Origin: Daphnia carinata
Taxonomy: Eukaryota > Arthropoda > Branchiopoda > Diplostraca > Daphniidae
NCBI RefSeq assembly: GCF_022539665.2
Contig: NC_081340.1
Span: 930,001-994,000, forward strand
Length of the DNA stretch: 64,000 nt
Direction of reading: 5' to 3'
The position numbers and the translations under genes were made by a program. This document shows, piece after piece, positions 1-64,000 of the stretch. Position 1 is the first letter of the stretch; every line of letters starts with the position of its first letter. Below the pieces are notes generated by a model. The model had not been told where the DNA came from. It ran no database searches and worked only from the letters and a program-made list of their open reading frames with translations.

Positions 1-3000
1 AGTGTTATAGAATCAGTTTCAATATCTACATTCAAACAGCATCAAATATACGTGTATTCAATGTGAATATAGTGTTATAGAATGAGTTTCAATATCTACA
101 TTCAAACAGCATCAAATATACGTGTATTCAATGTGAATATAGTGTTATAGAATCAGTTTCAATATCTACATTCAAACAGCATCAAATATACGTGTATTCA
201 ATGTGAATATAGTGTGATACAGTGAGTTTCAATATCTACATTCAAACAGCATCAAATATACGTGTATTCAATGTGAATATAGTGTTATAGAATCAGTTTC
301 AATATCTACATTCAAACAGCATCAAATGTATGTGTATTCAATGTGAATATAGTGTGATACAGTGAGTTTAAATATCTACATTCAAACAGCATCAAATATA
401 CGAGTATTCAATGTGAATATAGTGTGATAGAGTGAGTTTCAATATCTACATTCATTCAAACAGCATCAAATATACGTGTATTCAATGTGAATATAGTGTA
501 GAATAGAATCAATTTCATCTACATTCAAACAGCATCAAATATACGTGTATTCAATGTGAATATAGTGTTATAGAATCAGTTTCAATATCTACATTCAAAC
601 AGCATCAAATATACGTGTATTCAATGTGAATATAGTGTTATAGAATGAGTTTCAATATCTACATTCAAACAGCATCAAATATACGTGTATTCAATGTGAA
701 TATAGTGTTATAGAATCAGTTTCAATATCTACATTCAAACAGCATCAAATATACGTGTATTCAATGTGAATATAGTGTTATAGAATGAGTTTCAATATCT
801 ACATTCAAACAGCATCAAATATACGTATTCAATGTGAATATAGTGTTATAGAATCAGTTTCAATATCTACATTCAAACAGCATCAAATATACGTGTATTC
901 AATGTGAATATAGTGTTATAGAATCAGTTTCAATATCTACATTCAAACAGCATCAAATATACGTGTATTCAATGTGAATATAGTAGAATCAGTTTCATGA
1001 TCTACATTCAAACAGTATCAAATATACGTGTATTCAATGTGAATATAGTATGATACAGTGAGGTTCAATATCTACATTCAAACAGCATCAAATATACGTG
1101 TATTCAATGTGAATATAGTGTGATACAGTGAATATCAATATCTACATTCAAACAGCATCAAATATACGTGTATTCAATGTGAATATAGTGTTATAGAATC
1201 AGTTTCAATATCTACATTCAAACAGCATCAAATATACGTGTATTCAATGTGAATATAGTGTTATAGAATGAGTTTCAATATCTACATTCAAACAGCATCA
1301 AATATACGTGTATTCAATGTGAATATAGTGTTATAGAATCAGTCAATATCTACATTCAAACAGCATCAAATATACGTGTATTCAATGTGAATATAGTGTT
1401 ATAGAATCAGTTTCAATATCTACATTCAAACAGCATCAAATATACGTGTATTCAATGTGAATATAGTGTTTCATATCAATTCAAACAGCAATATCAATGT
1501 AATATTCAAACAGTGATCACATTCAAACAGCATCAAATATACGTGTATTCAATGTGAATATAGTGTTATAGAATCAGTTTCAATATCTACATTCAAACAG
1601 CATCAAATATACGTGTATTCAATGTGAATATAGTGTTACAGTGAGTTTCAATCTATCTACATTCAAACAGCATCAAATATACGTGTATTCAATGTGAATA
1701 TACATTCAAACAGCATCAAATATACGTGTATTCAATGTGAATATAGTGTGATACAGTGAGTTTCAATATCTACATTCAAACAGCATCAAATATACGTGTA
1801 TTCATTCAATGTGAATATAGTGTGATAGAATGAGTTTCAATATCTACATTCAAACAGCATCAAATATACGTGTATTCAATGTGAATATAGTGTTATAGAA
1901 TGAGTTTCAATATCTACATTCAAACAGCATCAAATATACGTGTATTCAATGTGAATATAGTGTGATAAATATAATGTATTCAATGTTTCATATCTACATT
2001 CAAACAGCATCAAATATACAAATATACGTATTCAATGTGAATATAGTGTTATAGAATCAGTTTTCAATATCTACATTCAAACAGCATCAAATATACGTGT
2101 ATTCAATGTGAATATAGTGTTATAGAATCAGTTTCAATATCTACATTCAAACAGCATCAAATATACGTGTATTCAATGTGAATATAGTGTGATACAGTGA
2201 GTTTCAATATCTACAGCATCAAATATACGTGTATTCAATGTGAATATAGTTTACATGAGTTTCATATCTACATTCAAACAGCATCAAATATACGTGTATT
2301 CAATGTGAATATAGTGTTATAGAATGAGTTTCATGATCTACATTCAAACAGTATCAAATATACGTGTATTCAATGTGAATATAGTATGATACAGTGAGTT
2401 TCAATGTCTACATTCAAACAGCATCAAATATACGTGTATTCAATGTGATATAGTGTTATAGAATCAGTTTCAATATCTACATTCAAACAGCATCAAATAT
2501 ACGTGTATTCAATGTGAATATAGTGTGATACAGTGAGTTTCAATATCTACATTCAAACAGCATCAAATATACGTGTATTCAATGTGAATATAGTGTTATA
2601 GAATCAGTTTCAATATCTACATTCAAACAGCATCAAATATACGTGTATTCAATGAATATAGTGTTATAGAGTGAGTTTCAATATCTACATTCAAACAGCA
2701 TCAAATATACGTATATTCAATGTGAATATAGTGTTATAGAATGAGTTTCAATATCTACATTCAAACAGCATCAAATATACGTGTATTCAATGTGAATATA
2801 GTGTTATAGAATCAGTTTCAATATCTACATTCAAACAGCATCAAATATACGTGTATTCAATGTGAATATAGTGTAATAGAGTGAGTTTCAATATCTACAT
2901 TCAAACAGCATCAAATATACGTGTATTCAATGTGAATATAGTGTTATAGAATCAGTTTCAATATCTACATTCAAACAGCATCAAATATACGTGTATTCAA

Positions 3001-3339
3001 TGTGAATATAGTGTTACAGAATCAGTTTCAATATCTACATTCAAACAGCATCAAATATACGTGTATTCAATGTGAATATAGTGTTATACAATGAGTTTCA
3101 ATATCTACATTCAAACAGCATCAAATATACGTGTATTCAATGAATATAGTGTTATAGCAGTTTCAATATCTACATTCAAACAGCATCAAATATACGTGTA
3201 TTCAATGTGAATATAGTGTTATAGAATCAGTTTCAATATCTACATTCAAACAGCATCAAATATACGTGTATTCAATGTGAATATAGTGTTATAGAATCAG
3301 TTTCATATCTACATTCAAACAGCATCAAATATACGTGTA

Positions 3340-5880
3340 TTCAATGTGAATATAGTGTTATAGAATCAGTTTCAATATCTACATTCAAACAGCATCAAAT
3401 ATACGTGTATTCAATGTGAATATAGTGTTATAGAATCAGTTTCAATATCTACATTCAAACAGCATCAAATATACGTGTATTCAATGTGAATATAGTGTTA
3501 TAGAATCAGTTTCAATATCTACATTCAAACAGCATCAAATATACGTGTATTCAATGTGAATATAGTGTTATAGAATCAGTTTCAATATCTACATTCAAAC
3601 AGCATCAAATATACGTGTATTCAATGTGAATATAGTGTTATAGAATCAGTTTCAATATCTACATTCAAACAGCATCAAATATACGTGTATTCAATGTGAA
3701 TATAGTGTTATAGAATCAGTTTCAATATCTACATTCAAACAGCATCAAATATACGTGTATTCAATGTGAATATAGTGTTATAGAATCAGTTTCAATATCT
3801 ACATTCAAACAGCATCAAATATACGTGTATTCAATGTGAATATAGTGTTATAGAATCAGTTTCAATATCTACATTCAAACAGCATCAAATATACGTGTAT
3901 TCAATGTGAATATAGTGTTATAGAATCAGTTTCAATATCTACATTCAAACAGCATCAAATATACGTGTATTCAATGTGAATATAGTGTGATATAGAATGA
4001 GTTTCAATATCTACATTCAAACAGCATCAAATATACGTGTATTCAATGTGAATATAGTGTTATAGAATCAGTTTCATGATCTACATTCAAACAGCATCAA
4101 ATATACGTGTATTCAATGTGAATATAGTGTTATAGAATCAGTTTCAATATCTACATTCAAACAGCATCAAATATACGTGTATTCAATGTGAATATAGTGT
4201 TATAGAATCAGTTTCAATATCTACATTCAAACAGCATCAAATATACGTGTATTCAATGTGAATATAGTGTTATAGAATCAGTTTCAATATCTACATTCAA
4301 ACAGCATCAAATATACGTGTATTCAATGTGAATATAGTGTTATAGAATCAGTTTCAATATCTACATTCAAACAGCATCAAATATACGTGTATTCAATGTG
4401 AATATAGTGTTATAGAATCAGTTTCAATATCTACATTCAAACAGCATCAAATATACGTGTATTCAATGTGAATATAGTGTTATAGAATCAGTTTCAATAT
4501 CTACATTCAAACAGCATCAAATATACGTGTATTCAATGTGAATATAGTGTTATAGAATCAGTTTCAATATCTACATTCAAACAGCATCAAATATACGTGT
4601 ATTCAATGTGAATATAGTGTTATAGAAGTGAGTTTCAATATCTACATTCAAACAGCATCAAATATACGTGTATTCAATGTGAATATAGTGTTATAGAATC
4701 AGTTTCAATATCTACATTCAAACAGCATCAAATATACGTGTATTCAATGTGAATATAGTGTTATAGAATCAGTTTCAATATCTACATTCAAACAGCATCA
4801 AATATACGTGTATTCAATGTGAATATAGTGTTATAGAATCAGTTTCAATATCTACATTCAAACAGCATCAAATATACGTGTATTCAATGTGAATATAGTG
4901 TTATAGAATCAGTTTCAATATCTACATTCAAACAGCATCAAATATACGTGTATTCAATGTGAATATAGTGTTATAGAATCAGTTTCAATATCTACATTCA
5001 AACAGCATCAAATATACGTGTATTCAATGTGAATATAGTGTTATAGAATCAGTTTCAATATCTACATTCAAACAGCATCAAATATACGTGTATTCAATGT
5101 GAATATAGTGTTATAGAGTGAGTTTCAATATCTACATTCAAACAGCATCAAATATACGTGTATTCAATGTGAATATAGTGTTATAGAATCAGTTTCAATA
5201 TCTACATTCAAACAGCATCAAATATACGTGTATTCAATGTGAATATAGTGTTATAGAATCAGTTTCAATATCTACATTCAAACAGCATCAAATATACGTG
5301 TATTCAATGTGAATATAGTGTTATAGAATCAGTTTCAATATCTACATTCAAACAGCATCAAATATACGTGTATTCAATGTGAATATAGTGTTATAGAATC
5401 AGTTTCAATATCTACATTCAAACAGCATCAAATATACGTGTATTCAATGTGAATATAGTGTTATAGAATCAGTTTCAATATCTACATTCAAACAGCATCA
5501 AATATACGTGTATTCAATGTGAATATAGTGTTATAGAATCAGTTTCAATATCTACATTCAAACAGCATCAAATATACGTGTATTCAATGTGAATATAGTG
5601 TTATAGAATCAGTTTCAATATCTACATTCAAACAGCATCAAATATACGTGTATTCAATGTGAATATAGTGTTATAGAATCAGTTTCAATATCTACATTCA
5701 AACAGCATCAAATATACGTGTATTCAATGTGAATATAGTGTTATAGAATCAGTTTCAATATCTACATTCAAACAGCATCAAATATACGTGTATTCAATGT
5801 GAATATAGTGTTATAGAATCAGTTTCAATATCTACATTCAAACAGCATCAAATATACGTGTATTCAATGTGAATATAGTG
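3340..5880. repeat. Homogenised type-A satellite core
   Basis: Roughly 36 consecutive monomers that are almost all identical type A. The few exceptions, for example near 3990, 4070, 4625 and 5115, differ by one or a few bases. Neighbouring stretches are more heterogeneous in sequence and length. This pattern is expected from recent local amplification or gene conversion. It is also the part of the array where assembly copy number is least reliable. Confidence 0.85.
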
Positions 5881-7418
5881 TTATAGAATCAGTTTCAATG
5901 ATCTACATTCAAACAGCATCAAATATACGTGTATTCAATGTGAATATAGTGTTATAGAATCAGTTTCAATATCTACATTCAAACAGCATCAAATATACGT
6001 GTATTCAATGTGAATATAGTGTTATAGAATCAGTTTCAATATCTACATTCAAACAGCATCAAATATACGTGTATTCAATGTGAATATAGTGTTATAGAAT
6101 CAGTTTCAATATCTACATTCAAACAGCATCAAATATACGTGTATTCAATGTGAATATAGTGTTATAGAATCAGTTTCAATATCTACATTCAAACAGCATC
6201 AAATATACGTGTATTCAATGTGAATATAGTGTGATACAGAATGAGTTTCAATATCTACATTCAAACAGCATCAAATATACGTGTATTCAATGTGAATATA
6301 GTGTTATAGAATCAGTTTCAATATCTACATTCAAACAGCATCAAATATACGTGTATTCAATGTGAATATAGTGTTATAGAATCAGTTTCAATATCTACAT
6401 TCAAACAGCATCAAATATACGTGTATTCAATGTGAATATAGTGTGATAGAATCAGTTTCAATATCTACATTCAAACAGCATCAAATATACGTGTATTCAA
6501 TGAATATAGTGTTATAGAATCAGTTTCAATATCTACATTCAAACAGCATCAAATATACGTGTATTCAATGTGAATATAGTGTTACAGAATCAGTTTCAAT
6601 ATCTACATTCAAACAGCATCAAATATACGTGTATTCAATGTGAATATATTGTTATAGAATCCGTTTCAATATCTACATTCAAACAGCATCAAATATACGT
6701 GTATTCAATGTGAATATAGTGTTATAGAATCAGTTTCAATATCTACATTCAAACAGCATCAAATATACGTGTATTCAATGTGAATATAGTGTTATAGAAT
6801 CAGTTTCATGATCTACATTCAAACAGCATCAAATATACGTGTATTCAATGTGAATATAGTGTTATATAATGAGTTTCAATATCTACATTCAAACAGCATC
6901 AAATATACGTGTATTCAATGTGAATATAGTGTTATAGAATCAGTTTCAATATCTACATTCAAACAGCATCAAATATACGTGTATTCAATGTGAATATAGT
7001 GTTATAGAATCAGTTTCAATATCTACATTCAAACAGCATCAAATATACGTGTATTCAATGTGAATATAGTGTTATAGAATCAGTTTCAATATCTACATTC
7101 AAACAGCATCAAATATACGTGTATTCAATGTGAATATAGTGTTATAGAATGAGTTTCAATATCTACATTCAAACAGCATCAAATATACGTGTATTCAATG
7201 TGAATATAGTGTTATAGAATCAGTTTCAATATCTACATTCAAACAGCATCAAATATACGTGTATTCAATGTGAATATAGTGTTATAGAATCAGTTTCATG
7301 ATCTACATTCAAACAGCATCAAATATACGTGTATTCAATGTGAATATAGTGTTATAGAATCAGTTTCATGATCTACATTCAAACAGCATCAAATATACGT
7401 GTATTCAATGTGAATATA

Positions 7419-8398
7419 GTGTGATACAGTGAGTTTCAATATCTACATTCAAACAGCATCAAATATACGTGTATTCAATGTGAATATAGTGTTATAGAAT
7501 CAGTTTCATGATCTACATTCAAACAGCATCAAATATACGTGTATTCAATGTGAATATAGTGTTATAGAATCAGTTTCAATATCTACATTCAAACAGCATC
7601 AAATATACGTGTATTCAATGTGAATATAGTGTTATAGAATCAGTTTCATGATCTACATTCAAACAGCATCAAATATACGTGTATTCAATGTGAATATAGT
7701 GTGATACAGTGAGTTTCAATATCTACATTCAAACAGCATCAAATATACGTGTATTCAATGTGAATATAGTGTTATAGAATCAGTTTCATGATCTACATTC
7801 AAACAGCATCAAATATACGTGTATTCAATGTGAATATAGTGTTATAGAATCAGTTTCAATATCTACATTCAAACAGCATCAAATATACGTGTATTCAATG
7901 TGAATATAGTGTTATAGAATCAGTTTCATGATCTACATTCAAACAGCATCAAATATACGTGTATTCAATGTGAATATAGTGTGATACAGTGAGTTTCAAT
8001 ATCTACATTCAAACAGCATCAAATATACGTGTATTCAATGTGAATATAGTGTTATAGAATCAGTTTCATGATCTACATTCAAACAGCATCAAATATACGT
8101 GTATTCAATGTGAATATAGTGTTATAGAATCAGTTTCAATATCTACATTCAAACAGCATCAAATATACGTGTATTCAATGTGAATATAGTGTTATAGAAT
8201 CAGTTTCATGATCTACATTCAAACAGCATCAAATATACGTGTATTCAATGTGAATATAGTGTGATACAGTGAGTTTCAATATCTACATTCAAACAGCATC
8301 AAATATACGTGTATTCAATGTGAATATAGTGTTATAGAATCAGTTTCATGATCTACATTCAAACAGCATCAAATATACGTGTATTCAATGTGAATATA
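7419..8398. repeat. 280-bp higher-order repeat (C-B-A-B tetramer)
   Basis: Type-C monomers start at 7419, 7699, 7979 and 8259, exactly 280 bp apart, and between them the order is B, A, B. Three complete tetramers are followed by a partial fourth that breaks down when a B replaces the expected A and a strongly diverged monomer follows at about 8469-8538. This is a higher-order repeat in the sense used for centromeric satellites: the amplified unit was four monomers, not one. Confidence 0.9.
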
Positions 8399-11233
8399 GT
8401 GTTATAGAATCAGTTTCATGATCTACATTCAAACAGCATCAAATATACGTGTATTCAATGTGAATATAGTGTTATACAGTCAGTTTCAATATCTACAAAC
8501 AAAAATGATCAAATATACGAGTAATAAATCTGAATATAGTGTTATAGAATCAGTTTCATGATCTACATTCAAACAGCATCAAATATACGTGTATTCAATG
8601 TGAATATAGTGTTATAGAATCAGTTTCAATATCTACATTCAAACAGCATCAAATATACGTGTATTCAATGTGAATATAGTGTTATAGAATCAGTTTCATG
8701 ATCTACATTCAAACAGCATCAAATATACGTGTATTCAATGTGAATATAGTGTTATAGAATCAGTTTCATGATCTACATTCAAACAGCATCAAATATACGT
8801 GTATTCAATGTGAATATAGTGTTATAGAATCAGTTTCATATCTACATTCAAACAGCATCAAATATACGTGTATTCAATGTGAATATAGTGTTATAGAATC
8901 AGTTTCATGATCTACATTCAAACAGCATCAAATATACGTGTATTCAATGTGAATATAGTGTTATAGAATCAGTTTCAATATCTACATTCAAACAGCATCA
9001 AATATACGTGTATTCAATGTGAATATAGTGTTATAGAATCAGTTTCAATATCTACATTCAAACAGCATCAAATATACGTGTATTCAATGTGAATATAGTG
9101 TTATAGAATCAGTTTCATGATCTACATTCAAACAGCATCAAATATACGTGTATTCAATGTGAATATAGTGTGATACAGTGAGTTTCAATATCTACATTCA
9201 AACAGCATCAAATATACGTGTATTCAATGTGAATATAGTGTTATAGAATCAGTTTCATGATCTACATTCAAACAGCATCAAATATACGTGTATTCAATGT
9301 GAATATAGTGTTATAGAATCAGTTTCAATATCTACATTCAAACAGCATCAAATATACGTGTATTCAATGTGAATATAGTGTTATAGAATCAGTTTCATGA
9401 TCTACATTCAAACAGCATCAAATATACGTGTATTCAATGTGAATATAGTGTTATAGAATCAGTTTCAATATCTACATTCAAACAGCATCAAATATACGTG
9501 TATTCAATGTGAATATAGTGTTATAGAATCAGTTTCATATCTACATTCAAACAGCATCAAATATACGTGTATTCAATGTGAATATAGTGTTATAGAATCA
9601 GTTTCATGATCTACATTCAAACAGCATCAAATATACGTGTATTCAATGTGAATATAGTGTTATAGAATCAGTTTCATGATCTACATTCAAACAGCATCAA
9701 ATATACGTGTATTCAATGTGAATATAGTGTTATAGAATCAGTTTCATATCTACATTCAAACAGCATCAAATATACGTGTATTCAATGTGAATATAGTGTT
9801 ATAGAATCAGTTTCAATATCTACATTCAAACAGCATCAAATATACGTGTATTCAATGTGAATATAGTGTTATAGAATCAGTTTCATGATCTACATTCAAA
9901 CAGCATCAAATATACGTGTATTCAATGTGAATATAGTGTTATAGAATCAGTTTCATGATCTACATTCAAACAGCATCAAATATACGTGTATTCAATGTGA
10001 ATATAGTGTTATACAATCAGTTTCAATGATCTACATTCAAACAGCATCAAATATACGTGTATTCAATGTGAATATAGTGTTATAGAATCAGTTTCATGAT
10101 CTACATTCAAACAGTATCAAATATACGTGTATTCAATGTGAATATAGTGTTATAAGTCAGTTTCAATATTCAAACAGCATCAAATATACGTGTATTCAAT
10201 GTGAATATAGTGTTATAGAATCAGTTTCATGATCTACATTCAAACAGTATCAAATATACGTGTATTCAATGTGAATACAATGTGATACAGTGAGTTTCAA
10301 TATCTACATTCAAACAGCATCAAATATACGTGTATTCAATGTGAATATAGTGTTATAGAATCAGTTTCATGATCTACATTCAAACAGCATCAAATATACG
10401 TGTATTCAATGTGAATATAGTGTTATAGAATCAGTTTCATGATCTACATTCAAACAGTATCAAATATACGTGTATTCAATGTGAATATAGTGTTATAGAA
10501 TCAGTTTCATGATCTACATTCAAACAGTATCAAATATACGTGTATTCAATGTCAATATAGTGTTATAGAATCAGTTTCATGATCTACATTCAAACAGTAT
10601 CAAATATACGTGTATTCAATGTGAATATAGTGTTATAGAATCAGTTTCATGATCTACATTCAAACAGTATCAAATATACGTGTATTCAATGTGAATATAG
10701 TGTTATAGAATCAGTTTCATGATCTACATTCAAACAGCATCAAATATACGTGTATTCAATGTGAATATAGTGTTATAGAATCAGTTTCATGATCTACATT
10801 CAAACAGTATCAAATATACGTGTATTCAATGTGAATATAGTGTTATAGAATCAGTTTCATGATCTACATTCAAACAGTATCAAATATACGTGTATTCAAT
10901 GTGAATATAGTGTTATAGAATCAGTTTCATATCTACATTCAAACAGCATCAAATATACGTGTATTCAATGTGAATATAGTGTTATAGAATCAGTTTCATG
11001 AATATAGTGTTTCATAATATAGATAGATCAGTTTCATGATCTACATTCAAACAGTATCAAATATACGTGTATTCAATGTGAATATAGTGTTATAGAATCA
11101 GTTTCATGATCTACATTCAAACAGTATCAAATATACGTGTATTCAATGTGAATATAGTGTTATAGAATCAGTTTCATGATCTACATTCAAACAGTATCAA
11201 ATATACGTGTATTCAATGTCAATATAGTGTTAT

Positions 11234-11632
11234 ATTAAATATGTTATATCTAATATAGTTCATTTAATAAAATACTACAACGGCCACACCAGAAATATTT
11301 ATTAGATTTTTCTTACTTTTTAGTGCATAAATAACTTTTCCAGTTGCACTCATGTTGTACTTGCCCATACAACTATCAGCAACGATTAACAAGCAAGTCT
11401 TACCATATCGGTAGCGCTCTAACCTGTGACACGGGTAGGCTTGTGTTTGATTCTCCGTGGCTACATTTCTTCTGAGGTTTTTAATAATTATTCTATGAAA
11501 GAATTTTTGGGAAGAAAACAATTACTGGTGTTTAGGGTAATACTACTGAAATGGCAAATAATGGTAGTTCTGACTTCCCAATTTTCACATGTGGTTTCAG
11601 TATTTCAGCCAGTCAGTATTTAGATCTTCATG
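11234..11632. repeat. MULE-1 left terminal inverted repeat
   Basis: Reverse complement of 16395-16793 with no mismatch noticed on reading. The outermost ~40 bp (ATTAAATATGTTATATC onward) also resembles the core of the foldback repeat at 55563-55602. The TIR contains GTTTGATTC and GGTAGCGC, which resemble tRNA B-box and D-arm motifs, but no cloverleaf forms. Open frames of 65-85 codons appear at both TIRs because the repeat itself happens to be open; they are not called as genes. Confidence 0.9.
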
Positions 11633-11886
11633 GTGTAGGTTGTCGACGGTGCTTCGAATGTGCTTCGAATGTGCTTCGAATGTGCTGTGAATGTGCTAAT
11701 CATCTGTTGTTCGTGTCCAGCGGCCTGCCCAGTTCCTGCCCAGCTGCGGATTGTTTCTAAGGAGTCGCAAACCGTAAGTACATTTTCTATTTCACTAGTG
11801 CTGGGCCGTACCCGGACACATTGTATCAGGCTCGGAACGGATAGGCAACGGTTCGAGTGCTGGCATTGTTAATTTAAGTGTAAGGG

Positions 11887-12019
11887 CATTGAGACTTGTC
11901 ACCTCAATGGGCACAGGTATCGGGATTGGTTTCACAGTGTCGTCGTGAAACCAATTGTCTGACCCAGGTCAGTGGACCTTCAGTTAAATAGATATCTTAG
12001 TCGGGACGTATGCCGACTA
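11887..12019. other. Cluster of four short hairpins inside MULE-1
   Basis: Four inverted repeats follow one another in 133 bp. CATTGAG (11887) pairs with CTCAATG (11903), 9-nt loop. ATTGGTTTCAC (11925) pairs with GTGAAACCAAT (11945), 9-nt loop. CTGACC (11959) pairs with GGTCAG (11967), 2-nt loop. TAGTCGG (11998) pairs with CCGACTA (12013), 8-nt loop. The stems are perfect. Function is unknown; a structured RNA or a subterminal transposase-binding region are both possible. Confidence 0.6.
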
Positions 12020-12275
12020 GGATTAGAAATATTTACGATAGTTATTTAATTATATATGCAAATTATGGGTATGCTACCTAACTATACTTCACGTCACTTA
12101 ATGCTTTTACTTTTTTTATTGTCTTTCTACTGAACTTTGCTTATGTTTTACTAATTTTTTTTTCTTCTTTTTCTTCTTTGTAGGTTTTGCCTGGCAATTT
12201 TTTTACAGTTTACTCAGGCCGGTTTAACGTTTTTTTTTTGCCTTTTTCATTAATTTTATTTTTCTTTTTTCATAG

Positions 12276-12503
12276 GGAGCTCTGATCAACGAATTTTTAA
12301 ACCGTTCTTTCGGACAATTGAAAGCTTTTGCTTTCTCTTATCACTCGTTTGGTAAATGGTTGGAAGGATTTAAACATGCAAGGTAAATTCATTTATAGTT
12401 ATATGGAGTACATTGGTATAATTATTGCAATTTTATTTTTTTTAGAACAATCATCTTCTCGGGAATTGTGGCCACGAACCAAAACCATCAATCGGCACAT
12501 TAG
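12276..12503 (+). CDS. Putative 3' exons of a second MULE-1 gene
   Basis: A polypyrimidine tract and CATAG acceptor precede an exon at 12276-12382, which ends with CAAG|GTAAAT. A second acceptor (TTTTTTTTAG) opens 12446, and the frame joins in phase and stops with TAG at 12501-12503. The predicted product begins GALINEFLNRSFGQL and ends GIVATNQNHQSAH, 53 codons in total. It is convergent with the transposase gene. No start codon or upstream exon was identified with confidence, though the stretch 11640-11775 is a candidate. The family is not recognised. It may be an accessory gene of the transposon or a chance open frame. Confidence 0.4.
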
Positions 12504-12669
12504 TCGTCGCTTGCACAACAAGTATTATCGTAATAATTCAAGCATAATGTATTACATTACATATTACATTAAAATAAAAAAGTCAATTGAGATTATGTAA
12601 GTTTATTGATAAAGTATGTTAATTTGTAAACATTCGTCAAATAAAATACATGTTACAAACAAACAAATG

Positions 12670-15512
12670 TTATTCAATTATAGACATATCTAGGTCATCA
12701 TTAATATTATTTATAGCAACATTAAGAGCATGTGAGGAAACAATAGCGGGAAAAGATGATCTAAGCTCTAAAACTATTTCTTCTAGTAGATCCATTGTAG
12801 ATAGCTGCAAAAACAATAATTAGTTATAGGAAACTTTTCTTTCTTGTAAATTTAAAAAACATACCTCATTATTTTGATAGCGCGCCCAAAGCTGGAACAG
12901 TACGGAATTCTTAAGTTGGGTCTCTTTCTTCCGGTGAGCCCTTATTTTGTCATGGCAGAGTAACGTGCTAGTAAGGGAAACTTCTTCGGCCAGTTTCCGC
13001 AATACCATTGTCATCTTGTAGAATTTTAAATTAGATCCGCCTGCCAACTACAAACATTTTTGTTATTAATTATTCATTACACATTATTGTTCAAATTTAA
13101 ATTACCTTGTTCCATTGGTGGTGCATTCCTTCGCAGTCGTTATTGGTACGCGTTAAGATGTTGAAGCATGACCAGTTCTCAGGAGTCCAGAACTTGCCCC
13201 GAATCCAATTCCGCTCCATATAATCCATGAGTGCTGGAAGTTCGCTAGGTGCTGAGCTCTTCAACGCGTCAAACACACCAGGAATTTTACCAGCTACAAA
13301 AAATTAAAGTTCACAAATGTTATTTATGACAATTAAATATAACATTTGTGTGCTATTTACCTGGAAGATATGCAAGGCATAGCAGGCGAAACACAAAGTC
13401 TCGCACTGGATTCGGTCCCTTGTTGTTGTAGAGGGTGGCAAGGTGAAGATCCCGGACCTTTTTCAGAACGGCTTGGCACCAGTGGAAATTGCAGCCAAAG
13501 TGCTGGCAATCCACAAAGTGCCTGCGGACAGCCGTAAATATAGCACGTTCGAAATCGGTCACGATCCGCTGGACTCTAGGAAGGGGGATTATATCCTATT
13601 ACAATATAAAATTTATTTTTTTTTATAAAATTTTTTTTTTACATAACAAACTATTTGTAAATGAGATAGTATCTATACCTTTATCTTCTCGAAGACAGCG
13701 CTATAGTCGGCTGCTCTTCTCCTGGTCATGCAACAAAACAATAAGGTTACTTGCTTTATTTCATTCTTGTCGTTTTTGATGAACCCATTGATCGTGAAGA
13801 GCTATATAGAGAGAAATAGGTTAAAATTAAATTTGGTTACATTATCAAGATAATTAAACGCACCTGTTTGATGGGTTCATCAACAAAATAGAATGTTGCG
13901 TCCATAAACCATGTCTTGCAGTCTTCTAGTTGGCGCTTCATGGTAGGGGTGAAGAACAGAAGGTGCCGGGCACGGTCTTGGGCCGTTCCAGCAAAGATGG
14001 CGCCCTGATACCAGTCGGGTGGGAAGAAATTCCCAACTACAGGAAAGAAAGGGTCATCTTTCCTGGGATTGGCGGGCATAACCTTCGCTCTCTTGTAACT
14101 GGAATATAAACTTTAATCGTTAAGCGTAATCATGATATAATTTATTTATTTAATGTACCGTAAACGACGAGTGGCCAAATCAACATCCGGCATGTGTCTT
14201 CCTTCTATGGACTTGCGTTTCTTGAGTTCGGCAAATAAGATCTCCGTGGGGTCCGTAAACTGTTGATCGACGCAGGCTTTCTTCGATTCTCTAAAGATGT
14301 CAACCTATGTATAAATATTGCAAGTTACACATTTAGAAACTCAAATTACTTTTTTCTAAAAACACTTACCCTTTTCTGGTTTCCAATGTCTTGTGAGTGA
14401 TTGTGGGTGTTCTCTTGATCGTGGGGAACAAGGGTGAAGTCAGCATTATTGTAATTAAACAAACAATCCAAAAGGGGGGTTTTCTTTTGTTTCACGATCG
14501 CTTTACATGGGTTTCCAGAAGGTCGGGAGGTACAGCGCCATGTATATGTGCTCTTACTGATGGCTTTTTTGCTGAAGCAAAATCCTATAGTAAGAAAGGA
14601 ATTCCTCTTTTAGTCTTATTCAATTATTAATTATATTCGAATTATTACCTAATCCATCAGTAGGCTTATGGAGTCCCTTGTTCGTTCCCTCGTCATGAAT
14701 CTTGTAGGATGGCTCCGTCGGTTCCTCATACGATGATTGCTAACAAAAACATTTAGTTAATAAAATACTAAGACATGTTGCGATAAAGAAGAAATATATA
14801 CCTCCATTGTCGATTCGCTGGGTTCGGCAAATGTTTCCTCTCTTCTTCCATCGCTTGCATATGAACTCCTTGGGATTGCAGCTTCTGGCGACTGGTCTGG
14901 TAGCTGAGGTTGGGCCCTGCGTCTTCGTCGTGGTGGTGGAACTGGAGGAGTTGACCTAAGAAGAGGAGACAACATGAAAAGAAAAGGAGACACAACACGA
15001 CTCACCAATGGTGACATTGTCAACGGAGAAAGTGGGGAGGGTGGAGAAGACGGAGTTGCTGGACGACGCGGAGAATTAGTCTGAGGAGATGTGCGAGGAG
15101 TTGATCGCTGTCGTGGTGATGAGGGACGACGTGGAGAAGCTGGAACTAGAGGCTTTTTCTTGCCTACGTCGGAAGGGTCGAAAATGCTCCTTGGCTTCAG
15201 CAATCTCTTAGGACGACCACCTTCAGAACCAGCAACAGCAACAACAGCTACGTCGCCTTTTGATCCCCCAGCTACTGCACCATCAACATCCGCTACATCT
15301 TCCGTGGAACCTAGGACTGCACTACCACTAGAACACATGGCGCACCGATAAAAGTTGCTGAACTCCTTCCATGAAGGCGAAACACCCTTATGGAAGGTAA
15401 CACCACAACAAAGACGATGGACAGGAACATGGCAGCCTAGGCAAACGCAGAATTGCTTCCGGCCGATAACACTGGTTTTGCATCCCGAACATTGAAAGCG
15501 AGCTGAAGACAT
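12670..15512 (-). CDS. MULE-1 transposase, 10 exons, ~746 aa
   Basis: Mutator-type DDE transposase, catalysing cut-and-paste movement of MULE-1. Exons read on the minus strand: 15512-14802, 14739-14649, 14563-14370, 14304-14159, 14098-13864, 13801-13679, 13595-13361, 13293-13106, 13047-12865, 12804-12670. All have GT-AG borders, phases join throughout, and the total of 2241 nt is an exact multiple of three. The N-terminus has a Cys/His cluster (CSGCKTSVIG, CVCLGCHVPVHRLCC) followed by a Pro/Ser/Arg-rich linker. Exon 3 carries a FLYWCH-like motif (YTWRC...NPCKAIVKQ). Exon 5 has WFMDATF (first Asp), exon 7 has TDFERAIF (second Asp) and GCNFHWCQA, and exon 8 has RTNNDCEG. No stop or frameshift was found, so it may be functional. 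The start at 15512 is the first ATG before the Cys cluster. Confidence 0.85.
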
Positions 15513-15689
15513 GGTAATGGTAAGTGCTAGATCGAAGTCTAAGACGAACTATTAAAGTTGTTGGTATTATTGTATCCATATATATAGTCTGCCAAAAAGG
15601 GGAGGAGCCAAACGAAATTACACCTCTCGGCAAATAGGAAGGAAGCACTTCTTGCTGTTGCGGTGAGTGAAGATTACCTGGATTTACGT

Positions 15690-15995
15690 AAAGCTTTTCT
15701 TTCAATGCGCCGCAGGCAAGCGTCATCAGCTTCCGGGATACAAGGTCGTATGGAGTAGTCATTAAATGTGGTGCAACCATAAGTCTTAAGCTACTGAATC
15801 CGAAGATCTCTGACCTTCCTAAATCTTTGCTTTCGATTCGCCGCCGGCAAAAATCTTCGACCTCTTCGTCTTAAGCACCCATAAGTTTTAATCTGCTAAA
15901 GCCGATGATCTTTTACTTCTGCAAATCTCTTCTTTCTATTCGCCGCCGGCAACAATCTTCAACTTCCTCGGCTTTAGCACCCATAAATCTTCTTC
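15690..15995. repeat. ~108-bp tandem repeat upstream of MULE-1 transposase
   Basis: Two and a half degenerate copies, marked by TTCGCCGCCGGCAA (about 15837 and 15941; degenerate GCGCCGCAGGCAA at about 15705) and by CCATAAGT/CCATAAAT (about 15777, 15887, 15985). The tract begins about 180 bp upstream of the transposase ATG, so it may be part of its promoter or a transposase-binding array. Confidence 0.7.
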
Positions 15996-16394
15996 ATCAA
16001 TTTTATTTCAAAGTCAATATAAATATTAACTTAATCCTTTGGCATACGTCACTTGATGAGTAATGCTCTTGATGTTAATATATGTAATGCTGTCATGCTC
16101 GGCCATCCACTTCGGTGGTAGAATCCTCTTCTTGGTAAAGAAGTTGAGGAATTGTTAAAATGTTAAATTACAAACAATTAATTTTTCGCCCATCTACCGT
16201 TATCTACCATCTCCTCTCTCATCCATTCTCTTGTATCTCAACAGTTCTTCTTGCTCCTGGTGAGGAACTAGCTTTCATACAGGCGAAGATTCATTAACAT
16301 TCTTCTACTATTCATAGTAAACTTAACCGCAAGTGTTATTAAAAACCTCAGAAGAAATGTAACCACGGAGAATCGAACACAAGCCTAATGAATT
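15996..16394. other. MULE-1 subterminal spacer with partial TIR duplication
   Basis: No gene seen. The segment 16339-16388 duplicates about 50 bp of the adjacent TIR (compare 16543-16592: ATTAAAAACCTCAGAAGAAA then CCACGGAGAATC), with three visible substitutions. It is an older tandem copy next to the otherwise uniform TIR. Confidence 0.7.
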
Positions 16395-16793
16395 CATGAA
16401 GATCTAAATACTGACTGGCTGAAATACTGAAACCACATGTGAAAATTGGGAAGTCAGAACTACCATTATTTGCCATTTCAGTAGTATTACCCTAAACACC
16501 AGTAATTGTTTTCTTCCCAAAAATTCTTTCATAGAATAATTATTAAAAACCTCAGAAGAAATGTAGCCACGGAGAATCAAACACAAGCCTACCCGTGTCA
16601 CAGGTTAGAGCGCTACCGATATGGTAAGACTTGCTTGTTAATCGTTGCTGATAGTTGTATGGGCAAGTACAACATGAGTGCAACTGGAAAAGTTATTTAT
16701 GCACTAAAAAGTAAGAAAAATCTAATAAATATTTCTGGTGTGGCCGTTGTAGTATTTTATTAAATGAACTATATTAGATATAACATATTTAAT
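16395..16793. repeat. MULE-1 right terminal inverted repeat
   Basis: Inverted copy of 11234-11632, 399 bp. Its outer end runs without a visible border into sequence homologous to the foldback repeat at 55563-55957, so the last ~40 bp are shared between two repeat families. Confidence 0.9.
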
Positions 16794-17145
16794 GGTCCCC
16801 TGCAATTTAAATTAAAATAGGATAAAAGGTAAATGTTTGGTGAACCATTTAAGTAATGAGTTAACACCATCGGATTTTTACAAAGGGAAATGGATATAAC
16901 CCGACGGTCTTACGCAAAATGTTGCCTACCAGATTGGAGGCATATCGTTCCTACTGGAACAAAATAAAATAAATAGGACTATTTCTAAGGAGAAATAGGA
17001 CTGATGGCATGGAGAAATAGGACTGCTGGCATGGAGAAATAGGACTGTCCTAAAAGATTTGAAAAGTCAGTCCTATTTCTCCCAGTCCTATTTCTCCAGT
17101 CCTATTTCGTTTCAGTCCTATTTCACCGCCAATCGTGTTGTCAGA
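16794..17145. repeat. Foldback repeat, partial copy (core plus right arm)
   Basis: Homologous to 55603-55957. It contains a unique core (CAATTTAAATTAAAATAGG, TTGCCTACCAGATTGGAGG), then alternating direct and inverted copies of GGAGAAATAGGACTG between about 16970 and 17130, ending ATTTCACCGCCAATC. The left arm is absent; MULE-1 occupies that place. No coding potential. Confidence 0.8.
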
Positions 17146-17649
17146 ACAACAAGATAATCAAATAGATCATATGTTCTCATGGTTCGACAAATTGAAAATA
17201 ATAGGTCTTTCAGCAATTGGTTTCGTGCTATTTCTCGTATGCTTACGGATCTTCATCATTTGCAACCCTATCTCGAAGATTAAAAATCATATCCGCAGAA
17301 ACCAGTAGCTTACAAGAAAATACGACGATGGCATAGAGGAAGAGCACGAACTCGCATCAATGCTACCAGCACGAGAAACAAATTACCATTCAGACATAGC
17401 AATCGAACAACCCTTCATAAGAACGTCCGCCCCAGCACAACTGACAACAGAAAGACAAGGTCAAGTGCGCTCTCCACGGCCAAGCTCACCAAATTCATTA
17501 ATCTACCCATCTATTGAAGAAACTGACACACCCAAACGGTGTACAGGAAAACACACAACGTGCACTTATGTGTCGGGTATGGCATGGTCTGGGAAGACCT
17601 ATGTCGTTGCATGCTAGAAACAGACAGCAGTGAACCAGCCAAAAAGTGA
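17141..17649 (+). pseudogene. Envelope-like protein, transmembrane and tail fragment
   Basis: A plus-strand frame opens near 17145 and encodes a hydrophobic stretch (KIIGLSAIGFVLFLVCLRIF) after FSWFDKL, then a basic segment (SKIKNHIRRNQ), which is the layout of a membrane anchor and cytoplasmic tail. The frame is broken by TAG at about 17308, continues (RKYDDGIEEEHELASML), and is broken again by a frameshift near 17580, after which a Cys-rich tail (EDLCRCMLE) ends at about 17649. The 5' part is missing at the foldback border. It most likely comes from the third ORF of an LTR retroelement whose 3' LTR may be at 19949. The family assignment is inferred from topology only. Confidence 0.5.
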
Positions 17650-18051
17650 AAATCCCCAAGGTCATTCAAATTAAAAGTAGCCACAACAAGCCCTTCACAA
17701 CTTAGTTAATTACATAATAAATTAACAGCCCCCAGCAAATAACGCACTTACCAACATTTAAAGCTTCAACAATTAAGTTGATTATCATTTTTAAATCCAC
17801 CAAATCGAAAAAAAAATTAGATACTTTCCCCCATTCCCCCAATTCACTCGCCTCTATGCAATACTCTGAAACTTTATAGTAAAAACAAACAAACTCAAAA
17901 TAACAATTATTGTATTTCCAACTAACACCTTATCTCCAAAATCAAAAATTGAACAGGCAAACGAACAAACTCAAATAACAACCTCAAAATCCCAATTAAC
18001 AGCCTAACTACAAAATCAATAACAAAAACCAAATAATACTACAAAAGAAAA
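17650..18051. other. AT-rich spacer, no feature seen
   Basis: A/C-rich sequence with several near-repeats of AACAAACTCAAAATAACAA. No open frame, no splice-like structure and no satellite. Confidence 0.6.
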
Positions 18052-18608
18052 TCATCCGTCCGTGGAATCACAATTGGGAAGAGAAACACCATAAACAAAA
18101 TAGCTGCGGAGTTGCGATGCACTTGCGTAGGCCGGGCGATAGTCACTCTCTTCTTCAAGACGCTCTCGCATAAAACGTGAAGATGTTGGGGAGGGATGAT
18201 AAATATCATTACCCGACTCTAGCCACCAAAGAAAACGGGCGAATTTGAGTGGGTAAATGTCGCGATAGAACGCGTACCCTAAATGATTCTTAAAAAAAAA
18301 AGAAAAAAAAAGAAGAATTAAAAATTTTTTTTTTATATAAAGCAAAATAACACTTACGAATAATAATAATCCTTGTGCGCCGGACGTTTGTACCCGAAAT
18401 CCAGTGTCACTAAACCCGACACTTTAAAAGCCAGTCGAAACAAACCGAAGAAGAGGCTCCGATCCTCTTCGCGGAATCTCCAGAAAAGGCTCGTAGGAGT
18501 AGAAAAAATCGCGTCATCAAGCCCACGCAAGGCCATATCAATCTGTGGTCGATAATGAAACACGTACACATTGAGAAACACCCCACTGGAAAACGAAGGA
18601 ACAAACAT
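18052..18608 (-). CDS. Hypothetical antisense protein, probably two exons
   Basis: Two minus-strand frames flank an intron-like pyrimidine run (18290-18350). The first (18608-18357) starts MFVPSFSSGVFLNVYVF and is rich in Phe, Leu and Arg. The second (to 18052) contains YAFYRDIYPLKFARFLWWLE and ends LPNCDSTDG. A good donor (TTC|GTAAGTG) and a poly-T acceptor exist, but the two frames do not join in phase with the obvious acceptor, so one side may carry an indel. No family recognised. It lies between the envelope-like and ankyrin pieces on the opposite strand. Confidence 0.35.
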
Positions 18609-18864
18609 AACGACGGCAGAAGCAACGTAATCTTCAAAGTAACGAAGAAAACTAACTCACAAAGAAGAATGAGAACACAAGGACCCCTATAAGAAAATGA
18701 CAACGACTAAAAAAGGAATAAAGAAAGTTTGAAACGAACAGGATCGCCCTGCGACAAATCCACATGTCAGGGCGACACAAGACGCAGACAACATATTAAA
18801 TGCACGAAAACCTGTTATTAAATTAAGAACATAGAAACAAGAACTTAAGGGAAAATAAAAAGCA

Positions 18865-19641
18865 ATGCGACAAACTTTGAAAGATTTGCAAAAATGTGAA
18901 ACTCTTCCCAGTGATTCAACGGCATAAATCCAACAAGCCATGATAAACTTAGAAAACGGAAAACTTTCATTAACGATGATGGGAGCTCCAATGCAGGTAA
19001 TAAGAAGGTGCATCCAAAATAAATTCACAATGCAACAAGGTTGGCCGAGACAGAAGATCGCCACATTCCTCAATGAAAGATTCGAAGACGAACAGACGCT
19101 ACTCCACACCAGCGTACGAAGATGTAGGTACGACATTACCGACCTTTTACTATCCTTCGGAGCGGATCCAGAGATACTCTACCACGAAAAAACAATTGGC
19201 CATATCGCAGCAGCCGAAAATGATCTACTGTTACTATGAATCCTGAAACATAACAACTGCGAATTTACAGCTTGCAATTAAAAAGGAGCAACTCCATTAA
19301 TGTTGGCAATCTCACACGAAAACCAAGAATGTGCAAAGTTAATATGGTCACCAACTAATATCAACATTGATACACATCAGGGCAAAACCGTTTTGCATTA
19401 CCTAGCCATGTATGGTCTAGAAGATCTTGCAACCCTTATTTGCGCCAAAAGAATCATCAACATAAACCAACAAGATAACTCACGTGAAACCACCCTACAC
19501 GTAGCAGTCGGATTCAATCGAATTGACATGATTGAAATATTCCTGTTACATGGAGCGGACGCATGGATAAAAGACTTTCATGGACGCACGGCGAAATCAA
19601 AACCATGCAGTAAAAGAGCGCAACCCATCTTCGAAAAATGA
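18865..19641 (+). pseudogene. Ankyrin-repeat protein, interrupted by stops
   Basis: One plus-strand frame encodes at least four ankyrin repeats: TLLHTSVRRCRYDITDLLLS with FGADPE, TIGHIAAAENDLL, ATPLMLAISHENQECAKLI, KTVLHYLAMYGLEDLATLI and TTLHVAVGFNRIDMIEIFLL with HGADAWIKD. The TxLHxA and GADxxxxD signatures of the family are clear. In-frame stops occur at 18925 (TAA), 19237 (TGA) and 19279 (TAA), so it cannot give one product without readthrough. Ankyrin repeats mediate protein-protein contacts. Position between an envelope-like fragment and a polypurine tract/LTR start suggests a gene carried by a retroelement. It could instead be a host fragment trapped between insertions. Confidence 0.8.
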
Positions 19642-19933
19642 GAGAAATAACATAACGGTAACCACCTGACTAAAACTAGAAGAAAAGAACGCCAACAATA
19701 CAGCCGCGGGGAAAAGGAACAAGCCATAATCAACGTAGCCGAAATACCAGGCAGAAATAAAAGCAAGAATAAAAGAAGAAAAGAAATAAGACAATACACC
19801 AACAACCTTATTAAAATCACATACAACTTTTTTTCTAAAATCTTAGGAGAAGGAACAAGTTTTATTTTTCAACCATAGCAACAACTGTAGTCGGTGACGG
19901 AAAATGCAAATTGGAGGACCAATTCTTCTTACC
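19642..19933. other. Non-coding spacer before the LTR fragment
   Basis: A-rich sequence downstream of the ankyrin frame. No further gene is supported. Open frames on the minus strand here are hydrophobic antisense artefacts of A-rich DNA. Confidence 0.5.
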
Positions 19934-20155
19934 GAAAAGGGGAAGGAATGTAACGAGCCCACAGGCTATCCAAAGGAGGCCACACCTCATACATCCCTCA
20001 AGCGTATCACTAGTCCCAGGCGTATCTCCTCCCACTTTACCTTCAATATCTGTATCCTTTAGCAGTATAAATACTGCATGATTGTAACATGTAATTCGGA
20101 GATGTTTCAGCATCCCACCGAAAATACACGCGGTATTGGAAACTTTACAAGTCAA
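19934..20155 (+). repeat. Polypurine tract and truncated LTR
   Basis: GAAAAGGGGAAGGAA (19934-19948) followed directly by TGTAACGAGCCC (19949) is the usual junction of a retroelement polypurine tract with its 3' LTR. A TATA box (TATAAAT, 20066) lies about 117 bp into the LTR. The LTR is cut off near 20155, where family A copy 1 sequence begins, so its 3' end and a TSD cannot be seen. No matching 5' LTR was found in the window. Confidence 0.55.
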
Positions 20156-21820
20156 AGCAAGAAATTGGACTTCCCGAAAAAGAAGGAAGCAATTGTAAAC
20201 GCGAAAAAGTATACTGATTTGTCTGAAAATCGTTTAAGTCATTGACTGTAGCTGCACGTGACGGCGATAAAGATCTAGCCATGTTCGAATTAAATATGGG
20301 GAATTTCAAAGTTCGCTGTGGATTCTGAGGAAGTTCTGGAATGCTACCCTAAATTGACTGATGCCCTCTAGTATCTCTTCCGGTTGGCTGGAGGGGTGGA
20401 TGTGTGGGTAGAATTGACTGATTGACTGTCTGCAACGTCGGTGTCTTCTGCGTGTCCTTCTCTTCTTTGGAGTGTTTTCCGACAGTGGCGATGTTTGTTG
20501 GATCGGTGTGGCTTGTTGTTGTGTGTTGTTCGTTTGTATGCACAACAGCGCTTGTCTCAATTGTTTTTCCGTTTGCGGGATTATTGGCTTGATGTCCCTC
20601 GCCTGCTGTGCGAAGAATGGGTTGTTGGCTTCCGGAAAATTGTTCAGTTTGTCCAAAAGGAATAAAATTTCCGGCAGGAACACCTGCAAATTGTTGATTA
20701 GCTCTAGTTTCTCTAAGTATGGCGCTAGGTTGGCCACGTCTTTCAGGAATGTTCGCTGTGCCGCCAGTAAGATTTCTTATAGATGAAGTGATGTGTCGGT
20801 CACCACGGTGATTATTTCCACGTATCTGCCGTCCTCGTCTCGGTCGGTGATGTCCCGTCTCGGAACGAACCCGAACAGTTCCCGCTCTCTTGCTGGTGTG
20901 ATCTCTTGTAGATCTATTATGTTGCAAATTTGTCCGTGGAGGCAAGTCAGAACCTGTCTCGCGTGCCACGGGAAAATTTCCTTGAGCACTGTCACGATTT
21001 CCTCTGTCTGCTTCTTCGTCTTCTTTGTGATCGGTCCACTGGCTTTCACTTCCAGAATGGATGTCAGATACTTCAGGAGAGTCGTCGGTTGCTTCCAGTC
21101 CGTCTGCGTTGGCTGTTCCACGTGGTAATTCCTCTGAATGTCGAACTGGACAAGGTGATCCCAGATTTTCGGGTCGCTCGACTGAAAGTCCGCCTCCCTC
21201 TCCTTGAGGCTTCGGATGGCTAATAGTAGGAATGGCAGCTGGCTTTTCAGTGTCTGAAAGATGATGTCCTCGTTCTTCTTGACTTCTCGCAGAAGATGCT
21301 TGAGACTCGCCTCGAGCTGTTCTTCCATTGGTTGCCTTCTTTTGCGAAAAAAGACTTGAAACGGTGGTCGAAAAACGTTTGGTGGGGGAAGTTTGTTGCC
21401 AAACAGATTTTCTTTTCGGTGAAAGACGGTCTACTAATTGGGCTAGAAGGGAGGGTGACTTCCTAACGGTCGAGGTTTTATCCGTGTGTTGGGTCTGAGG
21501 TTTGCGAACGAAATGTCTATTCCTGGTACCAACTCATACGCAGAATTCGACCTTAATTTCCTTGTCTGAGAACTATCTGGAATTGCCCGTGGTTTTAATA
21601 CAGGAGATGCGGATTTCTTAATAGCGTCTCTCTGTCTTCTTGACGTTTTACACCCAGTAAACGTATCAGAAGTAGTAGGCTAAGTAGTGGCTAACTTTTC
21701 AAAATTTATAGCTCTCGCTACAGATTCGTCAATTCGTACAACTGGTTCAACGGAAATTTGAGAGGCGGACACAGAAGTACGGGAAAGTGTAGGCTTACGT
21801 AGAAAAATATTATCAGTCAT
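20156..21820 (-). pseudogene. Family A gag, N-terminal region (copy 1)
   Basis: Starts with ATG at 21820 (MTDNIFLRKPTLSRTSVSA), 35 nt downstream of the LTR. The gag frame is hydrophilic and low-complexity (Gln, Asn, Thr, Gly and charged residues) through DRLSPKRKS, GSESQWTDH and TEQFSGSQQP, then enters the capsid start FSRLQLLPSFSG near 20190. Lesions: a TAG near 21684, a frameshift near 21510 and a TAG at 20349. Where copy 3 has lost one T at the capsid start, this copy keeps it, so here the disordered region and the capsid are in one frame. That shows the disordered frame is the true gag frame. Confidence 0.7.
20306..21328 (-). CDS. Overlapping ORF in gag region (copy 1), helical protein
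   Basis: A second frame inside the gag region, beginning MEEQLEASLKHLLREVKKNE at 21328 and ending HSEL at 20306, about 340 codons, interrupted once by TAA at 20777-20779. It is predicted to be largely helical, with charged amphipathic segments and the motifs LPFLLLAIRSLKEREADF, FGFVPRRDITDRDEDGRYVE and PEILFLLDKLNNFPEANNPF. The same frame is open in copy 3 (50354-51085) and 45 of the first 60 residues are identical by hand count. The gag frame over the same bases shows about 40 of 65. A 6-nt length difference keeps both frames. No family recognised. Start context CCAATGG is the same in both copies. Confidence 0.6.
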
Positions 21821-21854
21821 TGTGGGTGAGTTCGAAAGATCGCTGCCACAATTA

Positions 21855-22681
21855 TGTAACGCATCTTCCCGTGTGGGAAGACTGACGAATTTCAGACAAT
21901 AAAGAATAAAAAGAATAAAAGAAAAAATGAATAAAAGAATAAGAGAATAAAAGAACTAAAAGAACTCAGAGGCGTTGTACCCACAATGACGACTATATTT
22001 GTCTTAGTTTAAGCATGTAAAATACAAAGATGTTTTGGATAAAGACATAAGAGAAAGCTATTGAATAAAAAGGGAGACAGAAAGTAAAACGGGATAAGTG
22101 TAGTTAGAGCTTACCGCGGTAGCGCGAGCTGAATAAGAGAGTAGATGTAAGATGAAGACGAGGTGTAACACAACCCGTCGGCACGTCGTTAAAAACAAGT
22201 TACAAGAATTGAACACTCACTTCAACACGAGACAAAGATCAATTCTCAAACACAATATTAAAATAAGAGAAGGCACTTAGCTGAATCAGAACCTGACCGT
22301 TAGCCTCAGATACACGTCGTTAACTGACTTTCTTCAGGTCTTGAGTTCATCAAGAAACCTCGCATATTGGACAATGATTAATTGCTGCGCAATTAATTGT
22401 CACCAATACATGAAATTTGATATGGCGCGATGATGGCGCAATGATGAGAAATGCTTGATTCCGCCAATCAAAGATGTTGTTACAAGTGGCTTTATGCCGA
22501 TGAAATATGATCAGACAGTGAGCAGGTGTTGATGTAGGTTACTCTGCTGCGTATGTGTTACGGTGCAATATTATAATGGCGCAGTTATACAGTTGCGCAA
22601 TTCATAGTGTTTATATGTGTTTAATAAGCATATATTGACAAGAAATATAAAATGGTTAATATATGTATTGACTTCGTTACA
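21855..22681 (-). repeat. Family A 5' LTR (copy 1)
   Basis: Read on the minus strand it begins TGTAACGAAGTC (at 22681) and ends GATGCGTTACA (at 21855), 827 bp. Near its end it has a hairpin (plus strand CTTCCC-GTGT-GGGAAG, about 21865). The primer site follows as TTGTGGCAGCGATC, one base off the TGGTGGCAGCG of copies 2 and 3. Confidence 0.75.
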
Positions 22682-23181
22682 GTAGTGTGATACAGTGAGT
22701 TTCAATATCTACATTCAAACAGCATCAAATATACGTGTATTCAATGTGAATACAGTGTGATACAGTGAGTTTCAATATCTACATTCAAACAGCATCAAAT
22801 ATGCGTGTATTCAATGTGAATGTAGTGTTATAGAATCAGTTTCATGATCTACATTCAAACAGCATCAAATACAAGTGTATTCAATGTCAATATAATGTGA
22901 TAGAATCAGTTTCATGATCTATAGTCAAACAGTATCAAATATACGTGTATTCAATGTGAATATAGTGTGGTACAGTGAGTTTCAATATCTACATTCAAAC
23001 AGCATCAAATATACGTGTATTCAATGTGAATATAGTGTTATAGAATCAGTTTTATGATCTACATTCAAACAGTGTCAAATATACGTGTATTTAATGTGAA
23101 TATAGTGTTATAGAATCAGTTTTAATATCTACATTCAAACAGTATCAAATATACGTGTATTCAATCTGAATATAGTGTTAT
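22682..23181. repeat. 70-bp satellite block
   Basis: Seven diverged monomers of mixed B and C type between family A copy 1 and BEL-1. The last bases GTTAT form one side of the BEL-1 target-site duplication. Confidence 0.95.
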
Positions 23182-23543
23182 TGTTGCTGAGTCCGTGCGA
23201 GAGTTGGCAACAGAGAGAGAGTGGGGGATGAGTGATGATAGATGAAGTGAAAATGACGATGATATAAAACAAAGGACTCCTTTATTGAGACGGACAACAA
23301 AAAAACCGGACGCTTGACTGAGACGGGACGGAGCAAAGAGACTGAATTGATACTTAAATGAGGCTGGAAAAAACGAGACAACTAGAAAAAAGGCTTTTAC
23401 GACTGTCTGGGTCGGGAACTTAAACAACACTACCCCTTTCCATAGAAAGGGGTAAAAAGCAAAAATCAAAAAATGGGCACACAATAAAGCGTAGGCCCGT
23501 GCCCCCTACAGCCCTGCCCGCGAGGGCAGCACCGTAGGTGACA
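23182..23543 (-). repeat. BEL-1 3' LTR
   Basis: On the minus strand it starts TGTCACCTACGGTG and ends GACTCAGCAACA, 362 bp. It matches 30948-31298 with scattered substitutions and small indels (for example CGGACTC against GGGACC, and an 11-bp net length difference). Confidence 0.9.
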
Positions 23544-24306
23544 GCGGTACCCACCGTGACAACAGGTGCAAAGAACAAAAAATAACAATGAGGCAACTTC
23601 GAAACGTACAACACACAAAAAAGGGAAAACAAAGTGAATGTGAATTCTTCTCCCAGCAGCTGCATACTTGAAAACTGGACGAAATGATGGGCGCACACAA
23701 GATCTGATGATGATCTTGTGTGTTGCACAACGTGCAACGTCGGGGATGGGGACAGTCCGCGTTCTTCGTGTGCCCGGCGACGGCGGTTGGAACAAAGCAA
23801 CCAAAACACCGTCGCTGGGCAAAGAGGAGTTCCAATTTATCCTGGTTTGTGAGGAGCATGAACTCCTCACTCTCAGTGGTCTTCTTTCTGCAAGGGGTCG
23901 GTCCCAACACGTGGGACTTTAAAAAGCACAGGATGATGGGAGTGTGGAGAGGGACCACAAACGTAGGACGTGTTGGAGTGGCGACCGGCGTGGCTGGCGG
24001 AGCATCGGGTTCCATCTCCTGAACTTTACGTAAAAGAGACCCGATGTACTTGCTCATCGAGGTCTCTCGCTCAGTTCGGAAGTGGACGCGTACATTGTCC
24101 AGATCCTCGGAGTATTTGGCGATTTCTTTATCGATCTCTAGGATGGCCCGCTGGCAAGAATACACTTTGTCCACTAGTTCCTTTTTGGCACGTAATAAGT
24201 TCTCCACTGTGTCTTTAAGGTTGCCCGCACACTCCTCCTCCCTATCCCGGCTTACTTTAAGTTTATCTTTCACCGATGCTGCGGATGGCAATGGATTCTC
24301 GGCCAT
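23506..24306 (-). CDS. BEL-1 extra 3' ORF: coiled coil plus zinc-knuckle-like motif
   Basis: A 266-codon frame downstream of integrase. Residues 1-110 are charged and helical (DREEECAGNLKDTVENLL, EIDKEIAKYSEDLDNVRV), a likely coiled coil. A Pro-rich linker follows (DAPPATPVATPTRP). Residues ~165-206 contain RRCFGCFVPTAVAGHTKNAD, then CPHPRRCTLCNTQDHHQILC, spacing like the second Cys/His cluster of the BEL-1 gag end (CLFCLTGKHERKEC...RHHTLLH). The last ~60 residues are hydrophobic, overlap the LTR and may not be genuine. BEL elements usually lack this; it may be a gag-derived duplicate or a nested gag fragment. Confidence 0.6.
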   Translation of the reverse strand: MAENPLPSAASVKDKLKVSRDREEECAGNLKDTVENLLRAKKELVDKVYSCQRAILEIDKEIAKYSEDLDNVRVHFRTERETSMSKYIGSLLRKVQEMEPDAPPATPVATPTRPTFVVPLHTPIILCFLKSHVLGPTPCRKKTTESEEFMLLTNQDKLELLFAQRRCFGCFVPTAVAGHTKNADCPHPRRCTLCNTQDHHQILCAPIISSSFQVCSCWEKNSHSLCFPFFVCCTFRSCLIVIFCSLHLLSRWVPLSPTVLPSRAGL

Positions 24307-24671
24307 GGCACACGTTTCACGTAGGAGTTCACAGGTTTCACTTAGACGAAGTTAGGTCGACTGAATGCTGTCTGCTAGCAGGTCAGGTTAAACAGTTTCC
24401 AAATTTTTCTGTGTTGCTAAACAGCAAGCGGCTTGACTTTTGCCCTTTGCCCTATATTTGAACTTGAATATAGGTGGCGCTAAGCTTGGTGACTTCTCCA
24501 CCAGAGTTTGAGTTGCGATTTTCCTACATTGTTTACATTTGGGTGCTGACATTGTGAATTTACTTGTTTGTTTTTTATTTACATTTTAAATTTGTGAGTG
24601 TTGAGGGGAGCTATTAATCATAGCTCTATTAAAAAACAGTATTTACATTTTACAATACTGAACTTGAACAT
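24307..24671. other. BEL-1 spacer between integrase and extra ORF
   Basis: About 360 bp, T-rich on the plus strand, with no supported gene. It may hold the promoter or splice acceptor used to express the downstream ORF, but nothing diagnostic is visible. Confidence 0.5.
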
Positions 24672-26313
24672 TTACGCTGTGGAAGATTCCTTTTTTTCTT
24701 CCTTTTCGTAAACTTGTTGTTCTTTTGCGTCAACCATGATACACAATTTTGCCAACGCCCGAATACATGGTTTTGGATGGTTGCTAAGCTTTACCTTTAC
24801 CACTCGAACGACATTATCCGCAGCACTGGGAATAACTTCCAACACTTTGCCCATCGGCCACTGCCCACGCAAAGTATTTGGTTCGACGGCAAGCACTAGA
24901 TCTCCCACGGTGACGTTAGGCCTATTTTCTTGCCATTTTCTTCTCTCGGTTAAGTGAGAAACGTATTCACGTAGCCATCTGTTCCAAAAGTGTTGAAGGA
25001 TGGCTTGACTTTGCTGAAACTGCTTGTTGGTTACGTTCATGTCTTCCACATCGGCCAGTTGTAGGGGCACGTACGGCCGCGCTCCACCGTATAGAAAATG
25101 GTTCGGTAGTTAGGGGGTCCGGGTCTTCTGGATCCATACTCAAATGAGTTAACGGCCGGGCATTTAACAAAGCTGCTATTTCAGCGATCAAGGTTCGTAG
25201 CACTTGGTCCGTAACCAGGCAATTACCTATGGTGGTTTTCATTGCCCGTTTGCAGGATTGTACAATCCTCTCCCAAACACCACCGAAGTGAGGCCCATGG
25301 GGTAGAGAGAAGTGCCACTCAATTTGTTGACAAGCCATTACTGTTTGAAGTTCCTGGTGCTTGGTAACAAGTTCTTCTAGGGCTTGTCGCTGCTCTTCCT
25401 CGGCGGCGACAAAGTTTGTCCCATTGTCGCTATAAACGACCATCGGCTTTCCGTGTAAGCTAACAAAACGGGAGAAGCAGAGTAGAAACTCTTCCATACT
25501 GAGCCCGTTGGCCACTTCCAGGTGAACTGCTCGCGTCGTAAGGCACGTGAATAGGCTGACCCAACGTTTTTCGTGTCCTCTTCCCCTTCCACCAACTCGT
25601 ACGGTCAAGGGTCCAAAGTAGTCGATCCCTGTGTACGTGAACGCAGGTAGATGGGGTGTTAAGCGATGGACTGGTAGTAAAGCCATCAACGGAGGACTAG
25701 GTTTTGCTGACGTGCGCTTGCAAGGGCAGCAGTTGTTGATGACCGATTTTACCACCTTGCGTCCGGAAAGTATCCAAAAGCGTGAACGGAGGTCCGTCAG
25801 CAATCTCTCAGTCTTGACGTGCATGTTTCTAACGTGATAATCCCAAATTATCCTTTTCGTTAAGAGTTGAGATGCTGGTAGAAGTATGGGGTGCTTGGCT
25901 GCATAGTCGATCGGCGCTTGAAGAATACGTCCGCCAATTCGCATCTGTCCAGCTTCATCCAAGAAGGGCTGGAAGGTGCGAAGTTTGGATCTGAGTGGTA
26001 ATTCCAGATCCTTGCGAAGGGCGTAGACTTCTTCTGCAAAGGCCAATTTTTGCGCGCGCACGATGCATTTCGTCAACGATGTTACCATTTCTTCTAACGT
26101 TAGCTCTCCGACCATGGGTTTTTCGTCACGTAGTTTTGCTTTAGCGTTGTTGGCAAATCTTGTACTCCAGGCCAGCACTCGTTGAATTTTCACCAAGCTG
26201 GATAAACGTGCGACGCATCGGTCGATGACATGATTCTCGTCTTCCGTTTTGACTACCAAGACGTGGATTACATTTACATCTCGTTCTTCTGGCTCCGTAA
26301 TCTCTTCCCAAGT
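24672..26313 (-). pseudogene. BEL-1 integrase and C-terminal DUF5641-like domain
   Basis: Continuation of the polyprotein after the TAA at 26314. It contains RLLTDLRSRFWILSGRKVVK, the zinc-binding CCPCK pair, the core motifs TGIDYFGPL (first Asp), VVYSDNGTNF (second Asp) and GGVWERIVQSCKRAM (Glu), then LLNARPLTHLS. A frameshift near 25090 separates this from the C-terminal domain, which reads PLQLADVEDMNVTNKQF and RKWQENRPNVTVGDLVL and ends at 24672. The catalytic triad is present in sequence but the protein is broken. Confidence 0.85.
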
Positions 26314-27888
26314 TTACCACTCTGAGGGGTCTAGGTTCAGGAACGAAAGTCCTCGACGGAAGTAGACCAATTCATTGACGTCCTTTGGATCAATACCCCT
26401 GCTGCAGAGATCCGCTAGGTTTGAATCTCCGGCAACATAACGCCATTGTCGACGAGCCGTGTTTCGGGGTATTTTTCCAATGCGGTTGTTGACGAAGACT
26501 TCAAACCGACAAGTTTTGGAATGGATCCACCGCAACACCGTTTGTGAATCTGTGTGGAAGGTGACTTGCCGCAAATCGATCTCCAGCTCACGGCAAATCG
26601 TGATGGCGATGTTGAGACCTTCTACGGCAGCTTGTAGCTCCAAACGTGGAATCGTGAGACCTTTCACCGGCGTGACGTGTGTTTTTGACATGACGAATGA
26701 GACGTTGACGGACTGGTCTTCGAATACAGTGCGGAAGTAGGCTACTGCTCCGTATCCTTTAAGGCTTGCATCCGTGAAGACGTGGAGGTGCTGTAGGGTC
26801 CAACGTCCTAGTTTGAAACGGAAGCATCTCGGCACTGCAAGCGATTCCAAATTTTCCAGATGGTCGTACCAGCAATGGAAGCGTAGACTCAATGTTTCCG
26901 GTACGACGTCGTCCCAACCGATCCGCTCTTCGTTGGTCCAGATATCTTGGAGTAGAGACTTCATTACGAAGACAACAGGCGCGACTAGTCCTAACGCGTC
27001 GTAGACGCTAGAGATTATGCTAAGGAAGGCTCGTTTCGTGAGAGTCACGTTGTTGGGCGGCTTCCGTATCTTGAACGTCAGCAGATCTCGTTCGCTGTCC
27101 CACATTACTCCCAGCGTTCTTTCGACGGGAAGTTTCTCCAAGTCCAGATCCAGAGTTGGTGACGCGAGGCCAAACTCTCGAAACGCAGCTATCACTGTTC
27201 GCGATGACGACGTCCATTTGGTCAAATTGAAGCAGCCTAACTGGAGAAGGGACTTCATTTGGTGGGAACGTTTAATGACCTCGTCTTCGGAGTCGAATGA
27301 GTCGAGATAATTGTCGACGTAGAAATTCCGTTGAACGCTTTCAGCTACGTCTGGAAACTGGCTGCAGTGGTCATCGGTCGTCCTGTTGAGGGCGAAAATG
27401 CAGCTCGTTGGGGAGGATATGGCTCCAAATACGTGAACCGTCATCTGGAACGTAAACAGAGCTGAAATACTGCCAGGCATCCGGTAGAGGAATCGGAAAG
27501 CTGCCTGGTCTTCTTCCGGGACTTTCATTTGATGGAACATTTTCTCAATGTCCGCTGCGACTGGTAAGAGGTTACGGCGGAAGCGGATGAGCACACCAAG
27601 CAGTCTAACGAGTAAGTTAGGGCCCCGAAGCAGGTTTTGATTTATCGATGTGCCACCAAACTCAGCAGCTCCATCGAATACGACACGAACTTTGGTCGAT
27701 GAGCTGGAAGGGCTCACGACCCCGGGCTTTGGTAGATACCACGTCTTGTTTGTCTCCGTCTGGGCTCCTTGGGTCGTTAAGAGTCGGGCATGTTTTAAGC
27801 CGATGTACTCCTTGACCACTGCATCGTACCGTTGGGCAAACTCCGCGTCTCGATGAAAACATCGTTCGAGGGCGTAGAGCCTCTTCAA
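26314..27888 (-). pseudogene. BEL-1 reverse transcriptase and RNase H
   Basis: A 524-codon open stretch. RT motifs: KVRVVFDGAAEFGG, LLPVAADIEKMFHQMKVPEE and FYVDNYLDSF (YVDN in place of YVDD, common in BEL/Pao) near 27315. RNase H: HVFTDASLKGYGAVAYF, LELQAAVEGLNIA and FHTDSQTVLRWI, then YVAGDSNLADLCSRG. It ends in TAA at 26314-26316, where the same frame continues into integrase, so this is a nonsense change. At its 5' end the frame is shifted relative to protease near 27895. Confidence 0.9.
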
Positions 27889-27895
27889 TGCAGAT

Positions 27896-28849
27896 TTCTA
27901 CTTCACCGGCCTCTAGTTGCCAGAACTTCTTCACCAGCTCGTTTAAGTCTTCGGGACGTTCCACGGTGGCCAGATGAGCGATGAACGGGCGTCCGTCTTG
28001 CGGTGGACCTGTTTGTCCACCCAAACCCCAGCCAAACGGCGTATTGAAGGCGATGGGCACAGTCGTTCCAGCCGGCGGCTTGATGGAAGCTACATGATCA
28101 TGGGCCTAAGCGACGTCGATTCCTATCAGCACGGTCACGTCCTCTTGTTGCACGGTCGGGACGTCAATACCATGTAGGTGTTTCCATGACTCCAACTGTC
28201 CAGGGTCGATCGGCGAATTCGGCGTCACCTTCAAATTGTCGACGGCGTAAGCGTGCTTGACTTCAAACTGGCTTTTACCATCACGAGATGTTAAGGTGAA
28301 GTTTACGGAAGCCGTCACGTTAGACGTGGCTCCGTCATACGAGACGACGTTGATGCGTTTGGATGGCCCAACGACTCCCAACTTTCTTACTAAGTCGCTC
28401 CTAATCAGCGTGGTGTCGCTTCCGGTATCCAGGAAACCGAAAGTGTCGACCCATGTTCCGCCAGCCCCAACAAGAACGGGTACAATCTTTAAATGTACAC
28501 GTCGTTTTACGGTTTCCAAGTGGGTCAAGGTACCCAGGAATGCTGTTGAAGGTGGCGCTGATGGAGCAGTTTGATCCGCTAGCCTCCTCAATGGGGTGAA
28601 TTCGGATCCATGAAGCAAGGTGTGGTGACGGGTTCCAGTACAATCAGCGATGGTACAGCTGACATTCCTGGGACATTCCTTGCGTTCGTGTTTTCCCGTA
28701 AGACAGAACAAACATCTTCCGGACTTCCGGAATACTTTCTCAGCCCTTTTCGTGGGTGTGAGAGACATGAAGACGGTGCAGGTTGAGAGATGGTGGCTCC
28801 TGCCGTTACATACAAAACATTTCCACCGTTCCGTCTTCTCGGCTTGCAT
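27896..28849 (-). pseudogene. BEL-1 zinc knuckles and aspartic protease
   Basis: Begins with Cys/His clusters (CFVCNGRSHHLSTC and CLFCLTGKHERKEC) that bind nucleic acid, followed by an aspartic-protease domain (TFGFLDTGSDTTLIRSDLV, near 28425; DUF1758-like) ending VLIGIDVA. A TAG at 28106-28108 interrupts it; the same frame then continues (FNTPFGWGLGGQTG) as the protease-RT linker until a frameshift near 27895. At the 5' side, frames change near 28850 relative to gag, consistent with a single-base indel because BEL elements normally use one long ORF. Confidence 0.85.
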
Positions 28850-30671
28850 CTTCCCCCGATGTTGATCGGCTCCTTGGAGGCATGGTTGCTGAAGATGTTG
28901 ACGCCGCTACTTTCGAACCTTCCATCGTCGATACGTGTCCAGTGGTCGACGTGTGTGGGAAGCTGGGTCTCTTGACGGGATTCCTTTCGTCGAACTTTAC
29001 ACCTTTAGACGTCGACGTGGGTAAAGACTCGAATACATTTTTTCCATGTTGCTTGCTCATGGATTTTAACGTTACCCAGTCGTCTAAGTCTAGGACATTC
29101 AGTTCTATGCCTGTCTTTTTTCGTTTCTCGTTCCACTTATCTTTTAGGTAAGGCGTCAATTTTGCTTCAAGGGCCATCAACGTTGTACGGCTGTCTGGCT
29201 CATGGGAGTACTTCGATTTTGAGAGCGTAGCTACAGCTCCGTGTAGACGGTTTGCGAAGGTCTTGAGGCTGGCAGCATCTAGGCTCTCAATGGCGGGACC
29301 TGTAGAAGGTCGTCGAGGTAAGGACATCTGATCTATAATTTCCATACGACCATACACCGCGTCCAAACGTTCCCGCACCACGGAGTACATCGTTCCATTG
29401 TTAAGACATTCACCGATTTCGTATCGTACATCTTCGGCTAGCAGCTCCTCCAACATAAAAAGAAGTACCGGAGAATCTTCATACTCTTCATACAAGGCCT
29501 GGAATTTGGCCTTGAATCGCGCGTAGTTCTTCGGGTTACTGTCAAATGGCTGGATCTTGAAGTTTGGAGGTTGCAGGCGACTGCAGCAGCTGCTATGAGG
29601 TCGATTGGCTTGACTGTGGGTGTTTGAACGTTCAGAATGGTCATCTTCGCCGTGATCCGTAGGGTCGCAGCTGGCCATCGCCCCTCGCCGCGGGTCTCGT
29701 AGAGATGCATCGGCGGCGACCAATTTTCTGCGATGTCGGACTGCATCTTCAATCGTTCGGAGGAGTGACAGGGTAGAAACGTCTTGACGAGTTGGTAAGA
29801 CTGGTGATCGCCCGGGAGGTCGTTGATCTTGAATCGTTCGTGATTGAACTTTTATGACGTCTACTTCCGTTCGAAGGTCTTCGATTTTGGCGTTTAGCTC
29901 CACCTTAACTGCATCAATTTTCTGATCTAACCCGTCCAACGTGTGGTGTGCTTCTCTGACTAGCGTATTGTTGGTCGCTATGTTTTGGGACGTGACTCTT
30001 GAGCTACCAATGAGTTTACTTAACTGTTCGCTCATGCTCCTTAACGCCTTATTGAGGGTTTCTGTGATGGAAGTTGTGTTTGCTTCCATCTGAGCCCTTG
30101 CCGTTTCCAACTTCAATTCTAGCTTCAGCATCTGTGCTTCAGTCTCCAACTCCCCTTGGGTTGATTGTTGGAGAAGGCTGACTGGTTTAACGTTGGTACG
30201 CCTCTTTCCAGATAACGTGGTACTACATGTAATATCCGAAGCTGATGTCCCGTTCGAGCTGACGAACTGATTTGAGGAAGTGGAGTAGCGACTTGCGAAT
30301 TTGATAATTTCAACGTGATCAGTTTCGAAGTCTACTTCCCACTTGTCACATACTTGACGTTGCTGCTCAGTGAGGTCGGATATACTTTCTGTATATTGGT
30401 TGTGAATGGCTTTAACTTCGTCGTAAATACGAATCAGTTCGTCACGCTATGCTGCTACTTGCAATTTCTTCAATCTGATGGCTCCCATCTTGTGGTCTTC
30501 CACAGCCTTTCTGAGTTGTGTCGTTAACTTCGTGTGGGCCGCCTCTCTCTTCCCACGTTTCTTCTTGAGATCGTTTTCGGGAAGTAATAGCCGTTCACTC
30601 TTCTGGCGTTCAGGTTTCGATGCTTCTACCATTGGGTTCGGGCCGTGTTCCCAAATGTGGCCAATTTCCAT
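28806..30671 (-). pseudogene. BEL-1 gag
   Basis: From ATG at 30671 (MEIGHIWEHGPNPMVEASKP) one frame runs to 28806, broken by TAG at 30447. Contents in order: a charged helical N-terminus (LKKKRGKREAAHTKL), a long coiled-coil stretch (EAQMLKLELKLETARAQM), a Ser/Pro/Arg-rich linker, and the BEL/Pao gag core (LQPPNFKIQPFDSNPKNY, RFKAKFQALYE, LDDWVTLKSM). The protein would assemble the virus-like particle. It ends just as the zinc-knuckle frame opens, with a 44-nt overlap of the two frames. Confidence 0.85.
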
Positions 30672-30927
30672 ATTTTCGGCTTTGGGTACGGCTTCACTCC
30701 TGACGTAGAAACGTTATTTTAGGCTGATAGAGTCACACGTTAACGGATGACGATGATTCACGTAGATACACCGATCTTCTAGTCAGATGGCAAACGCGTG
30801 GTGGACAGGTGGGTGCCTTCAGGCTGGCGTGGACGTCTGCCAAAGGTTTACAGGGCGAATACCCGACAATTTACAAATCAAGCGAGGGTTTTACTACCGA
30901 GGACGGGAAATGCAAGTGTTCGTCAAT

Positions 30928-30945
30928 TCCAGGGTTTCGGCACCA
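30928..30945 (-). promoter_or_regulatory. BEL-1 primer-binding site (tRNA-Phe type)
   Basis: On the minus strand, TGGTGCCGAAACCCTGGA starts 2 nt after the LTR end. It is complementary to the 3' end of tRNA-Phe (CCCGGGTTTCGGCACCA) apart from one position. Confidence 0.8.
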
Positions 30946-30947
30946 TT

Positions 30948-31298
30948 TGCTGCTGACTCCGTGCGAGAGTTGGCAACAGAGAGAGAATGGGGGATGAGTG
31001 ATGATGGATGAAGTGAAAATGACGATGATATAAAACAAAGGACTTTATTGAGACGGCCAACAAAAAAACCGGACGCTTCATTGAGACGGGACGGAGCAAC
31101 GAGACTGAATTGACACTTAAATGAGGCTGGAAAAAACGAGACAACTAGAAAAAGGCTTTTACGACTGTCTGGGTCGGGACCTTAAACAATACTACCCCTT
31201 TTCATAGAAAAGGATAAAAAGCAAAAAAAGGGCACACAATAAAGCATAGGCCCGTGCCCCCTACAGCCCTGCCCGTGAGGGCAGCACCGTAGGCGACA
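30948..31298 (-). repeat. BEL-1 5' LTR
   Basis: On the minus strand it begins TGTCGCCTACGGTG (31298) and ends GAGTCAGCAGCA (30948), 351 bp. Outside it lies satellite beginning with the TSD GTTAT. Confidence 0.9.
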
Positions 31299-32322
31299 GT
31301 TATAGAATCAGTTTCATGATCTAAATTCAAACAGTATTAAATATACGTGTATTCAATGTGAATATAGTGTTATAGAATGAGTTTCATGATCTACATTCAA
31401 ACAGTATCAGATATACGTGTATTCAATGTGAATATAGTGTTATAGAATCAGTTTCATGATCTAAATTAAAAAAACATAAAAAATACATGTGTTCAATGTG
31501 AATTTAGTGTGATATGGTGAGTTTCAATATTTACATTCAAACATTATCAAATATACATGTATTCAAGGTGAATATAGTGTGATACAGTGAGTTTTAATAT
31601 AGAAATTCAAACATTATCAGATATACATGTATTCAAGGTGAAGATAGTGTGATACAGTGAGTTTCAATATCTACATTCAAAAAGCATCAAATATATGTGT
31701 ATTCAATTTCAATATAGTGTTATAGAATCAGTTTCATGATCTACATTCAAACAGTATCAAATATACGTGTATTCCATGTGAATATAGTGTAATATAGTGA
31801 GTTTCAATATCTACATTCAAACAGTACCAAACATACGTGTATTCAATGTGAATATAGTGTTATAGAATCAGTTTCATGTTCTACATTCAAACAGTATCAA
31901 ATATACGTGTATTCCATGTGAATATAGTGTGATACAGTGAGTTTCAATATCTACATTCAAAAAGCATCAAGTATACGTGTATTCAATGTGAATATAGTGT
32001 TATAGAATCAGTTTCATGATCGACATTCGAACAGTATCAAATATACGTGTATTAATTGTCAATATAGTGTGATAGAATCAGTTTCGTGATTTATATTTAA
32101 ACAGTATCAAATATACGTGTATTCAATGTGAATATAGTGGGATACAGTGAGTTTCAATATGTATGTGTATCAAATATACGTGTATTCAATGTGAATATAG
32201 TGATAGAATCAGTTTCATGATCTACATTCAAAGAGTATCAAATATACGTGTCTTCAATGTGAAGATAGTGTGATACAGTGAGTTTCAATATGTACATTCA
32301 AACAGCATCAAATATTCGTGTA
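31299..32322. repeat. 70-bp satellite block (diverged)
   Basis: About 14-15 monomers, mostly alternating B and C types, with many substitutions and some indels, more diverged than the main array. It lies between BEL-1 and BEL-2. Confidence 0.95.
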
Positions 32323-32741
32323 TGTCAAAAACTTTCTCTCGACATTAAACTTCACTAAGTTTAGAGTTTGTTGAGCAGCCTCTTTATTCGGTCTCACAAA
32401 TTTGGGGGGACACTAAACATGGGACTAGGCCGTTTTGGAAAAAAGAGCGTCCTGTCCGTTTGAGACAAAAAGGGATACTGCGTAATACTTAGGCCAAGAT
32501 CTTAATTTTGATGAGGGTAGGGTGAACAAAAAATTGACGCATCAGCTCTGGAGGGATAACAATTGCGCGTCAGCCCTGGAGGGATAATAATTTGCGCGTC
32601 AGCCCTGAAGGGTAAACTGGTTCGCTACACATTTAATAAGTAGACAAGAGTATCTGCGTTTTTTTTTACAACTACTTAAAGACAAATTAATGAAATTGAA
32701 ATTAGAGGGTGAGGGCTTCGAAGGGTCGGAAATTTCTGACA
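32323..32741 (-). repeat. BEL-2 3' LTR
   Basis: TGTCAAAAACTTTC to AATTTCTGACA on the plus strand, 419 bp. It holds about three tandem copies of a ~26-bp unit around 32537-32612 (GCGTCAGCCCTGGAGGGATA). Roughly 4% different from 36157-36570 by eye. Confidence 0.9.
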
Positions 32742-32759
32742 TACTCCCGGCTGGAATTA

Positions 32760-33537
32760 CTAATTTTCTTCTTCCACCGTCTCCATTATAGGCATCCTTT
32801 TGATCTTTCTTACGGCTTGTTGGGCTGCTTTGCGCTGGATTCTCCCTGCTCTGGTAGGCATTTCCTCGGTGATTGGAATCGGGTTCGATGACACGTACTT
32901 AGTTTCAGATGGATCCTGAATTGTAAACACCGACGGACTTGTAGCTGGGGCTTCAATAGCGTTTTTTTTTTTATTTTGACACAATGATCAATGTTTCCGC
33001 CGGCTCAAACACCAGCGGGTAGAGCTTGTTAATGGGACGATTGGTTCTTCCCTGTGCCGTCCGTATTTCAACCGAACGTGCCATACCATCCGCTCCTCGG
33101 TTAAGTCGTTCCACTACTGCTAGCTTCCACTCTGATCTTTCACCTTCTTGATGAATTTGCACGACATCACCAATCTTGATCACTTCTTTGAGGGTTCCTT
33201 TTGTTGCTTGCTGGTGTTCTCGCAGGGACGGGAGATAGAAGGTGCTCCATCTGCGCCAGAAAGCACTTAAAACATTTCGCGTTCGAAGGTAGGCTTTGGA
33301 TAGAATCAGGGGTTCCGTAGCTCGCCCATAGATTGGATCTTCTAACTCCTCATCTGCTGCATAATGAGACGGTAGTGTCATCATTCGCCGACCGTAGAGT
33401 AGATGGGCAGGAGTAAGTGGCTCAAAGCTTATGATGTCAGTTAGAACGCGCATTAAAGGCCGATCGTTCAATATCGCCTCTATCTGCGCGATAACGGTTT
33501 GCATTTGTACAAGAGTCAGTCTCGTCCGACCAACCAT
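32760..33537 (-). pseudogene. BEL-2 integrase C-terminal region
   Basis: From 33537: LVQMQTVIAQIEAILNDRPL (end of the integrase core), LTPAHLLYGRRMMTLPSH, AFWRRWSTFYLPSLREH and KIGDVVQIHQEG, a DUF5641-type C-terminal domain. A frame change near 32980 leads into a final segment (SPSVFTIQDPSETKYVSSNP) ending at 32760, 19 nt before the LTR. Confidence 0.8.
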
Positions 33538-33566
33538 TTTTCGTAGGGAATTTTTCGTGAGCGCAA

Positions 33567-34337
33567 TCAGTCGCTCCCACCAGCCTCCATACCACGGTGC
33601 TCGTTGGCCAACTCCTTTGCGACGTCAGGGTGCTTAAAGAACTTGTTCAGAATATTTGAGGCGCTGACAAATGTTGACGCATGGGGAATGGAATGATGGC
33701 TCGTAAAACGACGCATCGCATCGATGAAGGCCCCGCTCGTCATGTTTTCGACCACTTCCAAATGAATAGCCCTCGACACTCCACAAGTAAATAATAAAAT
33801 GTATACTGACTCCTCTTCTTTCTTGATACGAATGTGAATTGCTCCGGTGTAATCCATGCCGGTTACTTCAAAGGGGTAAGACTCGCGGACTCGGTCTGCC
33901 GGAAGGGGCGCTGGATCTGGAAGCCAATTGTACGATGGCCCTCGGTCTCTTCTGCATTTAACGCAACTTTGACAGATTCTCTTGACTTGTGCTCTCGCCG
34001 ATGGGATCCAATAACGTTGGGTAAGTTGAGCTAAAGTCGATTCAGTGCCATAATGGAACATTTTTTGATGAATTGAAGTGATGATAAGTCGGGCTCGGGA
34101 AGAGGTCTTGGGAATTAACGCTGGATATTTTGCTGAATCCACCATTGTTGAATTTTGGAGTCTGCCTTTGCTTTTGATGATTCCGTCTACATCCAAAAAT
34201 AAATCGAGTTGGGAGACCAATGAGGGTCTCCAGGACTTTTTCTTTGGCTGCAGGTATTGTAGTTCAACGGGAAAACATTTTTTCTGAAACAAGCGTATCC
34301 AAACCTCTTCGGCTTTTTGCAATTCTTCTGAGCTCAA
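33567..34337 (-). pseudogene. BEL-2 integrase, N-terminal and core
   Basis: Contains the HHCC-type zinc region (HYGTESTLAQLTQRYWIPSA, then CQSCVKCRR), and the first catalytic Asp in VTGMDYTGAIHI. The segment that should hold the second catalytic Asp (SDN motif) is missing: HSIPHASTFVSASN runs across that place. The end (ELANEHRGMEAGG) also leaves the expected frame near the third motif, so this integrase would be inactive. Confidence 0.8.
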
Positions 34338-34388
34338 CGGCTCTGTGTTCCATGAGTCGCGCGATGGATCTTTTAATCGTAGATTGTT

Positions 34389-35100
34389 CTACACACGGAA
34401 CACTTGAGCTGTCACTTGTAGCAGCATATCAAAACTATAATTGTCTATGTCTATTACAGTAGAGATACTCTTTTCTTCTGCGACTGGATCTGCTCCTTTT
34501 ACGCCGACATGCATTACATTGGAGTTTTTAAACTGCGTGACCGACCATGTTGGCCATTTCTTGCTGTTTGTCAACCATTCTGGCCCCGCCTTCCACAATT
34601 TTGAAACCTGAAATTCTTTGAAGGAGGCACCTCTGGAAAGGATGTCGGCTGGATTGTCTGCTGATTGAACATACTTCCATGTAGCTGCATGCGTCCTGTT
34701 GAATTCCCTTATCTTTTTCTCGCGATTGTTGATGAATGGACGTGGATGACCATCTTCTTTGTTGATCCAATAATGCACAATCTGGTTGTCGCTCCATAGG
34801 TAGACTTTCAATTTCAATCCGAGCGGCTCTAATGCCGATATGATGATAGAAGCGGCTAGGGTACCCAGATATGCCACCATCAGCTCCAACTCAGGGATGG
34901 ACAACTCTTTATCATCTTTTCTTTGATAGCTTTTGATCGGCGTAACTCTAACTTTGGATTCGACGAACGATACTTCGCCTTGATGCACTAAATAAGCCAC
35001 CGCCCCATAGGCTCGAAATAAGATCTTTTCACAGACATAGCTTCCTGCCTTGTGGCGTTTGTGAAGACACTATCTCGTTGATGATTGAAGACATCGTAGA
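34389..35100 (-). pseudogene. BEL-2 RNase H
   Basis: The open frame runs 35000-34389: SFVESKVRVTPIKSYQRKDD, SIPELELMVAYLGTLAAS, LWSDNQIVHYWI and ADNPADILSRG, matching BEL/Pao RNase H. It stops with an in-frame codon at 34389, 52 nt before the integrase frame. The upstream part, 35001-35100, is coding-like in other frames, which indicates small indels. Confidence 0.8.
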
Positions 35101-35104
35101 ACAT

Positions 35105-36081
35105 TCACATCCCGTTTAGTTCTTTCAACAATAAGTTTGGAACTTGAACGCGGAGGCAATCGGTATCACGATTCCAAGTTAGACCAAGTGTTTTTATTCC
35201 CGTGAAGTGTCGATGACTCCTTTCACTTCTAGTTTTTTCTCCACGTCGCGATCGCTGAACCCCCAAGCTTGAAGTGGTAGATTCGCACTGCACATGATGT
35301 TGCTAGCCTTATGAAAATAACTTTCTCCTTCACTTTTACTTTCACAACCGCTGATGATGTTGTCCACAAAAACACTTCGCTGCATATCGATAGCAACTGA
35401 GGATCCATTTTCCGAGAGATGGTGCATGATGACAGAGTTTAGGATAAGTGGCGATAATTTTGCACCGAACGGAACCACTTCAAAGCGATACATGTCCAAT
35501 GATGAGTTTGGATCCTGTGGATCTGACAGCCACATTCAGCGTAAATAGCCACGATCCGACTCATAAAGCCCGATGTGATGGAAGGCTTTCTCGACGTCAG
35601 CAACAAAGCCTATAGCGTGAACTCGGAATCGAATTAATAGATGAACTTGGTCGTTGTGAAAAGGCGCACCGGTCTCAACGCAGTCGTTGAAACTCACACC
35701 ATTCCAACCCTTGTTGGAGCAGTTGTAGACGATCCGGATAGGAGTTGTTGAAGACTCTTTTCTGACATAGTGATACGGGATGTAGTGGCATCCTTTTTTG
35801 TCTTGCTCCAATGAAACCTTCTCGATAAATTGACGATCTAGCTGATCCTTGATGATGGTGGCAAATACTCCTAGCATGCCATCTCTTACTAGACGCTTAA
35901 TGGTCGCTTGAGTCATGTTTTTCACCACGGTAAAATTAACTGCAAGTTTCGGATGCTCGTTCTTCCATGGGAATCGCGCCGTGTACTTGCCATCGCAGAA
36001 CGTGATGCACTTTTTTACGTAGTCGGTCGCTGCACTGACCTTTCTAGGTGAGGGAAAATACCCAACGTTTCCAGCGACCAC
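35105..36081 (-). pseudogene. BEL-2 reverse transcriptase
   Basis: Starts within the protease-RT linker (FCDGKYTARFPWKNEHPKL). RT motifs: IRIVYNCSNKGWNGVS, AIGFVADVEKAFHHIGL and RFEVVPFGAKLSPLIL, with VFVDNIISG at the active site (VDN form). Lesions: TGA at 35536-35538 and a frameshift near 35200 before LGLTWNRDTDCLRVQV. The gag part is missing because the element is cut at 36107. Confidence 0.85.
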
Positions 36082-36107
36082 AAAAATGATAAGTCTTCAA
36101 TACTTCT

Positions 36108-36156
36108 TACAGTGAGTTTCAATATGTACATTCAAACAGCATCAAATATTCGTGTA
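36108..36156. repeat. Satellite fragment duplicating the BEL-2 left flank
   Basis: About 49 bp identical by eye to 32274-32322, including the unusual TATGTACATTC and ATATTCGTGTA variants. Because these variants are shared, this is a copy of that specific flank, not just another monomer. Confidence 0.85.
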
Positions 36157-36570
36157 TGTCAAAAACTTTCTCTCGACATTAAACTTCACTAAGTTTAGAG
36201 TTTGTTGAGCAGCCTCTTTATTCGGTCTCACAAATGTGGGGGGACACTAAACATGGGACTAGGCCGTTTGGAAAAAAAAGCGTCCTGTCCGTTTGAGACA
36301 AAAAGTGATACTGCCTAATACTTAGACCAAGATCTTAATTTTGATAAGGGAAGGGGGAACAAACAATTGACGCATCAGCCCTGGAGGGATAACAATTGCG
36401 CGTCAGCCCTGGAGGGATAACAATTTGCACGTCAGCCCTGAAGGGTAAACTGGTTCGCTACACATTTAATAAGTAGACAAGAGTATCTGCGTTTTTTTAC
36501 AACTACTTAAGGACAAATTAATGAAATTGAAATTAGAGGGTGAGGTTCGAAGGGTCGGAAATTTCCGACA
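36157..36570 (-). repeat. BEL-2 family solo LTR
   Basis: 414 bp, TGTCAAAAACTTTC to AATTTCCGACA. It is flanked by GTGTA on both sides (36152-36156 and 36571-36575), the TSD pattern of a complete insertion reduced to one LTR. Confidence 0.85.
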
Positions 36571-39023
36571 GTGTATTCAATGTGAATATAGTGTTATAGA
36601 ATCAATTTCAATATCTACATTCAAACAGCATCAAATATACGAGTATGCAATTTGAATATAGTGTGATACAGTGAGTTTTAATATCTACCTTCAAACAGTA
36701 GCAAATATACGGGTATTTAATGTGAATATAGTGATAGAATCAGTTTCATGATCTACATTCAAACAGTATCAAATATACGTGTATTCAATGTGAATATAGT
36801 GTGATACAGTGAGTTTCAATATCTACCTTCAAACAGCATAAAATATACGTGTATTCAATGTGAATATAGTGTTATAGAATCAGTTTCAATATCTACATTC
36901 AAACAGCATCAAATATTCGTGTATTCAATGTGAATATAGTGTGATACAGTGAGTTTCAATATCTACATTCAAACAGCACCAAATATACGTCTATTCAATG
37001 TGAATATAGTGTGATACGGTGAGGTTCATGATCTACATTCAAACAGTATAAAATATACGTGTATTCAATGTGAAGAGAGTGTGATACAGTGAGGTTTAAT
37101 ATCTACATTCAACCAGCATCAAATATACGTGTATTCAATGTGAATATAGTGTTATAGAATCAGTTTATTGATCGACATTCAAAGTGTATCAAATATACGT
37201 GTATTCAATGTGAAGATAATATCTACATTCAAACTCCATCAAACATACGTGTATTCAATGTGAGTATAGTGTTATAGAATCAGTTTCAATATCTACATTC
37301 AACCAGCATCAAATATACGTGTATTCAATGTGAATATAGTGTGATACAGTGAATTTCAATATGAACATTCAAACAGCAAAAAAATATAACGTGTATTCAA
37401 TGTGAACATAGTGTGATACAGTGAGTTTCAATACCTACATTCAAACAGCATCAAATATACGTGTATTCAATGCGAATATAGTGTTATAGAATCAGTTTCA
37501 TGATCTACATTCCAAGAGTATCAAATATACGTGGATTCAATGTGAATATAGTGTGATACAGTTAGTTTTAACATCTACATTCAAAACAACATCAAATATA
37601 ACGTGTATTCAATGTGAAAATAGTGTGATACAGTGAGTTTCAATATCTATATTCAACCAACATCAAATACACCTGTATTGGATGTGAATATAGTGTGATA
37701 CAGTGAATTTTAATATCTACATTCAAACAGTATCAAATATACGTGTTTTCAATGTGAATATAGTATGAAACAGTGAGTTTCAATATCTACATACAAACAG
37801 CATCAAATATTCGTGTATTCAATGTGAATATAGTGTTATATAATCAGTTTCATGATTTACATTCAAACAGTATCAAATATTCGTGTATTTAATGTGAATA
37901 TAGTGTGATACAATGAGTTGCAATATCTACATTCAAACAGCATCAAATATACGTGTATTAAATGGGAATATAGCGTTATAGAATCAGTTTCATGATCTAC
38001 ATTCAAACAGTATCAAATATACGTGTATTGAATGTGAATATAGTGTTATAGAATCAGTTTCATGATCTACATTCAAACAGTATCAAATATACGTGTATTC
38101 CATGTGAATATAGTTTTATAGAATCAGTTTCGTGATCTACATTCAAACAGTATCAAATATACGTGTATTCAATGTTAATATAGTGTTATAGAATCAGTTT
38201 CATGATCTACATTCAAACAGCATCAAATTTACGTGTATTCAATGTGAATATAGTGTTATAGAATCAGTTTCAATATCTACATTTAAACAGCATCAAATAT
38301 ACGTGTATTCAATGTGAATATAGTGTTATAGAATCAGTTTCATGATCTACATTCAAACAGTATCAAATATACGTTTATTCAATGTGAATATAGTGTGATA
38401 CAGTGTGTTTCAATATCTACATTCAAAAAGCATCAAATATACGTGTATTCAATGTGAATATAGTGTTATAGAATCAGTTTCATGATCTGCATTCAAACAG
38501 TATCAAATATACGTGTATTCAATGTGAATATAGTGTGATACAGTGAGTTTCAATATCTACATTCAAACAGCATCAAATATACGTGTATTCAATGTGAATA
38601 TAGTGTGATACAGAGAGTTTCAATATCTACTTTCAAACAACATCAAATATACGTGTATTCAATGTGAATTTAGTGTTATAGAATCAGTTTCATGATCTAC
38701 ATTCAAACAGTATCAAATATACGTGTATTCAATGTGAATATAGTGTGATACAGTGAGTTTCAATATCTACATTCAAACAACATCAAATATACGTGTATTC
38801 AATGTGAATATAGTGTTATAGAATCAGTTTCATGATCTACATTCAAACAGTATCAAATATACGTGTATTCAATATGACTATAGTGTGATACAGTGAGCTT
38901 CAATATCTACATTCAAACAGCATCAAATATACGTGTATTCATTTTGAATATAGTGTAATAGAATCAGTTTCGTGATCTACATTCAAACAGTATCAAATAT
39001 ACGTGTATTCAATGTAAGTATAG
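36571..39023. repeat. 70-bp satellite block (diverged, B/C alternation)
   Basis: About 35 monomers. Long parts alternate type B (TTATAGAATCAG...CATGATC...CAGTATC) and type C (GATACAGTGAG...CAATATC...CAGCATC), especially 38380-38990, suggesting an older 140-bp dimer. Point mutations are frequent. It ends in the Gypsy-1 TSD ATAG. Confidence 0.95.
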
Positions 39024-39428
39024 TGTCACGTGCACTGTTTTGTTTAACTTGATTCGGGGAAGTGGGTGAGATTCACCCACTCATTCCTCTAAACATTTGA
39101 TGTTGAATTGAGCTAAACCTAGACGTCCGATAGTCGTAATGTGTGAAAGTATAAAAGAGTTAAGAAATCCTTTGTGGAGAGTTAGTCTTAGTGCGTTAGT
39201 ATAGCAGTTAGTGTGTTTGAGTTGTTTCCCTACAGTTGTTTACTGTGTTGTTTTGTGGGTGTAGTGTGGTGGTGGGCACTATCAGCGTAGTGAAAAGTAG
39301 TGTAGCCGCTGATAGTGGGAGTGGATCGGTACGCTGAACTGTCGTGACATGATCAGCCAGTGTACTGATTAGCCTCCACATCGGAATCAGAGCGACGTGA
39401 ACCTAACCCCGTAATTTTACCCGTGACA
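39024..39428 (+). repeat. Gypsy-1 5' LTR
   Basis: 405 bp, TGTCACGTGCACTG to ACCCGTGACA. A TATA box (TATAAAA, 39150-39156) marks the promoter, with transcription expected about 30 bp downstream near GTTAGTCTTAGTGCG. Confidence 0.95.
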
Positions 39429-39430
39429 AA

Positions 39431-39446
39431 TGGTGGAGATGCAGGG
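39431..39446 (+). promoter_or_regulatory. Gypsy-1 primer-binding site (tRNA-Ala type)
   Basis: TGGTGGAGATGCAGGG, 2 nt after the LTR. It is complementary to the 3' end of tRNA-Ala (GCATCTCCACCA). Confidence 0.75.
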
Positions 39447-39777
39447 TAGGCGACTTGTTCACGCTCGCAGCGACTGATTCTTGGCTAGTGATCTTAAAAA
39501 ACCTGTGTGCGGTGAAAAACAACGTAATCGACAGTGCGTTGGTAATAGTTTCGTGTGCGTGCGTAAATACTTTTCGAATACGTGATCGCCGCGTTCCCAA
39601 TCTAATAGCTGTTTAGATAGACTTAACCTTACCCGCTCCCCTGGGAAATTTTCCCGTAATAGATTCCAATAATTTTTGACTAGGATAATTTCTCAGAAGG
39701 CACAAGTCCAACGACCGATTTACGATTGCCGTTCAGTAAAACGTTGATTTCTTGCATTAAAAAAAAAATAAAATAAA

Positions 39778-40923
39778 ATGCAACGAAATCAGCGTCCAAG
39801 AAGGGGTCCTGCACGGATGGATCCACTCGATGCCATCGTCCCAGCACCCGATCCGCCCGTGCCGGTACCTATTCCGCCGATAGCCGCCCCAATACAGCCG
39901 GATCCCATCGTTCCACCGGGTCCGGTTGAACAGGCCCCTACCCTTATCGCCCACCCAACCGTGTCCGGTCCCCCTCCATCAAGACAGAAAAACCCCCCGT
40001 TGTTTCGTGGAACACCGGAGGAGGATGTAGTCGGTTGGATGTTTCGCTTTGCTCAGATCGCCGACTACAATCAGTGGACTCAAGAACAGCGCCTTAGAAT
40101 TATAGGCATGAGCTTTGAAGTCGTAGCGCAGAAGTGGTATTACGGGTTAATGCTAAGAGAACAGCCCCCCGATACCTTTGAAGCGCTGCGAACTGAACTC
40201 TTTCGTGCCTTTAAGCCAGTAAATTATGAGGACCATTTGGAGATCAGGCTTCGTTCCAGGCAGCAGGGAACAACCGAACCTTTCACGGAGTACTTCCACG
40301 ATGTCTTGTACATGTGCTCCAGAATTGAACCTAGCATGTCCGACCGAATCAAGATCCAACATTTGTACCGCGGCCTCCCTCCAGCTACCGTTAGGGGGAT
40401 TTACCGATTTATTACGCCAACGAGCACCACTGAGGAATTTTTTCGGGAAGTCCAGGTGTTTTTACAAGGCGAGGATATGGCTTCGCGACGAGGTACGTCT
40501 CTCATCCCATCAACACCTGTATATCATCTCAGGGAGGAAAAGGCACCCAAAACAGACATTTTTTCCGGCCAAGAACAAACACCCCGCACGAGTAGCTACG
40601 TTACAAGACATGATTTAGAAACTTTCGGTCAAAATTTGTTGATTAAAATGCAACAGGGCTGCCAGGGAGTGAAACAGGAACGACCCTATTCACCACCGAA
40701 AACCGAGGTATGGAATGGGCGAGAACGTTTGGCGAGGGGGACGCGTAACAAGCGGACTCGTGACGGACGGCCGATCTGCAATAAGTGTAATCGGCCCGGT
40801 CATATCGAGCGCAATTGTTACACTAGAGCGCGGGGAAAGGATATCAAAGGTAGCGCGGGTGCGTCCTCGGGGGTTCCACCAAAACGTGAGTCCGACACCG
40901 GTAACGAACAACCAAAAAACTAA
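39778..40923 (+). CDS. gag: Gypsy-1 gag, 381 aa, intact
   Basis: Structural protein of the virus-like particle. ATG follows an A-rich leader (AAAATAAAATAAAATG). The N-terminus is Pro-rich (PAPDPPVPVPIPPIAAP). The capsid-like core includes PLFRGTPEEDVVGWMFRF, ERA-type helices (EALRTELFRAFKPVNYED) and FTEYFHDVLYMCSRI. A CCHC zinc knuckle, CNKCNRPGHIERNC, lies near residues 336-349. The frame is unbroken. The last codons CCA AAA AAC TAA form a slippery site; the pol frame lies at -1. Confidence 0.95.
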   Translation: MQRNQRPRRGPARMDPLDAIVPAPDPPVPVPIPPIAAPIQPDPIVPPGPVEQAPTLIAHPTVSGPPPSRQKNPPLFRGTPEEDVVGWMFRFAQIADYNQWTQEQRLRIIGMSFEVVAQKWYYGLMLREQPPDTFEALRTELFRAFKPVNYEDHLEIRLRSRQQGTTEPFTEYFHDVLYMCSRIEPSMSDRIKIQHLYRGLPPATVRGIYRFITPTSTTEEFFREVQVFLQGEDMASRRGTSLIPSTPVYHLREEKAPKTDIFSGQEQTPRTSSYVTRHDLETFGQNLLIKMQQGCQGVKQERPYSPPKTEVWNGRERLARGTRNKRTRDGRPICNKCNRPGHIERNCYTRARGKDIKGSAGASSGVPPKRESDTGNEQPKN

Positions 40924-40975
40924 ATGCGGTGGAAAAAGGGGGAGGTACCACCGCTATTACTCTTGCTATTCCCCC
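40914..40975 (+). promoter_or_regulatory. -1 ribosomal frameshift signal, gag/pol of Gypsy-1
   Basis: Slippery heptamer A AAA AAC (40914-40920) sits in the gag frame directly before the gag stop TAA (40921-40923). After a 5-nt spacer, GCGGTGG (40926-40932) pairs perfectly with CCACCGC (40948-40954). The loop GGGGG (40938-40942) can pair with CCCCC (40971-40975), which would make an H-type pseudoknot. Slipping back one base reads CTA AAT GCG GTG GAA and enters the pol frame exactly. Confidence 0.85.
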
Positions 40976-43900
40976 AATTGGACATTCCGGTCTCGTATTT
41001 ACGAAAATGAGTTGCTGCAATAAAATCATCGACGCGGTTATAGATACAGGCGCGGAAATTTCAGTGATACCCCCCAAGACATGTGAACTCTTAAACGTAT
41101 CCGTTTTTCGAAAATGGGAAGGGCCCTTGTTAACAATGGCGAACGGAACTCGAACGCAGCCCATGGGAACAGTTACTCTTGAAATGACGGTGGAATCGAC
41201 TCCCATTACGGTTGAGGCAGCTGTTTTACCCATTAGCGGACTTGATCTACTATTGGGAAACAATGCGTTGCGCCAATTACGCTCTGTAAAAATTGAGTAT
41301 AATCCAGAAGGTGGAACGATTTTTTCCTCTAAACCAGATGCAGAACCGCAAGAAGGAAGGACAGCAACCCCAATCATTGCCAGCCGAGAGTCCCGAACAA
41401 TCCCTACCCTATCAATGGTAACAATTACTGTCGACGTTCGAAAAAACGAACTAGACTGTTCGAACTCGCGTTGGATGGTTGAGCCATGCAATAAAGTCCT
41501 GATAGCAAAGGGATTAACGGTGGGGCGTCTTTTATTACCTACTGGAGAAATACCCGACGTCATGAATGTTCAGCTCATTAATTTTTCACGAGCTGATCAG
41601 TGGCTAAACAGCGGGACAGTATTGGGTCAGATAAACAGTGCCGAAGTGATGGGAAGAAATCTTGATGAACGTGAACATTCGGGAGGATTGTCAGTGGGAT
41701 TGGTCTCTGTGAACGAATTGTCATCCCTTTTCGCTGAGGCTATTAACAGGCAACTGCCCACGGCGGATCAGCAAGCAATCCTCCACTTGTTGACCCGTTA
41801 CTCCGATTGTTTTGCCACAACCAACAGCGATCTCGGGCAGTCCAATATCGTCCAGCATCAGATAGACACCATGAATCACGTCCCCATTCATCAACCTCCG
41901 TATAAAAGCGCGTGGAAAGAACGCGAGCTAATACAATCTCAAGTCCAGGACATGCTTGAAGACAAAATCATCGAACCATCTAATGGCCCTTGGGCATCTC
42001 CAGTCGTCCTCGTCAGAAAGAAGGACGACTCATGGCGTTTTTGCGTCGACTATCGAAAGTTAAACGCCGCTACAACTCGAGATGTCTATCCGCTACCCCG
42101 AATAGACGATGCCCTTAGTCGACTGGAGGGAACCCGTTATTTTTCAATCATGGACATGCAACCGGGCTACTGGCAAGTAGGGCTAAGAGAAAAGGATAGA
42201 GAAAAGACGGCGTTCATAACCGCAGATGGTCTGTATCAATTTCGCGTGATGCCATTCGGATTATCGAACGCGCCCGCCACTTTCCAGCGGATGATGGATG
42301 TGCTCCTGGCCGGTTTAAAATGGAACACCTGCCTTGTTTACCTAGATGATATCGTCATTTTTTCTAAAACCATTCCCGAACACTTATTGCGACTCGAGGC
42401 CGTTCTACTGCGATTTCGGGAGGCGGGACTAAAACTAAAGTTGTCCAAATGTTCTTTTTTAGCAACCCATCTAAAGGTGCTAGGCTATATTGTAAGTGGA
42501 ACAGGCTTATCACCAGACCCACAGAAAATCGAAGCCGTACAAAATTTCCCTACACCCTCTTCTCGTGTGAAGGACGTACAAAGCTTCATTGGACTCTGCT
42601 CGTATTATCGTAAGTTCATTCGAGGTTTCGCTGTGTTAGCGCGGCCTTTGACCAACCTTACTCAGAAAAACACCCCTTTTTGTTGGACGAGCGAACAGCA
42701 ATCTAGCTTTGATGCCCTTAAAAATGCTTTACTCACTCCTCCTATCCTGGGACACCCTAACTAAAATCTTCCTATGGAAATTCATTGTGACGCCTGTGGT
42801 TTCGGATTGGGCGCGGTTTTGGTCCAGCATCAAGAAGGGGTGGAACGGGTAATTTCGTACGCCAGTCGACTCATGAACAAGGCCGAAACAAATTATTCCG
42901 TATCCGAACAGGAGTGCCTCGCGTTAATTTATGCGATAGATAGGTTTATGCCGTACCTATGGGGAATGAAGGTACGAGTCGTCACCGACCACCACGCCCT
43001 GTGCTGGTTGATGAAGAAAAGAAACTTGGCTGGCAGACTGGCGAGATGGAGTTGACAATTACAGGATCTAGACCTTGAAATTGTGCACCGAAGTGGGCGC
43101 CTACATTCCGACGCAGACGCGCTATCCCGTAATCCCGTCGCACCCCCCGAAGATATCCCAGATATTCCTTTATTATCCTTTCGAGTCGTTAATTCAGAAG
43201 ACGTCAAAACCGAACAAGAGAGATCGGGCTATTGGAATGAAATAATAACTGGGTTGCGCAAAAAAAATCCTTCACCCCTTACGCGTAAACAGACGAGAAA
43301 CTATGAGCTACAAGACGGGCTCCTGTATCACCGCGTAATAAAGGATGGGAGAGCGTTCCATCGGTTTTGTCTTACCCCCTCTCTCGTTGGACAGGTGCTT
43401 CTCGCTTGTCACGACGACGTTACAGCAGGTCATCTAGGGGTGGCCCGAACGCTGACAAGATACAAAAACGCTACTTTTGGCCCAAAATGAACCGTCAGAT
43501 CATCCAATATGTCCTCACCTGTACAGATTGCCAAACCAAAAAAAGACCTACCGGAAAACCACAGGGACTATTACGGTCGATCTGCGCCCGGAAACCGTTT
43601 CAGAAGGTAGGGATCGACTTAATTGGCCCTTTCCCCTTTCACGGTCAAAAAATAAACATGTTATCATAGCCATTGATTACTTAACCAAATGGGTAATTGC
43701 TCAACCAGTACCATACGCGCGAACTAGAAAAGTAGTAGATTTTTTTGTCCGCCGTGTAGTGTTGCAACATGGGGCTCCATCGTTTCTCATCTCAGACCGG
43801 GAGAAATGCTTAAATTCTGATTTCTTAACGCAACTTTACCAAGCCCTTCAAACCAACCATTTAGTCACCGCGGCCTACCATCCCCAGTGTAATGGTCTCG

Positions 43901-44727
43901 TGGAAAGATTTAACCACACCTTCGCAGAAATGTTTTCCATGTATGTCAGTTCTTGCCACAACGATTGGGATGAAATAGTAGACTTTGTGGTGTTCGCGTA
44001 TAACACTAGCCGACAAGAATCTACTGGGGTTACCCCTTTTTACTTGCTCTACGGCCGTGAAGCTGTTCTGCCAATAGACATTGACCTAGGAAACAATCCA
44101 GCCCCCATTAAGTGTGAAATTGCTAGCAGGCGGGTTCAGGATTTAGTGACTCATCTTGCGAACATACGACGAATCGTGATAAATCGTTTAAAGGTAGTGC
44201 AAGATCGCCAGAAAAAACGCTATGACCGGCGCCGGAAAAGTGTATCGTACGCCGTAGGAGATGTTGTTTGGATCTACCGTCCTTATCGGAAAAAAGGACG
44301 ATCCGAAAAGCTTTTACACCGATATCACGGACCCTATAGGGTAATGCAGAAAGTGTCCGAGTTGAACTATGTCGTGGCACCAGTCAGTGGCCGTAAGAAA
44401 CGGCAAGAAAGAGTACATGTGGTGAATTTAAAACCCTGCCTTCAGCGACATTTAACATGCCTATCAAACTCTACTACGATGCCTGGCATGAAAAAGAAGA
44501 AAATATCAGTGCTCCAAGAAGTTGCGTCAATGATAACCAGCAGGTTATCTTCATCATCTGAGACTACGCCTAGCGTCTCTCGAAGTCAAACGTCAAAGGC
44601 GATAAACCATAAAGAATTACAAAGTGAAAGTGCGAGTGATCCACAAGTAACGAGGCGCATGACACGTTCCCAAAGCCGAGCACTAAGAGACAATCCGGAA
44701 TCGGAGATTGCTCAGCAATCGACTTAG
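40920..44727 (+). pseudogene. pol: Gypsy-1 pol: protease, RT, RNase H, integrase
   Basis: Protease: AVIDTGAEISVIPP (about 41038) and LDLLLGNNALRQL. RT: FCVDYRKLNAATTRDVYPLP, FSIMDMQPGYWQVGL, FRVMPFGLSNAPATFQRMM and LVYLDDIVIFSKT (YLDD at 42339-42350). RNase H: CDACGFGLGAVL and VSEQECLALIYAI. Integrase: zinc region HDDVTAGHLGVART with CTDCQ, core VGIDLIGPF, ISDREKCLNS and GLVERFNHTF (D, D, E present), and a C-terminal GPYRVMQKV module. Lesions: TAA at 42762, TGA at 43053, frameshifts near 43460 and 43650. The C-terminal ~90 residues are Ser/Thr/Arg-rich. Expressed from gag by -1 frameshifting when intact. Confidence 0.95.
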
Positions 44728-45015
44728 TGGCAGAGCCAGTAGGAAAAGACGCGTCAGAGCTCAGCTTGCGCGGTCTGTAGGTATGCTTAGCATGCTACCC
44801 GAAAGCCATGAGGAGATAGTCCTGCATGGAAATACACATGAAGGGTCACAGACTCGTTAATGTGGAAAAGAGATAATGGCCATGTAATCGATCGCGATCG
44901 CTGAGTAAAACTAAATACGCTGCTCCAAAGGAGCCAGGCTATTAAAAAAAAAAAAAAAAAAAAAAAGAGAGAGAGCTCATGATCAGGGTCGATCATTTTT
45001 GTAGAGAGAGGTAAT
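44728..45015 (+). other. Gypsy-1 3' untranslated region and purine tract
   Basis: No gene. It contains a run of 23 A at 44944-44966 and ends with AGAGAGAGG (45003-45011), the likely polypurine tract, 4 nt before the 3' LTR. Confidence 0.7.
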
Positions 45016-45420
45016 TGTCACGTGCACTGTTTTGTTTAACTTGATTCGGGGAAGCGGGTGAGATTCAACCACTCATTCCTCTAAAGATTTGATGTTGAAT
45101 TGAGCTAAACCTAGACGTCCGATAGTCGTAATGTGTGAAAGTATAAAATAGTTAAGAAATCCTTTGTGGAGAGTTAATCTTAGTGCGTTAGTATAGCAGT
45201 TAGTGTGTTTGAGTTGTTTCCCTACAGTTGTTTACTGTGTTGTTTTGTGGGTGTAGTGTGGTGGTGGGCACTATCAGCGTAGTGAAAAGTAGTGTAGCCG
45301 CTGATAGTGGGAGTGGATCGGTACGCTGAACTGTCGTTACATGATCAGCCAGTGTACTGATTAGCCTCCACATCGGAATCAGAGCGACGTGAACCTAACC
45401 CCGTGTTTTTACCCGTGACA
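45016..45420 (+). repeat. Gypsy-1 3' LTR
   Basis: 405 bp, same limits as the 5' LTR. Differences seen include GAAGCGGG for GAAGTGGG, AAAGATTT for AAACATTT, TATAAAATAG for TATAAAAGAG and GTCGTTAC for GTCGTGAC. Confidence 0.95.
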
Positions 45421-46115
45421 ATAGTGTGATACAGTGAGCTTCAATATCTACATTCGAACAGCATCAAATGTACGAGTATTCATTGTGAATATATTGTTAG
45501 ACAATCAGTTTCATGATCAGCATTCAGACAGCATCAAATATACGTGTATTCAATGTGAATATAGTGTTATAGAATCAGTTTCATGATCTACATTCAAACA
45601 GCATCAAATATACGTGTATTCATTTTGAATATAGTGTTATAGAATCAGTTTCATGATCTACATTCAAACAGCATCAAATATACGTGTATTCAATGTGAAG
45701 ATAGTGTAATACAGTGAGTTTCAATATCTACATTTAAAAAGCATCAAATATACGTGTATTCAATGTGAATATAGTGTTATAGAATCAGTTTCGTGATCTA
45801 CGTTCAAACAGTATCAAATATACGTGTATTCAATTTGAATATAGTATGATACAGTGAGTTTTAATATCTACATTCAAACAGCATCAAATATACGTGTATT
45901 CAATGTGAAGATAGTGTAATACAGTGAGTTTCAATATCTACATTTAAACAGCATCAAATATACGTGTATTCAATGTGAATATAGTGTTATAGAATCAGTT
46001 TCGTGATCTACGTTCAAACAGTATCAAATATACGTGTATTCAATGTGAATATAGTGTGATACAGTGAGTTTCAATATCTACATTCAAACAACATCAAATA
46101 TACGTGTATTCAATG
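45421..46115. repeat. 70-bp satellite block
   Basis: About ten monomers of B and C type with moderate divergence. It starts with the Gypsy-1 TSD ATAG and ends with the family A copy 2 TSD AATG. Confidence 0.95.
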
Positions 46116-46222
46116 TGTAAAGCATCTTCCCGTGTGGGAAGATGGACTTTACGGATTAAGACAATAAAATGTAAATTGAACTCGAGGCGTTTAACCGCAA
46201 TGATGTATGTGTTTATTATAAG
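46116..46222 (-). repeat. Family A copy 2, 3' LTR remnant
   Basis: Matches 47938-48044 with few differences, then changes abruptly at 46222. The hairpin CATCTTCCC-GTGT-GGGAAGATG is near its end (46123-46144). Confidence 0.85.
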
Positions 46223-47935
46223 TTATCAATAATTTTAATTGCGCCTAATGTAGTGCTTCTAGGAATTTTGGTTTGATGTAATGAATGATTTTCGACCATA
46301 ATTTTATAAGTTCCATCTCCCGATACATTTCCAATAAATTCTTCAATATAAATGCCTGCTGGTAAATCTTTTGCTGGGGTAAATATAAATGCTATATTAG
46401 GGGGACATACGAAAATGAACCTTTCATCTGCGCTGCAATTACTATCGACGTCTGACGAAATAGCGTCGTCTTTTTGACCGTAGCAACTGCCATGTCCGGT
46501 ACCTCAGAGATGGCTGATCCCTGCTCATCCCTCGCTAGGTAAATACTTCTGGCTTCTCCATCAAGCCGAAATCCGTGTTTCTGGATTGCATCCCATCCAA
46601 GGATACAGTCCTCAGAAACACCATTGGTAACGATAAATTCTTGCTTAAAAACTGACTCTCCGTATCGAACGGGTAATGTAACTCTTCCCAGCGTTTGTAA
46701 CTTCTTCTCCCCTACTTCATACAAATCGAAATCAAGCTGACTGCAGATCACTTGACCTCTCGGGGGGTAACTTCTTGAATAATCTCTCATGAATAATATT
46801 TTTAGACGCGTCTGTATCTGTAACGGAATCTGAAAAATCTTTAATGGAATTCTTGGGGTCGATTCATTCGTTATAGTGGGTAATTTTGCGACTTGTCGGG
46901 ATTTAATGTGAGGCTGCCTATCAACTGACCCGAAGCTACAATTGATAATTATTGGTTTCCATGACGCTGAAAGGGACCTGGAATATTAGGTCTATGGGAG
47001 TTTCCAAACTCAGTACAAGTATTAGATTTATGTTCGAATTCACAACAAGCATAATAGATTGGAGGTTGGTATTGTTCCAAGTTTTGACGCTGAAATTGAT
47101 GACAATTGGACTGACTGTGTCCATGATTTCCACAAAAATTGCAAACTACTACGGGCCGATCTGATCTGTAATTAACATCGTTAGCTGGTCTCGTGAAAGA
47201 GGGCGAGAATGGCATAGGTCTATTCGGAAATCTATCAGATTGGTAAGAATTGGTGTTAGTATTGGGGCGATGAGGGGGAGGTCTCCAATTTCTCTCTCGA
47301 CTGATGCTATCCGCTTGAAATGAAACTTGCATCCCATACGGAGCACCCGTCAAAGAAACATACCCCTTTTTTCCATTAGGAGCTGTGTTACAACCTGCGT
47401 AGGCTCGTGCAGAACTTCTTTAATTTCATCCTTCTCCGAATTTTGGATTCTCGCGTGTTTATAGCCCTGACTGATTTTAGCACCTCATTCTTGACTATTT
47501 CTTTATGATCAATTAATATTTGTGTAAGTTCCCTCAGTTCCAAATCTATTGTGTCCTATGACTCGTCAATCGCTCTAACAAATTCACGTTTCTCACGGTC
47601 CGTCTCCAAAGCTTCTAAACGAACGCCATAAACAAGCATTGATGCAACAAATTCGTTGAAGGCACTAAATTCCTTGTACCTTACTTTAGCTTGCTATTGT
47701 GATTCTAATCCCTCAATAAATTTGTGCATAAAAAGGATCGAAAAAGACTTTTCTGTATAGACTTCAGGATATGCTGTTGTTTTAAATTTTTGTGAGTGAC
47801 GAGCATAATCCACGATCTTTTGCTACTGGCGTTACGGAAATTATGGGGTGTTCACAAGGGTACGAGAAATCTTATGTCCGCCATAAATAACATCATACAT
47901 CATTGTGATCGAGTTCGAAAAATCGCTGCCACCAT
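46223..47935 (-). pseudogene. Family A copy 2 gag remnant and protease
   Basis: From about 47830 a broken capsid C-terminus can be read (FSILFMHKFIEGLESQ, VRYKEFSAFNEFVASMLVYG), then NC with an intact CCHC knuckle CNFCGNHGHSQSNC (near 47140), then protease (QLDFDLYEVGEKKLQTLGRV, EDCILGWDAIQKHGF). After a frameshift near 46405 the pre-RT linker continues (PAGIYIEEFIGNVSGDGTY) and is cut at 46223. There are many stops; not functional. The DTG region of the protease falls in a damaged part. Confidence 0.75.
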
Positions 47936-47937
47936 AA

Positions 47938-48692
47938 TGTAAAGCATCTTCCCGTGTGGGAAGAGGGACTTTACGGATTAAGATAAAAAAATGTAAAGTG
48001 AACTCGAGGCGTTTACCCACAATGATGTATGTGTTTATTATAAGCAAAGACATAAGAGTTAAGAAGACAAAGAACAAAGAAGAAGAAGAAACATTCAAGA
48101 AACAAGTTAAAAGAAACAAATATAATTGGGTCTTACCGTGATCACACGTATAGGGAACAAGAAGAAAAACGACACGAAGCGAACGTGATACGCAACTTCC
48201 ACGAGAGCGATACACAAACAATAGTTCAAAATAAATGGAACTAGACAATCGAATCGCCGCGAATAATTCTAAGTCTAAAAAATTTTACTGGACTGACTCT
48301 GCGAATAAATGTTAAGTAAAAGGCCCAACTTCAAGCACAATAACATTAATAAAGTAAGAGAAATGCTTTCGTGCAACTACTCGAATCGGCTACAAGTTCC
48401 AGTCTGATCTTCCTCAGATGCTGGGTTAACCAAGAAACTTTGCATCTTGTAAAGTGGCGTGATTGGGACCAATCACACCACCAATCAAAAGACGCGATCT
48501 TAACCAATCAAAAGACGCGTTCAATATGGCGTGATATTGGTGACGTATCGTCTGCGTGAATCAGCTTGCAGGTGTTCATCTAGTTCAGCCGCGCTGCGTA
48601 TGTTGTGGTGCAATTAACATATTCCCCCATGATGATTAATAAAGATGTGAAGAAGAAGTATATGTTGAAGATGTCTATTTGGCTTCGTTACA
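47938..48692 (-). repeat. Family A copy 2 5' LTR
   Basis: On the minus strand it begins TGTAACGAAGCC (48692) and ends GATGCTTTACA (47938), 755 bp, followed by TTA and the primer site TGGTGGCAGCG (47934-47924), complementary to the 3' end of tRNA-Leu (CGCTGCCACCA). Confidence 0.85.
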
Positions 48693-49053
48693 AATGTGAA
48701 TATAGAGTTATAGAATCAGTTTTATGATCTACATTCAAACAATATCAAATATACGTGTATTCAATGTGAATATAGTATGATACAGTGAGTTTCAATATCT
48801 ACATTAAAAAAGCATCAAATATACGTGTATTCAATGTGAATATAGTGTGATACAGTGAGTTTCAATATCTACATTCAAACAACATCAAATATACGTGTAT
48901 TCAATGTGAATATAGTGTGATACAGTGAGTTTCAATATCTACATTCAAACAGCATCAAATATAAGTGTATTCAATGTGAATATAGTGTGATAGAATCAGT
49001 TTCATGATCTACATTCAAACAGTATCAAATATACGTGTATTCAATGTGAATAT
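48693..49053. repeat. 70-bp satellite block, right end of the satellite domain
   Basis: Five monomers, B and C types. No satellite was seen to the right of 49053. Confidence 0.95.
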
Positions 49054-49859
49054 TGTGAACGAAGTCATCAAAATACAACTTTTAATTTTATTTTATCTTC
49101 ATTATTTGTTTTCATTATATTAAACTTATATACTATGTTTGTTATTCATTATCTTTAAAGTATATATTATAAATATAGTAATTCAAGTGTCAAAGACATT
49201 TCCTTGAATTCTATTTTTATATTATACTTTACATCCTGCTTGTTGCTGATTAGATGAGCTTGATGCGTAGAACATCCCGCCATACATTTCCGTGAATATG
49301 AAATGTTGCTGCGTGAGATATTCAGTAACTTATATCCGGAGCTCATCTGTCGGAAATGCTATGTTTCCCTCAAACATGTAAAATCTATAAAAGGATGCCC
49401 TTTTGTCCCCAAAAGTTCTTCAGTTCTCTTCAATTTTCTTCAGTTCTCTCACATTCTCTCTAGTTCCAGTTCTAGTTCTCATTTTTAGTACTACAAGTGC
49501 TGTTTAATTCCCCAAATCTAGTGAGTTCAATTTGTATCTTATTCAATAATTATCGTGAGTGCTTCTCATCGCTTCTTGTGCGACTGACAGCTCTATTATC
49601 TTTATTTTTCCCGTACAACATTTATCATCTCTATTCTATCTTCGCCACGGCGGTGACGGTAGGACTTAATTCGCATAACTCCATTTTGTATTTTCGTTTC
49701 CCATTTATGCCCTATAACTGTGTATTCTCTTATTATCCTTTTGGCCTATTAGAATAAAATATATTCGACATTGTAGTAACGCCTCCCGAGTTCATTTTTT
49801 TATTACAATTGGTCTTAAATAACGTAAAGTCATTCTTTCCAAAAGAAGAATGCTTTACA
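49054..49859 (+). repeat. Family A 5' LTR (copy 3)
   Basis: TGTGAACGAAGTC to GAATGCTTTACA, 806 bp. TATA box TATAAAA at 49386-49392, followed by repeated AGTTCT/CTTCAGTTCTC pyrimidine-rich motifs near the expected start site (49417-49470). Confidence 0.8.
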
Positions 49860-49862
49860 TAA

Positions 49863-49873
49863 TGGTGGCAGCG
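49863..49873 (+). promoter_or_regulatory. Family A primer-binding site (tRNA-Leu type)
   Basis: TGGTGGCAGCG, 3 nt after the LTR, matches the complement of a tRNA-Leu 3' end. The following bases (ATCTATCG) do not continue the match. Confidence 0.7.
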
Positions 49874-49893
49874 ATCTATCGAACTCACTCACA

Positions 49894-52031
49894 ATGACGG
49901 ATAGTATTTTTAGTAGTAGGCCTAAACTTTCTCGTTCTTCTGTATCCGCTACTACAAATCCTGTTAAACCAGTTATACAAATTGACGAAGCCGTAGCTAA
50001 ATCTCTTAATTTTGAAAAATCCTCCACTTCAAATCTAGCTGTCCTGATACATTTACGGGAAATAAGACTTCGAGAAGGGCAACAGAAGCTATTAGGAAAT
50101 CTTCCTCTCCTGTTTTGAAGCCTACAGCAATTTGAAATAATCCCCAGTTAAGAAAGTTAAGATCGAACTCTGCCTATGAGTTGGTGACAGGAGTAGACCT
50201 TTCAAACGTTCGTAAACCTCGAGCTAAAAGTAACGCTAACACCTCGACTGTAAGAAACTCTCCTTCCTTCCTAGCCAAATTAGTGTCCCATCTTTCACCC
50301 AAGAAAACCGTTTCCACAAACACTTCCCCAACAAACAAAAAAGAAGACAACCAATGGAAGACCAGCTCAACGTCAGCCTCCAGCATCTGTTTCAAGAGGT
50401 CAAGAAGAAACAGGACAGCATCTTCCATTTACCGAAATGCCAGCTACCGTTCTTACTGCTAGCCATCAAGAGCCTCAAGGAGAGGGAGAAGGACTTCCAA
50501 TCGAGCGACCCGAAAATCTGGGATCACCTTGTCGCGTTGATGCGCGACATTCAGAGGAATTACGACGCCGAAAAGCTAACACTAACGGATTGGAAACAAC
50601 CGAAGACGTTTCTGAAGTATCTGACATCTCTTCTGGAAGTGAAAGCCAGTGGACCGACCACGAACAAGACGAAGAAGCAGACGGAGGAAATTTTGACGAA
50701 GCACAAGAAAATATTCACGCGACACGCGATACAGGTTCTGACTTGTCTACACGGACAAATTTACAACATAATAGACCTGCAAGAGATCACACCAACAACA
50801 AAGCGGGAACTATTCGGGTTTGTTCCGAGACGGGACATCACCGACAGAGACGAGGACAGGAGATACGTGGAAATAATCACGATAGTGAGCAACACATCAA
50901 TTCATCTGGAAGAGATCTTGCTGGAGTCCCAACGAATGTTCCTGAAAGAAGTAGCCAACCTAGCATCGTACCTAAAGAACCTACAACTCATCAGCAACTT
51001 GGAGGTGCTACAGCCGGAAATTTTGTTCCTGTTGGACAAACTGAACAATTTTCCGGAAGCCAACAACCCATTTTTCGCACAGTAGGCGAGCGACATCAAG
51101 CCAATAATCACGCAAACGGAAATAAAGTTGAGATAATCGCTGACGTGCATACAAACGAGACCAACGCAACAGCAAAGCACGCCAATCCAACAAACATCGC
51201 CGCTGTCGGGAAGCATTCCGAAGAGGAAACGGTCACGCAGAAGAAACTATCGTTCCAATCAGTCACAAACTCTACACTGTCCTCGAATCCGCTCACTCAG
51301 CCAATCGGATATAACGCAAGAGAATCTAAGGCAATTACGAACGACACTTCAGAACACCCCCGAAATCCACAGCGAAGAACTTTAAATTTTCCAATATTTA
51401 ATTCAAACATGGCAGAATCTTGTTCTCCATCAAGACCGGCCACGGTCGATGATTTGAACGAGTTCCAAAATAATCAACATACCTTTTCCCGTTTACAGCT
51501 ACTTCCTTCTTTTCTGGAAATCCCCTTGTGTGTTTTGACTCCTGGTTAGAATCTTTTGAAAGTATAGTAGATGGGTCAGGTTGGTCTGAAAAGAAAACTA
51601 TTCAGATGTTAAGGGCAAAATTGGTTGATAAAGCTTTCTCGATCATACAGGCAACTTTGAAGGTTCTTCCTCACAACTATGCTCTGATTAAAGAATCTCT
51701 TCTTGATCATTTTCATGATGATGAAAATGCAGATTTTTATCAGAAGAAGTTTAATAAAGCTAAGCGTAAGCCAGGGGAAAACATTGTAGAATATGCTCAC
51801 CGTCTGCAGGAAATTTTCAAACGCGCATATCCTGTAGGCTATTCAGAAGCCTCTTTCGCTATAATTCTTATGCAGAAATTTATCGAGGGGCTGGATTCCA
51901 AATTACAATCGAAAGTTAAATATAAAGAATTCAAGAATTTTAATGATCTTATTTCGGCAACCCGAATGTATGCATTGCGTTTAGAAGCCATGGAAACGGA
52001 TAGGGAATACACGATTTTATTAGGGCAGTGA
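49894..52031 (+). pseudogene. gag: Family A gag (copy 3), N-terminal region and capsid
   Basis: ATG at 49894 (MTDSIFSSRPKLSRSSVSAT). After a frameshift near 50040 the next part reads TFTGNKTSRR and LRSNSAYELVTGVDLSNV. The main low-complexity frame (50284-51549) holds ENLGSPCRVDARHSEELRRR, GSESQWTDHEQDEEADGG and TEQFSGSQQPIFR. A 1-nt deletion near 51515, compared with copy 1, throws it out of frame with the capsid, which continues FSGNPLVCFDSWLESFES and FMQKF-type helices to 52031. Further lesions: TGA at 50133, a deletion of about 36 nt with frame change near 50310, and a frameshift near 52010. The whole N-terminal half is doubly coding with the next feature. Confidence 0.8.
50354..51085 (+). 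CDS. Overlapping ORF in gag region (copy 3), 243 aa
   Basis: Lies in the +1 frame relative to gag. Begins MEDQLNVSLQHLFQEVKKKQ with context CCAATGG and ends at TAG 51083-51085; copy 1 has CAG at that point and continues ~80 more codons. Predicted largely helical: LPFLLLAIKSLKEREKDF, KTFLKYLTSLLEVKASG, QVLTCLHGQIYNIIDLQ, ELFGFVPRRDITDRDED, PEILFLLDKLNNFPEANN. Differences from copy 1 are mostly conservative (K/R, I/V, D/E). No signal peptide or membrane segment and no recognised family. It could be an accessory protein overprinted on gag. Alternatively the open frame might persist by chance because gag composition limits stops, but conservation argues against that. Confidence 0.65.
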   Translation: MEDQLNVSLQHLFQEVKKKQDSIFHLPKCQLPFLLLAIKSLKEREKDFQSSDPKIWDHLVALMRDIQRNYDAEKLTLTDWKQPKTFLKYLTSLLEVKASGPTTNKTKKQTEEILTKHKKIFTRHAIQVLTCLHGQIYNIIDLQEITPTTKRELFGFVPRRDITDRDEDRRYVEIITIVSNTSIHLEEILLESQRMFLKEVANLASYLKNLQLISNLEVLQPEILFLLDKLNNFPEANNPFFAQ

Positions 52032-52546
52032 CTGCGCCGTCTAACACCAAAGACGCAGAATTAAAAGAACTCAATGAAATGATATTGTACCAAAAAGAAT
52101 TCGTCAATAATGCCGTAGCAAATATCAGACAGGGAAGTAAACAGGTCGATGACCCAAAAACTGAGAAGGACGAAATTAAGAGCGCTCTTCTCGAGCTAAC
52201 GCAGGCGGTAAGGCAATTGCAATTTGATAAAAAAGATAATGTGTCTTACACGCCGAACGCTTCCTATAAGAAACAAGTTTCATTCCAAGCTAGTAACACT
52301 AACCAGGATAAAAATTGGAGACCTGCTCCGCAGAATAATAATTACAATGGCGCACGTCCATCAAATAATTTTCAGAATAGGCCTACAGCTCCTAGACCCT
52401 CTTTTTCGAACCCAGCTGGCGATTCTAACTATAAGCCTACACCGCCACAGCTGACTTGCAATTTTTTTGGACATCGGGGTCATTCTCAGGTTGATTGTCG
52501 CAAATACCAACGGCAAAGTTTAAATCCCGACAAGTCGCAGAATTAA
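52028..52546 (+). CDS. Family A gag nucleocapsid segment (copy 3)
   Basis: The gag frame after the frameshift near 52010: a charged helical linker (AELKELNEMILYQKEFVNNA), then Asn/Pro-rich sequence (NWRPAPQNNNYNGARPSNN), then a zinc knuckle CNFFGHRGHSQVDC in which the second Cys is Phe. Copy 2 has CNFCGNHGHSQSNC, so this residue was lost here. Stop TAA at 52544-52546. A slippery T TTA AAT lies inside its end. Confidence 0.8.
   Translation: MTAPSNTKDAELKELNEMILYQKEFVNNAVANIRQGSKQVDDPKTEKDEIKSALLELTQAVRQLQFDKKDNVSYTPNASYKKQVSFQASNTNQDKNWRPAPQNNNYNGARPSNNFQNRPTAPRPSFSNPAGDSNYKPTPPQLTCNFFGHRGHSQVDCRKYQRQSLNPDKSQN
52519..52525 (+). promoter_or_regulatory. -1 frameshift heptamer, gag/protease of family A
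   Basis: T TTA AAT, with TTA and AAT as gag-frame codons. A -1 slip gives TTT AAA TCC CGA and enters the protease frame (FKSRQVAELTTITNES). It is 19 nt before the gag stop. The corresponding site in copy 2 has decayed to CATTAAAT. Confidence 0.65.
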
Positions 52547-52914
52547 CAACTATAACGAATGAATCGACACCGATAATTCCATTGAAAATTTTTCAGATCC
52601 CATTTCAAGCATTATTCGATACAGGCGCGTCTAAGAGTATTATTCACGAGAGATTACTTAGGAAATTACCCCAAAGAGGTCAAGCGATCGGCAGTCAACT
52701 TGATTTTAATTTATACGATGTAGGGGAGAAAAAATTACATACGCTGGGAAGAGTTAATTTACCCGTACGATACGGAGAGTCAATTTTGAGACAAGAGTTT
52801 ATTGTTACAAATGGTGTTTCTGAGGATTGTATCCTTGGATGGGACGCAATCCAGAAACACGGATTTCGGCTTGATGGAGAAGCCAAGATCATTTATTTAG
52901 CAAAAGATACATAG
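52519..52914 (+). CDS. Family A aspartic protease (copy 3)
   Basis: Retropepsin-like: FQALFDTGASKSIIHERLL carries the catalytic DTG, followed by GSQLDFNLYDVGEKKLHTLG, VRYGESILRQEFIVTNG and CILGWDAIQKHGF (the ILGxD motif). The frame is intact to TAG 52912-52914, but the natural protein would continue into RT, which is missing. It processes the gag-pol polyprotein. It is in the -1 frame to gag. Confidence 0.9.
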   Translation, partial: FKSRQVAELTTITNESTPIIPLKIFQIPFQALFDTGASKSIIHERLLRKLPQRGQAIGSQLDFNLYDVGEKKLHTLGRVNLPVRYGESILRQEFIVTNGVSEDCILGWDAIQKHGFRLDGEAKIIYLAKDT

Positions 52915-54389
52915 AAAAGAGATCAATCACAAACGGCCCTTCAACATCAACCCAAAAGTGCGCTATTAGTTTAGAGGAGGATACCGACTCGTCTCCCGAC
53001 GAAACGATTGAAGACACCTTACCAGATTTGGATGAAGGTGTGTATTTATGTCGGTGTGTGTTAAGTCTGATTTATGTCAATGTTCATGTGATTTATGTTT
53101 CAGATCTAGAATCGGAGAATGAAGTTACCACTTTACGAGAGAGTCCTGTCCAAAGTCAAGGCAAGTCAGCAGCCGGAAAAAAAACCAACGAGATCAACAT
53201 TGCAAAGGCAAACGCTGCCAAGTCCAACCTTTTAAAGACAAACACTGCCAAGGTAAACGCTACCAAGACAAACACTGTCAACACGGTTGCTGAAAAGCCT
53301 GTCACTGCTAAAGCCAGTGCAAACAAATCCCGTCATTTGAACAATCTCGCGAAAACGGTTTTCTCCAAGATCTTCAACACGCAGAAGGATGGTGTCGAAA
53401 CCATCAGTCGTTTCAAGCAGCCACTTGGTATTAAGCCCCTCTCTCCCCTTCGTGACATGAACCACCAGCTTCCGGCTCCAATGTCGTCTTTAGTTTCCAG
53501 TCATCAGCATGTCGCAGCTTCTCCTGGCTCCAAGAGGCGTTTTTTTGTCGATAGCAATACTTCATCTTCCCTCAAGAAACCCGCGATTGCTCAAGAATCC
53601 TCCTTCGACAAGAATGTTTCTCGGCTGACGTTGAAGAAATCTTGCGAGATCCTCCAATGTGTTAATCGAGTGGAACAGAAAATTGATCGACTGCTGGCCT
53701 TCCAGGACAACCAACACATTGAAGACCTCTTCGACGAAGTTATGAAGTTGCCTGTTGACGACTGTGACAGCTGGCATATGCTGAAGGATCTTTTGATTGA
53801 CAAACGCAATTGCATCAAACTGGTAGGTTTCAATGGTTTTTTTAGTCCAGTTCCCTTCCCTGTGTTTGTGAAAATTATGTTTATCCAATTTTTTATTTAA
53901 AGATTAGCTGCTAATTTCCTTTTGTTCCTCTGTGTTTAGGTTTCAAAATATTCGACATTGGGTGGCAGTGACCTTGGTGACTTCGTCCGCCGTATATGGG
54001 CAGCCCTTGTGACGGACAAATTTGGCTGCGAGTTGTCGTGGATAGGAAGAGATAAGAAGAAAATAGCCGTAAAAGGATCAAATTGCTTCTCTCTCGTTGT
54101 TAGTAGGTGACTGCCATTTAGTCCCATTACTTTTCAATTAATTAATTTAAACTACAAATTCCCTTCCTTGCTCTAATTTGCAGGAACGGTAAAGGCAAAC
54201 ATAAAGTACGGAGATGTCAACGATCCTGACATTGAAAAGGCTTCCCAAGATTGGATTTTCAAGTCAAAACGTCGAGTCCAGCGCACTGAAGACACTTCAA
54301 ACGTCGTTCAGTCGTGTGTTTTAAGTCTGTCGGATTCTCCGGTTGCCGGAACCAGTGGATGCAACAGATCCGCAGTATCCAACATTTAA
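52901..54389 (+). CDS. DUF4806-type protein, 4 exons, 5' end missing
   Basis: Exons 52901-53037, 53104-53822, 53940-54102 and 54184-54389 have GT-AG borders and join in phase without a stop (about 408 codons, TAA at 54387). Exon 2 encodes a Lys/Ala/Asn/Thr repeat tract (about 53190-53300) and a helix (CEILQCVNRVEQKIDRLLAF). The C-terminal part (DEVMKLPVDDCDSWHMLKDL, STLGGSDLGDFVRRIWAAL, GCELSWIGRDKKKIAVKG, DPDIEKASQDWI) resembles DUF4806 in layout, a domain of unknown function common in arthropods. The first exon(s) are absent: 52901-52909 overlaps family A protease sequence, whose ATTTATTTAG could act as acceptor. Donor of exon 3 is chosen (TTA|GTAGGT) because it alone keeps phase. Confidence 0.7.
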
Positions 54390-54647
54390 AACTCGGCTAG
54401 TTCGTCCGTCTCCAATAAAGGCAAAGGGAAGAAGTAAACTAAGAAGAAACAAATTAAGAAGAAACAAAATAAGAAGACTAAGAAGATCTCACTTTTCAAT
54501 ATTTCATTTTTCCTAAAAGAAATTTTCTCAAATTGTATCATTTTCATTTATTTTAATAATTGTTTTTATTTGTATCCGGTTCCAGAAGCAAAAATACAAG
54601 AACTGTGGAAGTAAATCAAGTTGTAAACCGTTTTTCTCTTGATCCGC
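54390..54647. other. 3' flank of DUF4806 gene
   Basis: A-rich repeated AAGAAGAAAC units, then T-rich sequence. Probably the gene's 3' UTR. No other feature. Confidence 0.5.
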
Positions 54648-54905
54648 AGCTGGCACAGTTCATTGCTGGGAAGTGATCATTAAACTACCTCTTTTTGCTT
54701 GATCACTACCCGAGTTAAACCAGGTTGGCACCACTTCACAGTTTATTACACACACTGGGTCATTACCTAATAATTTCAATTGGTCGTGATCAGGCGTGTG
54801 CAATAGACAGTAAATCGGACATAATCTGGTTTTTACTTCGGGTTGTTACCAAGCCAAAAGAGGTCGTTTCATGGTCACTTCCCAGCAGTGACCTGTGCCA
54901 GCTGG
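54648..54905. repeat. Foldback (inverted repeat) element, ~258 bp
   Basis: CAGCTGGCACAGTTCATTGC (54648) and its inverted counterpart (GCAGTGACCTGTGCCAGCTG, ending 54905) form imperfect arms of about 57-90 bp with GGGAAGTGATCAT and AAGAGGTCGTTTCATGGTC inside. There is no coding sequence. It resembles a small non-autonomous terminal-inverted-repeat element. No clear TSD. Confidence 0.75.
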
Positions 54906-55365
54906 GATGTCCCAGGTAAATCTGCGAGAGGATGTTAAGCCGGCGGGAATACAAAAACCTTTCCGTACATATTTCACCATAGTTTCATTGCGGTGCAAAT
55001 TGCTCTGGCGTGGCTAGTGTCTTCTTCGTTTGATGGCTGCGATGAAATAAGAAAAGTAAAGGCTTGGCTAGATCCAAAATTTTTAATTGAAGCATTCGGC
55101 AAGCTTTTCTGTTGTGTCGGTGTTTTCCTTGGAAACCTGCGATCGTCTGACCGCTTCCAAATTTAGATAGAGAGATTTCTCCAAAACCGGATTCGCTTAC
55201 AAATCTGGTCTTCTTCTCAGCTATGGTCTAAAGCTTTTCCTGCAACCTTTACATCTTGAGATATGTTGAGCTCGAAACGGCATGAGGACAGCGCTACCCT
55301 CCGCCACAAGTACCTAGAGGTTTCGACAGACGTACCCCAAAAAAACGAAAAACACACACCGGTAG
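54906..55365. other. Spacer, no feature seen
   Basis: Mixed-composition sequence without a convincing open frame, splice structure or repeat. Confidence 0.5.
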
Positions 55366-55957
55366 CCGGTGAAATAGGACTGAAACGAAATAGGACTGAA
55401 AATTTCCAGTCCTATTTCTACCGGAGAAATAGGACTGGGGGAAATAGAACTGACTTTTAAAACCTTTTAGGACAGTCCTATTTCTCCATGGCATCAGTCC
55501 TATTTCTCCATGGCATCAGTCCTATTTCTTTTACCTTGTTCCAATGGGCACGATGAGCCTATATTTTATTAAATGAACTCTATTAGATTCAAAATAATTT
55601 ATGTTCCCCAGCAATTAAAATTAAAATAGGATAAGAGATAAAAAATTTGTGAATCTTTTAAATAATGAGCAAACGCCATCGGTTTTTTAAAAAGGAAAAT
55701 GGATATAAGCCGGCGCTCTTACCCATTACATTGCCTACCGGATTGGAGGCTCATCGTTCCCATTGGAACAAGGTAAAAGAAATAGGAATATTTCTAAGGA
55801 GAAATAGGACTGATGCAGAGGAGAAATAGGACTGTCCTAAAAGTTTTTAAAAGTCAGTTCTGTTTCTCCCAGTCCTATTTCTCCGGTAGAAATAGGACTG
55901 GAAATTTTCAGTCCTATTTCTCCAGTCCTATTTCGTTTGAGTCCTATTTCACCGCCA
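55366..55957. repeat. Foldback repeat, full copy
   Basis: Left arm 55366-55545 and right arm 55781-55957 are inverted copies built from alternating direct and inverted GGAGAAATAGGACTG/CAGTCCTATTTCTCC units. The outer ends are GGTGAAATAGGACT and AGTCCTATTTCACC. The core 55546-55780 is shared with 16754-17000. No transposase, so it is non-autonomous. No TSD could be recognised. Confidence 0.85.
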
Positions 55958-56395
55958 ATCCACAGCCCGACATACGTAACCGTGCAGAAAAGGGAAAACA
56001 TATCCCTTCAAAGCTACCTCGACACATGTACCCAATAAAAAAATTAAAACGCACCCGTCACATCTACTCCATTATAAATAAACTGCAATTACAGCCGCCG
56101 TAGGTACCCTTTTGTTTATTAAGACAGACATACCTACCCGTTCGTTTAAAACTGATCGACACAACTACCCCTTCGATTAACACAGTCCGACATACCTACC
56201 ACTTCGATGGAAATTGAACAACACACCAACCTCTTCAATTGAAACAGTCCGACATAGCCCTCTCTTCGTTGAAACCGGTCAACACACCTAACCCTTGGTT
56301 TAGTTGAGCCCGACAAACCTACCCTTTCGTGTTTAAAAATCCGACTTACCTACCCCTAGGTTCAATTTAGCCCGACACAACTACCCATTTGTTAC
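55958..56395. repeat. Degenerate tandem repeat (~45 bp period)
   Basis: Recurring CCGACA(T/C)A(C/A)CTACC followed by CTTCG or similar (about 55965, 56130, 56185, 56250, 56310, 56340, 56375). Copies are strongly diverged. Not coding. Confidence 0.6.
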
Positions 56396-57679
56396 AGACT
56401 TTTTTATTTATGTATCTAGACTGGCTTAACTCTACCTCTGATAAGCAGCACCCGTTTTTAATCATCTTTTGTTCTTTAAGCAGATAAGGCAATGAAACAA
56501 GATGATATAACTTCCATGTAAAATACCCTACTGCTTGTATTATTTGATCAGCTCTTACAATATTATGATGCTATGAAGGGGTTTACAAAGACAGATTGAA
56601 AAGTATTCAATGAAGAAAGTTCCTAGAAAATTCCTATTCAGGTTACCGTCTCCATACTATTATTCGTTACCTTGAAATGGCCAACAAAACTAGTTATGCC
56701 TTTTGGTTCGTCTGGGAATTGCGAGCAGGAGAAATGATAGCCGACTTATGGGAGAAACGTTGGATATGTTTTTCTGTCGCAGAACGACAATAATTGTGTT
56801 GCCGCGACTACCCTACAAGTAATACTACAAATATTAACTCACCATTCTAACTCGTACAACCCTTAGAAAAACGGGCCGAAAGACCAGCCCTTTCTTCTAC
56901 ACCTATATCTTCCTACCAAAAATATCGCTGTATTGTCTTCTGTTGTTTACCAGTTTGGATGACATCAGAAATTTTTTACTTTTACTTATCATTCTTTCAC
57001 TTTTATCATATTATCTATGATACTTATTACAACTGTAACATTTTTTCTTATGAAAAATTTTTACAATTTGGCTTAAAAATATTATTTTACTGATTGCGAT
57101 ATTTACTAATTCATCAAACATATTCTTTGTGAAAATGATTTTATTCGTAAGAGTCAAAATGAACATTTTTGCTTATGAAACGTTGTTCTTATTTTATAAT
57201 TCAGCACCAAGCAAAAGTTGTTTTCATATCAACTGTGAGAATTTATTGAACAAAAATCCTTAAAATTTGTTGAATGGGCGCCCGACAAAAACAGCAAAAA
57301 GGGCCGAAACGCTCTACACATGTTGCACATAGGGTGTGCCCCACACGAAATAAAAGCAGTATCTATGGTGTTGATTAGGCACACACCACAAAGATTATGT
57401 GCATCAGTGTTAGCAGCAGTATCTTTTATATGGTTTTTCTACAAGTTGAAATGGATAGTAAAATTTGCTTTAGTAATACAAGTTAGAATTGTGTGTGACA
57501 CACATCTATTCTATTGTTGAATGTATAATCCAACTTGATATTACTGGTCTACAATTTCTAGCAGTATAACTGGGGATAACATTTGTTGCTATTTTAGTAC
57601 GGCTTCAGTGTCAATAGAGTAATCTTTGATAACTACCATCATTACTAATTGTTATTATAGGACGTACCATGACATGATG
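56396..57679. other. AT-rich spacer
   Basis: No convincing gene, RNA or repeat. It may be single-copy host sequence into which MULE-2 inserted. Confidence 0.5.
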
Positions 57680-57699
57680 TTATGGATGGTGTCCACCCG

Positions 57700-57890
57700 T
57701 TTCGGCACTTTTTTCGGCACTTTCGATTTTTGCGTTTTCGGCACCCATATAGAACGCTTGGTCCCCCCTTGTATTTAAAATCTCCTCGTTTATTAAAAAT
57801 CTTTCCGTTTCGGCACTAATATTCTCCATTTCGGCACCAATTGTGTCTCTTTCGGCACCAACTGTGTCCGTTTCGGCACAAAAAAAATTA
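57700..57890. repeat. MULE-2 subterminal TTTCGGCAC array
   Basis: TTTCGGCAC or TTCGGCAC recurs at irregular 10-40 bp spacing inside the left end; the right end has a single copy. Such arrays are typical transposase-binding regions. The open frame on the minus strand here (GAERDTIGAEMENISAETE) is just the translated repeat. Confidence 0.75.
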
Positions 57891-58163
57891 TGTTGCAAGT
57901 CATATAGGGATGCCAGACATTCAGGCCAATGGCCTGAAAATTTTCGGTACTTTACAGGCCTGTCGACTTTACACTTTGTTCAGGCCACTAGTGGCGCTAG
58001 CTGTATGGGTTCTGGAAGTCAGCGCCACCACCACCACTCGACTTATGCTTATGCTGTCTGTCGTGAAATTGTCAGTCGCGTGGTCGCGTAGTAACAGAGC
58101 GGAGCTCTTGATTTTTTTTTCTTTTTTTATTCGCGTGGTGTTTGCTGATATTTCTTCAAATTT
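57891..58163. other. MULE-2 3' non-coding region
   Basis: Between the TTTCGGCAC array and the transposase stop. It contains inverted motifs such as AGGCCAATGGCCT (about 57922) and two GGCC(A/T)-flanked repeats. No gene. Confidence 0.5.
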
Positions 58164-60854
58164 CTATTCTGTCTCTAACTCAAAGAGACGAGCATCGTTC
58201 GCCGTTTTTGCATATTTAATTGCGTTGAACTTTGTATAAATATCTGCACATTGTTCTAAAAGTTCTGCGGTCGTTATCTTTTGTTTGGAATAGTCGTTCC
58301 ACAAACCAAACAGTTTTAAATTTAATTCTTTGAAAGTTTTTCGCTGTCTTCTCAGTTGTTGACCCTGTTCAAGCATCTTTGTGTATATATCAACCTGTAT
58401 AGCCTCCTCGTAGAGAACTTCGAGGAGAATATACAGGTTGAGGCCTTTACTGCTAATGCTAAGTCCAGCGTGATTTGCTAGATGTGTGTGCCAGCCTTCA
58501 ACGTCATTAGTGGTTCTCACCTAAAGCATGTTAGAGTGAATGTAATCATTTGAATGTTTTAAATTATATTTTTCTTTTAATACCTCTTGCATGAAGACCG
58601 ACCAAACTTTAGGAGGCCAAAGCAAGCTGTCGATCCAGGTATTTTCCATGTAGTTGTACAGTTTTCGCATCATAGTTCGGTTCTCCCTGTTTTCAATTTC
58701 CCAGACAGCTGATCTTAAATTTGCAAAGGCAGTAGGAATTTTTCCATGTGGAGGAGATGGAGAGACATCATTTTCCTGCAATAGTTAGTAAATACATCTG
58801 TTAAGTTCCACAATAAATATAGAAAAATTCACACTCACTTGCAAATCCCACGAATTCGCATGTCTGTACGATATGCTCTTATTAAACCTATAATATTCAT
58901 TAATATATTTCAAAATTTTACTTATTAATTTGTCTGTCTTATTTTACCCAATGATTTTATGCGGCGAAAAATACACTGGGTCCAATGGAAGCCACATCCA
59001 AATATTTTAACACCAATACCAAACTCTTTTTCAATAGCCAGTCACACTGACTTCTCAAAATCAACGACACATTCTTTCATGACGTAACTGTACAAATAAA
59101 TAATGTCTCGTAATTACTACATTCATAGTCATAAAAAATGTATAGTTATACCTGTTACCAAGAATTACAGTTTTTATGTGTTTCAGCACACGTATGTAGT
59201 CCTTTTGAGTCCTACTAGACATGAGGACAAAACATAATGGAACCATTTTCTTTTCGTTTCCATATCGAATTAAAGCGTGTATCGTCCACATCTGCATAAA
59301 TGGTTTTTTGATGATGCTAAATGTTCCATCCATGTACCATCTTTTAGCATTTTTTAATAGCCGCGCCTGTTTGTTAGTGAAACAGACTATGTGTCTGTGC
59401 TTCGCGGTTACTACGTCATGAAGGTTTAGCCCATCCGGAATTCCATCGTCCTCAAATGAAAAATCCAGTGTTTTTGGATTTTTTGGACGAGTCTTCGCTC
59501 TAAACAAAGTTTGGAATTTTTTAAATAAATACTTAGGCAAGAAATGTGTAAAAATACCTAGCCATGTTGACTGATTTACAGACTCGTGTTCTATTCACAA
59601 GTTTCATTCTCCTATTTGATGCAAAGTGCTTAGCGATGATGGGGTCGGTAATGGCCTTAGCAGATTTTCCCTTATTTTTCAATCCTTCACGCTTAGCGTC
59701 CCTGTAAATGACTAGCGACTCATATATATTTTTTCTTGTTTTGGGCAGGAAGTAATGTGCACTCCTCGCTGGAGGATTGCATTGCCTGAAATCAGAATAA
59801 GCATTAAATAATACAAGAAATCTTTAAAAAGACGATGTATGTACCTGATTGCAAAACTGTGCATTTGCAAGGAGTCTGCTGTGGTCGATGATTACACCGA
59901 TAAAGAATACCATTACTCAGCACCTTCCAGACACCAAACTTGTATCCATGTTTGCGGTCAACAAGGATATTACTTAACCTAGATTTAAAAATAGCACGTT
60001 AGAAAAAAAAAACGTAAAAGAACAAGTATTTCCTACTTCTTTCCTGCTTTAAATACAAGTTTCCAGCGCATGTGTGTAGCCCGCTGACGTTTACGTTGCT
60101 GAGAAGACCCCTCAGTCACAGGAGCGAGTGTTTCTTCACCTAATGATAGATCACTCTTGGTAATATCGGCGTTTGATTCTTCGCTTTGACTCCTTGACAA
60201 AGATTGCCTCTCGGTTGAATGATTATTGGCTCGACGACGTTCCTCCCAACGACGTCCTGGAGAAGGCGTTCCTATCGCGCGACGACAACGCCGACGACTT
60301 CGTGTGGGTGGGGTACTTTGCTCACTCTCTCTTCTTCTCTCTTTCACTCTTCTCGCTATTTCCTTCATTCTCTTCTTCACTTCCTCTTATATCACTTTGC
60401 TCACTCTCTTCTTCGATTTCTCTTTCACTCTCCGCGCTATTTCTTTCATTCTCTTCTTCATTTCCATCTTCACTTTCATCATCCGGTGTAGGTATGATAT
60501 TAGGTTCTTCAACCATTACAGGGATAGATCCCCTTGATGAATGTCGTTGAGCGGCTTCCAGGTATTGAGCGGCTTCCTCTGGTGTCAGTTCATTTAAAGT
60601 TAATGGACCTAAGCCAAATTTGATTTTAACAAAACGAATCAACAATGTAACAAAATTCTATTACCTGTTTGACCTTGGATTGTCAATGCATTTGGCCGAA
60701 TCGGTTGATTAGGAACAGCCAGCCCACGTCCACCACGTCTACCTCTACCTCGCACAACCCACCCAGAATCACCACTAACCTCATAATCTGCCAACCGGCT
60801 GGGCTGTTTCCTCGATCTAGTGGGTCTTTCCAAGATATACTTAATAAACTTCAA
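58164..60854 (-). pseudogene. MULE-2 transposase, 9 exons, two lesions
   Basis: Exons (minus strand): 60854-60665, 60608-60037, 59978-59845, 59785-59558, 59531-59152, 59087-58948, 58887-58839, 58775-58584, 58520-58164. The N-terminus is Arg/Gly-rich (VVRGRGRRGGRGLAVPNQP), then an acidic Glu/Ser repeat. Exon 3 has a FLYWCH-like zinc motif (LYRCNHRPQQTPCKC). Exon 5 has KRWYMDGTFSIIKKPFMQMW (first Asp) and VPLCFVLMSSRTQKDYI; exon 6 has DFEKSV and IFGCGFHWTQ; exon 9 starts VRTTNDVEGWHTHLANH. Lesions: a 2-bp deletion in the second copy of an acidic 66-bp duplication (about 60322-60385) and TGA at 59042-59044. Inactive as it stands, and distinct in sequence from the MULE-1 protein. Confidence 0.85.
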
Positions 60855-60979
60855 ATAAACTTTAATAAACTTGCTAACAAAGCGTCTAAGAACAAAGTGA
60901 GCAAAATTTCACAATATATTATAACACGACACCTAAAACCTTGAAAAAAGTGCCGAAATGGGTGGCAACCTTATGGATG

Positions 60980-61308
60980 ACTATGTCTGTTCCCTTGCCT
61001 GATGTATTGGCATGAGACAGCTTGCCTTCACATTTGGATCGTTCTTGCCTGTGTCCTGAAGGTTAGCCAACAAGAGTAGACAAACCTTTTATCTGTTTCT
61101 TTCCTTTTAAAAAAATTAATTAACAGAATGAGAATTGTAAGGAATTGTTGTACTATAATGCAGCTTCATGCACATTTATAAGTTCCTATTGCTCACAGGG
61201 CTTGTTCATTGTACTATAACTCAGTACTCAGGCACCTATTCGTCCAACTATAATCCAACCCTTGTTAATTTGAAATTAAGCAGTAAATGATTAAGATATT
61301 TGAAATAA
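60980..61308. other. Spacer between MULE-2 and the right-hand LTR element
   Basis: AT-rich flank of MULE-2 followed by the border of a retroelement LTR. No gene seen. Confidence 0.5.
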
Positions 61309-61606
61309 TGTAACGACTTTGTGTTAAGGTTCGTTTATTAGACGCACTTCACAAGATACAGCACTAATCACAGGTAGCAACTCACTCGACTATCTGACAA
61401 CTTAGACACAACAACTCAATGAATGACTACTGACTACTGTCCAACTGACAACTAACTAATGACTATCTCACTGACTGCCCCCAAACTGCCCCAGAGTCGG
61501 GCTTTTAAGGCTCCCGATATCCAGTACAGCCGGAAATGCCAGCCAACGCCTGACTTGCGGATCGCCTATCATCATGCGATAGGCGACAAAGTCCGTTGGC
61601 GCTACA
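61309..61606 (-). repeat. 3' LTR of a retrovirus-like element
   Basis: On the minus strand it starts TGTAGCGCCAACGG (61606) and ends AAGTCGTTACA (61309), 298 bp, directly after the purine tract GTAGGAGGGGGGA (61619-61607). It contains AATAAA near its end, a likely polyadenylation signal. The other LTR is outside the window. Confidence 0.75.
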
Positions 61607-61739
61607 TCCCCCCTCCTACCTACAAGCATGGGGCGTCTGAATGTTGACAACCCCAAGAGGAAAGGGTACAAGACTACACATTTTACTTCTACTGTTTTGG
61701 CCAACTTTCAGCTGGCCAGTGTGCCTACATTTAATAAGG

Positions 61740-64000
61740 CTATTCCGTGTTCGGTGGCGAGGTTCTCGCCACCGTGCTGGAATCGGATTTGTCCCCGTTT
61801 TTGGGCTGTTGTACTTCAGCGACACGAGCCAATAACAGAACATCGACGTGATTCCTCAGCCTCCGATATTCGAACATCAGGTAAACAATAAGAGGCACTG
61901 GGAACAGCAGTCCAATAACCCATTCAAATGGGTACCGCTTAACGTTCTCCTCTTCTTCTCATTGTCGGCGTAGGCCTTCGACGGCTTTCAGATGCGAAGC
62001 CGCCCCTGCTCTGTCTATACGCGTTGGTGGGCGAAGCGCTGCTGGTGCATCCTCCATTATTGGACTCTTCACCACCGGTTGCGGTTGCTCCATCACCGGC
62101 ACCAGCAAGCTGCTCAGCATCCCGGCCGCTTCTTCGTCAATGACACTTGTGACATTCATTGGCAGCATCTGTCGGAAGCTTGCTTGCAGTACCCAGTCAT
62201 CTGAGGTTGCCGAACAAAGTCGTGGGATTTTTATCACCCCTGCTGCTGGCAGCACTTGTGGCAAACCTATTCCGCCGATCCTTTTACCAGGGCACTGGAG
62301 CACTATAGTTACATTGTCCTTCCCCGCGTAACCCCACTTCCGTCCTCCGACATAAAACAGATCTATGCCGGCCCACTTTTTACTGTCCAAACGACAATTC
62401 TTTTGAATTGCTCCCTGCTCCTGCAGAAACACGGACGCCGTACAGCTCTTCATTCTTCCTTTTCGGTCAATGGGCTTTAAGAAAGGGCACACACTGCCCA
62501 TGAACGGCGCACATTTTCGAGCTTCATCCGCGTTAAACTCCACAAACAGCTGGTGATCCGGCGACGCTCCAAGATAGGGGGCCAATCCAGCGTAGGAATG
62601 GGACATCGATTCCCCTTTGCTGGTGGCCACTGGCATCGGGAACACACTGTAAATTTGCAACGCATAATTAAATTCAAATACTGGTAAATGAATAAACAAC
62701 CGAATGTTGCCGTTTGCCAGTGCCGCTTCCACCCTCGCCTCTTGGTAGGCCCTCCAGCCATTACCCCCTTGAAGGGCCGGTGTCAGTCCCCATCCTTGTG
62801 GTAACGCCTGTCGCACGGACTCCAACGCTTGAGTCAGTACGTTCGGGGGGCACATTAGGGGTGACAGCTTTCCTATTGCTGCGTCGGCCAGCCCAGTCTG
62901 CCAGCCGTGCAGAACCCCCGCCGTCCAGTCCAATGCGCGATTAGCTTTCTCGATCGACCGCGCCACTCTTTGGAGATAAAGCAATTCCCTCGACAGGTGT
63001 GTCCAGCTCTCGTTGAAGACCTTCCTCAGTTGCGCTTGCTCGCGGCGCATCTGTCCCGACGCTGCCATCAAGCTGTCGATTTCCGCTTCATGCTCCGCCA
63101 GGTGTCCCAGCGTGACATTCAGGAGCGTTGCTTGCTCCTGCAGAAGATGTACTACTTCCAGGCCCTTCTTGTCGTAAGATTCGAGCCTTGTATGTACCGA
63201 TTCTAGCTCCTGGGTGGTAGCGGTCCCAATAACCAGCTAAGTACTCTCCCTCCAGCGTCGAAAAGCCCGCGCTTCTGCCGAGTACCATCGCCCTTAAGGG
63301 CTCTCTCCAGCTCTCTGAACTCTTGTCGTCGCCGCTCTGCTCTGGACTTGATTTCCACCAAATCGAACGCCGGTCCCTCCAAGAATGGCTTCACTTCTAT
63401 TGGGAAATTTCCCATCGCGACTCTGTCAAATGCTCGAAGCATTTCGTCCGCCCAATTGGTGACACGCTTGATCACCTGCTCCGCCCGTTTGATTGGCACA
63501 TCATAAATGACGATCCATTCAGAGTCGCCTAACGCTAGGGTTCCCTCCGGATGAAAAACAGCCCCCTCTGTCACCACGAACTTGCCTTTCATTTCATGCG
63601 CTTGGGTCACCTGTCCAAGGGTACAGATCACAGATAAAAGCAACATGTTCCTCATCCATCCTGGTGCCCGTCTTTGTCGGATCGGACGACCCCGTGGCGG
63701 TTCCACCCCCTCTCGAACCCCAGGTATTGGCTCCTCTTCTTCTTGTAGACCTTCGTTACCATCTTCCTCCTCAATCACTTCCAGTGGTCGGCGTTTCGCT
63801 TTTCTTTTTGCGCCTGTTGTCTCGGGTTGTCCAACCACTGCCGCGGTGTCGCTTTCCAGCGATTTCTCACGACTCGTGCCAGCACGCACCGCCGTCTCCG
63901 ATTCCATCATTGCCTCCGGTTCGTCGGCCACTGCTGTGGTGTCGCCTTCTGGTGGCCCCTCGCTGGTGTCGGCACGCGTCACGGCTTCAGCTCCTACCAC
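61740..64000 (-). pseudogene. Envelope-like glycoprotein of an LTR retroelement, partial
   Basis: Class-I fusion-type envelope, running off the right edge. Order: an acidic/basic disordered stretch (64000 to about 63660), a hydrophobic signal-like segment (MLLLSVICTLGQVTQA, about 63645), a surface domain, a furin-type site RQKR followed by GLFDAGGRVLSWLLG (about 63250), a helical heptad region, a Cys-containing ectodomain (CPPNVL, CPFLKPIDRKGRMKSC), then a membrane anchor (VIGLLFPVPLIVYLMFEY, about 61880) and tail ending at 61740. Breaks: a frameshift near 63225 and TGA at 61959-61961. The layout resembles insect errantivirus or F-type proteins. Gag and pol are not in the window, so the family is unsure. 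Confidence 0.75.

What the first reader, a model, noticed from the sequence alone, without database searches (positions are those of the whole stretch)
20306..21328. A conserved +1-frame gene appears to be overprinted on the gag N-terminal region of family A (copy 1; partner copy at 50354-51085)
Two diverged copies of the same retroelement keep a long open frame (about 340 codons here with one stop, 243 codons in copy 3) in the same alternative frame. Over the first shared ~60 residues the alternative frame is identical at about 45 of 60 positions and most changes are conservative; the gag frame over the same DNA is about 40 of 65 with many radical changes. A 6-nt length difference (LVALMRD against LVQFD) preserves both frames, and both start in the context CCAATGG. 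The product is helical and matches no family I know, while gag here is low-complexity. This looks like a genuine overlapping accessory gene.
Basis: partly seen in the sequence, partly recalled or inferred. Interest (0 to 1): 0.87.

Follow-up and report, generated by a model that had tools for sequence, protein, structure and literature searches.

The report
Hidden second gene inside retroelement gag
A family of virus-like mobile elements in what is probably a water-flea genome appears to carry a second protein-coding gene, written in another reading frame across the front half of its gag (capsid) gene and kept by natural selection.

Summary
Both window copies are decayed, but relatives in the genome show a real overlapping gene. 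Of 40 copies examined, 12 keep frame A open from its ATG for 339-350 codons; in 8 of these gag is open from an upstream ATG right through it. Lineages whose A protein is only 33-41% identical keep it nested in gag's +1 frame. Between L017 and L023, gag third positions differ at about 0.5 per site outside the overlap but 0.14 inside (first 850 nt), where A third positions vary most. Overlap-aware dN/dS of A is 0.17-0.29 in one group and 0.47-0.56 in a distant one; gag there is weakly constrained, 0.57-0.98. Both frames are open beyond codon-shuffle controls (one gag stop in L009). Codon usage suggests gag is the older frame. A more distant gag family also has a selected nested +1 ORF. The product is predicted helical, but its fold is not robust; its one database hit is a Daphnia magna gene model. 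Expression and function are untested; I favour own-ATG translation and, weakly, a nuclear regulatory role.

The parts
20306..21328 (-). Copy 1 of the nested ORF (frame A), 341 codons with one internal stop (codon 184); decayed
21818..21820 (-). Gag start codon of copy 1 (context CCCACAATGA), 492 nt before the A ATG; out of frame with the rest of gag in this copy
21817..21864 (-). Short upstream ORF (15 codons) whose TGA stop overlaps the gag ATG (ATGA)
   Evidence: same arrangement in relatives
20349..20969 (-). Open stretch of the gag frame (206 codons) overlapping A in copy 1
50354..51385 (+). Copy 3 of the nested ORF (frame A): 243 codons open, stops at codons 244 and 261, terminal stop at 344
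50437..51549 (+). Gag frame of copy 3 running through and past the A ORF (370 codons)
51528..52031 (+). Gag core of copy 3 (Pfam PNMA 7.2e-06, above cut-off; Retrotrans_gag 3.1e-04, below its cut-off), in another frame than the stretch before it
49050..49589 (+). Match of copy 3 to the LTR-region query taken from L026 (87%)
   Evidence: C10:979050-979589

Best explanation
SHOWN BY SEQUENCE: a Ty3/gypsy-type LTR retroelement group in this genome carries an overlapping ORF of about 300-350 codons, fully nested in the +1 frame of the N-terminal half of gag. It evolves as a protein under purifying selection, while the gag frame stays open through it and shows coding periodicity on both sides. INFERRED: it arose by overprinting on an older gag. 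It is translated from its own ATG on the gag mRNA, by ribosomes that leak past the gag start or restart after the short upstream ORF that ends in the gag start codon (ATGA). The product is helical with an arginine/lysine-rich tail that could be a nuclear-localisation or RNA-binding signal, so I propose an accessory regulator acting in the nucleus on the element's RNA or against host silencing. Likelihood: real nested protein-coding gene about 0.93; own-ATG initiation without splicing about 0.65; nuclear regulatory role about 0.3.
For: Position-specific rates, L017-L023: gag third position 82/166 upstream, 40/283 in the first 850 nt of the overlap, 212/397 downstream (p 1e-15 and 3e-25, sites taken as independent); A third positions there 86/283. 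Overlap-aware dN/dS of the first 850 nt: A 0.17-0.29 in seven S-lineage pairs and 0.47-0.56 in two F3 pairs, bootstrap upper bounds below 1 in these nine (pairs share sequences). Openness against codon shuffles. Same frame kept in lineages at 33-41% amino-acid identity. A stop codon directly precedes the A ATG in 4 of 6 F-type loci examined (L052, L053, L054, L059; not L051, L061), so in-frame entry from upstream is excluded there. Hand count: 57 of 78 matches spanning 285 or more residues have no stop. Codon usage: gag frame r 0.11 to 0.47 with pol of L049, A frame r -0.14 to -0.31, 6 of 6 sequences. Outgroup L063/L064: nested +1 ORF, gag third-position differences 94/264 upstream and 32/252 in the overlap, dN/dS 0.44 (0.27-0.71), no off-frame ATG in 958 nt (P 0.0004). 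Similar helices predicted in two runs. R/K-rich 15-mer, 7-10 of 15, in 15 of 15 A proteins.
Against: No transcript, ribosome-profiling or peptide evidence. ATG depletion between the gag and A starts is significant only in S2 (P 0.009-0.028) and the outgroup; L009 0.094, S3 0.20-0.31, F2/F3 0.29-0.60, L056 0.63, L058 0.19. L052, L053 and L059 have 3-4 off-frame ATGs there, one opening a 60-codon ORF in L059. The A start has C at -3; gag has A at -3. The basic tail is below P 0.05 against gag-synonymous shuffles in only 4 of 15 (range 0.0095-0.476). Structure: best model pLDDT 73.0, the other four 53.2 or less; a second run led by the F3 protein gave pLDDT 46.2, pTM 0.37. Gag in the overlap is only weakly constrained: interval below 1 in 2 of 9 pairs. 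In the last fifth, A is not significantly constrained in S2-S3 (0.63, 0.28-1.22) or F3 (0.54, 0.13-2.48), though it is in L056-L023 (0.25, 0.10-0.51). Among the 40 copies the A ATG is changed in L025, L037 and L045.
Confidence: 0.88

Rival explanations
1. The A frame is coding, but is reached by splicing or frameshifting as a fusion with gag N-terminal sequence, not from its own ATG.
For: A T-rich tract lies about 15-35 nt upstream of the A ATG in many S/F loci (my reading). The Daphnia magna gene model P0001 joins an A-frame stretch to a gag-frame stretch, though it looks like an automatic prediction.
Against: A stop sits immediately before the A ATG in 4 of 6 F-type loci, excluding in-frame entry from upstream there. 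I see no AG acceptor at a fixed place across lineages and no such tract in L063/L064. The A ATG is present in the 13 aligned A proteins, but these were chosen to start at it.
Confidence: 0.2
2. The strong conservation comes from an RNA structure or packaging signal in gag, not from a second protein.
For: Packaging signals near gag starts are common in retroelements (recalled); synonymous gag sites are indeed suppressed. I did not test RNA structure.
Against: Differences follow A codon periodicity over about 850 nt; A aligns at 33-41% protein identity; A is stop-free where the third frame has 19-23 stops.
Confidence: 0.03
3. A is the only protein of this stretch; gag starts at the internal Met just before its core, and the open gag frame is a by-product.
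For: Gag-frame dN/dS in the overlap is near 1 in several pairs; the gag frame there is low-complexity.
Against: With A codons shuffled the gag frame would carry 4.9-9.5 stops; observed 0 in 5 of the 6 tested and 1 in L009. The gag-only stretch upstream shows gag-frame third-position excess. Gag-frame codon usage matches pol better than A does, 6 of 6.
Confidence: 0.06
4. Chance open frame caused by skewed gag composition.
For: Gag here is rich in few residue types, and in the outgroup the +1 frame reaches up to 277 open codons in some shuffles.
Against: Gag-synonymous shuffles, which keep that composition, leave A open in 0-1.6%, and the selection counts reject it.
Confidence: 0.01

Closest known systems
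MDG1-group (412, mdg1, Stalker2) accessory sORF1/sORF2 of Drosophila LTR retrotransposons (PMC11952523: outline with abstract, and section 7 read)
   Same: Accessory proteins of LTR elements near the 5' end of the unspliced RNA; sORF1 predicted helix-turn-helix and found in a subnuclear compartment.
   Different: sORFs lie upstream of gag, about 110 and 70 aa; here 300-350 aa and fully nested inside gag in the +1 frame.
Tombusvirus p19 nested in p22 (PMC11044054: passages seen)
   Same: A full ORF nested in another frame of an older gene, with a folded product.
   Different: Plant RNA virus; p19 is a known silencing suppressor of alpha+beta fold; here helical, unknown function, and the apparently younger frame is the more conserved one.
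Arginine-rich regulatory proteins of complex retroviruses (Rev/Rex class; recalled, from no call)
   Same: Helical part plus arginine-rich motif, in an element one copy of which also has an env-like ORF.
   Different: No sequence match found; not nested in gag (recalled); no RNA target or export activity known here.

Membership tests
Ty3/gypsy-type LTR retroelement (host element) | Gag, then protease, RT, RNase H and integrase in this order | tested here: met
   Gag core PNMA; PR-RT-RNaseH in L049 4345-6810 after gag, integrase core in L048 1711-3006 downstream of RT
Ty3/gypsy-type LTR retroelement (host element) | Paired LTRs | tested here: met
   C49 copy: matching stretches about 10.7 kb apart, 4 mismatches in the 577 nt compared; the outer end of the 3' one was not in the fetched piece
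Ty3/gypsy-type LTR retroelement (host element) | Placement in a named clade by RT phylogeny | not tested
   No RT tree was built
Env-bearing (errantivirus-like) element | Envelope gene after pol | tested here: inconclusive
   452-aa ORF after pol in the one copy looked at (L062), hydrophobic C-terminal stretch by my reading, no Pfam match
Overprinted overlapping gene | Purifying selection in the alternative frame when the other frame is accounted for | tested here: met
   A dN/dS 0.17-0.56 over the first 850 nt in nine informative, partly shared pairs, intervals below 1
Overprinted overlapping gene | Younger frame identifiable | tested here: met
   Codon usage of the gag frame closer to pol than that of A in 6 of 6 related sequences; one line of evidence only
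Overprinted overlapping gene | Translation of both frames | not testable with these tools
   No RNA, ribosome-profiling or peptide data
MDG1 sORF1/sORF2 | ORF located upstream of gag, about 110 or 70 aa | tested here: not met
   A is nested in gag, about 300-350 codons in the open copies used
Rev/Rex-like regulator | Arginine-rich motif | tested here: inconclusive
   Basic 15-mer in 15 of 15, but beyond gag-synonymous shuffles at P under 0.05 in only 4 of 15
Rev/Rex-like regulator | Binding and nuclear export of the element's RNA | not testable with these tools
   Needs experiment

The most novel reading that the evidence does not exclude
An invertebrate retroelement clade with an env-like ORF has evolved, by overprinting its gag, an ancient accessory regulator (nuclear, basic-tailed, helical). 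Its output relative to gag is set by a short upstream ORF that terminates on the gag start codon, and the gene predates the split of element families whose gag cores are only about 39% identical (A and the outgroup ORF would then be one diverged gene).
Probability: 0.22. Interest if true: 0.87.

Novelty: new variant of a known kind. Interest (0 to 1): 0.74.

Why it matters
Fully nested overlapping genes are well known in RNA viruses. In the listings of my searches (open-licence full text, titles and abstract starts, part of the matches listed) I saw none described inside the gag of an LTR retrotransposon. Here it exists in many copies and several diverged lineages within one genome, which makes birth and maintenance of an overprinted gene measurable. 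A common pattern, in which the younger frame is the freer one (stated in PMC11044054 passages), looks reversed: the apparently younger protein is tightly kept and the older, low-complexity gag stretch yields.

Full report
What was checked. The window is part of a 108-Mb genome (C10:930001-994000). The one database hit of the nested protein is a Daphnia magna gene model. That model's A-frame part matches this genome at 42-54% and its gag end at up to 70% (80 of 353 candidates scored), so I take the host to be a cladoceran, perhaps not D. magna; this is inference. I fetched 39 loci and used them with window copy 1, 40 copies in all.

Observation. Copy 1 (21328 to 20306, minus) has 341 A codons with one internal stop; copy 3 (50354 on, plus) has 243 codons and then two internal stops. 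The first 60 residues are 45/60 identical in A and 36/60 in gag. Across the 40 copies, 12 have frame A open from its ATG for 339-350 codons (L009, L014-L017, L047, L023, L026, L029, L032, L033, L035). In eight of these (L014, L016, L017, L047, L023, L026, L032, L035) gag is open from an ATG 493-496 nt upstream through the whole A ORF, in six of them for 866-933 codons. Genome-wide, 57 of the 78 A matches spanning at least 285 residues carry no stop (my hand count; 118 of 221 candidates were scored there).

Anatomy. Order: LTR (at least 577 nt, 4 mismatches between the two of the C49 copy), leader, uORF of 15/11 codons, gag ATG overlapping the uORF stop (ATGA), 493-496 nt of gag only, the A ORF in +1 frame, gag core with a CCHC-like region (my reading), protease-RT-RNase H-integrase. 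After pol, in the one copy looked at, come a 193-aa ORF and a 452-aa ORF with a C-terminal hydrophobic stretch by my reading (env-like, no Pfam match). The A ATG context is CCAATGG in most S copies; in L052, L053, L054 and L059 a stop codon sits directly before it, in L051 and L061 not.

Selection. In gag-only DNA between L009, L017 and L023, gag third positions change fastest (0.32-0.53 per site). In the first 850 nt of the overlap they drop to 0.07-0.17, and A third positions are fastest or tied in all nine bins of these three pairs. For L017-L023 the drop is 212/397 downstream to 40/283 (p 3e-25), and A third positions (86/283) are still slower than free third positions (p 4e-9), as expected if gag also constrains them. 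Classifying each change by its effect in both frames (first 850 nt) gives A dN/dS 0.17-0.29 in seven S-lineage pairs and 0.47-0.56 in two F3 pairs, with bootstrap intervals below 1; the pairs share sequences, and a tenth pair (L051-L059) had too few differences. Gag in the overlap is 0.57-0.98, with intervals below 1 in two of the nine. In the last fifth, A is 0.63 (0.28-1.22) for S2-S3, 0.25 (0.10-0.51) for L056-L023 and 0.54 (0.13-2.48) for F3.

Openness controls. Six of the 15 A sequences, 2000 shuffles each: gag-synonymous shuffling leaves A open in 0-1.6%; A-synonymous shuffling leaves gag open in 0-0.25%; the third frame has 19-23 stops. Gag is stop-free in the overlap in 11 of the 15.

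Depth. F2 and F3 A proteins are 33-38% identical to L014 in the alignments (34-41% in the genome search), while the gag cores of these five loci are 73-75% identical to that of L056. A is nested in the same +1 frame in each (L051-L054, L059). An outgroup family with gag core about 38-39% identical has a 252-codon +1 ORF in gag (L063). Of 47 matches, 14 span at least 243 of 251 residues without a stop (three of them identical). The longest +1 run is 262 codons against a shuffle mean of 110 (P 0.0025). Gag third-position differences fall from 94/264 upstream to 32/252, the nested ORF's dN/dS is 0.44 (0.27-0.71), and gag is 0.67 (0.40-1.15) there. Weak colinear similarity to A exceeds 150 of 150 column shuffles, but hhalign's own probability is 2.6-3.8%.

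Which frame is older. Codon usage in the gag frame of the overlap correlates with pol of L049 (r 0.11-0.47), that of A does not (r -0.14 to -0.31), in 6 of 6 sequences. This supports overprinting of A on gag; it is a single line of evidence.

How it may work. Where a stop abuts the ATG, A cannot be entered in frame from upstream, so its own ATG is the likely start. Between the gag ATG and A there is no off-frame ATG in S2 (P 0.009-0.028) or in the outgroup over 958 nt (P 0.0004), which fits leaky scanning. L009, S3, L056, L058, F2 and F3 keep 1-4 and show no significant depletion (P 0.094-0.63). The uORF ending on the gag start codon would let ribosomes that translated it skip gag and restart further down; this is inference. 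The product is predicted helical in two runs, one with moderate (pLDDT 73, pTM 0.69) and one with low confidence (46.2, 0.37). It has no recognised relatives beyond the D. magna model, and a basic 15-mer in 15 of 15 proteins, from which I infer a nuclear or RNA-binding role with low confidence.

Known context. In Drosophila MDG1 elements, accessory sORFs lie upstream of gag (PMC11952523, outline and section 7). Nested viral genes such as tombusvirus p19/p22 are discussed in PMC11044054 (passages seen). The 12 of 21 passages shown from PMC2996953 on LTR elements of Daphnia pulex mention no nested gene. The listings of my paper searches showed no LTR-retrotransposon gene nested in gag; they list only part of the matches and the library holds open-licence papers only.

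Noticed in passing
window 8001-11234 and 22683-23178: Two arrays of a similar approximately 70-bp tandem repeat (the first may begin before 8001, where the scan started); the second lies just upstream of the 5' end of element copy 1 (homology to L009 ends near 22666).
   Followed up: partly
L062 613-1968 (minus) and 3081-3659 (minus): Post-pol ORFs of one element copy: 452 aa with a hydrophobic C-terminal stretch (env-like) and 193 aa, highly charged, neither with a Pfam match at E 0.01.
   Followed up: partly
L014, L017, L032, L052, L056 and others, about -540 to -490 relative to the A ATG: A 15/11-codon uORF with a stop overlapping the gag start codon (ATGA) is kept in S and F3 loci; 17/13 codons in L059.
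   Followed up: partly
P0001 (Daphnia magna OUZ56_012465): Annotated gene model that joins an A-frame stretch to a gag-frame stretch, apparently an automatic prediction over one of these elements.
   Followed up: partly
window 24967-30149 (minus): A BEL/Pao-type element (Peptidase_A17 at 1.3e-42, weak RVT_1) lies near copy 1 on the same strand.
   Followed up: no
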